Shown here: positions 1 to 49,934 of the stretch, one piece after another | How the letters are laid out: each line of letters begins with the position of its first letter | How positions within the stretch are numbered: position 1 is the stretch's first letter | Source of the DNA: Gammaproteobacteria bacterium | GTDB lineage: Bacteria; Pseudomonadota; Gammaproteobacteria; Eutrophobiales; Eutrophobiaceae | Direction of reading: 5' to 3' | NCBI GenBank assembly: GCA_016193395.1 | Contig: JACPSH010000009.1 | Location: 1-49,934 of the forward strand | Length of the DNA: 49,934 bases | The notes under the pieces: model-generated | The model's database searches: none | What the model was told of the DNA's origin: nothing | The model's input: the letters and a program-made list of their open reading frames with translations, nothing else | Position numbers and translations under genes: made by a program

Positions 1-689
1 AGCAGCGCCTGCCACGACCTCCGATCCGCATCCGCGTTGTAAACCGTCCCGCGTTCCGGGTCCCTGGCTTCAGGGTTGGTAAAGGCGTGCATGGTGTTGC
101 CGTAGACATGGATCTGCCAGTTGGCGCCGGCCTCCGTCAGCTCTTTTTCGAATTCCTCGACCTGCTCGACCGGCACCATCGGGTCATCATTGCCGTGCAG
201 GGCGAGCACCTTGGCCTTGATCTTTTTCCCTTTCGTGTTGCCGGGCGGAGTGAACAGGCCGTGCATGCTCACCACGCCGCGCACGTCCGCGCCGCTGCGC
301 GCCAGATCGAGCGCACACAGGCCGCCAAAACAGAAACCCATTGCGACGATCCGGCCCTTGTCTACCTCCGGCTGTGACTGGAACGCGGATAGCGCACTCT
401 TCAGCCGGTCCTGCAGTTTGGCGCGATCCTGCATGAAGGGCTGCATCAGCTTCATGTTCTCGTCCGGGCCCTTGCCGAGCACGCCCTTGCCGTAGAGATC
501 GAGCGCGAATCCGGCGTAGCCCAGCCCGGCCAGCGCCCGGGCCTTGGCGCATTCGAACGGGCTGCGGCCGGCCCAGGCGTGCGAGATGAGGACGCCCGGT
601 TTGGGGGATTTGGCGGCATCGTCATAGGCGAGCATGCCTTCCAACAGCGTGCCGCCATGTCGGTATTCCACGGGGCGTTCTTTGATCAT
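1..689 (-). CDS. Dienelactone hydrolase family protein (3' end cut by window)
   Basis: Alpha/beta hydrolase of the dienelactone hydrolase family; such enzymes hydrolyse dienelactones or other small esters in the cytoplasm, and the substrate here cannot be told. It starts MIKERPVEYR, right after a strong GAGGAGG ribosome site. The nucleophile motif GFCFGG carries the Cys typical of this family, GNDDPMVP carries the acid and MHAF the His, so the Cys-Asp-His triad is complete. The reading frame runs off the left edge after DADRRSWQAL, near the usual end of the family. It begins 15 nt after the ntrC stop on the same strand, so it may be read through from ntrBC. Family assignment is firm, function is not. 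Confidence 0.9.
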   Translation of the reverse strand, partial: MIKERPVEYRHGGTLLEGMLAYDDAAKSPKPGVLISHAWAGRSPFECAKARALAGLGYAGFALDLYGKGVLGKGPDENMKLMQPFMQDRAKLQDRLKSALSAFQSQPEVDKGRIVAMGFCFGGLCALDLARSGADVRGVVSMHGLFTPPGNTKGKKIKAKVLALHGNDDPMVPVEQVEEFEKELTEAGANWQIHVYGNTMHAFTNPEARDPERGTVYNADADRRSWQAL

Positions 690-704
690 GGATCCTCCTC
701 GGCG

Positions 705-2108
705 TCAGACTTCCAGCCCCAAACCCCGGATCTTGCGCGTCAATGTATTGCGCCCCCAGCCGAGCAGGCGCGCCGCATCCTGGCGCCGGCCGCCGGAACG
801 TTTCAGGGCTTCTTCGATCATGATGCGCTCGAAGCGCGGCACGGCGTCGTGGAGCAGGCGCGTCTCCCCCCGGATGAGATTCGACTCGACCCACTTGCGC
901 AGGCCGGACTCCCAGTCGCCGTCGGCCTGTCGCACCTCGGCCGGATCCTTGAGTTCCGGCGGCAGATCGTCGGTATGCACTTCGCCGCCGGAGGCCATGA
1001 CTGTCACCCAGCGGCAGAAGTTTTCGAGTTGGCGGACGTTGCCCGGCCAGTCCAGCCCGTTGAGGAACGCCTGCGTCTCCGGCAGGATGCGCTTGGCCTC
1101 GACGCCGAGATCCGTGGCCGCGATGCGCAGGAAATGTTCGGTCAGCACGGGGATATCCGATCGCCTTTCACGCAACGGCGGCACGTGTACGCGGATGACA
1201 TTGAGACGGTGGAACAGATCTTCGCGGAACACGCCGTCGCGCACGCGCTGTTCGAGGTTCTGGTGCGTGGCCGCGATCACCCGCACATCGACCCTGACAG
1301 GCGTGTGGCCGCCGACCCGGTAGAACTCGCCGTCCGCAAGCACGCGCAGCAGTCGGGTCTGCAGCTCGGCGGGCATGTCGCCGATCTCGTCCAGGAACAG
1401 GCAGCCGTGGTTCGCCTGCTCGAAACGGCCGAGGCGCTGCGCGCTGGCGCCGGTGAATGCGCCGCGCTCATGGCCGAACAGCTCCGATTCCAGCAGTTCC
1501 CGCGGGATCGCGGCGGTATTCAGGGCGATGAACGGCTGCTCCGATCGCGGGCTGTGCCGGTGCAGGGCGCGCGCGACCAGTTCCTTGCCCGTCCCGGATT
1601 CGCCGGTGATCAGCACCGTCAAATGCGACCGCGACAGGCGGCCGATGGCCCGGAATACCTCCTGCATTGCCTGTGCCGAGCCGACGATCCCGGTGTTTCC
1701 CGGCAGCTCACCGGGCTTTTCCGGTAAGCGCTCACTCTGCTGAGGACGCAGCGCCCGTCTCACCAGCCCGACCATTTCGTCCACATCGAAAGGCTTCGAG
1801 AGGAACTCGAAGGCGCCTCCCTGGAAAGCGGAAACCGCCCGCTCGATATCGGAGTAGGCGGTCATGACGATGACCGGGACGCCGGTAGAACGCTGTTTGA
1901 TTTCGTCGAGCAGGCGGATGCCGTCCATGCCCGGCATGCGAATGTCGGAGATGATCAGGTCCGGCGTTTCGTGGTCCAGCCGGTTCAGGAGTTTTTCGCC
2001 GGTTTCGAAACTGGATACTTCGTACCCCTCCTTCGCCAGCGCCTTCTCCAGCACCCAGCGGATGGAGCGGTCATCATCGGCTACCCATATGTTGCGATTC
2101 GCGGTCAT
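705..2108 (-). CDS. ntrC: Nitrogen regulation response regulator NtrC (NR-I)
   Basis: Sigma-54-dependent enhancer-binding activator of nitrogen-assimilation genes, phosphorylated by NtrB. The 467 aa match the family length. The receiver domain has the acidic cluster ADDD (10-13) and phospho-acceptor Asp55 in ISDIRMPG. The AAA+ domain has Walker A GESGTGKE, the sigma-54 contact loop GAFTGA and Walker B LFLDEIGD. The C-terminus ends in a Fis-type helix-turn-helix (RQDAARLLGWGRNTLTRKI). Its ATG overlaps the ntrB stop by 4 nt (ATGA), indicating translational coupling. A consensus sigma-54 promoter precedes glnA nearby, a likely target. Identification is certain for practical purposes. Confidence 0.97.
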   Translation of the reverse strand: MTANRNIWVADDDRSIRWVLEKALAKEGYEVSSFETGEKLLNRLDHETPDLIISDIRMPGMDGIRLLDEIKQRSTGVPVIVMTAYSDIERAVSAFQGGAFEFLSKPFDVDEMVGLVRRALRPQQSERLPEKPGELPGNTGIVGSAQAMQEVFRAIGRLSRSHLTVLITGESGTGKELVARALHRHSPRSEQPFIALNTAAIPRELLESELFGHERGAFTGASAQRLGRFEQANHGCLFLDEIGDMPAELQTRLLRVLADGEFYRVGGHTPVRVDVRVIAATHQNLEQRVRDGVFREDLFHRLNVIRVHVPPLRERRSDIPVLTEHFLRIAATDLGVEAKRILPETQAFLNGLDWPGNVRQLENFCRWVTVMASGGEVHTDDLPPELKDPAEVRQADGDWESGLRKWVESNLIRGETRLLHDAVPRFERIMIEEALKRSGGRRQDAARLLGWGRNTLTRKIRGLGLEV

Positions 2109-3175
2109 GACTTCTCGTTCAGCGGCAGAAGGATGTGGAAACAGGTCTTCCCGTCGGTGCGTTCGTACTCGATGGATCCATTGTGGGCCCGGACCAGTGA
2201 CTGCGCGATCGAGAGGCCAAGCCCGGTTCCGTCGCTGCGCGTCGTCACCAGTGGATAGAACATGTCGTGCTCAATCTCGGGGGCGACGCCGGGCCCGTCA
2301 TCGATAATGTCGATCTGGACAGCCATCTTGAAATGCCGATGGCGAATCGTGCAGTTGCGCTTGATGCGCGTGCGCAAGGTAATGTTGCCGCCGACGCCGG
2401 TGGCCTGCACGGCATTGCGCACGATATTGAGAAGTGCCTGGATGAGTTGCGTGCGGTCCGCCTGCACCGGCGGGAGGCTGGGGTCATAGTCCCTTTCCAC
2501 CCGCAGTCGCGCGTCCGCTTCCGCGACCACCAGGCTTTGCACGTATTCCAGCACCTCGTGAATATTCACGTGCGACAAGGTGCGCTTGCTGTTCGGGACG
2601 AGCATGCGATCGACGAGGCTGCGCAGGCGGTCCGCCTCGCTGATGATGATCCGCGTGTATTCCCGGAGCTCGCTCCCGTCGAGTTCGCGTTCGAGCAGCT
2701 GTGCGGCGCCACGCAGCCCCCCGAGTGGGTTCTTGATCTCGTGCGCCATGCCCTGCAGCGATTTCCGTGCCGCTTCGTGCAGGACGGACAGGTGCTCCTC
2801 CCGGCGCGCGCGGTTGAAGGATTGCACGTCGATCAATTCCACGATCAGCGCCTCGCCCTCAGGATCGTCCAGCATAGGCGTAAAGACGGCGTCCACGCAC
2901 ACCAGCCGGCCCTGGCCGAGCTTGAGATTCATGCCCCACTCGGTGAACGAGCGTTTAGCCAGTAGGGCGCGCTGCAGCATGTCGGCGAAACCGGGAGAGT
3001 CCGGCACAATTTCGTATGCTGTGTGGCCGAGCACCTTGCGCGAACTTATGGAAAGCAGGTTTTCACCTGCTGGATTGATAGCCGTCAGACGCAACGTGCC
3101 ATCGAACATCATGACTGAGGTGTAGATATTCTCGATGAGCTGAAACGCCCTCTCGGCTGGGATGGTCATCATCAA
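2105..3175 (-). CDS. ntrB: Nitrogen regulation sensor histidine kinase NtrB (NR-II)
   Basis: Cytosolic two-component kinase/phosphatase that controls NtrC in response to PII. The 356 aa have no membrane segment. An N-terminal PAS domain (about 10-120) is followed by the dimerisation/phospho-acceptor motif GMAHEIKNPLGG with His145, and an ATPase domain with N box (NIVRNAVQAT), DDGPGV and TGLGLSIAQ glycine boxes. ATG was chosen at MMMTIPAERA; one of the adjacent Met codons could be the true start. An NtrC-type dyad lies 11 nt upstream of the start, suggesting autoregulation. A DUF4124 gene separates it from glnA instead of the direct glnA-ntrB-ntrC order of enterics. Confidence 0.97.
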   Translation of the reverse strand: MMMTIPAERAFQLIENIYTSVMMFDGTLRLTAINPAGENLLSISSRKVLGHTAYEIVPDSPGFADMLQRALLAKRSFTEWGMNLKLGQGRLVCVDAVFTPMLDDPEGEALIVELIDVQSFNRARREEHLSVLHEAARKSLQGMAHEIKNPLGGLRGAAQLLERELDGSELREYTRIIISEADRLRSLVDRMLVPNSKRTLSHVNIHEVLEYVQSLVVAEADARLRVERDYDPSLPPVQADRTQLIQALLNIVRNAVQATGVGGNITLRTRIKRNCTIRHRHFKMAVQIDIIDDGPGVAPEIEHDMFYPLVTTRSDGTGLGLSIAQSLVRAHNGSIEYERTDGKTCFHILLPLNEKS

Positions 3176-3185
3176 TACTCATTAT

Positions 3186-3202
3186 TGCACTAGTTTGGTG
3201 CG
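3186..3202 (-). promoter_or_regulatory. Putative NtrC-binding site upstream of ntrBC
   Basis: On the plus strand the site reads TGCACTAGTTTGGTGCG, that is TGCAC-N7-GTGCG, one base from a perfect TGCAC-N7-GTGCA dyad of the enteric NtrC type. It is centred about 20 nt upstream of the ntrB start codon, a position where NtrC would more likely repress (as at E. coli glnL) than activate. This is a motif match only. Confidence 0.65.
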
Positions 3203-3359
3203 TATGCTACTTGCAGGTGCACCAGGCCAGAGATGATACATATTTGTAACTTACTAAATAATAAGGACAAAATGCGATAATGCCATTTTCGCCCCTGTAT
3301 TCACCGATGCTAGGAGCAAGAACCGCACCACACTGAACCGGCAGGCGGCCGAGGAAGAT

Positions 3360-3917
3360 CTACTTGGGCTTCTTGGGCTGTGTACCGACGGTAGGCTTGG
3401 GCTGAAGCTTCGAGTGCATCTGAAGATGGAAGGTCGAGGTGGGGGAAGACTTGACGATTTTACCATCGGTCGTTTTGACGACCACTCGCAAGTTGTGCGT
3501 CCCACGTTCGACGTTGTTCAATCGGAAGCCCGGGGTCCGTCCCGTGGCATACTCGTTGCCGTCCAGGTAGAGCACGAGAACGTGGCTCGGAGACAGCGCC
3601 GGAACCAGGCGGACGGATACCGGTATGGTCGACTCGCCTTCTTCGAAACGCACCGCGACATCGTTGACGGGACTGGCGATTTCCAGCTCCGTGTACTCCG
3701 TGGCCACCGGACCCTGGGCAGACGGCTGCGTACTGGCGGGTCCCGTTTCCAGCGCCGGGATGATCGGCAGTTCCTCCAGTTCGATCTTCTCCGCATCTTC
3801 CGAAGGCGTGTCGGAGTAAATGATGTTGCCGTTCTTGTCCACGCTCTTGTACACGTCGGCGGCGACCGGTGTGCACGCGAGAAGCAGCGACAGGAATGCA
3901 AGTTTGGCTGGTTTCAT
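3360..3917 (-). CDS. DUF4124 domain-containing exported protein
   Basis: Secreted or periplasmic protein of unknown function, 185 aa. An N-terminal signal peptide (MKPAKLAFLSLLLACTPVAA) is followed directly by a DUF4124 motif (DVYKSVDKNGNIIYSDTPSE), the short domain seen near the N-terminus of many proteobacterial envelope proteins. The remainder has a beta-rich segment (about 80-165) and a lysine-rich tail (QPKKPK). It lies between glnA and ntrB on the same strand; in several gammaproteobacteria a DUF4124 gene occupies this position, so the linkage may be conserved. No catalytic motif is visible and no function is proposed. Confidence 0.85.
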   Translation of the reverse strand: MKPAKLAFLSLLLACTPVAADVYKSVDKNGNIIYSDTPSEDAEKIELEELPIIPALETGPASTQPSAQGPVATEYTELEIASPVNDVAVRFEEGESTIPVSVRLVPALSPSHVLVLYLDGNEYATGRTPGFRLNNVERGTHNLRVVVKTTDGKIVKSSPTSTFHLQMHSKLQPKPTVGTQPKKPK

Positions 3918-3976
3918 ATCGTCCGGGCCCGGTTGTTCATCACTATATTAGACGCACTTTCGCGTCTCCGCGTTCC

Positions 3977-4001
3977 AAAAGAAAAGCCCCCTTCCGGGGG
4001 C
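3977..4001 (-). terminator. Rho-independent terminator of glnA
   Basis: On the minus strand a 6-bp stem (GCCCCC, loop GGAA, GGGGGC) is followed by TTTTCTTTT. It begins about 30 nt past the glnA stop and should separate glnA from the DUF4124-ntrBC group. Confidence 0.88.
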
Positions 4002-4030
4002 CTTCCGTGACGCGATTAACGGACGGGCGC

Positions 4031-5440
4031 TTACAGGCTGTAATACATGTCGAATTCGACCGGATGGGACGTCATCCGGAAGCGCGTCAACTCCTCCATC
4101 TTGAGCTTGATGTAGGCGTCGATCATGTCGTCGGAAAATACGCCGCCGGCCTTGAGGAAATCGCGGTTCTTGTCGAGCGCGTTCAGCGCCTCTTCCAGGG
4201 ACGCGCAGACCGTCGGGATCTCCTTCTCTTCCTCCGGCTCCAGGTCATAGAGGTCCTTTTCCAGCGGTTTGCCCGGATCGATCTTCTTCTGGATCCCGTC
4301 GAGACCAGCCATCATCATTGCGGCAAACATGAAATACGGGTTGCCGTTCGAATCCGGGAACCGCACTTCAACGCGACGCGCGTTCGGGTTGGCCACCAGG
4401 GGGATTCGGCACGAGGCTGAGCGGTTGCGCGCCGAATAGGCGAGCAGGGTCGGCGCTTCAAACCCGGGGACCAGCCGCTTATAGCTGTTCGTGCCCGAAT
4501 TGGTGAAGGCATTCAGGGCATGCGAGTGCTTGAAGATGCCGCCGATGTAATGCAGCGCCAGTTGCGAAAGACCGCCGTACTTGTCGCCCGTGAACAGGTT
4601 CCTGCCGCCCTTGCCCAGCGACTGGTGCGTATGCATGCCGTTGCCATTGTCGCCGACCAGGGGCTTCGGCATGAAGGTCGCGGTCTTGCCAAAACCGTGC
4701 GCTACGTTGAGCACGACGTACTTCAGCATCTGCAACTCATCGGCTTTGCGCACCAGCGTATTGAATCGCGTGCCGATCTCCGCCTGGCCGGCGGTCGCCA
4801 CCTCGTGATGATGCAGTTCCACGGGGACGCCCATTTCCATGAGCGTGGAGCACATCGCCGAGCGGATGTTCTGCTGTGAATCGACCGGCGGCACGGGGAA
4901 ATAACCACCCTTGATCCCGGGCCTGTGGCCGGTATTGCCGTCCTCGTACTCCGTCCCCTTGTTCCAGTGCCCTTCCTCCGAGTCAATCCGGTAGAAGGCG
5001 GAATTCAGATCCGCGCCCCAGCGCACGTCATCGAAGATGAAAAACTCGGGCTCGGGGCCGAAATAGGCCTCGTCGGCGATGCCGGTGGACTTGAGATAGG
5101 CCTCGGCGCGCTTGCCGAGCGAGCGCGGGCAGCGCTCGTAGCCCTGCATGGTGGTCGGCTCGAGCACGTCGCAGCGGATATTGAGCGTCGGGTCGTCGAA
5201 AAACGGATCCATGACCGCGGTTTCCGTATCCGGCATCAGCGTCATGTCGGACTCGTTGATCCCCTTCCAGCCGGCAATGGAGGAGCCATCGAACATCTTC
5301 CCGCTCTCGAAAAATTCCTCGTCGGCCATCTGGACCGGAATAGTCACGTGCTGCTCCTTGCCGCGCGTGTCGGTGAAGCGCAAGTCGATGAACTTCGCCT
5401 CGTTGTCCTTAATCATCTTCAACACTTTCTCTTTAGACAT
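4031..5440 (-). CDS. glnA: Glutamine synthetase type I
   Basis: Makes glutamine from glutamate, ammonia and ATP as a cytoplasmic dodecamer. The 469 aa equal the usual GSI-beta length. Visible signatures are the beta-grasp segment [13 protein letters not shown], the metal/substrate motifs [10 protein letters not shown] and [11 protein letters not shown], the latch region [13 protein letters not shown] and the adenylylation site Tyr398 in [10 protein letters not shown], so it is predicted to be controlled by GlnE adenylylation. A consensus sigma-54 promoter lies about 115 nt upstream and a strong terminator follows. The start [10 protein letters not shown] has the upstream GAGGAG ribosome site. 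Confidence 0.98.
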
Positions 5441-5554
5441 CGCTAGTTCTCCTCAGATGTTTCCGCTTGCGTCAGGAGGCACGAACGGCCAGGAGCGGGA
5501 GAGATCCCTTCCATCTGCTGACTTGTGGTTCTTTAAATTATTCCGCTGGGTGTG

Positions 5555-5570
5555 TGCATTTAATGTGCCA
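5555..5570 (-). promoter_or_regulatory. Sigma-54 (-24/-12) promoter of glnA
   Basis: Minus-strand sequence TGGCACATTAAATGCA matches TGGCAC-N5-TTGCA: GG at -24 and GC at -12 with the required 10 nt between them. Transcription would start near 5545, giving a leader of roughly 105 nt before glnA. It is the natural target of NtrC encoded downstream. No clean enhancer dyad was found upstream. Confidence 0.85.
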
Positions 5571-5704
5571 CTCAACGGAATTCACAACTTCTTGAATTTG
5601 CGACAGCTTCCCAGGGTATCAAGCAGCTGTTTGCCCCGTTTTAAAGCACGTTGAAAAGTCTGCGCCTCATTATGGTGCTTAACACCACCCGGGATTTGCA
5701 ACCG

Positions 5705-6955
5705 CTATTCCGGGGGTATCGATTCCAGGGTCAGGAGCGTCTCAATGGATTCACGCCGCCGCACTTCGTGCGCGCGCGAACCGTCTACCAGGATTTCCGC
5801 CGCCCGAGGGCGGGCATTGTAATTGGAACTCATGCACGCTGCATATGCGCCGCTTGAGGCGACGGCCAGCAGGTCGCCCTCGGCGATCGCGAGACTGCGG
5901 CCCAGGCCGAGGAAATCCGCGCTTTCGCATACCGGCCCGACCACGTCGAACGTTTGTGGCGCGGATCCGGACTGCTGGCGTACCGGGAGAATGTCCTGCC
6001 AGGCGTCGTAGAGCGATGGACGCAGCAGGTCATTCATCGCCGCGTCCACTATCGCGAAATTGCGCGCCGCGCCATACTTGAGGTATTCGACACGGGTCAG
6101 AAGGACACCGGCCTCCCCCACCACGGAACGCCCCGGCTCCAGCATCAATTTCAACGTGCGCTGTCCGATCCGGGCGCACAGCGCCTGCACCAGTTGTTCC
6201 GGCGCTGGAGGCGCCTCGTCGCGATACCGGATCCCGAGACCACCCCCCATGTCGACATGATCGATATCCATGCCTTCGACACGCAGCGAGTCGGCCAGCT
6301 GCAGGACGCGCGTGAACGCATCGATAAAAGGCTCCAGGGAAGTGATCTGCGAACCGATATGACAGGCGATCCCGGTAACCTGAAGGTGCGGCGATCGCGC
6401 TGCTTCCCGGTACACCGCCAGCGCCTCCCGGTGGGCAATGCCGAACTTGCTCTCCTTCAGCGCGGTGGCGATATAGGGATGGGTGCCCGCGTCCACGTCC
6501 GGATTCACGCGCAAGGCGACCCTGGCGCGCTTGCCCAGCGCGCCTGCGATCCGCTCCAGGCGTCGCAATTCCGCGGCCGACTCCACGTTGAAACAGCCGA
6601 TGCCCGCCGCCAGCGCCTGATCGATCTCATCGGCGCGCTTGCCCACGCCCGAGAACACGATGCGCGCCGGATCGCCCCCGGCGCGCAACACGCGCTCGAG
6701 TTCGCCGCCGGAAACGATATCGAAGCCGGAACCGAGACGCGCGAGCAGGTGCAGCAGCGCGAGGTTGCCGTTGGCCTTGACCGCGTAACAGACCAGGTGA
6801 GAACGGCCGGCGAACGCGTCATCGTAGGCGCGCCAGCCTGTTTCGATCGCCGCGCGCGAATAGATGAAGCAGGGAGTGCCGAAACGGGCCGCGATTTCGG
6901 ACAACGGAACCTGTTCGGCGCACAGCTCGCCGTCCCTGTAGCTGAAGTGCGGCAT
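5705..6955 (-). CDS. lysA: Diaminopimelate decarboxylase
   Basis: PLP enzyme converting meso-diaminopimelate to L-lysine, the last step of lysine synthesis. The 416 aa match the usual length. The fold-III barrel has PLP-binding Lys60 in CYAVKANGN, the HIGSQI motif (GIACHIGSQITSLEPF), the glycine-rich phosphate-binding motif DMGGGLGIRY, and the C-terminal EPGRSVVG and CESADFLG segments that supply the substrate and partner-subunit residues. It starts 5 nt after the stop of lptM, forming the common lptM-lysA pair. dapF, which often follows, is not next to it here; the next minus-strand gene is glnA. Confidence 0.97.
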   Translation of the reverse strand: MPHFSYRDGELCAEQVPLSEIAARFGTPCFIYSRAAIETGWRAYDDAFAGRSHLVCYAVKANGNLALLHLLARLGSGFDIVSGGELERVLRAGGDPARIVFSGVGKRADEIDQALAAGIGCFNVESAAELRRLERIAGALGKRARVALRVNPDVDAGTHPYIATALKESKFGIAHREALAVYREAARSPHLQVTGIACHIGSQITSLEPFIDAFTRVLQLADSLRVEGMDIDHVDMGGGLGIRYRDEAPPAPEQLVQALCARIGQRTLKLMLEPGRSVVGEAGVLLTRVEYLKYGAARNFAIVDAAMNDLLRPSLYDAWQDILPVRQQSGSAPQTFDVVGPVCESADFLGLGRSLAIAEGDLLAVASSGAYAACMSSNYNARPRAAEILVDGSRAHEVRRRESIETLLTLESIPPE

Positions 6956-6960
6956 ATCCG

Positions 6961-7110
6961 CTATGCCGGCCGCGTGAGATCAGGCGCCGAGGTGTGCGAT
7001 TGGTCGGGCAGGTAAAGATCACCCTTTTGTCCGCATCCCGCTGCGCACGCGAACAGCGCCAGCAGCAGCACAGCGATGCGGCACGGACGAATCAAACGAC
7101 GGGCGTACAT
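6961..7110 (-). CDS. lptM: LPS-assembly lipoprotein LptM (YifL-type)
   Basis: Small outer-membrane lipoprotein of 49 aa. In E. coli LptM (formerly YifL) assists oxidative maturation of the LptDE translocon. The sequence shows a basic N-terminus (MYARRLIRPCR), a hydrophobic stretch, a lipobox ending at AAGCGQKGDLYLP, and a short disordered tail. The CGQKGxLYLP block right after the lipobox is the signature of this family. It sits directly upstream of lysA, as in many gammaproteobacteria. The gene is short; start and stop were read directly from the sequence. Confidence 0.9.
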   Translation of the reverse strand: MYARRLIRPCRIAVLLLALFACAAGCGQKGDLYLPDQSHTSAPDLTRPA

Positions 7111-7288
7111 GGGCAATTCCTGCTGACAGGCAGCGGGTTCGGGAGGATATCAAAATTATGCCTGGCAAGGCAGCATGCGGGCGCCGGAACGGTGCGCGCA
7201 TACCCCCGGCGCTTGCATCGGGGGCGCGCTTGCATTCGCCGCGCAATTTAGTTGAAATGCCTGAAAACAGGGAGGCGGTGAAACAGCC

Positions 7289-7615
7289 ATGGGCGACAAT
7301 ATCATCCACGTCACGGATTCCACGTTCGAAGCGCAGGTGCTCAATTCCAACAAGCCCGTCATGGTGGATTACTGGGCGGAGTGGTGCGGGCCGTGCCGGA
7401 TGATTGCGCCGATGCTCAACGAGATCGCCCAGGAATACGGTTCCAAACTGACGGTCGCCAAGCTCAACGTCGATGAGAACCAGTCGACGCCGGCGCGATA
7501 CGCGGTGCGAGGCATCCCCACCCTGATGATCTTCAAGGGCGGGCAGATTGCGGGGACCAAAGTCGGCGCGCTCTCCAAATCGCAACTCGCGGCCTTTATC
7601 GACAGCGTTATTTGA
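7289..7615 (+). CDS. trxA: Thioredoxin 1
   Basis: Cytoplasmic dithiol-disulfide oxidoreductase of 108 aa, the exact family length. The active site WAEWCGPC is canonical and the cis-proline loop [10 protein letters not shown] is present. It lies directly upstream of rho, a pairing seen widely in proteobacteria. A GGAGG is present upstream but about 14 nt from the ATG, so translation initiation may be modest; no better in-frame start exists. It is divergent from lptM-lysA. Confidence 0.97.
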
Positions 7616-7776
7616 GGGTTGAAACTACTGGACGCGGGCGGGGGGGCATGCTAGCTTATTTTGGTATCGGCCTTTCCGTTTAGTCCCTCTACCCAGCAAT
7701 CTGCGATTTTCCCCGGCACTGGCGCCTGGTGCGCCTGTGTGATCCGGCCACTCAACTTCCGCGCGAATGGGAGTCC

Positions 7777-9036
7777 ATGAACTTAACTGAACTCAAGCAA
7801 CAACCAGCCTCCGAACTGATCACGCTTTCCGAATCCCTGGGCCTGGATGGCCTGGCCCGCTCCCGAAAACAGGACGTCATCTTCGAGATCCTCAAGGCCC
7901 AGGCCAAGAAAGGCGAGGACATATACGGCGACGGCGTCCTCGAGATCCTCCAGGACGGGTTCGGTTTCCTCCGTTCCGCGGACAGTTCGTATCTCGCCGG
8001 TCCGGACGACATCTACGTTTCACCCAGCCAGATCCGGCGTTTCAACCTGCGCACCGGCGACAACATCTCCGGAAAGATCCGGCCGCCCAAGGACGGCGAG
8101 CGCTATTTCGCCCTGCTCAAGGTCAACGAGATCAATTTCGAGCCGCCGGAAAAGGCCAAGCATAAAATCCTGTTTGAAAACCTCACGCCGCTGTTTGCCA
8201 ACCGGCGGTTGATACTCGAAATCGGCAACGGCAGCACTGAGGACCTCACCCCCCGCATCATCGATCTGGTCTCGCCCATCGGCCGCGGCCAGCGCGGCCT
8301 GATCGTGTCTCCGCCGAAGGCCGGCAAGACCATGATGCTGCAGGCCATCGCCCATTCGATCACGCACAACTGCCCCGAGTGCCACCTGATTGTCCTGCTC
8401 ATCGATGAGCGGCCCGAGGAAGTGACGGAAATGGAGCGGTCGGTGCGGGGCGAAGTCATCTCCAGCACGTTCGATGAGCCCGCCACGCGCCATGTCCAGG
8501 TCGCCGAGATGGTGATCGAACGCGCCAAGCGCCTCGTCGAACACAAGAAGGACGTCGTCATATTGCTCGATTCGATCACGCGTCTCGCCCGCGCCTACAA
8601 CACCGTGGTGCCCGCCTCGGGCAAGGTGCTGACGGGCGGCGTGGACGCCAACGCCCTGCAACGGCCGAAGCGGTTCTTCGGCGCCGCACGCAACATCGAG
8701 GAGGGCGGTTCGCTGACCATCATCGCCACGGCTTTGATCGACACCGGATCGCGCATGGACGACGTGATCTACGAGGAATTCAAGGGCACCGGCAACATGG
8801 AGATCCACCTGGAGCGCGAGATCTCCGAGAAGCGCATCTACCCGTCCATCAACATCAACCGCTCGGGGACCCGGCGCGAAGAGCTGCTGACCGAGCCGGA
8901 CGAACTCCAGAAGATCTGGATCCTGCGCAAGCTGCTACACTCGATGGAGCCGACCACGGCGATGGAATTCCTGCTGGAACGACTCAAGCCGACCAAGAAC
9001 AACGGGGAATTTTTCGACGCGATGAAGCGGGGCTAG
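7777..9036 (+). CDS. rho: Transcription termination factor Rho
   Basis: Hexameric RNA helicase that ends transcription. From [10 protein letters not shown] the product is 419 aa, the same length as E. coli Rho; an upstream in-frame Met (7729) would add 16 unconserved residues and was rejected. The N-terminal helix bundle and cold-shock-like RNA-binding domain ([19 protein letters not shown]) are followed by the RecA-like ATPase with Walker A PPKAGKT, Walker B VVILLDS, and the Q/R loops ([21 protein letters not shown]). A 160-nt leader separates it from trxA. Confidence 0.98.
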
Positions 9037-9042
9037 GGCCCC

Positions 9043-9073
9043 AAAAAAAGAACCCGCCGTAAAGGCGGGTTCT
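9043..9073 (-). terminator. Terminator between rho and groEL, oriented for groEL
   Basis: A 10-bp inverted repeat (AGAACCCGCC, loop GTAAA, GGCGGGTTCT). On the minus strand it is followed by seven T residues, so it is a strong terminator for groEL. The stem can also form in rho mRNA, but without a good U tract on that side. Confidence 0.9.
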
Positions 9074-9096
9074 GTGTTTGCAACTCCTGGAGCGGC

Positions 9097-11036
<1,940 letters not shown>

Positions 11037-11093
11037 CGTCTCCAACCCTCCTGATTTCTTAACTTTCTGTTTCATAAGGATTTTATTCCTTTG

Positions 11094-11120
11094 TTAGCAC
11101 TCTACTTTAACGAGTGCCAG
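11094..11120. promoter_or_regulatory. CIRCE operator (HrcA-binding) of groESL
   Basis: TTAGCACTC - 9 nt - GAGTGCCAG matches the CIRCE consensus TTAGCACTC-N9-GAGTGCTAA at 16 of 18 positions. It lies directly downstream of the -10 box, in the groES leader, where HrcA would block transcription until heat shock. hrcA itself is not in the window. Confidence 0.93.
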
Positions 11121-11121
11121 C

Positions 11122-11149
11122 ACTATAGCGAAAATAAATCCGCTGTCAA
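11122..11149 (-). promoter_or_regulatory. Sigma-70 promoter of groESL
   Basis: TTGACA - 16 nt - TATAGT on the minus strand, with the CIRCE operator immediately downstream. The perfect -35 and near-consensus -10 suggest strong vegetative expression held down by HrcA rather than a sigma-32 promoter. Confidence 0.88.
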
Positions 11150-11180
11150 CCCTGCTGCCGGGAAGGCCGCTGGATGCCGG

Positions 11181-12374
11181 TCAGGTGCCGGCCTCCTGCT
11201 GGTAGTACTCCATGAGGATATGCGCGACTTCCGGCCGGGCGAATTCCCTGGGCAGTTCCTGGCCCGCGGACAGCATTTCGCGTACGCGGGTTCCCGACAA
11301 TTGCACGAAGTCTTCCTCCTTGTGATCGGGCGCATCGCGCATCATGACGACCCGTCCCAGCTTCTTTGAGAACGCCGTGTTGTCCGCCCGGAAGATCTGG
11401 ATCTGGAGGGCGTCTTTCGGCACCTCCTGGTCGAATATCGTCTGGGCGTCGAAAGGTCCGTAGTAAGTGCCTACCCCTGCGTGATCGCGGCCGACAATGA
11501 GGTGCGTGCAGCCGGCGTTCTGCCGGAACACGGCGTGCAGGACGGCCTCGCGCGGCCCGGCATAGAGCATGTCGAACCCATAGCCGGTCACCATGACGCT
11601 GTTCGGGGGGAAATACAGTTCCACCATCTTGCGGATGGCCGCGTCCCGGACGTGCGCCGGGATATCGCCCGGCTTGAGCTTCCCGAGCAGCATGTGGATC
11701 AGGACGCCGTCCGCTCTGACCGACTCCTTCGCCATCTTGCAGAGCTCTTCGTGGGCCCGGTGCATGGGATTCCGGGTCTGGAACGCCACTACCGCATCCC
11801 AGCCGTTGGCGCGGATCGCGGAGCGGATCTGAACAGCCGTGCGGAAGGTCCCGGGGAAATCGCGCTCGAAGTAGCTGTAGTTGAGCACCCGGATCGGACC
11901 CGAGACCACGTTGCGGCCCAACGACATGAAGGTCGCCACGCCCGGATGATTCGGATCGCGGGTGCGGAAAATCCTCTCCGTCAGCGACTCCCACTGCGAG
12001 TCCTTGAGTTTCTCCACCGATTCGATTTCCTGGACCGCGAGGACCGGATTGCCGGGAAGGTTCGGATCGCGCAACGCGATGAGCTCGACCCTGCCGAGGG
12101 ATGATGGATCCGCGCACAGGTTCAGGCACGGCACCGGCCAGAACAGGCCGCCGCGCGTGTGCAGATCCTCGGCAACGCTCTTTGCGTCCGCCGCGTTCAT
12201 GAAACCGGGCAACGGCGAGAAGTATCCGGCGCCCAGCATGACCGCGTTCGCAGCGGCCGCCGAATTCAGTTGCAGGGCGGGCAGGCGCTCGGCCTGCTCT
12301 GCGGCTTCGCCGCGCTTGTCTTCATTCTCGATGAAGAGCGGCCGGAGTTCCTCGGACCCATGTGGTTTGATCAT
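11181..12374 (-). CDS. sat: Sulfate adenylyltransferase (homomeric ATP sulfurylase)
   Basis: Interconverts ATP plus sulfate and APS plus pyrophosphate. At 397 aa it is the homo-oligomeric Sat/MET3-like type, not CysND. Active-site motifs QTRNPMHRAHE and GRDHAGVG are intact, and no APS-kinase domain is fused. The start MIKPHGSEEL was preferred over an upstream in-frame Met because conserved sequence begins near here and a GAGG lies upstream. No aprAB, dsr or cys genes are adjacent. In sulfur-oxidising bacteria this enzyme often runs in reverse to make ATP from APS; assimilation is the alternative. Confidence 0.95.
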   Translation of the reverse strand: MIKPHGSEELRPLFIENEDKRGEAAEQAERLPALQLNSAAAANAVMLGAGYFSPLPGFMNAADAKSVAEDLHTRGGLFWPVPCLNLCADPSSLGRVELIALRDPNLPGNPVLAVQEIESVEKLKDSQWESLTERIFRTRDPNHPGVATFMSLGRNVVSGPIRVLNYSYFERDFPGTFRTAVQIRSAIRANGWDAVVAFQTRNPMHRAHEELCKMAKESVRADGVLIHMLLGKLKPGDIPAHVRDAAIRKMVELYFPPNSVMVTGYGFDMLYAGPREAVLHAVFRQNAGCTHLIVGRDHAGVGTYYGPFDAQTIFDQEVPKDALQIQIFRADNTAFSKKLGRVVMMRDAPDHKEEDFVQLSGTRVREMLSAGQELPREFARPEVAHILMEYYQQEAGT

Positions 12375-12552
12375 TGACGCCTCGCCGTCGCGTGCGGCGC
12401 CACGCCGCATGCCGAAAAAGGACGCGTAACAATAGCGATCCCGGAAATAATTTCAAGCTGCGCGCCGCGCGGGATCCCTGCAGCGATTCGCTGGCGCACC
12501 GGCGTGGCTGGCATTATCATTGAACCGTCTCTGTCCCCGCGGGAGAACTGTC

Positions 12553-12765
12553 ATGCCTGGAGTCAAGCCTGTCGAACCCGCCGCGCCTGGCAAGAAGACT
12601 TCCCAGATCCTCGGCCCGACCGGCGGCGAGGCCACGGTGAAGATGGATTTGCAGGACGCCAAGTGCTACTGGAACGATGCCGAATTTTTCCAGGGCGACC
12701 GCATCAGCGTGAACGACGAATGCTACGAATGCAGCTTCGGGCGCTGGGTGTCGGTGGAAGACTGA
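12553..12765 (+). CDS. Small conserved-looking protein of unknown function
   Basis: A 70-aa protein starting MPGVKPVEPA after a GGGAGAA ribosome site 7 nt upstream. The first 20 residues are Pro/Lys rich and probably disordered. The rest holds a compact segment with KCYWND, FQGDRISVND and ECYECSFGRW, so three cysteines lie in short beta-strand-like stretches. The pattern vaguely recalls DUF1496-type small proteins, but I cannot confirm that. No signal peptide or membrane segment. It stands alone between divergent sat and convergent tesA. Confidence 0.7.
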   Translation: MPGVKPVEPAAPGKKTSQILGPTGGEATVKMDLQDAKCYWNDAEFFQGDRISVNDECYECSFGRWVSVED

Positions 12766-12814
12766 TCGCAATCCCGCGCCGCACCGGCTGACCGGCGCGG
12801 CCTTCTCCCCGGCT

Positions 12815-13444
12815 TCATCCGTCCGCGGCCAGCGGCTGCGCGGCCAGCATGGGTTCCAGCGAGCGCCACACGCGATCGAGCATCAGCGTTTGGGCTTCCG
12901 CGCGTGGATGAATGCCGTCCTCCTGCATCAGTTCCTGGCGCAGCGCGATGTCCTCGAGCAGGAAATCGCCCAGCACCGCCCCACACCCCTGCGCCACATC
13001 CCGGTAGATCTGCTCGAATCCCTGGGCGTAGGCGGGCCCGTAGTTGGGGGGAATCCTCATGGGAATGAGCAGCACGCGGCTACCGGCAGTAACCAGTCTT
13101 GCGGCAATCTGATCGAGGTTGGCGCGGAATTCATCCAGCGCGATACCGCGCAATCCGTCATTGCCGCCAAGTTCGACAATGGCGATGGCGGGCGGCCCTT
13201 CCCGCAGCAGGCCTTCGAGCCGTGTCAGCGCGCTGCGGCTCGTGTCGCCGCTGATGCTGGCGTTGACGACACGGTACCGGTAGCCTTGAGCGCTCAGGCG
13301 CGCTTCCAGCAGGGCAACCCAACCCTGTTCCAGCCTGATCCCGTAGGCGGCGCTCAAGCTGTCGCCGAGCACCAGGATCCGATCGTCCACCGCGTGGCCA
13401 GCCGCGGCCCAGCAGCAGAGAATGACGAACAACGGTCTGAACAT
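12815..13444 (-). CDS. tesA: SGNH-hydrolase esterase / lysophospholipase TesA
   Basis: Periplasmic GDSL-type arylesterase, thioesterase and lysophospholipase (TesA/EstA family), 209 aa. Signal peptide MFRPLFVILCCWAAAGHA, then block I GDSLSAAYGI with the catalytic Ser, block III GGNDGLRG, and block V DGIHPRAEAQ with the Asp-His pair. The start has an upstream AGAGGAG. It is divergent from ybbA, and the two start codons overlap in CATG (13442-13445); the tesA/ybbA-ybbP arrangement is the same as in E. coli. Confidence 0.94.
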   Translation of the reverse strand: MFRPLFVILCCWAAAGHAVDDRILVLGDSLSAAYGIRLEQGWVALLEARLSAQGYRYRVVNASISGDTSRSALTRLEGLLREGPPAIAIVELGGNDGLRGIALDEFRANLDQIAARLVTAGSRVLLIPMRIPPNYGPAYAQGFEQIYRDVAQGCGAVLGDFLLEDIALRQELMQEDGIHPRAEAQTLMLDRVWRSLEPMLAAQPLAADG

Positions 13445-14144
13445 GAATAGTGACTCCTCTCTGATTGTGCAGGCCGAACAACTGGGCAAGCAAGTCGTGA
13501 GCCCGGATGGCCTGCTGACCATCCTGACCGGGATCGATCTTGCGATCCTGCGCGGCGAGAGCGTCGCCATTGTGGGCGTCTCTGGCTCCGGCAAATCCAC
13601 GCTGATCGGCCTCCTTGCCGGCCTCGATTTGCCGAGCAGCGGGCGCGTGCTTCTCGAGGGCACGGACCTCAACACGGTCGATGAGGACGGCCGAGCGCGG
13701 CTGCGCAGCGGCCGCGTCGGCTTCGTGTTCCAGTCCTTTCAGCTGCTGCCGGGCCTGAATGCACTGGAGAATGTGATGCTGCCGCTGGAACTGGCCGGCC
13801 AGGCGGACGCGGCGCAGCGCGCGCGCGAAATACTCGCGGCGGTGGGGCTCGGGGAGCGGCGGCATCATTACCCCGGGCAGATGTCCGGCGGCGAACAGCA
13901 ACGCACCGCGATCGCCCGCGCCTTCGCCGGAGCCCCGGCCCTCCTGTTCGCGGACGAGCCGACCGGGAACCTGGATCAGCAGACCGGCGCGCAGATCATC
14001 GATCTGCTGTTCCGCCTCAACCGCGAACAGGGCACGACGCTGGTCATGGTGACGCACGACCCGGCGATCGCCGATCACTGCGACCGCAGGCTGACGCTGG
14101 TTGGCGGCCGTCTGGGCGCGGATTCACGCGATGCGCGCAATTAG
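13443..14144 (+). CDS. ybbA: ABC transporter ATP-binding protein, YbbA type
   Basis: ATPase of a LolD/MacB-like ABC system paired with the YbbP permease. The 233 aa contain Walker A GVSGSGKST, Q-loop FVFQSFQLL, signature MSGGEQQRTAIARA, Walker B ALLFADEPTGNLD and switch His VMVTHD. The ATG at 13443 aligns with the E. coli YbbA start; an in-frame ATG at 13422 would add 7 residues, and neither has a good ribosome site. In E. coli the substrate is unproven; related type VII ABC systems do mechanical work on envelope substrates. It overlaps the permease gene by 14 nt. Confidence 0.92.
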   Translation: MNSDSSLIVQAEQLGKQVVSPDGLLTILTGIDLAILRGESVAIVGVSGSGKSTLIGLLAGLDLPSSGRVLLEGTDLNTVDEDGRARLRSGRVGFVFQSFQLLPGLNALENVMLPLELAGQADAAQRAREILAAVGLGERRHHYPGQMSGGEQQRTAIARAFAGAPALLFADEPTGNLDQQTGAQIIDLLFRLNREQGTTLVMVTHDPAIADHCDRRLTLVGGRLGADSRDARN

Positions 14145-16620
14145 GCTTGCGTTCCGGGCGCTGCGCCGGGACTGGCGCGCGGGCGAGTTGAGCCTGCTGG
14201 GGGCGGCGGTGATCGTCGCGGTGGGGGCGCTGACCACGGCGGCAACCTTCACGGATCGCGTGGGCAGGGCGATGGAACTGCAGGCCACTGAACTCCTCGC
14301 CGCCGACCTCGTGCTGGAGTCTCCGGAGCCGCCCGCGCCGGAGGTCCTGAATGCCGCGACAGAAGCGGGGTTGACGGCGACGACGACATCGGGTTTTCGC
14401 AGCATGGCAGTCGCGGCAGGGCGATTGGAGCTGTCCGAGGTGAAGGCCGTCGATCAGGATTATCCATTGCGCGGCAGCCTGCGGACGGCCGACGACCTGT
14501 TCGGGGAGGAGATCGAGACGCGCGACGTGCCGGCTCCCGGCACGGTTTGGCCGGACGCACGCCTGATGCAGGCGCTCGCCCTGCGGATCGGCGATCGCAT
14601 CAGCCTCGGATCCGCCGAATTGGTCGTGCAAAGGATCCTCGCCTACGAGCCGGATCGCGGCGGCGATCTGTTCAACATCGCGCCGCGCCTGCTCATGAAT
14701 CTGGCGGACGTACCGCGCACCGGACTCATCCTGCCCGGCAGCCGGGTGCAGTACCGCCTGTTGCTGCGCGGCCCCGCCGACGACATCGATCGGTTCCGCG
14801 GTGGGATCGAATCGCGCGAAGGCTTGCCGCTCAGGATATACGGCATTCGCGATGCGCGGCCGGAACTGAAGACGGCGCTGGAGCGAGCGCGCCAGTTCCT
14901 CGGTCTTGCGGTGCTCGTGAGCGTGGCCCTGTGCGGACTGGCGATCGCCATGTCGGCGCGGCGGTTTGCGCATCGCCACTATGACAGCTGCGCGATTCTC
15001 CGCTGCCTGGGCGCGTCGCAAAGCCTCATCGGCCGCGTGTTCCTGTACGAACTGGGCATGGTGGCCGTCCTCTTCAGTGCGGCTGGCTGCACGCTAGGCC
15101 TGTTGTGCCAGGAAGGACTCGCCGTGCTGTTGCGCGGCCTCACGGTCCGCGCTTTGCCGGCACCCACACTGCTGCCCATGGCGTCCGGGACCATTGCCGG
15201 AATCGCCGCAGTGCTCGGCTTCGCCCTGCCATGGCTGTGGCAGCTTTCTACGGTCCCGCCGCTGCGCGTTCTGCGGCGCGATCTCGCGCCGATGCCGCCG
15301 CGCGCCGTGACCGTGTATGGGGCTGCATTGCTCATCCTGGCGTTGCTGACGCCGTGGCAGGCGGGAGAGTTCCGTCTGACCGCCTATGTCACCGCGGGTC
15401 TGGCGGGGACCGCCGCAGTGTTGGCGCTGTGCGCGTGGGCGGCGATCCGGCTCGTGGATCGCCTGCGATCGCGCGTGGGGATCTCCTGGCGCTTCGGCAT
15501 CGCGAACGTCGCGCGCCGCGCTCGTGACAGCATGGCCCAGATTCTCGGCATCGGCCTCGGCGCCACCGCCATGCTGTTGCTCACGCTGGCGCGCACCGAT
15601 CTGCTGGATGCGTGGGAGAACCGGATCGACCCCGGCACGCCAAACTATTTCCTCATCAACATCCAGCCGGACCAGGCGGGCACATTGAAGGATTTCATGG
15701 CGCGGCACGCCACGGTCACCGCCGATTTCTACCCGATGGTCCGCGGCCGGCTGACCCACATCAACGACCGCGAGGTGTTAGCAGACCGCTACACCGAACC
15801 GCGCGCCCAGCGTCTCGCAACGCGTGAGTTCAACCTTTCCTGGGCCGAGCGCCTCCAGCGGGACAATACCCTGGTTTCAGGGCAATGGTGGCCGCGGACC
15901 GGGACGCCGGCCAATTATTTTTCCGTCGAGGACGGCATCGCACAGACACTGGGGCTCTCGCAGGGCGATAAACTCACGTACAGGATCGCCGGGCAGGAGG
16001 TCACGGGCCGTATCCTCAATATCCGCCGCGTAGAGTGGGATTCGTTCAACGTCAACTTTTTCGTGGTCGCGAGTCCAGGCACGCTTGAAACATACCCCGC
16101 GACCTACATCACCAGCTTCCATCTGCCCGCCAGCCGCCGCGCCCTTCTGGGCGGTCTGGTCAGGGCATTCCCGAGCGTGACCGTGATCGATGTCGCGGCG
16201 GTGCTCAGCCAGGTGCGTGCCGTGATGGAACAGGTTTCGAGAACGGTGGAGTTCGTGTTCGTGTTTACACTGGCGGCGGGGTTGATCGTACTCATGTCGG
16301 CAATCCAGACCACGCACGACGAGCGTTGCCGCGAGTCGGCGATACTACGGTCCCTGGGGGCAACGCGGCGCCGCGTGCTCGCGGCGCTGACGGCGGAGTT
16401 CGCCGTGCTGGGGGCGATCACCGGCGGTGTGGCGGCCGTCGCGGCGACCGTCATTGAACTCGTACTTGCGGAGTTCGTATTCCGCATCGAAGTGTCCGTC
16501 AACCCCTGGATCTGGCTGGCCGGGCCGACCGCCTGCCTGGCCCTGATCCTCGCCGGCGGCTATATCGGGACGCGGCGCGCGCTGGCGGTGGCCCCGATCG
16601 ACGTGCTGCAGCGGGCATGA
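14131..16620 (+). CDS. ybbP: FtsX-like permease, YbbP type
   Basis: Large inner-membrane permease of 829 aa that pairs with the YbbA ATPase. It has an N-terminal TM helix (about residues 20-40), a periplasmic domain, a first FtsX-type TM block (about 265-420), a second large periplasmic domain, and a C-terminal FtsX block (about 705-825) with RESAILRSLGATRRRVL just before a coupling helix. Ten predicted helices are typical of the family. MRAIRLAFRA was taken as start; ATG 14101 would extend the overlap with ybbA. The role is unknown even in E. coli; a link with TesA and lipid or lysophospholipid handling is suggested only by gene order. Confidence 0.92.
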   Translation: MRAIRLAFRALRRDWRAGELSLLGAAVIVAVGALTTAATFTDRVGRAMELQATELLAADLVLESPEPPAPEVLNAATEAGLTATTTSGFRSMAVAAGRLELSEVKAVDQDYPLRGSLRTADDLFGEEIETRDVPAPGTVWPDARLMQALALRIGDRISLGSAELVVQRILAYEPDRGGDLFNIAPRLLMNLADVPRTGLILPGSRVQYRLLLRGPADDIDRFRGGIESREGLPLRIYGIRDARPELKTALERARQFLGLAVLVSVALCGLAIAMSARRFAHRHYDSCAILRCLGASQSLIGRVFLYELGMVAVLFSAAGCTLGLLCQEGLAVLLRGLTVRALPAPTLLPMASGTIAGIAAVLGFALPWLWQLSTVPPLRVLRRDLAPMPPRAVTVYGAALLILALLTPWQAGEFRLTAYVTAGLAGTAAVLALCAWAAIRLVDRLRSRVGISWRFGIANVARRARDSMAQILGIGLGATAMLLLTLARTDLLDAWENRIDPGTPNYFLINIQPDQAGTLKDFMARHATVTADFYPMVRGRLTHINDREVLADRYTEPRAQRLATREFNLSWAERLQRDNTLVSGQWWPRTGTPANYFSVEDGIAQTLGLSQGDKLTYRIAGQEVTGRILNIRRVEWDSFNVNFFVVASPGTLETYPATYITSFHLPASRRALLGGLVRAFPSVTVIDVAAVLSQVRAVMEQVSRTVEFVFVFTLAAGLIVLMSAIQTTHDERCRESAILRSLGATRRRVLAALTAEFAVLGAITGGVAAVAATVIELVLAEFVFRIEVSVNPWIWLAGPTACLALILAGGYIGTRRALAVAPIDVLQRA

Positions 16621-16728
16621 AGGTCATGGTCCCATCGCATGACACCTCGTCATTGACGTCCGTACGCGATGTAGAATCGGATCCGCCAGATTCCTGATTC
16701 GGCGCACGGCGCCGGCCACCGAATTTCC

Positions 16729-17841
16729 ATGACCCACTACAATGACAGCAGCGCTCACCAGCATGACGCGCCGGCGTGCACGGGCATACTGGTCACCAAC
16801 CTCGGGACGCCCGAGGCGCCCTCGGCGAAAGCCGTGCGCCGCTTCCTGGCGGAATTCCTGAGCGACACGCGGGTCATCGAACTCCCGCGATGGTTGTGGT
16901 GGCCGATCCTGCACGGGATCATCCTGCGCCTGCGGCCGGCAAGGGTGGCGCGAGCCTACCAGAGAATCTGGGCGGACGAGGGATCGCCGCTGTACGTGCA
17001 TTCGCGGCGCCTGGCGGCGGCACTGGAATCGCGCCTCGTCTCGCGCCTGCACGATCCCGTCCGGGTGGAACTGGGCATGCGTTATGGGCGGCCATCCATC
17101 GCCTCGGCGCTTGACAAGATGCGGCACGCGAACGTGCAGCGGCTGCTCGTTCTGCCCCTATACCCGCAATATTCGGCCACGACCACGGGCTCGACTTTCG
17201 ACGTCGTTACCCGCGAACTGCAAGGCTGGCGCTGGGTGCCGGAGCTGCGCTTCGTCAACCATTACCATGATGCCGAGGGTTACATCGACGCGCTGGCGCA
17301 GAGCATCTCCGCGCACCGGGCCGCGCATGACCGGCCTGACCGCCTGTTGTTCTCCTTCCATGGCCTGCCACGGCACTACTTCCTGGCCGGCGATCCTTAT
17401 TATTGCCATTGCCACAAGACCGCCCGGCTGGTCGCCGATCGGCTTGCGCTGCCGCAGGAATCGTGGGCCGTATCGTTCCAGTCGCGTTTCGGCCCGCGCG
17501 AGTGGCTGAAACCGTACACGCAGAAACAGCTGGCGCAATGGGCAAGGTCGGGCGTGCGGCACGTGCAGGTGATCTGCCCGGGGTTCGCCGCCGATTGCCT
17601 GGAGACGCTGGAGGAAATCCAGATCGCAAACAAGGAAACCTTCCTCGAGGCAGGCGGCAGCCAGTTCTCCTACATACCCGCGCTGAACGATCAGGCCAGC
17701 CACGTCGATGCGCTGCTCGGTATCATCGATCGTCATTGCCGCGGCTGGAAAAAACACGGTGCGGATACTTCCGCGGCGGACTCGCAGCGCGAACTGCAGG
17801 AGACGAAACAGCGCGCGATCAAACTCGGCGCGCAACAGTAA
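16729..17841 (+). CDS. hemH: Ferrochelatase
   Basis: Inserts ferrous iron into protoporphyrin IX in the last step of protoheme synthesis. 370 aa. The N-terminal GILVTNLGTPEAP, the porphyrin-cleft motif LPLYPQYSATTTGSTFD, the catalytic His in LLFSFHGLPRHY and the metal-path/Glu region PGFAADCLETLEEI are all present. The first 15 residues are poorly conserved His/Asp-rich sequence. A short Ala/Glu-rich tail follows the conserved C-terminus. It stands alone, followed by a 570-nt repeat-rich gap. The respiratory genes at 40-48 kb need its product. Confidence 0.96.
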   Translation: MTHYNDSSAHQHDAPACTGILVTNLGTPEAPSAKAVRRFLAEFLSDTRVIELPRWLWWPILHGIILRLRPARVARAYQRIWADEGSPLYVHSRRLAAALESRLVSRLHDPVRVELGMRYGRPSIASALDKMRHANVQRLLVLPLYPQYSATTTGSTFDVVTRELQGWRWVPELRFVNHYHDAEGYIDALAQSISAHRAAHDRPDRLLFSFHGLPRHYFLAGDPYYCHCHKTARLVADRLALPQESWAVSFQSRFGPREWLKPYTQKQLAQWARSGVRHVQVICPGFAADCLETLEEIQIANKETFLEAGGSQFSYIPALNDQASHVDALLGIIDRHCRGWKKHGADTSAADSQRELQETKQRAIKLGAQQ

Positions 17842-17938
17842 GCCGAGCGCGCTTCCGCGAGTCTTCGCGCGCTTCAGAGGACGCTCTGCGACCACGGCGG
17901 CACGTCGCCCTTAACGCCTCAAGCCTGTCCAGAGGCGG

Positions 17939-18064
17939 GACGGCCGTGGTTCATCCGGCGGCGATAAGCGGCGCGCGGGCCAGGGAGGGTGAAGCGCGAC
18001 GCGCTCGCAGCAAGCAGGACACGGAAGTCCTGCGAGCGGGAGCCGGATGAATCCGGCCGAACCG
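17939..18064. repeat. Palindromic intergenic repeat, related copy
   Basis: Outer arms GGTTCATCCGGC (from 17949) and GCCGGATGAATCCGGCC (18043-18059) are inverted. Inside is a hairpin GCAGGAC-ACGGAA-GTCCTGC flanked by CTCGC/GCGAG. The ends resemble those of the elements at 18189 and 31227, but the interior differs. It fills the first half of the gene-free stretch 17842-18412. No ORF with coding character was found there. Confidence 0.65.
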
Positions 18065-18188
18065 CCCATCACGGCGCGCTTAATAAAAGCGGAACAAGCC
18101 CGGTCAAGCTGTCCCCTGCGTCCCAGCGTGTCCGCGGCGGCACTACCGGACCGTCGGCTCGGATGTGCCCAATCACGTCCAGGGAAGG

Positions 18189-18354
18189 TCGGCCGGGTTC
18201 ATTCAGCCGCGCTGAACGGACGGGTGGCAGCGGGTACCCCTGCTCCGCGCGCAGCGAGAGGGCATATCCGGCCGCTGGTTCAAGCGAGCACGGACAGGGG
18301 CGCCCGGTGACAGGACCCGGCCGCCAACCAAGGCAAACCTGAATCCGGCCGGAC
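18189..18354. repeat. Palindromic dispersed repeat, copy A
   Basis: About 165 nt, clearly homologous to the element at 31227-31392. Shared blocks include GGACGGGTGGC, TCCGCGCGCAGCGAGAG, CGAGCACGGACAGGGG and CCCGGTGACAGGACCCG. It is bounded by CGGCCGGGTTCAT and TGAATCCGGCCGGAC (inverted). The inner arms around 18218-18243 and 18293-18320 are also inverted, so it can fold into a long hairpin. No coding capacity; looks like a REP/MITE-like element. Confidence 0.85.
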
Positions 18355-18412
18355 CGACGGCCATACGACGTGGTTGAAGTGGAACGAACGCCCGGCGATC
18401 GACCCGACGGGA

Positions 18413-19606
18413 TCAGATGATTCCGGAATTTCGCAGATCGTCGATCTCTTCGCGGCTGAAGCCCAGCAGGCGTTCGTAAACTTCCGCGTTGTGGGCGCCG
18501 AGATCGGGACCGGGCCAATGGATCGCGCCTGGCGTCTCTGACAGGCGGGGGAAGACATTCTGCATCTTCAGCATTTTGAAGACCGGATGTCCGACGTCGA
18601 CGATGCTGCCACGCGCCTGGAAGTGCGGATCGGCAAGCATGTCCGGCGCGCGGTAGATTCTGCCCGAAGGTACACCGTGATTTTCCAGGTGCGCCAGCAA
18701 TTCCGTGCTCTGCCAGCCGCCGGTCCACGCGGTGATCAGTTCATCCAGCCCCTGCTGATGGATGCCCCGCGCATCGTGAGTCCGGTATCGCTCATCATCC
18801 GCAAGCGCCACCTGCCCCATGGCTTCGCACAGGCGCCTGAACACGGAGTCCTGATTCGCGCCGATCAGGATCATCCGTCCGTCGGCGGTCGGATAGACAT
18901 TGGACGGGGCGAGCCCAGGCAGTATGGCGCCCGTGCGCTCGCGCACCCGGCCGCCCTCGGTGTATTCGGGTACCAGGGATTCCATCACGCCGAGCACCGA
19001 CTCGTAGATCGCGGAATCCACCACCTGCCCGCGGCCACTGCGATCGCGCTCGCGCAGCGCCGCCAGGCAGCCGATGCAGGCGAACATGGCCGCGAGCGAA
19101 TCGCCGATGCTGATGCCAGCGCGGCTTGGCGGCACGGCTGGATCGCCGCAGACGTAACGCAGGCCGCCCATGGCCTCGCCAATCCCGCCGTATCCCGCGC
19201 GCCCGGCATAGGGTCCCGCCTGGCCGTAGCCGGAAACCCGCACCATGATCATCTCCGGCCTGAGTTCCCGCAGTTCGCGGTAACCGAGGCCCCATTTCTC
19301 CATCGTGCCCGGGCGGAAATTCTCAAGCATGATGTCCGCCCGCCGCGCAAGATCCCTCGCGATCTCCTGACCGCGCGGCGTGCGGACATCCAGCGTGATG
19401 CATTTTTTGTTGCGCGCGATGATCGGCCACCAGACCGGCAGGCCGCGGCCCCAGCCCCGCATCGGATCGCCGTGTTGCGGCAACTCGATCTTGATGACTT
19501 CGGCGCCGAGATCCGCCAGCAGTTGTCCGCAAAACGGGCCGGCGATGAGCTGGCCGAGCTCGATGACGCGGAGGCCGTAGAGTGGACCGGTGGGGGAGTC
19601 ATTCAT
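18413..19606 (-). CDS. CaiB/BaiF family (type III) CoA transferase
   Basis: Family III CoA transferase of 397 aa, moving CoA between carboxylic acids; the acids cannot be predicted. The N-terminal block LRVIELGQLIAGPFCGQLLADLGAEVIKIE is characteristic, and the CoA-binding and catalytic regions NFRPGTMEKWGL and VDSAIYESVLG (catalytic Asp) are present. The start is MNDSPTGPLY; the frame is open another 106 codons upstream, but that sequence has no similarity and overlaps yjbQ. It follows yjbQ with an 8-nt gap and is probably the last gene of the operon 21262-18413. The role together with an exporter and a CULT protein is unclear. Confidence 0.92.
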   Translation of the reverse strand: MNDSPTGPLYGLRVIELGQLIAGPFCGQLLADLGAEVIKIELPQHGDPMRGWGRGLPVWWPIIARNKKCITLDVRTPRGQEIARDLARRADIMLENFRPGTMEKWGLGYRELRELRPEMIMVRVSGYGQAGPYAGRAGYGGIGEAMGGLRYVCGDPAVPPSRAGISIGDSLAAMFACIGCLAALRERDRSGRGQVVDSAIYESVLGVMESLVPEYTEGGRVRERTGAILPGLAPSNVYPTADGRMILIGANQDSVFRRLCEAMGQVALADDERYRTHDARGIHQQGLDELITAWTGGWQSTELLAHLENHGVPSGRIYRAPDMLADPHFQARGSIVDVGHPVFKMLKMQNVFPRLSETPGAIHWPGPDLGAHNAEVYERLLGFSREEIDDLRNSGII

Positions 19607-19614
19607 GCTTGCCG

Positions 19615-20031
19615 CTAATCTCCATACACGGTGAGGGTCATTCGGCGCACGTGCGGTTGCAGGCGGTGTTCCCAAAGATAAATTCCCTGCCACGTTCCGA
19701 GAATGCAGCGGCCGCCGCTGACGGGCAGACTGATGCTGTTCTGCGTCAGCACGCTGCGCACGTGCGCCGGCATGTCGTCCGGCCCCTCGGTCACGTGCCG
19801 GAACAGACGGTCGCCGTCCGGAGCGAGCCTCGCCATGAAGCGCTCCAGATCGGCGCGCACCGAGGGGTCCGCGTTTTCGCACAGCATGAGTGAAGCGCTG
19901 GTATGCTCCAGGAAGACGTTGCACAGTCCGTGACTGATGCCGGAGCCGCGCACAAAAGCATTGACCTCGGCGGTGATCTCGATGCTGCCGCGGCCGGTCG
20001 TCGTGATTTCGATCTGCTCCTGTCTGACCAT
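19615..20031 (-). CDS. yjbQ: YjbQ family protein (UPF0047, secondary thiamine-phosphate synthase-like)
   Basis: 138-aa protein of the UPF0047/YjbQ family. Members show weak thiamine-phosphate synthase activity when overproduced, but the true role is unknown. The conserved motif FLEHTSASLMLCENADPSV, the GPDDMPAHVRSVL block and the C-terminal GTWQGIYLWEHR are all present. The start MVRQEQIEIT lies 2 nt after the CULT-gene stop, so the two are tightly coupled. An upstream Met at 20139 is inside the CULT gene and was rejected. Confidence 0.93.
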   Translation of the reverse strand: MVRQEQIEITTTGRGSIEITAEVNAFVRGSGISHGLCNVFLEHTSASLMLCENADPSVRADLERFMARLAPDGDRLFRHVTEGPDDMPAHVRSVLTQNSISLPVSGGRCILGTWQGIYLWEHRLQPHVRRMTLTVYGD

Positions 20032-20033
20032 GA

Positions 20034-20456
20034 TCAGGCCGTCCGGCCGGCCTGCGCGATCAGACGCTCGAGTATCAGACCATAGAACCGCGCCGCGCCG
20101 CTGAACAGCCAGCCCAGGTGGCCGCCGCAGCCGCCGCACGCGGCGATCCGCCAGGCGCAGCCCGAAAACCAGGTATGTTCCGGCGTCGCGCGGCCGAGGG
20201 TTTTACAGCCCGGCGCCTCTGCAAAGCAGCCAAAATTGAAGATCACACCATGAGGATTGCTGCGGGTGTGCGCATGATCGCCCTCGACGGCTATGCGCTG
20301 TGATTCGTCGGTGATAAACCGACCGCAGCTCCGGCAACAGAGTTGCTTCCGGAACTCCGTACCGGTCTCCTGCGCCGCCGGACGCGATTGGGCCGCAGTC
20401 CTGGCCGACGTGGCATCCAACCACAGTGCCGGTTGCAGCGCAGCCGGTAGGTTCAT
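20034..20456 (-). CDS. CULT-domain (cereblon-like thalidomide-binding fold) protein
   Basis: A 140-aa protein with a single CULT domain, the fold of the cereblon C-terminus; single-domain bacterial homologues such as Magnetospirillum MsCI4 are known. Zinc ligands: Cys41-x2-Cys44 and Cys107-x2-Cys110. The ligand cage is His94, Trp96, Trp102, Trp116, Phe118; the spacing 2-6-14-2 equals human H378/W380/W386/W400/F402. GRFITD, NPHGVIFNFGCF and the C-terminal FYGLILERL are family blocks. The ATG overlaps the exporter stop (ATGA, 20453-20456). The cellular ligand and role of bacterial CULT proteins are unknown; uridine and cyclic imides bind in vitro. Confidence 0.92.
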   Translation of the reverse strand: MNLPAALQPALWLDATSARTAAQSRPAAQETGTEFRKQLCCRSCGRFITDESQRIAVEGDHAHTRSNPHGVIFNFGCFAEAPGCKTLGRATPEHTWFSGCAWRIAACGGCGGHLGWLFSGAARFYGLILERLIAQAGRTA

Positions 20457-21262
20457 GACGGATATACAAGCCTGAGGCCGACCAGAAACAGAAAAACAGC
20501 GAAGGCGCGTTGCAGGCTTGCCGTGGGCAGCGCGTGGGCGATGCGCGTTCCCAGGGGAGCGGCAAAAACACTCACCGTTGCGATCAGCAGGGCCGCCGGC
20601 CAGTAAACAAAACCGGTCGCGCCCGGTGGGAGTCGAGGGTCGCCCCACCCGGCGGCCACCATGGCGACGGTCCCGGAAACCGCCAGCGGGATCCCGCATG
20701 CGGAGGACGTGGCCACCGCGTTGCGTATGTTGACATTGCACCAGAGCAGAAACGGCACGGTCATGGTCCCACCGCCGATCCCAAACAGGGAAGAGAGTGC
20801 GCCGATCACGGCCCCGGCACAAGAAAGCCCGGGCAGACCCGGCAGCCGTCCGTGCGCCGCCGGGTTGGGCCCCCACGCGAGGTGAACGGCGACCAGGCAC
20901 TCGAACACGCCGAACATCAGGCGCAGGGTGCTGCCGGCAAGCTGGTCCGCGATCCACGCACCGGCCGCCGCCCCGGTGAGAATCCCCGGCGCGAGCGGCG
21001 CGACGAGCGTCCAGAGTACGGCGCCGCGGCGATGATGGGAGAGCGCGGAGGAGGCCGAAGTGAAGATGATGCTGGCCAGGGACGATGCGACCGCGAGATG
21101 CATCGCCACGTCGGGCGGGATCAACTGCAGATGGAAAAGGAACAGCAGGACCGGAACGATAATCAACCCGCCGCCGATCCCGAGCATTCCGCCGAACAGG
21201 CCCGCCACGGCCCCCAGCGCCGCGTAAAGCCCTGAGGCGAGGAGATCCGGAGCGGCGGACAT
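20453..21262 (-). CDS. Sulfite exporter TauE/SafE (TSUP) family permease
   Basis: Inner-membrane protein of 269 aa with about eight hydrophobic segments arranged in two homologous halves. The first half has LFGGMLGIGGGLIIVPVLLF and the second LSSLFGIGGGTMTVPFLLW, the paired GIGGG signatures of the TauE/SafE/TSUP family. Members export sulfite, sulfoacetate, thiosulfate or other organic anions. It is the first gene of a tight operon with the CULT gene (4-nt overlap), yjbQ and a CoA transferase. A sulfur-anion role would suit a sulfur oxidiser, but the substrate is not shown by the sequence. Confidence 0.92.
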   Translation of the reverse strand: MSAAPDLLASGLYAALGAVAGLFGGMLGIGGGLIIVPVLLFLFHLQLIPPDVAMHLAVASSLASIIFTSASSALSHHRRGAVLWTLVAPLAPGILTGAAAGAWIADQLAGSTLRLMFGVFECLVAVHLAWGPNPAAHGRLPGLPGLSCAGAVIGALSSLFGIGGGTMTVPFLLWCNVNIRNAVATSSACGIPLAVSGTVAMVAAGWGDPRLPPGATGFVYWPAALLIATVSVFAAPLGTRIAHALPTASLQRAFAVFLFLVGLRLVYPS

Positions 21263-21409
21263 CGCGGGATATTTGCTACATTATTAGTCGGGCCCTACGG
21301 CAATTATTGCACAGCGCCGCGGTGCGCCACTTGGGGCCACAACCGAAGAACTCACCAGGGCAACGATCCGGATCCATGCATGCAGACTGCTGACCTTGCC
21401 GGGCCCGGC

Positions 21410-23407
21410 ATGAACACTCGATATCGGAACGGCTGCCTGTGGGGCCTCACGCTGCTGTTGCTTGCCGCCATGCCCGCTGCGTGGTGCGCGGACGAGGAGG
21501 CCCGCCTGCAGGAGCAACGCAGGGAGTTCCTGCAGGCGCAACGGGCATTGCGCACGGGCGATATCAGGTCGTTCAAACGGCTCCTGGCCGATCTGTCCGA
21601 TTACCCTCTGTATGCCTATCTACTCTATGACGTTCTGCGGGCGCGGCTGCCGACTGCCAGCCCCGAGGAAGTCAGTTCGTTCCTTGTGCGCTTTGGCGAC
21701 CTGCCCCGGGCAGAGGATCTGCGCAGCGAGTGGCTGCGGACACTGGCCAGGCGCGGCCGGTGGCAGGCGTTCCTGACTTTCTACGCACCACAGACCGACA
21801 CGACATTGCAGTGTTACCAGCTCCTGGCGCGCATCCGGACCGGAAGCCGGGCCTATCTGCTGGAAGACGCCCGCACGCTGTGGTTGTCTCCCCGATCGCA
21901 GCCGTCCCAGTGCGACGAAGCCTTCGAGATGCTGTACGCGAGCGACCTGATGACCCACGAACTGGTCTGGTCGCGCATCAGGCTCGCAATGGACGAGGGA
22001 GAAACCGGCCTTGCGAGAAACCTCGCTTCCCGCCTGCCGGCGGGGGACCAGCGGTGGGTGGGGCGCTGGATCGCGATCTACCAGAATCCCGCCAGGGGCA
22101 CGCTGGACCCCGGGCTCGAGGACACGGAGATCGCGCGGGCTGCGCTCCTGCAGGCCATGCGCCGGCTGGTGAAAATGGACGGCAACCTGGCCATCACACG
22201 CTGGCCGGCGCTGCGGTCGAGCTATGGTTTCGCTGCGGCTGAACAGGCCGAGATCGATCGGCTGCTTGCGCTGGGCGCCGCGAAGAATAACCATCCGGAA
22301 GCGAAGGATCTGCTCGGGGCGGTGCACAGCGTCGGCATCGACGAAGAGCTGTTCGACTGGCGGCTGCGCGTCGCCCTGAAAACCCGTGACTGGCGGACCC
22401 TGCTCGGGTGGACCGAGGGTGAGGTCCCGGACAAGGATCCGGTGCGGCAGAGCTGGCTGTACTGGCGCGCCCGCGCCCTGGAACAGACAGGAAACGCCGA
22501 AGACGCCTCGGCGATTTTCCACCAGCTCGCTACCGAGCGCGATTATTACGCCTTCCTTGCCGCAGACCGGATGGGAATTGCCTATGACCTGAACCACCAT
22601 CCGCTGCCGGAGGATCTGGGGGAATGGGAGCGCCTGGCGCGCATGCCGGCCGTGCAGCGCGCCCGTGAGCTGTACGTGCTCGAGATGACCACCGCCGCGG
22701 CACGCGAATGGCAGCACGCGCTGGAGGGGATGACGACTTACCAGATGCAAATCGCGGCGATGATCGCCTCCAACTGGGGCTGGCATCACCGCGCCATCCT
22801 CACCATGGTCAAGGCGCGGTCGCTGGACGACCTCGTACTGCGCTTCCCGGTGCCCTACGAGAAGCAGCTGCGCGAATACGCGGACCTGCGCAACCTGGAT
22901 CTCGCCTGGGTATATGCCGTGACGCGCGCGGAAAGCGCGTTCCTGGAAGACGCGCGCTCGCCCGCCGGCGCGCTCGGCCTCATGCAGGTGATGCCGCAGA
23001 CCGGGCGGGACACGGCCAGGAGCATCGGCCTGAGGAAATTCTCGACGCCCCAACTGCTGGATTCCGGCACCAATATCCCTATTGGCACCGCCTACCTGCG
23101 GCAGATGCTGAACCGGTTCAATGACAACGTCGTACTGGCAACCGCGGCCTACAATGCGGGGCCGGGAAACGTCTCAAACTGGATCTCGGCGCAGGATTGC
23201 ATCGAACCCGATATCTGGATTGAGCGCATTCCGTTCACGGAAACGCGCAAATACGTGCAGCGCATTCTTTATTATTCGAGCATCTACGACTGGCGCCTGG
23301 GCCAGGAGGTCGTCCCGCTGCGGGTACGCATGGCAGCCGTGTCGCCGCGCGATCCAAACCTGGTCGCCGGCCTGGGCTGCACCGGCGGCGTGGTGTCGAT
23401 GCACTGA
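21410..23407 (+). CDS. slt: Soluble lytic murein transglycosylase Slt70-type
   Basis: Periplasmic enzyme that cleaves peptidoglycan to 1,6-anhydromuropeptides. 665 aa after the signal peptide (MNTRYRNGCLWGL...AAWCA). The long alpha-helical superhelix (about 30-480) is followed by the catalytic GEWL domain with Glu508 in VTRAESAF, the motif GALGLMQVMPQTG, and TAAYNAGPGNVSNW. ATG 21410 was chosen because it gives a proper signal peptide; the upstream Met at 21380 adds ten residues before the charged n-region. The next gene starts 3 nt after its stop. Confidence 0.95.
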   Translation: MNTRYRNGCLWGLTLLLLAAMPAAWCADEEARLQEQRREFLQAQRALRTGDIRSFKRLLADLSDYPLYAYLLYDVLRARLPTASPEEVSSFLVRFGDLPRAEDLRSEWLRTLARRGRWQAFLTFYAPQTDTTLQCYQLLARIRTGSRAYLLEDARTLWLSPRSQPSQCDEAFEMLYASDLMTHELVWSRIRLAMDEGETGLARNLASRLPAGDQRWVGRWIAIYQNPARGTLDPGLEDTEIARAALLQAMRRLVKMDGNLAITRWPALRSSYGFAAAEQAEIDRLLALGAAKNNHPEAKDLLGAVHSVGIDEELFDWRLRVALKTRDWRTLLGWTEGEVPDKDPVRQSWLYWRARALEQTGNAEDASAIFHQLATERDYYAFLAADRMGIAYDLNHHPLPEDLGEWERLARMPAVQRARELYVLEMTTAAAREWQHALEGMTTYQMQIAAMIASNWGWHHRAILTMVKARSLDDLVLRFPVPYEKQLREYADLRNLDLAWVYAVTRAESAFLEDARSPAGALGLMQVMPQTGRDTARSIGLRKFSTPQLLDSGTNIPIGTAYLRQMLNRFNDNVVLATAAYNAGPGNVSNWISAQDCIEPDIWIERIPFTETRKYVQRILYYSSIYDWRLGQEVVPLRVRMAAVSPRDPNLVAGLGCTGGVVSMH

Positions 23408-23410
23408 ATC

Positions 23411-24391
23411 ATGCTGATTCGCAGTATCTGCATCCTCGGCGGAACTGGCTTTGTCGGCCGGTCGCTCGCTAACCGGCTGGCGCGCGACGGCTATGCGCTG
23501 CGCGTGCTCACCCGCGACCGCGAGCGCAACCGATCCGCGCTCATCCTCCTGCCGGCGCTCGAGCTGATCGAGGCCGACGTGCACGACCCTGCGCAGCTCG
23601 CGCTTCACTTTTCAGGTTGCGACGCGGTCATCAATCTCGTCGGGATCCTGAACGAGCGCGGCCGCAACGGCGCCGGCTTCCGCCATGCGCACGTGGAACT
23701 GGCGGAGAAAGTGATCGCCGCATGCCGGCTGAGCGGCGCGCGGCGCCTGCTGCACATGAGCGCCCTCAATGCGGACGCGCAAAACGGGCCGAGCCATTAT
23801 CTGCGCAGCAAGGGCGCGGCCGAGGACCTGGCGCATCAGGCCGGGGAACTGCGCGTGACCAGTTTCCGCCCGTCGGTGATCTTCGGCGCGGGCGACAGCT
23901 TCTTCAACCGTTTCGCCGCCTTGCTCAGGATGACACCGGGGATTTTTCCATTGGCCTGCGCCGGCGCGCGCTTTGCCCCCGTCTTCATCGAAGACGTGGT
24001 GGAGGCCATGGCCCGTGCCCTGGTCAATCCCGACACCTACGGCCGGCGTCTCAATCTGTGCGGCCCGCGCACCTACACGCTGGAGCAGCTCGTACGCTAC
24101 ACGGCGGAATGCATCCGCGCGCGGCGCCTGATCATCCCGCTCCCGGATTTTCTGTCGCGCCTGCAGGCGGCGGTTTTCGACTTCGTCCCGGGCAAACCGT
24201 TCTCAACCGACAACTACCTGTCGGCCACCGTCGACAGCGTTTGTGAACGCAACGATCTGGATAGCCTTGGCATCGCGCCGACGCCGCTTGAAGCGATCGT
24301 CCCGCAGTACCTGTGCGGGCGGGTTGTCAAAGCCCACTACGATCGGTTCCGCAGCCGTTCGCACCGGAACGCCGATGGCCCGCCCGTGTGA
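23411..24391 (+). CDS. NAD(P)-binding complex I NDUFA9-like protein
   Basis: 326-aa atypical SDR of the complex I NDUFA9 subunit family, homologous to a nucleotide-binding accessory subunit of mitochondrial complex I. The N-terminal Rossmann motif [14 protein letters not shown] is clear, followed by VINLVGIL and [11 protein letters not shown] (YxxxK), then [17 protein letters not shown] and [14 protein letters not shown]. In free-living proteobacteria it is usually not linked to nuo genes and its substrate is unknown. Stop and cca start overlap (GTGA). Confidence 0.9.
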
Positions 24392-25593
24392 AGATATATA
24401 GGGTCGGCGGGGCCGTCCGCGACCGACTGCTCGGCCGGCCCGTAGCGGACACGGACTGGGTGGTCGTCGGTGGTACGCCGGATCAGATGGAACAATTGGG
24501 CTACCGGCCGGTCGGTCGGGACTTCCCCGTGTTCTTGCACCCGCAGAGCAGCGAGGAATACGCGTTGGCGCGCACCGAGCGCAAGACCGGCCGCGGCTAC
24601 AAGGGATTCGCCTTCGACACCTCCCCCACGGTCACGCTGGAAGCGGATCTCGCGCGCAGGGATCTCACCATCAACGCCCTGGCGGAGGATGAAAATGGCA
24701 GCATCATCGACCCGTACGGCGGGCGCGATGATCTCAAGCAGGGCATCCTCCGGCACGTATCGGAAGCTTTTGCCGAGGATCCTTTGCGCGTCCTGCGCGT
24801 CGCGCGTTTCGCGGCGCGCTTCAATTTCCGCGTGGCCGATGCGACCGTGGAGCTCATGCGCCGCATCGGCGCGGACGGCGAACTGGAGCACCTGGTGCCG
24901 GAACGGGTCTGGACCGAGACCGAGCGCGCGCTCGCCGAACCGCACGCGCGGCGCTACTTCGAGACGCTGGCGCAATGCGATGCGCTCGGGCGCGTATTCC
25001 CGGAAATCGCGGCGTTGTCGGGGGTGCCGCAACCTGCAAAGCACCATCCCGAGATCGACAGCGGCCTGCATACGCTGATGGCCCTGGAACAGGCCTGCCG
25101 CATCACGCCGGATCCCGCGGTGCGCTTTGCCGTCCTGGTGCATGACCTCGGCAAGGGCGCGACGCCGCGCGCGGAGTGGCCCTCCCACCCGGGACACGAG
25201 GAACGGGGGGTCGCGATGATCCATGTCCTGTGCGATCGCTACCGGATCCCGAACCGCTACCGCGAACTCGGCGTGATCGCGGCGCGGCACCACCTCGACT
25301 GTCACCGCGTCGCGGAAATGAAGCCAGCCACGGTTCTGAAAAAACTGGAGGAAATGGACGCCTTCCGCCGACCCGAACGGTTCGAGCAGTTCCTGCTCGC
25401 ATGCGAAGCGGACGCGCGCGGACGCAAGGGGCTTGAGGATCGTCCATACCCGCAGGCGGATCGGTTCCGGCGGCTCTGCGCCGCCGCCGCCAGGGCGGAT
25501 CTGAGCGGCGTCGATCTCGCCTCAATGGGCGGGACGGATGCCGCGGCTACCGTCAGGGAGAGGCGGTTGGACGCGCTGAAGCAGGCCGAGTGA
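24388..25593 (+). CDS. cca: Multifunctional CCA tRNA nucleotidyltransferase/phosphohydrolase
   Basis: Adds or repairs the 3' CCA of tRNAs. From GTG 24388 ([12 protein letters not shown]) the protein is 401 aa, close to the 412 aa of E. coli Cca. Head motif [11 protein letters not shown] and DTDWVVVG (metal Asp pair), [10 protein letters not shown], and [12 protein letters not shown] are class II polymerase features. The C-terminal HD domain ([28 protein letters not shown]) gives the phosphohydrolase part found in gamma- and betaproteobacteria. The GTG overlaps the previous stop by 4 nt; the longer ORF beginning at 24313 overlaps that gene and lacks conservation. Confidence 0.96.
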
Positions 25594-25609
25594 TGGCCTG
25601 CAACGCGGG

Positions 25610-26404
25610 TCAGGCCAATACGGCGACCAGCACTGCGCCCAGTGCAAACCGGTAAAGGGCGAAGGGCAGCATCCCGACGCGCGCGATGAACTTCAGGAAA
25701 TAGTGGATCGTGATCCAGCCGGCGCCGGCGGAGATCAGTCCGACCAGGCCCATGGATCCCCATGGCGCCGCCTCCGGCAGGCGAAGGAGCTGGAACGATT
25801 CGTAGACACCGGCAAGCAGGATGGCGGGGATCGAGAGCAGGAAGGCGAAGCGCGCCGCGGCATTCCTGCCCAAATCCAGAAACAGGGCCGCGGTCATCGT
25901 GATGCCGGAACGCGACGTGCCCGGGACCAGCGCAAGGCATTGGGCGAGCCCGATGCAGAGGACATCGCGCCAGCCGAGCGAATCGTCATCGCGATGGTGC
26001 CGGCCCCTGCGATCGGCCCATAACAGCAGCAGTCCATAGCCGGGCGTGGTCACGGCAATCACCAGCGGGTCGCGGAATGCCGTGGCGACCAGCTGATGCA
26101 GTAACAGTCCCGCGAAAATCACCGGGAGCGTCGCCACGCAAAGGTGGAACAGCATCCGCCTCTCGCTCTTCAGGGTCGTGTGGCCGGCATGGCCCAGCGA
26201 GGCCAACATGCGCGCCACGTCCCGACGGAAGTAGACCACGACGGCGACCAGCGTTCCCACGTGCGCGCCCACATCGTGCGCCAGTCCCTGATCCGGCCAC
26301 CCAAGCAGCGCCGGCAGGAGGATCAGGTGGCCGGAGCTCGAGACCGGGAGGAACTCGGTCAGTCCCTGCACGAGACCGAGAACAATGAGATGCAGCGGAT
26401 CCAA
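25610..26404 (-). CDS. uppP: Undecaprenyl-diphosphatase UppP/BacA
   Basis: Integral membrane phosphatase of 264 aa recycling undecaprenyl pyrophosphate for cell-wall synthesis. Signature I LVQGLTEFLPVSSSGHLIL and signature II VPGTSRSGITMTAALFL are intact, with about eight hydrophobic helices. It is convergent with cca (16 nt between stops) and follows the lipoprotein gene at 26412-27137 by 7 nt on the same strand. Confidence 0.96.
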   Translation of the reverse strand: MDPLHLIVLGLVQGLTEFLPVSSSGHLILLPALLGWPDQGLAHDVGAHVGTLVAVVVYFRRDVARMLASLGHAGHTTLKSERRMLFHLCVATLPVIFAGLLLHQLVATAFRDPLVIAVTTPGYGLLLLWADRRGRHHRDDDSLGWRDVLCIGLAQCLALVPGTSRSGITMTAALFLDLGRNAAARFAFLLSIPAILLAGVYESFQLLRLPEAAPWGSMGLVGLISAGAGWITIHYFLKFIARVGMLPFALYRFALGAVLVAVLA

Positions 26405-26411
26405 TGTGCGG

Positions 26412-27137
26412 TCAGAGAATGGGAAGGAACGCGGCGGTGGCCATCCGCTGGATCACCTTCCTGAGGGTCCGGTTGTTCCTGTCGGCAATGATGACGGCCA
26501 TTGTATCCTGCAGCCCGATCATCTTTCCGAACAGCCGTTCGTAGCTCAGATTCTCGGGCTCGCCCTGGAGCGACACGCTGTATAGATACGGCTTTCCGGC
26601 GCCGTCCACGCTGTGCCCGAGTTTCCAGGCCGCGATCTCGATGTTGCGTGCGCTGTGGTACAAGTTCTGCGCATCGACGGTGTCGAGCACATAGAACTCG
26701 GTTTTGTATTCATAGGCTGCCATGACCATCGAAGCCAGCCCGGCGACGAAGGCGAATACCCGATCGCCCGTGAACTCCGGCGCCAGGCTGAGGTGGATCG
26801 CGTCCACGCCGGTCCGGTCCTGCACTTCCGGGAAACGCCAGTTATCGGAGCGGGCGAGAAGCCGCGTGACGTTCCCATCCGCCGTGGCCTCCGGGGCCTT
26901 GCGCAGTTCGCGCGGGTTGCGTTTGTACAGCTTGCGCATCAGTGCTTCGAGATGGCCGCGCATCTCGCGGACGTGTACTTCCAGCACCTGGCCGATATCG
27001 CTCTTCGCGAGCGAGCGCACCTGGAAATCCCCGCTCTGGGGACCATCACCCCTGGATTCGGCGCTGCCGCACCCGGCGAGCAGCAGGCTCGCCCCGAGGA
27101 GGCAGGCTTGGACGCGGCCGGTGGATCCCCGGTCCAT
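26412..27137 (-). CDS. Hypothetical lipoprotein
   Basis: 241-aa predicted lipoprotein: a basic n-region, hydrophobic core, and lipobox LLLAGC at about residues 18-23, followed by a Ser/Gly-rich linker. The mature part is mostly helical, with a charged segment (VREMRGHLEALMRKLYKR) and a hydrophobic stretch VFAFVAGLASMVMAAYEYK (about residues 130-148) that might insert in a membrane. It lies 7 nt before uppP and 7 nt after the methyltransferase gene, all on the same strand. I do not recognise the family and propose no function. Confidence 0.85.
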   Translation of the reverse strand: MDRGSTGRVQACLLGASLLLAGCGSAESRGDGPQSGDFQVRSLAKSDIGQVLEVHVREMRGHLEALMRKLYKRNPRELRKAPEATADGNVTRLLARSDNWRFPEVQDRTGVDAIHLSLAPEFTGDRVFAFVAGLASMVMAAYEYKTEFYVLDTVDAQNLYHSARNIEIAAWKLGHSVDGAGKPYLYSVSLQGEPENLSYERLFGKMIGLQDTMAVIIADRNNRTLRKVIQRMATAAFLPIL

Positions 27138-27144
27138 CTCCGTT

Positions 27145-28395
27145 CTAGAGGCGCGGTCTCTGATCGAAGGACGCGAATCCCTTCAACGGACGCGACGGCA
27201 GATTCCGTGTAAACGCTATCGCCTTGACCAGTTCGCCCATTTCCCCCGGCAGGGTCAGCACCTTCACCTGTTGTGCGACTTCCAGCCAGCGGCGGGTATC
27301 ATCGGACGACTGGCGCGAGGCGATCTCCTCGAGCCCGCAACCGATCAGGAAATGCGCCTGCGTCGTGAAGCCGCCCAGGTCGAGGCCGGCGCCGGCGCCG
27401 GCCTCCGCGACCGCGGTGAAATCGACCGCCGCGGAAATGTCCTGCAACCCGGGATAAAGAAGCGGGTCGGCGTGCACTCGGTGGCGATAATGGCAGAGCA
27501 GCGTCCCTTCGCCGCGCTGCGGATGGAAATACTCTCGGCGTGGGTAGCCGTAGTCCAGAAGCACGAGTGCGCCGACCGTCAGAGCCCCGGCCCAGCGTTC
27601 GATCAACGCGCGAAGTGACATGTTGACCTCGGTCACGTAACCGTCGGGCAACGGCGCGCCGAGGTCACGCACAATGTCCTGGACCGCCCCGTCCAGTTCC
27701 GCGTCGGCCGGCAGGCAGCGCCATTCGAACCGCGCGCCTTCCCAGGCGATGCGCATTTCCATGACGCGGCGGCCCGAAAGCCTGACACGGCAAACCGGGA
27801 TCGCGTCCAGCACTTCGTTGGCGAGGATGACGCCGCGCACGCCGCCTTCGGGCAGGCGATCGAGCCAGCGGATGCGCGCGGCGAATTCCGGCAGCTCACG
27901 CGCGAGTCGCTGCCGTTGCCGCTTCCGCAGTCCGGCGCTGGTTTCGAGGATCCAGTACTCGCGCGGTGCATTCCCGCGCGCGATCAGTTCGCGCAACAGG
28001 TCGGTCGCCATCCTGCCGCTGCCCGCGCCCAGTTCGAGGATGAGGTCGCCGCCTGCAAGCTGGAGGATCTCCTCGCATTGCCGGGCGAGACAGGTGGAAA
28101 ACAGCGGTGACAGTTCCGGGGCGGTGACAAAATCCCCGGCCGGGCCAAACTTGGCCGCCCCGGCGTTGTAATAACCCAGGCCCGGCGCATACAGCGCGCA
28201 GTCCATGAATCGACGGAAGCCGATCGAGCCGCCAGCCGCCAGGATTTCGTCGCGTATCTGATCGGAAAGGCGCGCGCTGTGCGCTAGCGTGGCGGGATCG
28301 GGGAGCGGAAGGGCCGCAGTGGCGTGCGGCTGGCTGTGTGGCACATTCACGAAGGCGTTGATTTCTTTGCTGCCCCGCAATCCTTTACGATCCAT
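27145..28395 (-). CDS. SAM-dependent methyltransferase, NDUFAF7/MidA family
   Basis: Class I methyltransferase of about 416 aa, homologous to mitochondrial NDUFAF7 (MidA), which dimethylates an arginine of complex I subunit NDUFS2; the bacterial substrate is unproven. Family blocks: GGSIGFRRFMDCALYAPGLGYY, GDFVTAPELSPLFS, SAM motif ILELGAGSGRMA, and VILANEVLDAIPV. Start uncertain: ATG 28395 lacks a clear ribosome site, GTG 28350 is possible, and the frame is open to 28746, inside the divergent SDR gene. It and the NDUFA9-like gene at 23411 are both complex-I-associated families within 5 kb. Confidence 0.9.
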   Translation of the reverse strand: MDRKGLRGSKEINAFVNVPHSQPHATAALPLPDPATLAHSARLSDQIRDEILAAGGSIGFRRFMDCALYAPGLGYYNAGAAKFGPAGDFVTAPELSPLFSTCLARQCEEILQLAGGDLILELGAGSGRMATDLLRELIARGNAPREYWILETSAGLRKRQRQRLARELPEFAARIRWLDRLPEGGVRGVILANEVLDAIPVCRVRLSGRRVMEMRIAWEGARFEWRCLPADAELDGAVQDIVRDLGAPLPDGYVTEVNMSLRALIERWAGALTVGALVLLDYGYPRREYFHPQRGEGTLLCHYRHRVHADPLLYPGLQDISAAVDFTAVAEAGAGAGLDLGGFTTQAHFLIGCGLEEIASRQSSDDTRRWLEVAQQVKVLTLPGEMGELVKAIAFTRNLPSRPLKGFASFDQRPRL

Positions 28396-28431
28396 CCCGA
28401 AGGCGAAGTCCGCATACATCATACCCAAGCC

Positions 28432-29163
28432 ATGCAGACCAAGACAGCACTCGTCACGGGCGCCGCGGGACGCATCGGGGCGGCGATCGCGCGCGCCCTG
28501 CACGCCGACGGCATGAACGTCGTCATCCATTATTTCCGTTCTGGCACCGCGGCGGACGCCCTGTGCGACGCGCTGAATGCGCTGCGTCCGGGGTCCGCAT
28601 CGTGCGTGTGCGCGGACCTGCTGCGGACGGACCAGTACCGGCCGGTAATTGCTCATGCCGATGGCCGCCACGGGCGGCTCGACGTGCTCGTCAACAACGC
28701 GTCGGCATTCTTCCCCACGCGGATCGGCGCCACGTCGCCGGAACAATGGGAGGAACTGGTGGGCACGAATCTAATGGCACCCTATTTTCTCGCGCAGGAA
28801 GCCGCGCCGGCGCTGCGCGCCTCGGGGGGATGCATCGTCAACCTCACGGACATCCATGCCGATCGGCCGCTGCGCAATTACGGCGTCTACAGCATCGCCA
28901 AGGCGGGACTGGTCATGCTCACGAAAGTGCTCGCCAAGGAATTGGCGCCGGAAGTGAGGGTGAACGCCGTGTCTCCCGGCGCCGTGCTCTGGCCGGAGCA
29001 CCTCGACGAAGACCTGCGCCAGCGGGTGATCTCGCACACCATGCTCAAGCGCGCGGGGAGTCCCGATGACGTGGTGCATGCCGTCAGGTTCCTGATCCGG
29101 GACGCGGACTACGTGACGGGGCAGGTTCTGACCGTGGACGGCGGCAGAACGCTTTACTCCTAG
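28432..29163 (+). CDS. SDR family pteridine reductase-like protein
   Basis: Short-chain dehydrogenase of 243 aa. The nucleotide motif TGAAGRIGAAIA, NNAS, and the active-site Tyr/Lys in YSIAKAG are present; closest in feel to pteridine reductases (FolM/PTR1-like), which reduce dihydrobiopterin or dihydrofolate. Nearness to folK and folB (29.6-30.5 kb, opposite strand) supports a pterin role. Start MQTKTALVTG at 28432; the upstream in-frame Met at 28324 lies in the region shared with the divergent methyltransferase. General SDR call is firm, substrate only likely. Confidence 0.88.
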   Translation: MQTKTALVTGAAGRIGAAIARALHADGMNVVIHYFRSGTAADALCDALNALRPGSASCVCADLLRTDQYRPVIAHADGRHGRLDVLVNNASAFFPTRIGATSPEQWEELVGTNLMAPYFLAQEAAPALRASGGCIVNLTDIHADRPLRNYGVYSIAKAGLVMLTKVLAKELAPEVRVNAVSPGAVLWPEHLDEDLRQRVISHTMLKRAGSPDDVVHAVRFLIRDADYVTGQVLTVDGGRTLYS

Positions 29164-29164
29164 T

Positions 29165-29217
29165 ACCTCGTTCCTCGTGGCCCGGAACTCGAATCACCAG
29201 GTACGAGGCACGGGTTA
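29165..29217. repeat. Heptad-periodic inverted array
   Basis: Imperfect 7-nt units TACCTCG TTCCTCG, then about 18 nt, then the complementary units AGGTACG AGGCACG. The two halves can pair into a hairpin (CCTCGT with ACGAGG). It lies between the convergent SDR and lipoprotein genes, overlapping the latter's stop codon, and could act as a weak bidirectional terminator, though no T tract is present. Confidence 0.5.
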
Positions 29218-29613
29218 CTTGAATTCTGGCAATCCGCCTTCGACGAACCAGCGCTTGGACTCCGTGTTGTACCACCACTTCTGCTGGAACGGCGCGTGGC
29301 GCAGCGTGCCGTACGAAGTATTGAAGTAGCTGTATTCGCCGGCGACTTCCGCCTCCACCAGATTATCGTTCAACTGCCGCTCGCGCACGGCATAGCCCGT
29401 GATGCGGACACTTTCCAGGCCCTCCAGATTGAACTGGTAGCGCTGCCCATCGCGCGACATGTGAAACGCCTCAGCGTCATCGTAGCGTCCCCAGCGCATG
29501 GCCTGGGCATAGTGATTGATAGCCTCTTCAAGGCTCTCCAGCCGCTTGGTCGAACTGCCGCCGCCGCAGGCGGTAAGCAGGAGGACGAGGGCGCTACAGA
29601 TGATTATGCGCAT
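29215..29613 (-). CDS. Hypothetical lipoprotein
   Basis: 132-aa predicted lipoprotein with signal MRIIICSALVLLLTACGGGS; the lipobox LLTAC ends at Cys16. The mature domain is about 110 aa with an N-terminal helix (LESLEEAINHYAQAMRWGRYDDAEAF) and alternating strands (RYQFNLEGLESVRITGYAV..., YNTESKRWFVEGGLP). The shape recalls small NTF2/SnoaL-like cone folds, which is a guess. It starts 3 nt before the stop of folK upstream and is probably transcribed with folB-folK. Family not recognised. Confidence 0.85.
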   Translation of the reverse strand: MRIIICSALVLLLTACGGGSSTKRLESLEEAINHYAQAMRWGRYDDAEAFHMSRDGQRYQFNLEGLESVRITGYAVRERQLNDNLVEAEVAGEYSYFNTSYGTLRHAPFQQKWWYNTESKRWFVEGGLPEFK

Positions 29614-29616
29614 GGT

Positions 29617-30138
29617 TCATGACTCCGCAGAATTCATGTTTTCATTGCCATCGAAATCGAGTTTGACCGGGAGGAGATACTGGCTGTTTCGATCGAACCC
29701 CGCCCACAACTCGGCGAAGCGTTGGCCCGTGACCGGGTGCCGGCGCTCGCCGGCAATCTCGGCAAGCGGTCGCAGGACGAAAGCATACATTCCAATGTCT
29801 TCCCGAGGCAGATCGAGATCGCGGTCGTGGGCGACCAGGTTGTTGTACAGCAACAGGTCCAGATCCAGGGCGCGCGGCGCAAACCTTGGCGCTGACCGTT
29901 CGCGTGCGAAGCGTTGTTCGATCTCGTCCAGCATGCCCGCCACCTCGCGCGGTCCATGGTCCGTATCGAACGCGACCACCAGGTTGTAGAAGTCGTCGCC
30001 TTCGAACCCGACCGCCCGGCTCTCGTAGACGGGGGAGATCGTCAGATCGCCGAACGCCTGCCGCAGCGCCCGCACGCCGGCACGGACGCTCACGGCCCGA
30101 TCGACGTTGCTGCCGATAGCGACGAACACGCGCGCCAT
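29617..30138 (-). CDS. folK: 2-amino-4-hydroxy-6-hydroxymethyldihydropteridine pyrophosphokinase
   Basis: HPPK, which transfers pyrophosphate from ATP to the pterin in folate synthesis. From MARVFVAIGS the protein is 173 aa. Motifs: IGSNVDRA, SPVYESRAVG, FYNLVVAFDT, and the signature RFAPRALDLDLLLYNN with the Mg-binding Asp pair. The ATG is 2 nt past the folB stop, so the pair is coupled. A longer ORF from 30228 runs inside folB and was rejected. Confidence 0.96.
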   Translation of the reverse strand: MARVFVAIGSNVDRAVSVRAGVRALRQAFGDLTISPVYESRAVGFEGDDFYNLVVAFDTDHGPREVAGMLDEIEQRFARERSAPRFAPRALDLDLLLYNNLVAHDRDLDLPREDIGMYAFVLRPLAEIAGERRHPVTGQRFAELWAGFDRNSQYLLPVKLDFDGNENMNSAES

Positions 30139-30140
30139 TG

Positions 30141-30497
30141 TCAGGTCCGTGCCCCGCGTTCGATGACGACGCCGACGTCGCGCACGCCGCGGACGGCCCC
30201 CTGCTTGTTGAGCCGCAGCCGGCACCACGTCACCTTGAATTCGTCGATCAGGATCCCGGCGACTCGCTCGGCCAGTGTCTCCACGAGCCGGAAGTCGCTT
30301 TCCCCGACGAATGCGATCAGGCGCTTGGCCACCGCCTTGTAATTGATGGTGTCCTCGATGCGGTCGGAAATCGCGGCCTTGCGCACATCGGCCGCCATCT
30401 CGACATCCAGGATCACGGTCTGCTTGGTGCGCCGTTCCCAGTCAAATATCCCGACGACCGTGTCGATGCGCAGGTCCTTGAGGTAGATGATGTCCAT
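30141..30497 (-). CDS. folB: Dihydroneopterin aldolase
   Basis: Cleaves 7,8-dihydroneopterin to hydroxymethyl-dihydropterin and glycolaldehyde, the step before FolK. 118 aa, family length. Motifs: IIYLKDLRIDTVVGIFDWERRTKQ, INYKAVAKRL (conserved Tyr), FRLVETLAERVA with the substrate-binding Glu, and a final RGVRDVGVVIER. The start MDIIYLKDLR was chosen over an in-frame Met 15 codons upstream. It is divergent from plsY and starts the folB-folK-lipoprotein unit. Confidence 0.96.
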   Translation of the reverse strand: MDIIYLKDLRIDTVVGIFDWERRTKQTVILDVEMAADVRKAAISDRIEDTINYKAVAKRLIAFVGESDFRLVETLAERVAGILIDEFKVTWCRLRLNKQGAVRGVRDVGVVIERGART

Positions 30498-30592
30498 TGC
30501 CGGATTCGCCTGGGCCGGCGTCCAGTGTAGCGAAGCCGGCACGCGCTAGACAGTAGCTTGACCGCGGTGCGCGCGCACCTTCCAATAGGGGC

Positions 30593-31180
30593 ATGCTCAC
30601 TCCCGCATTCCTGATCGTCCTGGCCTACCTGATGGGTTCCGTCGTCAGCGCCGTGCTCGTGTGCAGGGCCATGGGGCTGGCCGATCCGCGCGGCGGCGGA
30701 TCCGGAAATCCAGGGACGACCAATGTCCTCCGCATGCATGGCCGGACCGCCGCGGCACTCACGCTCTGCGGCGACGTGGGCAAGGGACTCATCCCAGTGC
30801 TGTTGGCGCGCTGGCTGGAAAGCCCGCCCTGGGTCGTGGGGCTGACCGGCGCCGCCGCGTTTGGCGGACATCTGTTCCCGGTTTTTTTTCGCTTTCGCGG
30901 CGGCAGGGGAGTGGCCACACTGATTGGCGTGCTGCTTGGCGTGCACTGGCTGCTCGGTCTCGCGTTTGTCGCCACCTGGCTCATCGTGGCGGCCGCGTCC
31001 CGTTACTCGTCCCTCGCGGCGCTGATGGCCGCCGTGTGCCTGCCGTTTTACGCCTGGCTGCTGCTGCCCGATCGCGCCTACCTCGTGTGTCTCAGCGCCA
31101 TCAGCGCCGTGCTCATCGCGCGCCACCTGCCGAACATCCGCAAGCTGATCAACGGGACGGAGAGCAAGATCGGCACCTGA
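30593..31180 (+). CDS. plsY: Glycerol-3-phosphate acyltransferase PlsY
   Basis: Membrane acyltransferase using acyl-phosphate to make lysophosphatidic acid. 195 aa with about five hydrophobic helices. Conserved motifs: GSVVSAVLVCRAMGLADPRGGGSGNPGTTNVLR (motif 1), FGGHLFPVFFRFRGGRGVATLIGV (motif 2), and ARHLPNIRKLINGTE (motif 3). The folB-plsY divergent pair and the nearby tsaD/rpsU are a standard gammaproteobacterial neighbourhood; here two palindromic repeats have been placed between plsY and tsaD. Confidence 0.96.
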   Translation: MLTPAFLIVLAYLMGSVVSAVLVCRAMGLADPRGGGSGNPGTTNVLRMHGRTAAALTLCGDVGKGLIPVLLARWLESPPWVVGLTGAAAFGGHLFPVFFRFRGGRGVATLIGVLLGVHWLLGLAFVATWLIVAAASRYSSLAALMAAVCLPFYAWLLLPDRAYLVCLSAISAVLIARHLPNIRKLINGTESKIGT

Positions 31181-31226
31181 CCGAGCGGAACACCCACGGA
31201 AGCCCGGTTCCTTCCAGTTTCGGGGG

Positions 31227-31392
31227 CGGCCGGATTCATCTCAAGCGCTGACCGGACGGGTGGCGCCGGGCACTCCCCTGTTCCGCGCGCAGCGAGAGAA
31301 CTTGTCCGGCGGAAGGTTCGAGCGAGCACGGACAGGGGTGCCCGGTGACAGGACCCGTCCGGCACCCTACGCAAAGATGAATCCGGCCGGAC
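31227..31392. repeat. Palindromic dispersed repeat, copy B
   Basis: Homologous to copy A at 18189-18354. Ends CGGCCGGATTCAT (31227-31239) and ATGAATCCGGCCGGAC (31377-31392) are inverted. Inner arms 31254-31281 and 31332-31360 are also inverted (left GGACGGGTGGCGCCGGGCAC; the right arm read on the other strand gives GGACGGGTCCTGTCACCGGG). The centre TCCGCGCGCAGCGAGAG is identical in both copies. Non-coding. Confidence 0.87.
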
Positions 31393-31407
31393 TTCGCTTC
31401 ACGTCAC

Positions 31408-31497
31408 TCGGCGGGCGGGTCCTGCCATCGGGTACCGTCTTCGTGCTCGCTGGCGCTGCGCGCGAACGACGGTGACCCGATGTCACCCGCCCGGTCA
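31408..31497. repeat. Second palindrome abutting copy B
   Basis: Left arm 31412-31439 (CGGGCGGGTCCTGCCATCGG then GTACCGTC) pairs with right arm 31468-31493; the right arm read on the minus strand is CGGGCGGGTGACATCGGGTC then ACCGTC. The loop has CGTGCTCGCTGGCGCTGCGCG. It shares the GGGCGGGT-CCTG start with copy B but a different interior. With copy B it fills the gene-free stretch 31181-31556. Confidence 0.7.
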
Positions 31498-31556
31498 GCG
31501 CTGGCGCATAAAACCAGCCGGGGGAGTCAGGCCACGGTTATCAGCGTGCCGGCGCT

Positions 31557-32570
31557 CTACTCTTCTCGTTCGTGTGTCAGATCCCAGCGAGCGTGCGCCG
31601 CGAAGGCGAGCGGCTCGGTGGCGCCTGCCTTCACCCGCAGACAGCCGGCCAGCGCAATCATCGCGCCGTTGTCGGTGCAGAACTCCGGGCGTGGCGTGTA
31701 CAACTTCCCGCCGGAGCGCTCCGCGGCAGCGGCCAGGGCGCGGCGCAGCTGCGCATTCGCGCTGACACCGCCGGCCGCGACGATTCGATTCAGGCCGGTC
31801 GCCCGCATTGCCCGTTCGCACTTGATCACCAGCGTACCCACGACGGCGTCCACGAATGCCCGCGCGATGTCGGCGCGCGTCTGCTCATCGCCGGGGAGTC
31901 CGCGCACGGTGTTCAGCGCATAGGTCTTGAGCCCGCTGAAGCTGAAGTCCAAGCCGGGCCGATCGGTCATCGGACGCGGGAATTCAAAGCGTCCGGGCCG
32001 GCCCCGCTCCGCCAGCGCCGACAACGCCGGCCCGCCCGGATAGCCCAGGCCCAGCAGCTTCGCGGTCTTGTCGAAGGCTTCGCCGGCGGCATCGTCCAGG
32101 GTCTCTCCCAGGATGCGGTAGCGGCCTACGCCGTCGACCCGTACAAGCTGGGTGTGCCCACCGGAAACCAGCAGCGCGAGGAACGGAAACGACGGCGCAT
32201 CCGGTTCGAGCATGGGGGCCAGCAGATGCGCCTCCATGTGGTGGATAGCAACAGCGGGGATCCCCCACGCATAAGCCAGGCTGCGCCCGACGGCCGCGCC
32301 GACCAGCAAGGCACCCATCAGGCCCGGGCCGGCGGTATAGGCCACGGCGCCGATCATCGAGGGCTTTGAACGCGCCCCGGCGAACACCTCCCTGATCAGC
32401 GGCAGCAGCCGCTGCACGTGATCCCGGGATGCAAGTTCCGGCACCACGCCTCCGTAGGGCCGGTGAATGGCGATCTGGCTGTACAGCGCGTTGGCGAGCA
32501 GGCCGCGCCCGTCGTCGTACAGGGCGACGCCGGTCTCATCGCAGGAGGTTTCAATCCCGAGTACTTGCAT
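31557..32570 (-). CDS. tsaD: tRNA N6-adenosine threonylcarbamoyltransferase TsaD
   Basis: Transfers the threonylcarbamoyl group to A37 of ANN-decoding tRNAs (t6A) together with TsaB and TsaE. 337 aa, the usual length. ASKHA fold with [29 protein letters not shown], the iron/zinc His pair in [12 protein letters not shown] (His111, His115), [10 protein letters not shown], and the C-terminal [12 protein letters not shown]. It is divergent from rpsU, the classic arrangement. The adjacent CAU tRNA carries A37 in an ANN-decoding context and is a likely substrate. Confidence 0.97.
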
Positions 32571-32644
32571 GCTTTCCGGTGTAACCGTTGACGCAAAAAC
32601 GGGTTTTGCATCGGCCTGCTATGGGCACGACAGCGTATTGTGCC

Positions 32645-32672
32645 TTGCAATTGGGCCATTTGCGGCTAGAAT
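32645..32672 (+). promoter_or_regulatory. Putative sigma-70 promoter of the rpsU operon
   Basis: TTGCAA - 16 nt - TAGAAT, ending 46 nt before the rpsU start, in the tsaD/rpsU divergent gap. Both boxes differ from consensus at one or two positions. No other convincing promoter was seen before rpsU. Confidence 0.65.
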
Positions 32673-32718
32673 CTCCGCCCTTTCCCCGACGGGAGTACCC
32701 GCGGCAACCGGGAGATTT

Positions 32719-32937
32719 ATGCCGACCATCAAGGTGCGAGACAATGAACCTTTCGACATCGCGTTGCGGAGGTTCAAGCGCGCCTGCGAGAAGGCCGGGA
32801 TCCTTGCGGAAGTCCACCGCCGGGAATTCTACGAGAAGCCGACCCAGGTGAGGAAACGCAAGGCCGCCGCCGCGGTCAAGCGACATCAGAAGCGCGCGAT
32901 GAAGGGGCATATGCGCCCGGTCCCGCGTCCCGCCTGA
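32719..32937 (+). CDS. rpsU: 30S ribosomal protein S21 (bS21)
   Basis: Small basic ribosomal protein of 72 aa near the mRNA-exit platform of the 30S subunit. [28 protein letters not shown] and [13 protein letters not shown] are standard S21 sequence; the Lys/Arg-rich tail ends MRPVPRPA. The ATG follows GGGAG. First gene of the macromolecular synthesis operon rpsU-yqeY-dnaG-rpoD; the 27-nt gap to yqeY holds no clear terminator. Confidence 0.97.
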
Positions 32938-32964
32938 TTCGCCGGTCCCTCCCGCTCCCCCTCC

Positions 32965-33414
32965 GTGGCCGAACTCAAGCTCCGCATCAACGACGACGTC
33001 AAGTCGGCGATGCGCTCCAGGGAAAAGGAGCGTCTGGCCACGCTGCGACTGATCCTTGCGGCCATCAAACAGAAGGAAGTCGACGAGCGAATCGAGTTGG
33101 ACGACACCCAGGTGCTGGCGGTCCTCGACCGCCTCGCGCGCCAGCACCGCGAATCCATAGAACAGTTTGAAAAGGGAGGTCGCAGCGACCTGGTGGAAAA
33201 AGAGCGTTTCGAGCTCGGCATCGTGCGTGGCTACCTGCCGACGGCATTGAGCGGCGAGGAAGTGAATGGCCTGATCGCCGAATGCATCGCGGCCACCGGC
33301 GCGGCGTCGGTGAAAGACATGGGCAAGGTCATGGCGGTTCTCAAGCCCAGGGTGCAGGGTCGAGCGGACATGAGCAAGGTCGGCGTCATGGTGAAGGAGA
33401 AGCTGAACAAGTAG
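32965..33414 (+). CDS. yqeY: GatB/YqeY family protein
   Basis: 149-aa protein similar to the tail domain of GatB of the tRNA amidotransferase; its own function is unresolved. Typical features: an N-terminal LKLRINDDVKSAMRSREKERLATLRLILAAIK helix pair, FEKGGRSDLVEKE, LGIVRGYLP and the C-terminal MGKVMAVLKPRVQGRADMSKV. The start is GTG (32965), shortly after rpsU. Its place between rpsU and dnaG is common outside enterics. Confidence 0.94.
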   Translation: MAELKLRINDDVKSAMRSREKERLATLRLILAAIKQKEVDERIELDDTQVLAVLDRLARQHRESIEQFEKGGRSDLVEKERFELGIVRGYLPTALSGEEVNGLIAECIAATGAASVKDMGKVMAVLKPRVQGRADMSKVGVMVKEKLNK

Positions 33415-33415
33415 G

Positions 33416-33494
33416 TAGAATACAGAATTCAGGGAAGAAGCCGACGGCAAGGCGCATCCGCCCTATATTCCATATTCTAAGTTCTCAATTCTTC
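33416..33494. repeat. Heptad-periodic inverted array
   Basis: AT-rich units in 7-nt steps: TAGAATA CAGAATT CAGGGAA on the left, and ATATTCC ATATTCT AAGTTCT CAATTCT on the right, the two halves being roughly complementary around a 26-nt GC-richer loop (33435-33460). It starts 2 nt after the yqeY stop and may form a hairpin between yqeY and dnaG. Base composition differs sharply from the surroundings. Confidence 0.6.
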
Positions 33495-33527
33495 GCCGCC
33501 CTGGATCGTGGCGTTTATACTCTTTAG

Positions 33528-35294
33528 ATGGCCGGGCGCATCCCGCAGCATTTCATCGATGATCTCCTCTCGCGTATCGACATCGTCGATGTGATCGACA
33601 GCGTCGTGCCGCTGCGCAAGGCCGGCAAGAACCACCAGGCGCTCTGTCCGTTCCACGAAGAAAAGACTCCGTCGTTCACCGTCAGTCAGGATAAGCAGTT
33701 CTACCATTGCTTCGGATGCGGCGCGAACGGCACCGCCATTTCCTTCCTGATGGAATACAGCCACATGGATTTCGTGGAGGCCGTCGAAACGCTCGCCGCG
33801 AAGGCAGGGCTCGAAGTTCCGCGCGAAGGCGGTTATGTCAGAAAGGACGATGATCGGACGGAACTCTACGAATTGCTGGAATTGGTCATCGAGTACTACC
33901 GGCGCCAGTTGCGTGAGCATCCGCTGGCAACGCGCGCCGTCGAGTACCTGAAGGGGCGCGGCATTACAGGAGAACTCGCGGCAAAATTCGAACTCGGATT
34001 CGCGCCGCCGGGCTGGGACAACCTCATCAACGCACTCGGGAAATCAGACGCGGCGGTGCAGCGCCTGGCCGCGGCCGGCATGCTCATCAAGCGCGATACC
34101 GGGGGTTACTACGATCGTTTCCGCGATCGGGTCATGTTCCCGATCCGCGATCAGCGCGGCCGTGCCCTGGGCTTCGGCGGTCGGGTGCTTGACGAGGGCA
34201 CGCCCAAGTACCTTAACTCCCCGGAAACGCCCGTCTTCCACAAGGGCCGCGAACTGTACGGCGCGTATCAGGCGCGCGCCGCCAGCCTCGATCGCCTGTA
34301 CGTCGTCGAGGGCTACATGGACGCGCTCGCCCTGGTCCAGTTCGGGATCACCCATGTCGTCGCTACGCTGGGGACTGCGGTCACCCGCGATCACCTGGAG
34401 CGTATTTTCAGACTCACGTCGCGCGTGGTCTTCTGCTTCGATGGCGACGAGGCCGGCCGACAGGCCGCGTGGCGCGCCCTGGAGACCTCGCTGCCACTGC
34501 TCAACGACGGCCGAAGCGTCTATTTCCGGTTCATGCCGGAGGGGGACGACCCGGACAGCTTCGTGCGCCGGCAGGGACGCGTGGAATTCGAAGCGGATGC
34601 CGGGCTGGTGCCGCTCTCCGACTACCTGCTCAACACCCTGCGCGGGAAATTCGAGCTGGGGACGCGCGAGGGGCGCGCCCTGTTTCTCGACGCCGTCGCG
34701 CCCTACCTGCGGTCGCTTCCGGCCAGCGCGCTGAAACGACTGCTGTTGCGCGACGTGGCCACGCTCGCGGCCGCCGATCCCGCCGATCTGGACGCCCTGC
34801 TGGCCAGCGGCGGGCCTGCGAAGTCTGCCCCGCGTCCCGCTGCACCGGCACGGACTCCGGCGCGGGGAACCGACCGGACCCTGGTCGGTCAACTGATACG
34901 CCTTTTGCTCCACCGGCCGGAACTGGCCCTCCTGGCGCCGGAACCTGTCGAACTCCAGGGGGTGTCCCTCCCGGGTACGGATTTTGTGCAGCAATTGCTG
35001 GAATTGATCAGATCCAACCCCGGGATCCGCTGCGCCACCATCGTTGAACACTGGCGGGGCAGCCGCTATGAAGGTCGCTTGCGGGAACTGGCGGCGGGCT
35101 CGGAGGCGCTGGATGCCGAGGATTTCGACCTGGAAGCCGAATTCCAGTCGATCTGGCGCGAAGTACAGACCCGCAAGGGACGGCAGCGGCGGAAGGAGCT
35201 GACCCAGGTCGAGCGCCTGAGCGACTTGTCCGAGGAAGGCAAGGCAGCGCTGCGCAGCCTGGGACGACCTCCGAAGGTGGACGCCGGGGAGTGA
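33528..35294 (+). CDS. dnaG: DNA primase
   Basis: Makes RNA primers at the replication fork. 588 aa. The CHC2 zinc-binding domain has Cys40, His43, Cys61, Cys64 (LCPFHEEKTPSF, YHCFGCGANG). The catalytic core has the RFRDRVMFPIRDQRGRALGFGGR block and TOPRIM motifs VVEGYMDAL and CFDGDEAGRQAA. A Pro/Ala-rich linker (about 425-450) leads to the helical DnaB-interacting domain. Third gene of the rpsU operon. Confidence 0.97.
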   Translation: MAGRIPQHFIDDLLSRIDIVDVIDSVVPLRKAGKNHQALCPFHEEKTPSFTVSQDKQFYHCFGCGANGTAISFLMEYSHMDFVEAVETLAAKAGLEVPREGGYVRKDDDRTELYELLELVIEYYRRQLREHPLATRAVEYLKGRGITGELAAKFELGFAPPGWDNLINALGKSDAAVQRLAAAGMLIKRDTGGYYDRFRDRVMFPIRDQRGRALGFGGRVLDEGTPKYLNSPETPVFHKGRELYGAYQARAASLDRLYVVEGYMDALALVQFGITHVVATLGTAVTRDHLERIFRLTSRVVFCFDGDEAGRQAAWRALETSLPLLNDGRSVYFRFMPEGDDPDSFVRRQGRVEFEADAGLVPLSDYLLNTLRGKFELGTREGRALFLDAVAPYLRSLPASALKRLLLRDVATLAAADPADLDALLASGGPAKSAPRPAAPARTPARGTDRTLVGQLIRLLLHRPELALLAPEPVELQGVSLPGTDFVQQLLELIRSNPGIRCATIVEHWRGSRYEGRLRELAAGSEALDAEDFDLEAEFQSIWREVQTRKGRQRRKELTQVERLSDLSEEGKAALRSLGRPPKVDAGE

Positions 35295-35321
35295 ATCTGG
35301 CTGGCCTGATGCGTCGCAATA

Positions 35322-35330
35322 TGCTATACT
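35322..35330 (+). promoter_or_regulatory. Putative extended -10 promoter for rpoD
   Basis: TGC-TATACT fits the extended -10 pattern TGn-TATAAT, 74 nt before the rpoD start. No good -35 box precedes it, as is tolerated with an extended -10. It would let rpoD be transcribed apart from dnaG. Confidence 0.5.
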
Positions 35331-35403
35331 AAGTGTTTGATTTTTTCCAACAATTTCGAAGGCGATCAAGCACTTAGCGCAAGCACACCGGGATCCGGAG
35401 CCT

Positions 35404-37278
<1,875 letters not shown>

Positions 37279-37398
37279 GCGTTCCCGCTGGTGTGGGGCT
37301 CCGCGCCCGGCCATCCGGCGTAACCCTGCAGCCAGGGGCGGCTGTCATCGTCTCGGACCGAAACGACTCAATGGAAATCCTTTCCTCTATTGTTTTTT

Positions 37399-37434
37399 CA
37401 CTTGTTACTTGTCACTTTTTACTTTTAACTTCTG
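37399..37434. repeat. Heptad-periodic AT-rich array before the tRNA
   Basis: Five 7-nt units in a row: CACTTGT TACTTGT CACTTTT TACTTTT AACTTCT, ending 3 nt before the tRNA. Only one polarity is present here. The stretch is much richer in T than the surrounding DNA and might hold promoter-like sequence for the tRNA, but no clear -10 is evident. Confidence 0.65.
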
Positions 37435-37437
37435 CAA

Positions 37438-37514
37438 GGGCCTGTAGCTCAGCCGGTCAGAGCCGCGGACTCATAATCCGTTGGTCGCAGGTTCGAGTCC
37501 TGCCGGGCCCACCA
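37438..37514 (+). tRNA. tRNA with anticodon CAU, most likely tRNA-Ile2 (lysidine)
   Basis: 77 nt with encoded CCA: acceptor GGGCCTG/CGGGCCC, D arm GCTC/GAGC, anticodon arm GCGGA-CTCATAA-TCCGT, T arm GCAGG-TTCGAGT-CCTGC. CAU could be elongator Met or Ile2. Base pairs C4-G69 and C5-G68 and the variable loop TGGTC favour Ile2, whose C34 is changed to lysidine by TilS to read AUA. A tRNA right after rpoD is common in gammaproteobacteria. Confidence 0.93.
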
Positions 37515-37744
37515 TAATCCTGACTGTTGCGTCTCCGCGCCCGGCCGGGCGGAACGCGATTCCGAACCTCTCAGCGCCTGCAGCCCGTCAGGACGCGCGG
37601 TCTGAACTGAACGGGCTGGACTCAATTTGCCGGGGCGTTGGACCCCGAAGCGGGACGACCGACCGAATTTGACCCGGGAAGAGGTCTGCGCTCCCGCCCG
37701 ACCTTTGCAAATGTGACCACTCGGCGTTAACCCGGCTCAGCGTG

Positions 37745-38275
37745 ATGACCATGGAACTGCAAACACTCATCCTGTTCGCGCTGACCGAGACGGCCATTGC
37801 ACTCTCTCCAGAGCCGGCGGTGTTACTCGCCATGACTACGGCTCGCGTCACGGCCTGCGCGGGGCGGCCGCTGGCGCTGCCGGCATCGAGCTCGGCAATG
37901 CGGCCTGGTTCCTGTTTTCCGCCGCCGGGTTGACGACAGTGCTGCTCGCCTAAAGTAAGGCGTTCGCGATCATCAAGTGGGCCGGTGCGACATACCTCAT
38001 CCTGTTCGGCGTGAAGCTGTTGTTCTCGCGTGGGCATGCGCCCGCTGCCGCAGTTTTTCGATCCGTCCGCCCCTTACGGGCGCCAATTTCTGGTGCTCGG
38101 CGTGATCACGCTGATTATTGATTATTGCGCGCTCCTGGTTTACGGCTGGCTCGCCGATCGCGGCGCGCGGCTGGCCGGTGGATCACGCCTGTCAGGCTGG
38201 CTTGATCGCATGGCGGGGGCGTTTCTGGTCGGCGCCGGGGCGCGGCTGGCGCTCGTGACGAGATCGGCGGGCTGA
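37745..38275 (+). pseudogene. LysE/RhtB family exporter, decayed
   Basis: Remnant of a LysE-type amino-acid exporter. The start MTMELQTLILFALTETAIALSPEPAVLLAMTTA is intact, though the family's SPGP is SPEP. A one-base loss near 37834 shifts the frame; the next frame reads RHGLRG...GIELGNAAWFLFSAAG up to a TAA at 37951, then SKAFAIIKWAGATYLILFGVKLLF. Near 38040 the frame changes again and about 60 middle residues are missing before PQFFDPSAPYG...AFLVGAGARLAL. At least three separate disabling changes make it a clear pseudogene. Intact members are about 205 aa. Confidence 0.88.
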
Positions 38276-38281
38276 TCTCGT

Positions 38282-38509
38282 TCAGTTGGCCAGGAGCGCC
38301 TTCACGCGCTGCGCGGCCTTTGCATCCACCTTCTTCTGTACCTTCTCGAGGATGTAACTGCGCTTGAAACCTTTGGACCGAACCTCCTTGAGGACACCAC
38401 GGATCTCCTCATCAGACCGGTTCTTCCGCAGGGATTCGTAGAGGATCTCGAGGATGGTCTCGGTCCACAGCGTCTTGGCGGTCGTTTTGGTCTTGTCATC
38501 GTCCGTCAT
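38282..38509 (-). CDS. Small hypothetical protein
   Basis: 75-aa soluble basic protein starting MTDDDKTKTT after a strong GGAGGAAAA ribosome site. It is predicted all-helical: an amphipathic segment TLWTETILEILYESLRK, then NRSDEEIRGVLKEVRSKGFKRSYILEKVQKKV, which could form a small helical bundle or nucleic-acid-binding domain. No cysteine and no signal peptide. It ends just past the LysE remnant. Family not recognised. Confidence 0.75.
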   Translation of the reverse strand: MTDDDKTKTTAKTLWTETILEILYESLRKNRSDEEIRGVLKEVRSKGFKRSYILEKVQKKVDAKAAQRVKALLAN

Positions 38510-38650
38510 TTTTCCTCCGATCACGCGGATGCCAGTGCACGAATATAACCTCGTCCCCACTGACCGGCAAACGTCCGGCCGGGCGCCGTCGCGTCGCCTC
38601 GCGACGCCCGGCAATCAATTCAGGTTTCGCCCTCGTGATATCATGGCCGC

Positions 38651-38905
38651 ATGCAAAACACCGAGCTTCCATCCAAGGGTTCGAAATCCTTCAAGGTCGT
38701 ACACCAGCATGTCGACCGCATTATCATCGAGGCGGCTTTCGACAATTACCCCGACGCGGCCGTCCACCTGGCGAACTCCATATTCATGGAACCATTCATC
38801 GTGATCGACGAGGGCCAACTGGATTTCGGGAACCTGACGCCGGAAGAGGCGCGGCGCTTCGCGGTCGAGCGGATCGCGTTCAAGGCGCCGCGCGCGCAGG
38901 ACTGA
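38651..38905 (+). CDS. Small hypothetical protein
   Basis: 84-aa protein MQNTELPSKGSKSFKVVHQH..., with no signal peptide or membrane helix. Mixed strand/helix pattern with a hydrophobic FIVIDEGQLDFGNLTPEEARRFAVERI segment. The stop abuts the pdxH stop from the other strand (TGATCA). The ribosome site is weak, but the frame is full-length with typical codon use. Not recognised. Confidence 0.65.
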   Translation: MQNTELPSKGSKSFKVVHQHVDRIIIEAAFDNYPDAAVHLANSIFMEPFIVIDEGQLDFGNLTPEEARRFAVERIAFKAPRAQD

Positions 38906-39529
38906 TCACGGGGCAAGCCGCTCGATAATCCACATTCCTTCCGGACCGCGCCGGTAACGGATGCGATCGTGCAGCCGGTTATCGCGCCCCTGCCAGAATT
39001 CCACGGTTTCCGGGCGTACCCGATATCCTGACCACGTTTCGGGCCGCGGCACCACGCCGCCTTCGAATTTGCGATCGAACTCCGCGAAGCGCCGTTCCAG
39101 GAACTCGCGATCCCGAACCACGCTGCTTTGCGGCGCGACCCAGGCGCTGATCCGGCTTCCGTAAGGCCGTGACGCAAAATAGTCGTCCGCCTCGCCGGCG
39201 CTGACCGGCTCGACATTGCCCTCGACGCGGATCTGGCGGTGCATTGTGGCCCAGTAGAACACCAGCGCCGCGCGCGGGTTTTCGGCGAGATGCCGTCCCT
39301 TGACGCTCCCCGTGTGCGTGAAGAACACAAAGCCCTGCTCGTCGTAATCCTTGAGCAGGACATAACGCGCCGACGGGTAACCGTCCGCGCCGGCGGTGGC
39401 CAGGACCATGGCTTCGGGCGTATCAATTCCAGCCCCACGCGCCGCTTCGAACCAGTGGGCAAGCTGCCGGATCGGGTCTCTCTCAACGCCGGACTCATCG
39501 AATACCAATGTCTGTTCTTCCTCGCTCAC
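38906..39529 (-). CDS. pdxH: Pyridoxamine 5'-phosphate oxidase
   Basis: FMN enzyme that forms pyridoxal 5'-phosphate from PNP or PMP. 207 aa. Motifs: DPIRQLAHWFEAA, ATAGADGYPSARYVLLKDYDEQGFVFFTH, GRHLAENPRAALVFYW, EGNVEPVSAGEADDYFASRP, and the C-terminal signature FWQGRDNRLHDRIRY. Gives the cofactor used by LysA in this window, with no regulatory link implied. Confidence 0.96.
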   Translation of the reverse strand: MSEEEQTLVFDESGVERDPIRQLAHWFEAARGAGIDTPEAMVLATAGADGYPSARYVLLKDYDEQGFVFFTHTGSVKGRHLAENPRAALVFYWATMHRQIRVEGNVEPVSAGEADDYFASRPYGSRISAWVAPQSSVVRDREFLERRFAEFDRKFEGGVVPRPETWSGYRVRPETVEFWQGRDNRLHDRIRYRRGPEGMWIIERLAP

Positions 39530-39571
39530 TTCAGGCCATGACGACCGGATGACGATCTTTGCACGCTTGTA

Positions 39572-39940
39572 TCAGATGGGAAGCAATGACTTGGTGTGCG
39601 CCGTGAGTACGATATAGGCAAATACGCCAAGCGCCGCAACAAAAGCAAGGCCTCTGATCTTCCTGGTGCTTCCGAGGTGCAGCGCAATGGCCCCCAGGAC
39701 AATATAGACAATCACCGCCAGCAATTTGCCGAGCAGCCAACGCTGCTGATAAAAGGCCCCATAGAGCATGACTGCGAGAAACAGGCCACTGAAGAACAAT
39801 ACGGTATCGATGACATGCGGCAGTACGCGCGACAACCGATTCTGCAAGAGAGCAGGGGCACGGAGCATCAGGATACCGCGAAGCACAAATGACCCGATAG
39901 TGAGTACGGCACAGGAAATGTGGACGGTTCTCAATAACAT
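39572..39940 (-). CDS. SirB2 family membrane protein
   Basis: 122-aa integral membrane protein with four hydrophobic helices: LRTVHISCAVLTIGSFVLRG, a segment ending LPHVIDTVLFFSGLFLA, WLLGKLLAVIVYIVLGAIAL, and GLAFVAALGVFAYIVLTAHT. The conserved His residues (VHIS, PHVID) are typical of SirB2 (invasion-regulator-associated) family proteins, which may bind heme or another ligand; function unknown. ATG 39940 was chosen over a longer upstream start that adds a hydrophilic Arg/Pro-rich stretch. Confidence 0.88.
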   Translation of the reverse strand: MLLRTVHISCAVLTIGSFVLRGILMLRAPALLQNRLSRVLPHVIDTVLFFSGLFLAVMLYGAFYQQRWLLGKLLAVIVYIVLGAIALHLGSTRKIRGLAFVAALGVFAYIVLTAHTKSLLPI

Positions 39941-39994
39941 GCTGGCCGGCTTCGCATCGCCGGGGGGCGATCTTCCTGGCCCCTGTTGCCTACC

Positions 39995-40213
39995 ATGGAC
40001 TCCGCGGGCGGGACGCAAGCAGCCGTGATCGAAAGCCTATCTTACACACTTGCCGCGATCCTGTTATACGTGGTTTCCGACTGGCTGCTTCAACGCGCGG
40101 AGCTTGCCGCCGCGCGCCGCTTCAAGCACCGGAACGTCATTTTCTTCTTCATTCTGCTCGGCCTTTCCCTGGCCGCGTTCTGGATCATTGGCATGTTCCA
40201 GGTCCCCGTATAG
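39995..40213 (+). CDS. Small membrane protein
   Basis: About 72 aa with two predicted TM helices (SLSYTLAAILLYVVSDWLL and VIFFFILLGLSLAAFWIIGMF) joined by a basic loop RAELAAARRFKHRN, so both ends probably face the periplasm. The start could instead be GTG 40025, which still covers both helices; neither has a good ribosome site. It precedes the FNR-type promoter region of the oxidase operon. Family not recognised. Confidence 0.7.
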   Translation: MDSAGGTQAAVIESLSYTLAAILLYVVSDWLLQRAELAAARRFKHRNVIFFFILLGLSLAAFWIIGMFQVPV

Positions 40214-40227
40214 TCCGGGAGTATGGT

Positions 40228-40241
40228 TTGCTTTATATCAA
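40228..40241. promoter_or_regulatory. Putative upstream FNR/CRP-family site
   Basis: TTGCTTTATATCAA fits TTGnn-N4-nnCAA, with one half equal to the FNR half-site ATCAA. Its centre is 46 bp upstream of the second site, roughly -87 from the predicted start of transcription. Confidence 0.5.
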
Positions 40242-40273
40242 GGACGCGCGACAGTTAAAAAACTGGCCTGGCA

Positions 40274-40316
40274 TTGACTCAGGTCAATTACCGATCATCC
40301 CGCGACAGGCTAATCT
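40274..40316 (+). promoter_or_regulatory. Class II FNR/Dnr-type promoter of the oxidase/NO operon
   Basis: A perfect dyad TTGAC-TCAG-GTCAA (40274-40287) followed 23 nt later by a -10-like TAATCT (40311-40316). If transcription starts near 40322, the dyad centre is at -41.5, the exact class II position for FNR-family activators. TTGAC-N4-GTCAA is closer to FNR/Dnr-type than to CRP sites. No -35 box is needed in this architecture. The leader to the first gene is about 57 nt. Confidence 0.72.
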
Positions 40317-40378
40317 TCGCACCGCAACCACGGCGGTGGCGGCCCCCGGCGGCCTCACCGCGCATCGGAGAACGAACC

Positions 40379-40555
40379 ATGGATACGAATCCCGACCGGC
40401 CGGCCTCGGAGCCGGAACCGCCCGAACGCATCCCCTTCATGCAGCGGCTGATGGATAATCCCTTTCTGCTGTTGTTTCTCGGTGTCACGATCCCGACCGT
40501 GCTCTACGTGATTTGGGGAGTCATGGAGATCGTGCAGATCCCCATTTCCAAGTAG
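40379..40555 (+). CDS. Small single-TM protein, possible oxidase accessory subunit
   Basis: 58 aa: a proline- and glutamate-rich N-terminus (PDRPASEPEPPERIP) and one TM helix (PFLLLFLGVTIPTVLYVIWGVMEIV). It starts MDTNPDRPAS and ends 10 nt before subunit II. Size and position resemble subunit IIa-type small proteins of B-family heme-copper oxidases, but there is no sequence proof. Confidence 0.75.
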   Translation: MDTNPDRPASEPEPPERIPFMQRLMDNPFLLLFLGVTIPTVLYVIWGVMEIVQIPISK

Positions 40556-40565
40556 GAGTCACTCC

Positions 40566-41099
40566 ATGTCCATCTGGCCTCCCGAACAGAAAATATGGTG
40601 GCACGAACCGATCGCAAAGATCGAGATTGTCTGGATCGTCGTCGCCTTTCTATGGGGAGTGGCGATGTTTTTCATGATGATTTACTGGCATGGAGCCGGC
40701 GAACAGAACCTTTCCAACGAGGCCTACCGCACGTCGCCGGAAGCGTATGCGGCCAAGGCCCAGGCGATGATCGACCAGTACACGGTGCGCGATGAAGGCG
40801 GCTATCCGGTTGTACACCCGCCGGCGGGGAGCGAAGTCTATCTGATCGCCAGACTCTGGCAATGGTGGCCTATCCTCGAATTCGAAAAAAACCAGTCGTA
40901 CCGGCTGCATATCTCTTCCATGGACTGGCTACACGGCTTTTCGCTGCAACCCACCAACATCAATCTGCAGATCCATCCGGGTTACGACATGGTACTGACG
41001 GTCACGCCGGATCAGTCCGGCCAATTCGGCGTCGTGTGCAACGAATTCTGCGGAATCGGGCACCATACCATGCTCGGCCGGATATACGTCGTCGAATAA
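40566..41099 (+). CDS. Heme-copper oxidoreductase subunit II with CuA
   Basis: 177-aa B-family-type subunit II: one N-terminal TM helix (about 18-42) and a periplasmic cupredoxin domain. All CuA ligands are present: His123 (DWLHGF), Cys158, Glu160, Cys162, His166, Met169 (CNEFCGIGHHTM), so it should take electrons from cytochrome c. Short length and single TM resemble ba3 subunit II or NorS of the sNOR type, not the two-TM A-family form. Upstream neighbour 10 nt away, downstream subunit I 14 nt away. Confidence 0.93.
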   Translation: MSIWPPEQKIWWHEPIAKIEIVWIVVAFLWGVAMFFMMIYWHGAGEQNLSNEAYRTSPEAYAAKAQAMIDQYTVRDEGGYPVVHPPAGSEVYLIARLWQWWPILEFEKNQSYRLHISSMDWLHGFSLQPTNINLQIHPGYDMVLTVTPDQSGQFGVVCNEFCGIGHHTMLGRIYVVE

Positions 41100-41113
41100 C
41101 GGGGACCACGACC

Positions 41114-42796
41114 ATGCCTGCACGAGAACAATTCCGGACCTGCCCGGCGACCGGATTGAAAATTCACTTGCCGGCGGAAAAATTGATCAAGGCCAATGCC
41201 GTCGCTGCCGTCGTCTTTCTCGCGATCGGTGGACTGTTCGGCCTGCTGGTGGCGCTGACGCGCTGGCCCGCGGTTCATCTGCTCCCCGCCGAATGGTTCT
41301 ATCTGGTTCTGACCGCGCATGGACTGGACGTGCTTCTGGTCTGGATCATCTTCTTTGAAATGGCGGTCCTGTACTTCGCTTCGGCAATCCTCCTGAACTC
41401 ACGCATCGCGGCCCCCAAGGCCGCCTGGACCGGTTTCTGGATGATGCTTGCCGGCGCGGTCATCACCAACATCGCGGTCCTTCAGGGCAAGTCCAGCGTG
41501 ATGTTCACTTCCTATGTGCCGATGCAGGCGCAACCGCATTTTTACCTCGGCATCATCCTGTTTGCCGTCGGAGCCCTGATCGGCTGCTTCGTATTCTTCG
41601 GCACCCTGGTGATCGCCAAGGAAGAACATACTTACGAGGGCTCCGTCCCGCTCGTTACGTTCGGCGCACTGACCGCCGCGATCATCGCGGTGTTTACGAT
41701 TGCTTCCGGCGCGATCATACTCATCCCGACGCTGCTCTGGTCCCTGAAAATCGTGAGCACCATCGATCCTCTCATGTATAAGGCCGTCTGGTGGGCGATG
41801 GGACATTCTTCGCAACAAATCAATGTCTCGGCTCACGTGGCGATCTGGTATGCCATTGCCGCGATCGTGCTCGGGGCCAAACCCATTTCCGAGAAGGTCA
41901 GCCGCCTGGCCTTCCTGATGTACATCCTCTTCCTGCAGTTGGCCAGCGCCCACCACCTGCTGGTGGAACCCGGCATCAGCTCGGAATGGAAGATCTTCAA
42001 TACCAGCTATGCCATGTATCTCGCGGTACTGGGCAGCCTGGTGCATGGCATGACTGTGCCGGGTTCCATCGAGGCCGCGCAACGCATGAAGGGATTCAAC
42101 AACGGGCTGTTCGAATGGCTGCGCAAGGCGCCATGGGGCAATCCGGCGTTCGCCGGCATGTTCCTGTCACTCATCCTGTTCGGATTTCTGGGCGGTATCT
42201 CCGGCGTCGTGCTCGGCACCGAGCAGATCAATCTCATCATGCACAATACGATGTATGTGCCGGGCCACTTCCACGCCACGGTCGTGACCGGGACAACACT
42301 GGCGTTTATGGCCCTCACCTACTTGCTCGTGCCGTTGATTTTCCAGCGGGAACTCATATTTCCGCGGCTGGCGAAACTCCAGCCCTATCTGTTCGCGCTG
42401 GGCGCGGCCGGGATCTCGCTTTTTATGATGGGCGCAGGGACCCTGGGCGTGTCCCGCCGGCACTGGGACATCACTTTCGCGGATGCGCCGCTTGGTTTTG
42501 AGTATCCGGGCGCCGCTTTCCTGATGATGGGACTGAACGGGATCGCGGCGGTCCTGGCGGCCCTTGGGGGACTGATTTTCATTGTTGTCGTGGTCGGTTC
42601 GATTCTGTACGGCAAGAAGATCGAGGGCGGCGCAGCGGCGGGACCAAAGCCGGCGGCGGTCGTCGGCAAGTATGGCAGCGCGGGCACGCTGGCCATCCCC
42701 GGCACGGCCGTGCTGGTCACGGTATTTTTCATCGCATTTGTGCTGTATTACTTTGTGAACTGGAAGTACCTGGCCGAAGTCTGGCCATTACGGTGA
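41114..42796 (+). CDS. Heme-copper oxidoreductase subunit I lacking the active-site Tyr (NO reductase-like)
   Basis: 560-aa membrane protein with 12-14 predicted helices. Six His ligands fit the superfamily: His69 (low-spin heme, TAHG), His231, His280 and His281 (CuB), His385 and His387 (GHFH, hemes). The oxygen-reductase motif HPxVY, whose Tyr is cross-linked to the CuB His, reads HSSQQ here, so Tyr is replaced by Gln235. This argues for an NO reductase-like (sNOR/eNOR-type) or otherwise divergent enzyme rather than a standard ba3 oxidase. Start MPAREQFRTC at 41114; the open frame before it overlaps subunit II. The downstream GTGA overlap couples it to SCO. Confidence 0.92.
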   Translation: MPAREQFRTCPATGLKIHLPAEKLIKANAVAAVVFLAIGGLFGLLVALTRWPAVHLLPAEWFYLVLTAHGLDVLLVWIIFFEMAVLYFASAILLNSRIAAPKAAWTGFWMMLAGAVITNIAVLQGKSSVMFTSYVPMQAQPHFYLGIILFAVGALIGCFVFFGTLVIAKEEHTYEGSVPLVTFGALTAAIIAVFTIASGAIILIPTLLWSLKIVSTIDPLMYKAVWWAMGHSSQQINVSAHVAIWYAIAAIVLGAKPISEKVSRLAFLMYILFLQLASAHHLLVEPGISSEWKIFNTSYAMYLAVLGSLVHGMTVPGSIEAAQRMKGFNNGLFEWLRKAPWGNPAFAGMFLSLILFGFLGGISGVVLGTEQINLIMHNTMYVPGHFHATVVTGTTLAFMALTYLLVPLIFQRELIFPRLAKLQPYLFALGAAGISLFMMGAGTLGVSRRHWDITFADAPLGFEYPGAAFLMMGLNGIAAVLAALGGLIFIVVVVGSILYGKKIEGGAAAGPKPAAVVGKYGSAGTLAIPGTAVLVTVFFIAFVLYYFVNWKYLAEVWPLR

Positions 42797-43695
42797 GGCG
42801 TATCCAACCCGCTGCAAGCCGCTATTACCGGCAACCGGAACGGCGAGCGCCACGAAATTCCGCACGCTGCGTTCTTGCAGAGGCGGCCTGGTCCTGGCTC
42901 CTCGTGGTCTTCATCGCCTCCTATGCGGCGACTTGCCGCGCGGAGCCGCACGATTTCACGGCGTTCAGCCGGGAACGCGCCCTTGCGTACAGTCAGGCGG
43001 CCTTGGGCCGCACCGTCGGCGCACACCGCTTTTTAAATCACAACGGCGAAGCGGTTGAACTTGACCGCTTTCACGGCAGGCCGCTGGTCGTCAGCCTGAT
43101 TTACACGAGCTGTTACCACACCTGCCCGGCCTTGACCCGCAACCTCGCGCACGCCGTTGACGTCGCGCGCGAGGCTTTGGGCGAGGACAGCTTTCGCGTG
43201 GTCAGCATCGGATTCGACTCCGCGGTGGATACGCCTGCCCGCATGAACGAGTACGCCAGGGAGCAGGGGATCTCGGTGCCCGGCTGGGACTTTCTGAGCG
43301 GTGAGGAGGCAACGATCAGGGAGCTCAGCGAGGATCTCGGCTTCATCTTCTTCCCATCACCTAAAGGCTTCGACCATCTCGCGCAGACCACCATCATCGA
43401 CACCGGGGGACGGGTATATCGGCAGGTTTACGGCAACACATTCGAGACGCCGCAACTGGTGGAACCGCTGAAGGAACTCCTGTTTGGCACGGCGGCGCGC
43501 CTGCCGGTGACGGTATCCGACTGGATCGACAACATCCGCCTGTTCTGCACGATTTACGACCCGAGCACCGGACGTTACCGGTTTGATTATTCGGTCCTGG
43601 TCAGCGTGGTTGCCGGCCTGCTCTGTCTCGGCATGGTCATGACCTTTGTCGTCCACGCGTGGCGTACCCGTGGCCGTTCCAAGCCGGTAGCCTGA
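42793..43695 (+). CDS. SCO1/SenC/PrrC family copper chaperone
   Basis: 300-aa membrane-anchored thioredoxin-fold protein that helps load CuA. Metal ligands: Cys107 and Cys111 in SCYHTCP, and His195 in GFDHLAQ. An N-terminal TM/signal segment (about 33-49) and, unusually, a C-terminal TM helix (about 268-288, VLVSVVAGLLCLGMVMTFVV) bracket the domain; most SCO proteins have only the N-terminal anchor. The GTG start overlaps the subunit I stop. Its place after subunits II and I matches norS-norY-senC in ammonia oxidisers. Confidence 0.92.
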   Translation: MRRIQPAASRYYRQPERRAPRNSARCVLAEAAWSWLLVVFIASYAATCRAEPHDFTAFSRERALAYSQAALGRTVGAHRFLNHNGEAVELDRFHGRPLVVSLIYTSCYHTCPALTRNLAHAVDVAREALGEDSFRVVSIGFDSAVDTPARMNEYAREQGISVPGWDFLSGEEATIRELSEDLGFIFFPSPKGFDHLAQTTIIDTGGRVYRQVYGNTFETPQLVEPLKELLFGTAARLPVTVSDWIDNIRLFCTIYDPSTGRYRFDYSVLVSVVAGLLCLGMVMTFVVHAWRTRGRSKPVA

Positions 43696-43713
43696 CCGGC
43701 AATCGACTGCGTA

Positions 43714-45261
43714 ATGCGATCCGCCCTTCGAAAGCTGTTCGAATGCGTCGACGTCTGCCTCAATGCCGCCTTCTCCCCGGCTGCCAACCCGATGTTTCAA
43801 CTGGGGGCGATGGGCTGGTTTTTCTACTGGATCGTCGTCGGCAGCGGCATATACCTCTATATCTTCTTCGATACCGGTGTCACCGAGGCCTATGAATCGA
43901 TCCAGGCGCTCACCGAGTCCCAATGGTACGCGGGCGGTATCATGCGCAGCCTGCATCGCTACGCATCCGACGCGCTCGTGGTCGTCGCCCTGCTGCACGT
44001 TCTGCGTGAATTCGCCGCGGATCGCCTGCATGGCGCGAGGACTTTCACGTGGATCACCGGTGTGGCGCTGTTGTGGTTCATCTATGCCAGTGGGATCACC
44101 GGCTACTGGATCGTATGGGATATGTTCGCCCAATACGTGGCAATCGCCACGGCCGAGTGGCTGGATGCGCTGCCGATCTTTGCCGAACCCATTGCCAGGA
44201 ATTTTCTGCACGACGCAACCTTGAGCGGCCGTTTTTTCACGCTGTTTGTCTTCATCCATATCGTCGTACCGCTGATCATGCTGTTCTTCATGTGGCTGCA
44301 CATTCAGCGACTGTCGCAACCGGCGGTCAATCCACCCAGGCGGCTTGCGCTCGGCACGCTGGCAGGGATGCTGGCGCTGTCCCTGCTCTATCCGGCGACA
44401 AGCCAGGGGCCGGCGGTCCTGACTCAGGTGCCCGCCATCGTCGGGATGGACTGGTTCTATTTCTTTCTCTACCCCTTGCTGGATCGTTATTCCGGCTCCG
44501 CGCTGTGGGCGGTTGTCGCGGGCGGAACGGCACTGCTGGTGTTATTGCCCTGGCTCGCGCGATCGCGACAGGCCCCTCTCCGGGTGGCCAGGGTTGACCT
44601 GCCGAACTGCAATGGTTGCGGTCGATGCGTGGCTGACTGCCCCTTCGGCGCGATCACGTTACAACCGCGCAGCGACGGACTGCCCTACGGCACGGAAGCC
44701 GTGGTCGATCCCGATCTGTGCGTAAGTTGCGGCTTATGTGTCGGCGCATGTCCGACCGCCACGCCATTCCGGCGGCGCAGTAAAATCATCCCCGGCATAG
44801 AGCTTCCGGACTTTCCCATGGCGAAGCTGCGGGAGGACATGATCCGCGTGATGGCGGGGATCGAGGGATCCGCCCGCGTGCTGGTCGTCGCCTGTACAAA
44901 GGGTAACAGTGCCCTAACCGTCCAGGGCGACGGGTTCGGCATGGTATCGATGCCGTGCGTGGGTATGTTGCCTCCCTCCTTCATCGACTTTGCGTTGAGC
45001 CGTCGTCACGCCGATGGCGTCCTGTTGAGCGGCTGTGCCGACAACGATTGCTTCCATCGTCTCGGACAGCGCTGGACACGCATGCGGATCGAGGCGGAGA
45101 GAGATCCGGCGCTGCGCGCACGTGTGCCGCGCGACCGCGTTGCCATCAACCAGCAGGACACGGTCGGTGGCACATTGAACCGCCAGGTGCTGGCGTTTCA
45201 GCAGCGCCTTGCAAACTACACGGACCCGGGCCAGGGCGGGAATCGAACATGCGTCAATTAG
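43714..45261 (+). CDS. Cytochrome b - 2x[4Fe-4S] ferredoxin - MvhD-like fusion protein
   Basis: 515-aa three-part redox protein. (1) Residues 1-285: cytochrome b/b6-like membrane domain with heme ligand pairs His81/His95 and His182/His196 (each x13 apart) and an extra TM helix near 265-280. (2) Residues 295-350: two [4Fe-4S] motifs, Cys299/302/305/309 and Cys336/339/342/346. (3) Residues 385-460: MvhD/hydrogenase iron-sulfur subunit-like domain with Cys394, Cys415, Cys441 and Cys446. It could link the quinone pool to a low-potential carrier or to a soluble partner. No Hdr or hydrogenase gene is nearby. It overlaps the next gene by 13 nt. Confidence 0.92.
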   Translation: MRSALRKLFECVDVCLNAAFSPAANPMFQLGAMGWFFYWIVVGSGIYLYIFFDTGVTEAYESIQALTESQWYAGGIMRSLHRYASDALVVVALLHVLREFAADRLHGARTFTWITGVALLWFIYASGITGYWIVWDMFAQYVAIATAEWLDALPIFAEPIARNFLHDATLSGRFFTLFVFIHIVVPLIMLFFMWLHIQRLSQPAVNPPRRLALGTLAGMLALSLLYPATSQGPAVLTQVPAIVGMDWFYFFLYPLLDRYSGSALWAVVAGGTALLVLLPWLARSRQAPLRVARVDLPNCNGCGRCVADCPFGAITLQPRSDGLPYGTEAVVDPDLCVSCGLCVGACPTATPFRRRSKIIPGIELPDFPMAKLREDMIRVMAGIEGSARVLVVACTKGNSALTVQGDGFGMVSMPCVGMLPPSFIDFALSRRHADGVLLSGCADNDCFHRLGQRWTRMRIEAERDPALRARVPRDRVAINQQDTVGGTLNRQVLAFQQRLANYTDPGQGGNRTCVN

Positions 45262-45752
45262 CCGCCATCGCCCTGCAGGTTTTGTTCTATATCGCCTTCA
45301 TGGCGGGTGTCGGTTACTTTTCCACCCGTCCAGCCTATACGCATCAGGACCCGGCACTCGCGCTCGTGAAACTGAGTTTCAGCCATGCCGGTGAGCGAAA
45401 AGAGGATTGCCGCCGGCTCAGTCCCGAGGAGATCGCGGACCTGCCGCCCAACATGCGCCGGCCGACGAAGTGCAGCCGCGAACGTGTGCCGCTGTATGTC
45501 GAGCTGCTGCTGGATGACCGGATGCTGTACCGCGCCGAGTTGCCGCCCTCGGGACTGTCCGGGGACGGTGCATCGAGCGTTTATCGGCGTTTTCCCGTGC
45601 CGCCCGGTACGCACAGGTTGACGGCGAAATTGCGCGACACGCGCCGGGAACAGGGATTTGACCACGAACGGTCTGAAACCGTCACGTTGTCCGCGCGCCA
45701 GAATTTCGTCATCGACTTCAAAGCCGATATCGGGGGGTTTCTGTTCCTGTGA
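45249..45752 (+). CDS. Hypothetical membrane-anchored protein
   Basis: 167 aa with an N-terminal TM or signal-anchor (IALQVLFYIAFMAGVGYFS) and a periplasmic beta-rich domain containing two Cys (KEDCRRLSPEE, RPTKCSRERV) about 20 residues apart, which could form a disulfide. The overlap of 13 nt with the cytochrome b fusion indicates co-translation. It may be an accessory part of that protein; the position resembles the membrane orf1 after senC in sNOR clusters only loosely. Family not recognised. Confidence 0.8.
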   Translation: MRQLAAIALQVLFYIAFMAGVGYFSTRPAYTHQDPALALVKLSFSHAGERKEDCRRLSPEEIADLPPNMRRPTKCSRERVPLYVELLLDDRMLYRAELPPSGLSGDGASSVYRRFPVPPGTHRLTAKLRDTRREQGFDHERSETVTLSARQNFVIDFKADIGGFLFL

Positions 45753-45807
45753 AGACGGGCTGCACAACGCAACCGGGATGGACGGACTGCCCCGGCGGGG
45801 CACAAAT

Positions 45808-46203
45808 ATGACGCGGCTCCAATGGCGCGACGAGTATTCGATCGGCATTGCCGACATCGACTACGAACATCGGGAACTGATCGGCTTGATCAACGACCTG
45901 ATCGATGGTATTGCCGAGGACTCCGCTGACGCCGTCATGGATCATCTCGGCGAGATCTACGCGCGGATTGCCGCCCACTTCGCGCTGGAAGAAAAGATCA
46001 TGCGCGAGCGCAATTACGATCAGTATGCGGACCACAAAGCCGATCACGACCGCCTTCTCGATGCGATCCGGGACATCATGGACGAATACGACGACGACGC
46101 ATCGCTGGATAACGACGAATTCGTCGATCGCCTCGATCACTGGTTCACGGACCACTTCCGAACCAAGGATGCGCGCATGCACAAACAACTCTCCACCGCA
46201 TGA
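45808..46203 (+). CDS. Bacteriohemerythrin
   Basis: 131-aa four-helix di-iron oxygen- (or NO-) binding protein. All seven iron ligands are visible: His21 (DYEH), His57, Glu61 (HFALEE), His76, His80 (HKADH), His116 (HWFTDH) and Asp121. Start MTRLQWRDEY at 45808 follows GGCGGGG; an in-frame ATG at 45778 would add ten residues. It lies between the hypothetical protein and nnrS; bacteriohemerythrins help protect against or deliver O2, and some proposals include NO. Confidence 0.93.
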   Translation: MTRLQWRDEYSIGIADIDYEHRELIGLINDLIDGIAEDSADAVMDHLGEIYARIAAHFALEEKIMRERNYDQYADHKADHDRLLDAIRDIMDEYDDDASLDNDEFVDRLDHWFTDHFRTKDARMHKQLSTA

Positions 46204-46215
46204 GCGCCGCGCCCA

Positions 46216-47496
46216 ATGCAGGATAGGTCCCTCGCGGCGCGCATCCAGGCCCCGGCTGCGGTCATCGACGCCGTTGTTCCCTCGGGGCCTGTGTTGTTCA
46301 GCGCCCCGCACCGGGTCATGTTTCTTGCGGGCACGCTGCAACTCCTCCTGACCCTGCTGTTCTGGTCAGTCGAACTCCTTGGCCGGCACACCCTGCTGTG
46401 GCCGCCGCTGGCCACGAGCGTGCCGACCACATGGGTGCATGCATTTCTGATGTTGTACGGCGTATTCCCCTTCTTCATTTTCGGCTTCCTGATGACCACG
46501 TATCCAAAGTGGCTGCAGACTGCCCCGGTGCCACCCCGGATGTATCTCGCCAGCTTCTGGCTCCTCTGTGGCGGAACCGTCACTGTCTATGCCGGCCTCA
46601 TCCTGCCCCGTCCCGTCATCGAGGGCGGCGTCATCATGTTTCTCTGCGGCTGGGCGGTGACCGCCTGCGCCCTCTGGAATGTTTATCTGCATCCCGGCAA
46701 ACCATGCTCGGCGTATGAAACCATTCTCAGCCTTGCGCTGCTCAGCGGCTTCGCGGGCGCGTGCAGCGGCCTGTACTGGCTGATAGACGGCGACCCGCTG
46801 GCGTTTCGGATCATGCTCGTCGTCGGCTTGTGGCTGTTCCTGTTACCGGTATTGATTACGGTTTCGCTCCGGATGATTCCGTTTTTCGCAAGCTGCGTCC
46901 TGGATCGCTACACCATGCGCAGACCGGCCTGGTCGCTGCCGCTGATCGCGGGCTGCCTTGCCGGTCATGCGCTGCTGGAAGTCATGGGCATGCCGCAGTG
47001 GCTGTTCCTGTTCGATGTCCCGCTTGCCGGAGCCGTCTTGTACCTGTCCTGGATCTGGGAAATTCGCCGCGGCTTCCGCGTCCCGCTGCTGGCGATGTTG
47101 CACGTGGCGTTTCTCTGGTGCGGAATCGGTGCTCTTCTATACAGCATACAGAGCCTGGTGTGGCTGCTTGGCGGCGGCATCGTCCTGGGCAAGGCGCCGC
47201 TGCACGCGCTCGGACTGGGTTTCGTGACATCCATGGTACTGGCCATGGCGAGCCGCGTGAGCCTCGGGCACTCCGGCCGCCCGTTGACAGCCACCCGTGT
47301 GACACTGGTCTGCTTCGCGTTCCTGCAATTTGCCGTATTACTGCGCATCGCAAGCGAATGGCCGTTCATCGGCGCCGCTGCGTCCGCTTACTGGAACACG
47401 GCCGCCGCCTTCCTGGGCGTGTTTATCATGGCGCTGTGGACATGGCTGTATTTGCCGATATACCTGACACCCCGCGTCGACGGGAAACCCGGCTGA
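46216..47496 (+). CDS. nnrS: NnrS family membrane protein
   Basis: 426-aa heme/copper membrane protein with about 12 hydrophobic helices. NnrS is linked to nitric oxide stress in denitrifiers and Vibrio. Conserved blocks: FSAPHRVMFLAGTLQLL, HAFLMLYGVFPFFIFGFLMTTYPKW, MIPFFASCVLDRY, and HALGLGFVTSMVLAMASRVSLGHSGRPL. The first and last of these include His residues typical of the family. Start 46216 is 12 nt past the hemerythrin stop. Its presence is the strongest single hint that the operon concerns NO. Confidence 0.94.
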   Translation: MQDRSLAARIQAPAAVIDAVVPSGPVLFSAPHRVMFLAGTLQLLLTLLFWSVELLGRHTLLWPPLATSVPTTWVHAFLMLYGVFPFFIFGFLMTTYPKWLQTAPVPPRMYLASFWLLCGGTVTVYAGLILPRPVIEGGVIMFLCGWAVTACALWNVYLHPGKPCSAYETILSLALLSGFAGACSGLYWLIDGDPLAFRIMLVVGLWLFLLPVLITVSLRMIPFFASCVLDRYTMRRPAWSLPLIAGCLAGHALLEVMGMPQWLFLFDVPLAGAVLYLSWIWEIRRGFRVPLLAMLHVAFLWCGIGALLYSIQSLVWLLGGGIVLGKAPLHALGLGFVTSMVLAMASRVSLGHSGRPLTATRVTLVCFAFLQFAVLLRIASEWPFIGAAASAYWNTAAAFLGVFIMALWTWLYLPIYLTPRVDGKPG

Positions 47497-47534
47497 ATTG
47501 CTCTTATCAACCATCAATCTGGAGGAAATAACCG

Positions 47535-47843
47535 ATGAATAACCATTGCAGAATCGGCGTGGCCCTGATCGCCGCCGTTGTGGCCGTCCCGGCGTTTGCC
47601 GCCGGAGACGCCGCCGCAGGCAAGGCAAAATCGGCCATCTGCGCCGCCTGTCACGGCGCCGAGGGCTTGAGCCCTAACGATCTCTGGCCCAATCTTGCCG
47701 GTCAGAAATACGGATACCTCGTGAAGCAGATGAAGGCATTCAAGGACGGCAGCCGGAGCGATCCGATGATGTCGCCCATGGCCGCGCCACTGACGGACGT
47801 TGACATCGAGAACGCGGCGGCCTTCTTCAGCAGCCTCAAGTAG
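47535..47843 (+). CDS. Class I cytochrome c (c553-like)
   Basis: 102-aa periplasmic monoheme cytochrome. Signal peptide (MNNHCRIGVALIAAVVAVPAFA) followed by GDAAAGKAKSAICAACHG with heme motif CAACH (residues 36-40) and a likely Met ligand in MSPMAAPL. GGAGGAAATAACCG precedes the ATG. It is a good candidate electron donor to the CuA subunit of the operon, or acceptor for a flavin oxidase like those at the right end of the window. Confidence 0.93.
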   Translation: MNNHCRIGVALIAAVVAVPAFAAGDAAAGKAKSAICAACHGAEGLSPNDLWPNLAGQKYGYLVKQMKAFKDGSRSDPMMSPMAAPLTDVDIENAAAFFSSLK

Positions 47844-47897
47844 CCTTAACAGGCTGACGCAACAGGCCCGTGCGGGGAAGCTGAAGGTCGTTTCCGG

Positions 47898-49142
47898 ATG
47901 AACAACGACATTTTTTCCGATCTCTATAAACAGCGGCTGCAGCGCATTGAAAATGCCATTGCCCTGCGCGAACCCGACCGGACGCCGTTTGTCTATTCCA
48001 CGAATTTCTGGGCCGCGCGGCTGGCCGGCATCACCTTCGAAGAGGCGATGTATGACATCGACCGGTACGTGGAGGCCAGCAAGCGCGCGATCCATCTCCT
48101 GCAGCCGGACGCATTCTCGGCGATCCTGTTTCCGTTCGCCCAGACGCTGGATGAGCTGGACTTCAAACCGGTCAGGTGGCCGGGCCACGGGGCGGATCCG
48201 AACGTCACCTTCCAGTACATCGACCAGGAGCTGATGTCGGCGGAGGAGTACGACGATTATATTCTCGACCCGACGGGCTTCTATCTGAAGAAATACCTGC
48301 CGCGCATCGCCGGCGCGTTCAGGGTGTTTGAAGATTTTCCGCAATTCGTGACCTACCCGGAATGGGACCTGGTCGGATCGGTGGCCGCCTTCGCCAACCC
48401 GGCCCTGCAAAAGGGATTACAGCGCCTGTTCGAGATAGGCGAGCGCACGGCGCAGAACTACCGGCGCATCGGCGCCTTCGCCAGGGACATGAATGAGGCA
48501 GGATACCCGCTCGCCGCCGGGGCGTTCTGCAAGGCGCCGTACGATCTGTTCGTCGATTTCATGCGCGGCTCCAAGGGCGGGATACTCGACATGTTCCGTC
48601 ACCGGGACCGTCTCCTGGAGGCCATGGCGAAGGCGCGGGTCCTGCTGTTGCGGAACGTGGAGGCCGCGACCAGGCGTTCGGGCTGCCGCTACGTCTTCAT
48701 CCCGCTGCACTGGGGACTGGACAGCTTTATGTCGCCCGATCAGTTCAACACCTTTTACTGGCCGGAACTGAGAAAGGTCATGATGAGCCTGATCGAGCGC
48801 GACCTGGTGCCCTGCGTGTTCTGGGAGGGCGTGTGCAATTCGCGCCTGGAAATCATTGCCGACGTTCCGCCGGGCAAGGTCATCTACAAGTTCGAGGCAA
48901 CCGACCTCCTCCGGGCGAAGGAGGTGCTGGGCAATGTCGCCTGCCTGCGCGGCAACGTGCCGGCGTCGTTACTGACGACGGGGATCGCGGAGGAGGTAGA
49001 CAGCTATTGCCGGAACTTGATCGAGAAGGTCGGCAAGGGCGGCGGCTTTATCCTCGACGGCGCCGCAGGCATTCCCGACGAGGCAAAAGTGGAGAATGTG
49101 ATCGCCATGGCCGAATCCGTCCGGAAATACTCCGCTTACTAG
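47898..49142 (+). CDS. Uroporphyrinogen decarboxylase (URO-D) family protein, role unknown
   Basis: 414-aa protein with a URO-D/CmuA/MtaA-type TIM barrel. It is longer and more divergent than HemE, lacks the N-terminal HemE motif RQAGRYLPEY, and has no fused corrinoid domain. Visible blocks: TPFVYSTNFWAARLAGITFEEAMYD, APYDLFVDFMRGSKGG, FIPLHWGLDSFMSPDQFNTFYWPELRK, CVFWEGVCNSRLEI. Such paralogues include cobamide-dependent methyltransferases for methoxy-aromatics and others. A metal-binding His-x-Cys motif typical of MtaA is not obvious. Not heme synthesis, in my reading. Confidence 0.85.
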   Translation: MNNDIFSDLYKQRLQRIENAIALREPDRTPFVYSTNFWAARLAGITFEEAMYDIDRYVEASKRAIHLLQPDAFSAILFPFAQTLDELDFKPVRWPGHGADPNVTFQYIDQELMSAEEYDDYILDPTGFYLKKYLPRIAGAFRVFEDFPQFVTYPEWDLVGSVAAFANPALQKGLQRLFEIGERTAQNYRRIGAFARDMNEAGYPLAAGAFCKAPYDLFVDFMRGSKGGILDMFRHRDRLLEAMAKARVLLLRNVEAATRRSGCRYVFIPLHWGLDSFMSPDQFNTFYWPELRKVMMSLIERDLVPCVFWEGVCNSRLEIIADVPPGKVIYKFEATDLLRAKEVLGNVACLRGNVPASLLTTGIAEEVDSYCRNLIEKVGKGGGFILDGAAGIPDEAKVENVIAMAESVRKYSAY

Positions 49143-49152
49143 GACCACGGCA

Positions 49153-49320
49153 ATGAGACTTCCCCCCGGCGTCAGCAGCAGGGATTTTTCCGAGGCGATC
49201 CGCCGCTTCGAGGAGCACGTACAGCGGCGGCTGGACGAAACCATCAGGGACCCGCTTGACCCGAACGGCATCCTCTCCGCCGGCCGCTACGGGATCTGGC
49301 CAAGGCGTCAAATAGCCCGC
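49153..49320 (+). pseudogene. Remnant of a PCMH/vanillyl-alcohol oxidase-type flavoprotein, internally deleted
   Basis: A frame of about 56 codons begins MRLPPGVSSRDFSEAIRRFEEHV, which looks like the N-terminus of the p-cresol methylhydroxylase/vanillyl-alcohol oxidase flavoprotein family, and passes at once into QRRLDETIRDPLDPNGILS then AGRYGIWP, the C-terminus. The roughly 450 residues that bind FAD are missing, so a deletion has fused the two ends. Starts 10 nt after the URO-D gene and ends against the hemerythrin gene of the other strand. Confidence 0.72.
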
Positions 49321-49321
49321 G

Positions 49322-49711
49322 CTAAGACGTTTTCAAACTGCCGCCGTCGGTCTGAAAGTATTGCTGGAACCAGGTCAAGAGGCGCTCGTCCAGGCTAAGG
49401 TCGCCTCCGTTACACGCGCCGTTCCGGAAGGAGTCCAACATGCCACGGATGCGCTCCAGGAGTTTCTCGTGCTCCGCCTTGTGCAGGGAATACAGTCGAT
49501 ATCCCCATTTGCGCATGAATTTCTCCTCCAGCGCAAAATGGCCGCGGACCCTCTGGTAGAGCTGCCCCAGGCAGTCGAACACAGCGTCCCGGGACAGCGT
49601 GCGCCGCAGGTTTTCGCATGCGGCATTGATGGTATCGATGAGCAGCCGGTGCTCGTAGTCGACGGATTCGATGCCCGACCTGTATTCGTCCTTCCACTCA
49701 AGGTAGCGCAT
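49322..49711 (-). CDS. Bacteriohemerythrin variant with altered last-helix ligands
   Basis: 129-aa hemerythrin homologue. His21 (DYEH), His58, Glu62 (HFALEE), His77 and His81 (HKAEH) are kept, but in the fourth helix the usual His is Tyr118 (WFQQYFQ) and the Asp ligand position is shifted (TDG against TKD of the other copy). It may bind one iron or use Tyr. MRYLEWKDEY at 49711 was chosen as start. Convergent with the oxidase remnant and downstream of the FAD oxidase at the window end (31 nt). Confidence 0.9.
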   Translation of the reverse strand: MRYLEWKDEYRSGIESVDYEHRLLIDTINAACENLRRTLSRDAVFDCLGQLYQRVRGHFALEEKFMRKWGYRLYSLHKAEHEKLLERIRGMLDSFRNGACNGGDLSLDERLLTWFQQYFQTDGGSLKTS

Positions 49712-49742
49712 GGAATGGCACCCACCAAACCAATAATACGTA

Positions 49743-49934
49743 CTACAAGTCCTTGAACAATCCAATACCCGGATTGAGGATATTGTCAGGGTCCAGCGCC
49801 TTCTTGATCCGTTTCAGCACCTCGCCATAGGCGCCCGCGTCTTCCAGCGATGGGAACCCGTACTTGAAGCGGAACGGCACGGCGCCGTAATTTTCCATCG
49901 CCGTCTGGAACAACCTCTGGTACTTGTCGCGCAC
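49743..49934 (-). CDS. FAD-linked oxidase, C-terminal part (gene runs past window)
   Basis: C-terminal 63 residues of a PCMH/VAO-type flavoprotein oxidase; the end KKALDPDNILNPGIG is the standard C-terminal block (LDPxxILNPG) of that superfamily. The open frame continues off the right edge, so the first Met seen is not the start. Substrates in the family include 4-alkylphenols, vanillyl alcohol, D-lactate and glycolate; which applies here is not visible. Probably co-transcribed with the variant hemerythrin. Confidence 0.85.
   Translation of the reverse strand: MRDKYQRLFQTAMENYGAVPFRFKYGFPSLEDAGAYGEVLKRIKKALDPDNILNPGIGLFKDL

Follow-up and report, generated by a model that had tools for sequence, protein, structure and literature searches.

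The analysed window was the complete stretch of 49,934 nucleotides from a member of the Gammaproteobacteria (order Eutrophobiales, family Eutrophobiaceae), in which an open reading frame on the reverse strand at positions 20034-20456 codes for a CULT-domain (cereblon-like) protein of 140 amino acids plus stop, with the translation designated P0001. Directly upstream on the same strand lies a gene for a TauE/SafE-family membrane exporter of 269 amino acids (20453-21262; PF01925, E 5.8e-55), and by coordinates and sequence the two genes, which the first-pass annotation described as translationally coupled, do overlap, the exporter stop codon (TGA) and the CULT start codon (ATG) sharing the 4 bp ATGA at 20453-20456 (reverse strand). 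A gene for YjbQ (UPF0047, annotated as secondary thiamine-phosphate synthase) follows 2 nt after the CULT gene (19615-20031, reverse strand; TIGR00149, E 2.2e-40; PF01894), and is itself followed, on the same strand, by a gene for a family III CoA-transferase (18413-19606, reverse strand; PF02515, E 8.5e-122). The exporter and CULT genes are probably co-transcribed; scans for promoters and terminators yielded no signal beyond that of shuffled sequences. The surrounding region includes a divergent lytic murein transglycosylase gene (21380-23407, forward strand; PF01464 and PF14718), which by synteny almost invariably borders the block in members of the family, and a ferrochelatase gene (hemH; 16729-17841, forward strand; TIGR00109) that forms the other flank in many relatives. 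A single tRNA gene, tRNA-Met (CAT), was detected in the window, at 37438-37514.

Sequence comparison of P0001 with solved structures by phmmer ranked MsCI4 of Magnetospirillum first (E 4e-23), ahead of animal cereblon (about 1e-12), values that rule out a chance match and show significant similarity to the CULT core group. The sole match in a Pfam scan was Yippee-Mis18 (PF03226; E 3.4e-4) with 21.2 bits against a cut-off of 26.6, and a scan of NCBIfam returned no match, so that standard annotation would probably call the gene hypothetical. With no other Pfam or NCBIfam domain, P0001 corresponds to a CULT domain alone without a LON domain, and the LON-like and DDB1-binding regions of cereblon proper, the CRL4 substrate receptor, are absent from this 140-residue single domain.

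An AlphaFold2 model of P0001, for which 27 aligned proteins from the order of the window served as input, reached pLDDT values of about 96-98 in the blocks spanning residues 41 to 130 of the domain, and the confidently modelled CULT domain proper, delimited by the range aligned to 4v32_B, comprises residues 37-137 (20046-20348, reverse strand), while the first 36 residues were variable and poorly modelled. The superposition on MsCI4 proposed in the first-pass annotation was carried out and gave an rmsd of 0.8 Å over 101 residues with a Z score of 20.1 for the MsCI4 Y101F chain with thalidomide (4v32_B), which identifies the predicted fold as the CULT beta-tent. Human CRBN chains followed with Z of about 18 and rmsd of about 1.1-1.4 Å in the best comparisons, and every one of the 50 top-ranked structural matches listed was of cereblon type. 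Judged from its sequence and predicted fold, the product of 20034-20456 is a bona fide single-domain bacterial CULT (cereblon-type) protein and an additional member of an already described family.

The residues expected to form the ligand pocket were conserved throughout the aligned set, which consisted of P0001 and 26 other proteins that were 30-52% identical to it. Invariant among the 27 were C41, C44, N67, W96, F97, W102, C107, C110, G115, W116, and F118, with P68 and hence the Asn-Pro turn nearly so. The two zinc pairs, C41-x-x-C44 (20325-20336, reverse strand) and C107-x-x-C110 (20127-20138, reverse strand), were therefore both intact across the family. The cage is made up of a segment from E93-H94-T95-W96 to W102 (20151-20180, reverse strand; human E377-W386) and a second segment, W116-L-F118 (20103-20111, reverse strand; human W400 and F402), where F118 takes the place of Tyr101 in MsCI4. 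Translation and alignment confirmed the correspondence of His94, Trp96, Trp102, Trp116, and Phe118 to human H378, W380, W386, W400, and F402 that had been proposed from the sequence, and the three tryptophans had the family spacing against both MsCI4 and human CRBN; the human CULT query was identical to deposited cereblon chains, and the human numbering, residue roles, and MsCI4 equivalences were taken from PMC8900816. Superposition on MsCI4 suggests that the three tryptophans converge into a cage, so that the predicted structure agrees with the family-wide invariance in supporting an intact ligand site. MsCI4 binds the glutarimide ring via the backbone of Phe77 and Trp79 (equivalent to H94 and W96) and via Tyr101, and in human cereblon the corresponding residues are His378 and, at the cage base, a Phe (PMC8900816). 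By alignment, P0001 resembles the human protein in its cage more than wild-type MsCI4 does, as both His94 and Phe118 are present.

A further conserved element was identified in the otherwise variable N-terminal tail, where the short motif LWLD (family form Y-x-F/L-D/K; 20415-20426, reverse strand) stands out by its low-entropy columns and usually ends 26 residues before the first zinc cysteine, as it does in P0001. The F/L and D/K columns had entropies of 0.98 and 1.38 bits compared to about 3 in the linker. A stricter form of the pattern matched 15 of the 27 family tails, where shuffling predicts 2.7, and 7 of the 24 remaining tails from the class, where it predicts 2.1; these figures are optimistic as the pattern was chosen after the alignment had been seen. 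It matched none of 15 homologues sampled from other classes. The entropy contrast is thus better evidence for the motif than the shuffle test, and the element resembles a docking motif on a tether.

Of the 53 genomes of the order, 30 carried a CULT homologue, as did 31 of the 370 sampled from the class and 17 of the 397 sampled across the phylum; the three samples overlap in some genomes, and several assemblies are incomplete. The rarity attributed to single-domain bacterial CULT proteins at first pass consequently does not extend to this lineage. The gene is mostly vertically inherited and common in the lineage, and its patchy distribution with repeated loss marks it as dispensable. A mobile or phage origin was rejected: searches of plasmid records, phage records, viral contigs, and PHROGs yielded no CULT match, which together with the conserved synteny indicates a resident chromosomal gene. 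A CULT tree across classes had too few columns for its deep forks to be resolved. A nucleotide-pattern search of genome contigs returned only one relative, at 40%, with an in-frame stop in the CULT frame. At L002:3896-4336, an in-frame stop in the CULT frame and an adjoining apparent transposase gene point to a possibly decaying copy; the CULT copy at L061 appears frameshifted.

The gene block in the family of the window consists of the divergent transglycosylase gene followed by TauE, CULT, and YjbQ and often by a DUF427-cluster or ferrochelatase gene. DUF427-cluster genes (PF04248) were found near CULT, downstream, at 14 family loci (L004, L009, L010, L012, L014, L015, L021, L023-L026, and L028-L030), and not beside CULT in the window; DUF427 itself has a beta-tent fold (PMC4287342). 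A DUF1499 gene lies near CULT at seven family loci (L005, L006, L007, L013, L019, L026, and L030) and once in another family (L038:1926-2408), and two genomes of one genus carry an apparent glutamate-cysteine ligase gene divergent from CULT (L048:2006-3316 and L061:3-1313). Outside the family, no conserved single neighbour of CULT was detected in 1.5-kb flanks, where only small groups recurred.

By analogy with eukaryotic cereblon, P0001 most likely serves in the cytosol as a reader of damaged or cleaved proteins whose C-termini end in a cyclic imide (aspartimide or glutarimide), although for bacteria this is speculative and we would give it a probability of roughly one half. The zinc-pinned beta-tent fold would hold the three-tryptophan cage, and the cage would accommodate an imide, lactam, or uracil ring of five or six members, hydrogen-bonded to the backbone of H94 and W96, as expected from the homology with MsCI4 and the conserved pocket. 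Structures of MsCI4 with deoxyuridine and with valerolactam are in the PDB. Any downstream partner of a bacterial CULT protein is likewise speculative. To our knowledge, bacteria have no ubiquitin-CRL4 pathway, such that the step downstream of cereblon is missing, and this counts against a reader role, as does the dispensability of the gene implied by its patchy distribution and repeated loss. The statement in the first-pass annotation that the physiological ligand is unknown can be qualified for eukaryotes, in which human cereblon recognizes C-terminal aspartimide and glutarimide (PMC12117711), and stands for the bacterial members, for which searchable papers gave no in-cell ligand and a literature search on function returned nothing beyond the structural work on MsCI4. 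PCMT1 has been reported to create cyclic-imide ends (cited in PMC13001092), and PIMT-family genes are present in the genome of the window; their co-occurrence was discarded as support for a cyclic-imide role since these genes are near-universal (53/53 order and 361/370 class genomes) and do not discriminate.

Small uracil-type or imide metabolites are the alternative ligands, in which case the CULT protein would act as a metabolic sensor or scavenger of uracil-type nucleosides and related compounds instead of reading protein ends. This is possible but the less probable of the two, although MsCI4 binds uracil and uridine (PMC4287342), and has been solved with deoxyuridine (4v31), and the pocket residues are conserved in the P0001 alignment; the neighbourhoods examined contained no recurrent pyrimidine-pathway gene that was recognized, and for the eukaryotic homologue the evidence on the natural ligand is stronger for cyclic-imide ends.

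A functional partnership with the exporter, in which CULT binds a ring- or sulfur-containing small molecule that is exported or else gates the exporter, ranks behind both and is doubtful. TauE lies immediately upstream of CULT in the same direction at 21 of 30 loci of the family (spacing -4 to about +74 nt, with the 4-bp overlap at three loci and short gaps at the rest) and adjoins it at 5 of 26 class loci outside the family, three of which also have the transglycosylase, which exceeds random placement of two genes. A loose link to sulfur is offered by a rhodanese-domain gene that follows CULT at three of the 15 loci from the other classes of the phylum (L067:1858-2280, L072:1767-2282, and L076:1837-2283; one member Pfam-checked). 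However, the two genes were not kept or lost together: among the 53 order genomes, 21 had both, nine CULT only, 13 TauE only, and ten neither (Fisher p 0.39, with relatedness ignored and limited power). When one gene is lost the other mostly stays in the block, as nine of ten inspected TauE-only loci retained the order transglycosylase, TauE, and YjbQ or HemH with CULT gone (at the tenth, L088, no further gene was found ahead of the end of the locus), and the transglycosylase is still beside CULT at seven of nine CULT-only loci. On the TauE tree, CULT presence also changes seven times, and well-supported branches force at least four of these changes; none of the 15 loci of other classes has TauE beside CULT. 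The linkage survey suggested at first pass therefore upheld adjacency within the family and spoke against a general association, and the exporter as an obligate partner found no support. The pairing is probably older than the family of the window while being neither general nor obligate, and shared ancestry of the gene block accounts for it without joint function; most simply, TauE is a neighbour in an inherited block. The functional clue that had been seen in translational coupling to the exporter is accordingly weak at best, given independent loss from one block and the scarcity of the pairing outside the family.

That P0001 belongs instead among the zinc proteins of Yippee/Mis18 or MsrB type and has no more than the look of a cage, the outcome that had been named as refuting the annotation, is barely credible and was rejected, as Yippee-Mis18 was the sole Pfam match but scored below its cut-off, the cereblon matches (about 1e-12 to 1e-23) and the fold comparison were far stronger with cereblon-type proteins filling the 50 best listed structural matches, and the cage tryptophans are invariant with a nearly invariant Asn-Pro turn. 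Overall, we favour the cyclic-imide-end reader, followed by small uracil or imide metabolites and then by the exporter partner.

An extension of the cyclic-imide reader that draws on the N-terminal motif would make the CULT protein of this lineage a quality-control adaptor, in which the cage takes proteins with cyclic-imide ends and the motif docks them to a protease or other effector via the variable linker. We regard this as unlikely; if true, it would represent a ubiquitin-free counterpart of the role of cereblon. Cyclic-imide reading in bacteria, if real, would likewise allow the origin of damaged-protein clearance by cereblon to be studied without ubiquitin. The analysis adds a lineage in which the CULT gene is common to a family best known from one crystallized bacterial member and takes away the exporter link, attractive as a clue to function but weak, and the natural Phe118/His94 cage could make P0001 a useful scaffold for drug soaking.

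Among solved relatives, the closest is MsCI4 (cereblon isoform 4, MGR_0879, of Magnetospirillum gryphiswaldense; PDB 4V2Y/4V32), which like P0001 consists of a single CULT domain with two CxxC pairs and is about 40% identical over 101-104 residues with an rmsd of 0.8-0.9 Å. Its W79, W85, and W99 correspond to W96, W102, and W116, whereas it has Phe77 and Tyr101 in place of the human-type His94 and Phe118, and the LWLD-type N-terminal motif of P0001 and many gammaproteobacterial relatives is a further difference. The thalidomide-binding domain of human CRBN shares the cage, the zinc site, and the local sequence NPHG...GR.T.EH.WF.G.AW with 31% identity over 110 positions, but P0001 is without the LON or DDB1-binding parts and has no ubiquitin ligase context. 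Yippee/Mis18 (PF03226) has the beta-tent fold and CxxC zinc pairs in common with P0001 (PMC4287342), with a far weaker sequence match that falls below the cut-off. Like P0001, the members of the bacterial CULT group I (Lupas et al., 2015; PMC4287342), from proteobacteria and one spirochete, are wholly CULT domain; that group was described as chiefly deltaproteobacterial, alpha and gamma members being few, compared to about 8% of the sampled class genomes and 57% of those of the order carrying CULT here.

Follow-up and report, generated by a model that had tools for sequence, protein, structure and literature searches.

eNOR is a widespread, little-studied nitric oxide reductase, and hence a source of N2O, whose electron supply is usually taken to be the bc1/cytochrome c route. 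MvhD normally hands electrons inward to HdrA, and the iron-sulphur relay of ferredoxin and MvhD is, to our knowledge, otherwise known from methane-making microbes. The protein described here, encoded in a 49,934-nucleotide stretch of gammaproteobacterial DNA (the window, meaning the whole stretch that was analysed), joins a membrane cytochrome b to such a relay, and lies beside a heme-copper enzyme that we assign to the eNOR type. Its membrane part shares with the cytochrome b of bc1/b6f complexes and with ExtP/ExtQ of selenite/tellurite operons the four heme His, helices A-F, and an ef loop, which here has a PEWY-like DW. Unlike bc1/b6f, it has Asp for Glu in PEWY, lacks helices G/H, and carries a C-terminal Fe-S relay, and no Rieske gene is recognised nearby in the window's operon as annotated with Pfam. 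With HdrA2, in which HdrA is fused to MvhD, it has in common a ferredoxin followed by MvhD, but the HdrA flavin domain, HdrBC and the hydrogenase are missing, and the relay is joined instead to the membrane cytochrome b. The neighbouring enzyme resembles eNOR subtype ba3-a1 in having the same Gln in subunit I, a CuA subunit II, and an SCO gene in the operon.

For the protein RME88945.1, a published table (PMC8756737, Table A3) gives the domains cytochrome b6, a DMSOR-beta-like ferredoxin and FlpD; it differs from the fusion in an additional C1 cytochrome c domain, and is known from that domain listing. The Rieske/cytochrome b complexes of anammox bacteria (PMC12954380) also attach a cytoplasmic Fe-S/NAD(P) module to a b6-type cytochrome b, but they have Rieske and multiheme c subunits, whereas here there is a single polypeptide, the module is mostly FlpD rather than NAD(P), and the probable partner is eNOR. 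The parts of the fusion and the partner enzyme are of known kinds. In the literature searched, whose coverage does not extend to the primary eNOR paper (PNAS 2024), the fusion is undescribed save for the bare domain listing of RME88945.1, and neither a cytochrome b-ferredoxin-FlpD partner for eNOR nor a near-obligate tie between the two was found in the accessible texts.

Operon layout and accompanying genes

The fusion gene is part of an operon with the following features, all on the forward strand and given by their positions in the window.

40228..40241 (+), FNR/DNR-type box TTGCTTTATATCAA, differing from TTGATNNNNATCAA at 1 position, the sole match with at most 1 mismatch in the window
40379..40555 (+), small single-helix membrane protein, first operon gene, small subunit of B-family HCO type (ORF)
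40566..41099 (+), predicted eNOR subunit II with CuA motif CNEFCGIGHHTM (PF00116)
41114..42796 (+), predicted eNOR subunit I, B-family heme-copper fold with Gln for the cross-linked Tyr (PF00115, E=3e-68)
42793..43695 (+), SCO/SenC copper chaperone (PF02630)
43714..45261 (+), cytochrome b-ferredoxin-FlpD fusion, 515 aa (ORF, Pfam, conservation)
43774..44313 (+), within the fusion, b6-type four-His (two heme b) domain, residues 21-200, His81/95/182/196 (PF00033, ExtP-like, PDB cytochrome b6)
44362..44574 (+), within the fusion, subunit-IV-like helices E and F with ef loop, residues 217-287, Asp246-Trp247 (ExtQ-like, hhalign to bc1 cytochrome b)
44605..44760 (+), within the fusion, 2x[4Fe-4S] ferredoxin domain, residues 298-349 (PF12838, 8 Cys in 65/65 relatives)
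44893..45156 (+), within the fusion, FlpD/MvhD-type [2Fe-2S] domain, residues 394-481, Cys394/415/441/446 (PF02662, MvhD chains 9sw2_D and 5odc_D)
45249..45752 (+), 167-aa protein, one TM helix and a beta-sandwich (ORF, conservation, structure model)
45808..46203 (+), hemerythrin-like protein (PF01814)
46216..47496 (+), NnrS (PF05940)
47535..47843 (+), small c-type cytochrome (PF00034)

The FNR/DNR-type box is found 138-151 bases before the start of the first operon gene. Boxes of this type with 0-1 mismatch precede 14 of the 23 eNOR operons examined, against ∼1.1 expected from the summed background; these include 13 of the 15 gammaproteobacterial ones, and an exact box is also located upstream of the host's cytochrome cd1 gene. 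In ∼25 loci the small membrane protein comes first and is followed by subunit II, subunit I, (heme o synthase), SCO, the fusion, the 167-aa protein, hemerythrin and, often, a small cytochrome c. The small single-helix gene holds first place in nearly all loci, the hemerythrin gene lies 3' of the 167-aa gene in most linked loci, and a homologue of the small cytochrome c gene is located 3' of the hemerythrin gene in several. One copy of the locus is on a Defluviimonas plasmid. Downstream of the cytochrome c gene in the window, positions 47898-49142 encode a URO-D-like protein of 414 aa that scores far under the hemE and MtaA/CmuA cut-offs, and an ORF on the opposite strand (49322-49765) resembles, as judged by eye, the operon's hemerythrin-like protein.

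The start codon of the 167-aa gene overlaps the end of the fusion gene, and the two genes adjoin even where eNOR is elsewhere. The protein belongs to no Pfam or NCBIfam family; Cys54 and Cys75 are invariant. Its structure model (pLDDT 86) matched general beta-sandwiches, the best being the HGSNAT luminal domain (Z 9.3), with no Rieske or cupredoxin among the structural matches listed, although it may still be either. We consider this periplasmic beta-sandwich protein to be probably a partner subunit of the fusion's cytochrome b.

The neighbouring enzyme and its co-occurrence with the fusion

The preliminary description had proposed, as one of two possibilities, an electron link between the fusion and the neighbouring heme-copper enzyme, which it left unidentified. 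The closest solved structures to subunit I are ba3 oxidases, but where these read GHPIVYFW, subunit I reads GHSSQQIN, and Gln (position 241 in the numbering used here) occupies the site of the catalytic Tyr in 55/55 subunit I homologues. The CuA ligands of subunit II (Cys158, Cys162, His115 and His166) are likewise invariant. In published work, eNOR is recognised by a Gln at the active-site Tyr position (PMC8756737), and the same type, first named ba3-a1 in alphaproteobacteria, where SCO is part of the operon and the catalytic Tyr is lacking, was later reported to be an NO reductase (PMC6431628, PMC8879329). Since Gln replaces the catalytic Tyr in all 55 homologues, the enzyme is predicted from its sequence to be an eNOR-type nitric oxide reductase. 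An sNOR identity, as in norSY-senC operons, was dropped in view of the Gln, rather than Asn, at the diagnostic position.

The host genome encodes two further PF00115 proteins which, from their scores and lengths, look like oxidases, so that eNOR is probably its only heme-copper NO reductase. Cytochrome cd1-type (nirS-like) genes are present, and no full-length NosZ was found in a search with TIGR04246 only. Elsewhere, some genomes contain a second, divergent PF00115 protein (L044:11552-13003, L046:6724-8199, L118:469-1911, L119:11490-12866 and L122:6627-8057) of ∼460-480 aa, with 23-25% identity to eNOR subunit I and with GGGHxLQF or a similar sequence in place of the usual active-site motif. 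In several eNOR operons its gene lies directly 3' of the 167-aa gene or of a second fusion copy; the L122 copy is without an NCBIfam match.

The association of fusion and enzyme was evaluated in 398 Pseudomonadota genomes, 30 with eNOR and 34 with the fusion. The fusion was present in 29 of the 30 eNOR genomes, and eNOR in 29 of the 34 fusion genomes, where ∼2.6 shared genomes would be expected by chance. In the lone eNOR-only genome the contig ends just after SCO, and the five fusion-only genomes have short contigs, contigs that end beside SCO, or incomplete assemblies. Among 58 relatives, the fusion was present in each of the 15 genomes with eNOR. One family has the fusion and the 167-aa gene at a distance from eNOR, yet all remain in the genome; the persistence of fusion and eNOR together even when unlinked indicates that the tie is not mere hitch-hiking, and the minimal unit looks like the fusion plus the 167-aa protein. 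At three such loci (L112, L113 and L115), the unlinked fusion gene is divergent from apparent iscR-iscS-iscU Fe-S assembly genes, recognised by N-terminal sequence only. Distances between fusions correlate with those between subunits I (r=0.92, reached by 0/2000 permutations), a value to which shared ancestry contributes.

These results give a positive answer to the question raised in the preliminary description, whether the genes travel together, and support a tie between the fusion and the neighbouring heme-copper enzyme. Far from being an oddity of an NnrS/hemerythrin operon, the fusion is a standard eNOR companion in Pseudomonadota. That it is a functional partner of eNOR appears very probable to us, and because it is present in nearly every eNOR genome examined, it probably feeds or balances electrons for the N2O-making step.

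The cytochrome b core and its C-terminal modules

The fusion ORF is intact, and Pfam matches above the cut-offs bear out the reading of a 515-aa chain with a cytochrome b, two [4Fe-4S] clusters and an MvhD-like domain: Cytochrome_B at residues 21-200 (E=4e-19), Fer4_7 at 298-349 (E=1e-11), and FlpD at 408-481 (E=1e-8; 35.3 bits against a PF02662 cut-off of 22.3, with other members reaching 62 bits). The three domains of the proposed triple fusion are thus present, but the protein is better described as fourfold, since residues 217-287 add a subunit-IV-like segment that resembles ExtQ in NCBIfam. Full-length relatives are present across many genera. Conservation was assessed in 65 distinct relatives, sampled within Pseudomonadota only, with identity down to ∼42%. 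All 12 Cys (8 in the ferredoxin, 4 in FlpD) are unchanged in 65/65, and no relative was found beside Hdr or hydrogenase genes. For the FlpD domain, Cys415, Cys441 and Cys446 had been named correctly; Cys394 had been missed, and the invariant Cys are four. A chance fusion or an assembly artefact is ruled out by the same domain order in the 65 relatives, together with two independent NAD-type sisters described below.

His81, His95, His182 and His196, the heme ligands in helices B and D, are also invariant, gaps at His81 and His95 being confined to truncated rows. The four-His domain is ExtP-like, and it matches cytochrome b6 in the PDB (E=9e-21). In an hhalign comparison with the bc1 cytochrome b of the same genome, helices A-F aligned, including the ef loop, with MDWF on the Qo motif PVWY, so that DW is at the PEWY position of the Qo site and the first residue is not Pro. 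This Qo-like loop had been overlooked in the preliminary description; its Asp246-Trp247 is kept in 65/65 relatives. The bc1 cytochrome b used here (L002, G000:C34) itself has PVWY in place of PEWY. An AlphaFold model of the fusion built from 12 sequences was poor (pLDDT 59), and with this weak model Foldseek matched bc1 cytochrome b over ∼280-310 columns. Judged by hydropathy and charge, the chain would cross the membrane in six helices with both termini cytoplasmic, which would place the Fe-S domains on the N side of the membrane. In L118, L119, L120 and L121, which belong to one family, two fusion genes occur as a tandem pair, with the 167-aa gene next in line wherever the contig is long enough. 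A cytochrome b works as a dimer, and for this reason the tandem pair may form a heterodimer.

In NCBIfam, residues 291-499 match the ferredoxin-MvhD tail (571-768) of the HdrA2 model, which is 777 residues long, and the FlpD residues align with the PDB MvhD chains 9sw2_D and 5odc_D, with the Cys pattern as in MvhD. The absence of Hdr and hydrogenase genes noted near the fusion holds for the whole genome as regards HdrA and other FlpD proteins, which were sought genome-wide with none found; the NiFe large-subunit model gave one 67-residue partial match only. The usual company of MvhD, a partner HdrA plus hydrogenase or similar, is therefore not seen in the host genome, and a link to Hdr/hydrogenase was rejected.

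The module is, however, not the same in every member. At two loci, L046 and L122, the same cytochrome b core, 43-48% identical to the fusion up to residue ∼287, carries Fer2, FAD_binding_6 and NAD_binding_1 in place of ferredoxin-FlpD, and the gene occupies the same position in an eNOR operon. The L046 genome also holds an FlpD-type fusion with another eNOR operon, L122 has the FlpD and NAD types side by side, and the L046 sister retains a DWFY loop. The NAD type is rare: it is present in 1 of the 398 genomes and, within the window's family, in L046. In BenC, MmoC and NqrF, modules of this kind carry electrons from NAD(P)H to an acceptor. Because the swapped modules belong to NAD(P)H-oxidising reductases, the exchange argues that the C-terminus of the fusion is an exchangeable cytoplasmic electron port, and it is the strongest evidence on the mechanism.

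Direction of electron flow

Our tentative first choice, which we regard as quite possible, is that the fusion is a dedicated electron-entry subunit of the eNOR system, taking electrons from a low-potential donor in the cytoplasm and delivering them to eNOR by way of the quinone pool. A ferredoxin or flavoprotein would reduce the [2Fe-2S] cluster of FlpD, from which electrons would pass through the two [4Fe-4S] clusters to hemes bH and bL and into the quinone pool; the pool would then supply CuA of eNOR, which would reduce 2 NO to N2O. The NAD-type sister, with its [2Fe-2S]-FAD-NAD(P)H module, would perform the same task with NAD(P)H as donor. The basis for this model is the co-occurrence, the correlated distances (r=0.92), the module swap, the inward transfer by MvhD, the cd1 genes and the FNR/DNR-type boxes. 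Against it, the soluble donor to FlpD is only putative and the direction of flow is one that we infer, and, with a bc1 cytochrome b already present in the host, the need for a further route to eNOR is not obvious. The invariant Qo-type Asp-Trp also suggests a different role, since it would be needless in a protein used for input only and fits quinol oxidation.

The suitability of this Asp-Trp for quinol oxidation leads to bifurcation in the opposite direction, which we consider rather unlikely. Quinol would be oxidised at the Qo-like site and its electrons split, one going to eNOR (through CuA or a cytochrome c) and the other travelling through bL, bH and then the Fe-S relay to a low-potential acceptor in the cytoplasm; in this way NO reduction would drive the reduction of ferredoxin or NAD(P)+. 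Besides Asp246-Trp247 at the PEWY position, the existence of sister forms with an NAD(P) module is in keeping with this scheme, as is the very high potential of the NO/N2O couple, and a similar scheme was proposed for the anammox Rieske/cytochrome b complexes with NAD(P) oxidoreductases (PMC12954380). However, no Rieske protein was recognised around the fusion (in the relatives mostly by comparison with the window's proteins only, and in the Defluviimonas record by its own annotation), which leaves the subunit II CuA and the small cytochrome c as the only P-side one-electron acceptors, and the reductase module of the NAD-type sister comes from families known as NAD(P)H oxidisers. That denitrification directly yields low-potential reductant, as ferredoxin or NAD(P)H, by NO-driven bifurcation without Rieske is a possibility that we hold to be slightly less likely still.

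A serious third option, if a doubtful one that ranks below bifurcation, is a role in copper assembly beside SCO, with electrons moving outward to reduce the thiols of SCO, Cu(II), or the two cysteines in the 167-aa protein, and so serving to build the CuA center of eNOR rather than to support catalysis. A precedent is CcoG, a membrane protein of the ferredoxin type that reduces copper when cbb3 oxidase is assembled, and the gene order SCO, fusion, 167-aa protein and the invariant Cys54 and Cys75 are consistent with such a task, but two hemes and a Qo motif exceed what it would need, and the fusion is separated from SCO in the unlinked loci. Least probable is a direct transmembrane wire that bypasses quinone, with cytoplasmic electrons crossing bH and bL to reach CuA or cytochrome c. 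In its favour are the near-obligate association of the fusion with eNOR and the small cytochrome c gene downstream in several operons; against it are the unlinked loci, in which the fusion and 167-aa pair is away from subunits I and II, and the invariant Qo-type ef loop, which points to a quinone site.

If eNOR is served by a dedicated, nearly obligate cytochrome b with a cytoplasmic Fe-S or NAD(P)H port, as in the electron-entry model, NO reduction in these bacteria would be wired directly to the ferredoxin or NAD(P)H pool. This would matter for N2O yields and for how energy is conserved during denitrification, as well as for the way in which HdrA2-type modules were re-used outside methanogenesis. 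The cytochrome b-ferredoxin-FlpD protein is also a simple marker for eNOR genomes in which subunit I is misannotated as an oxidase.
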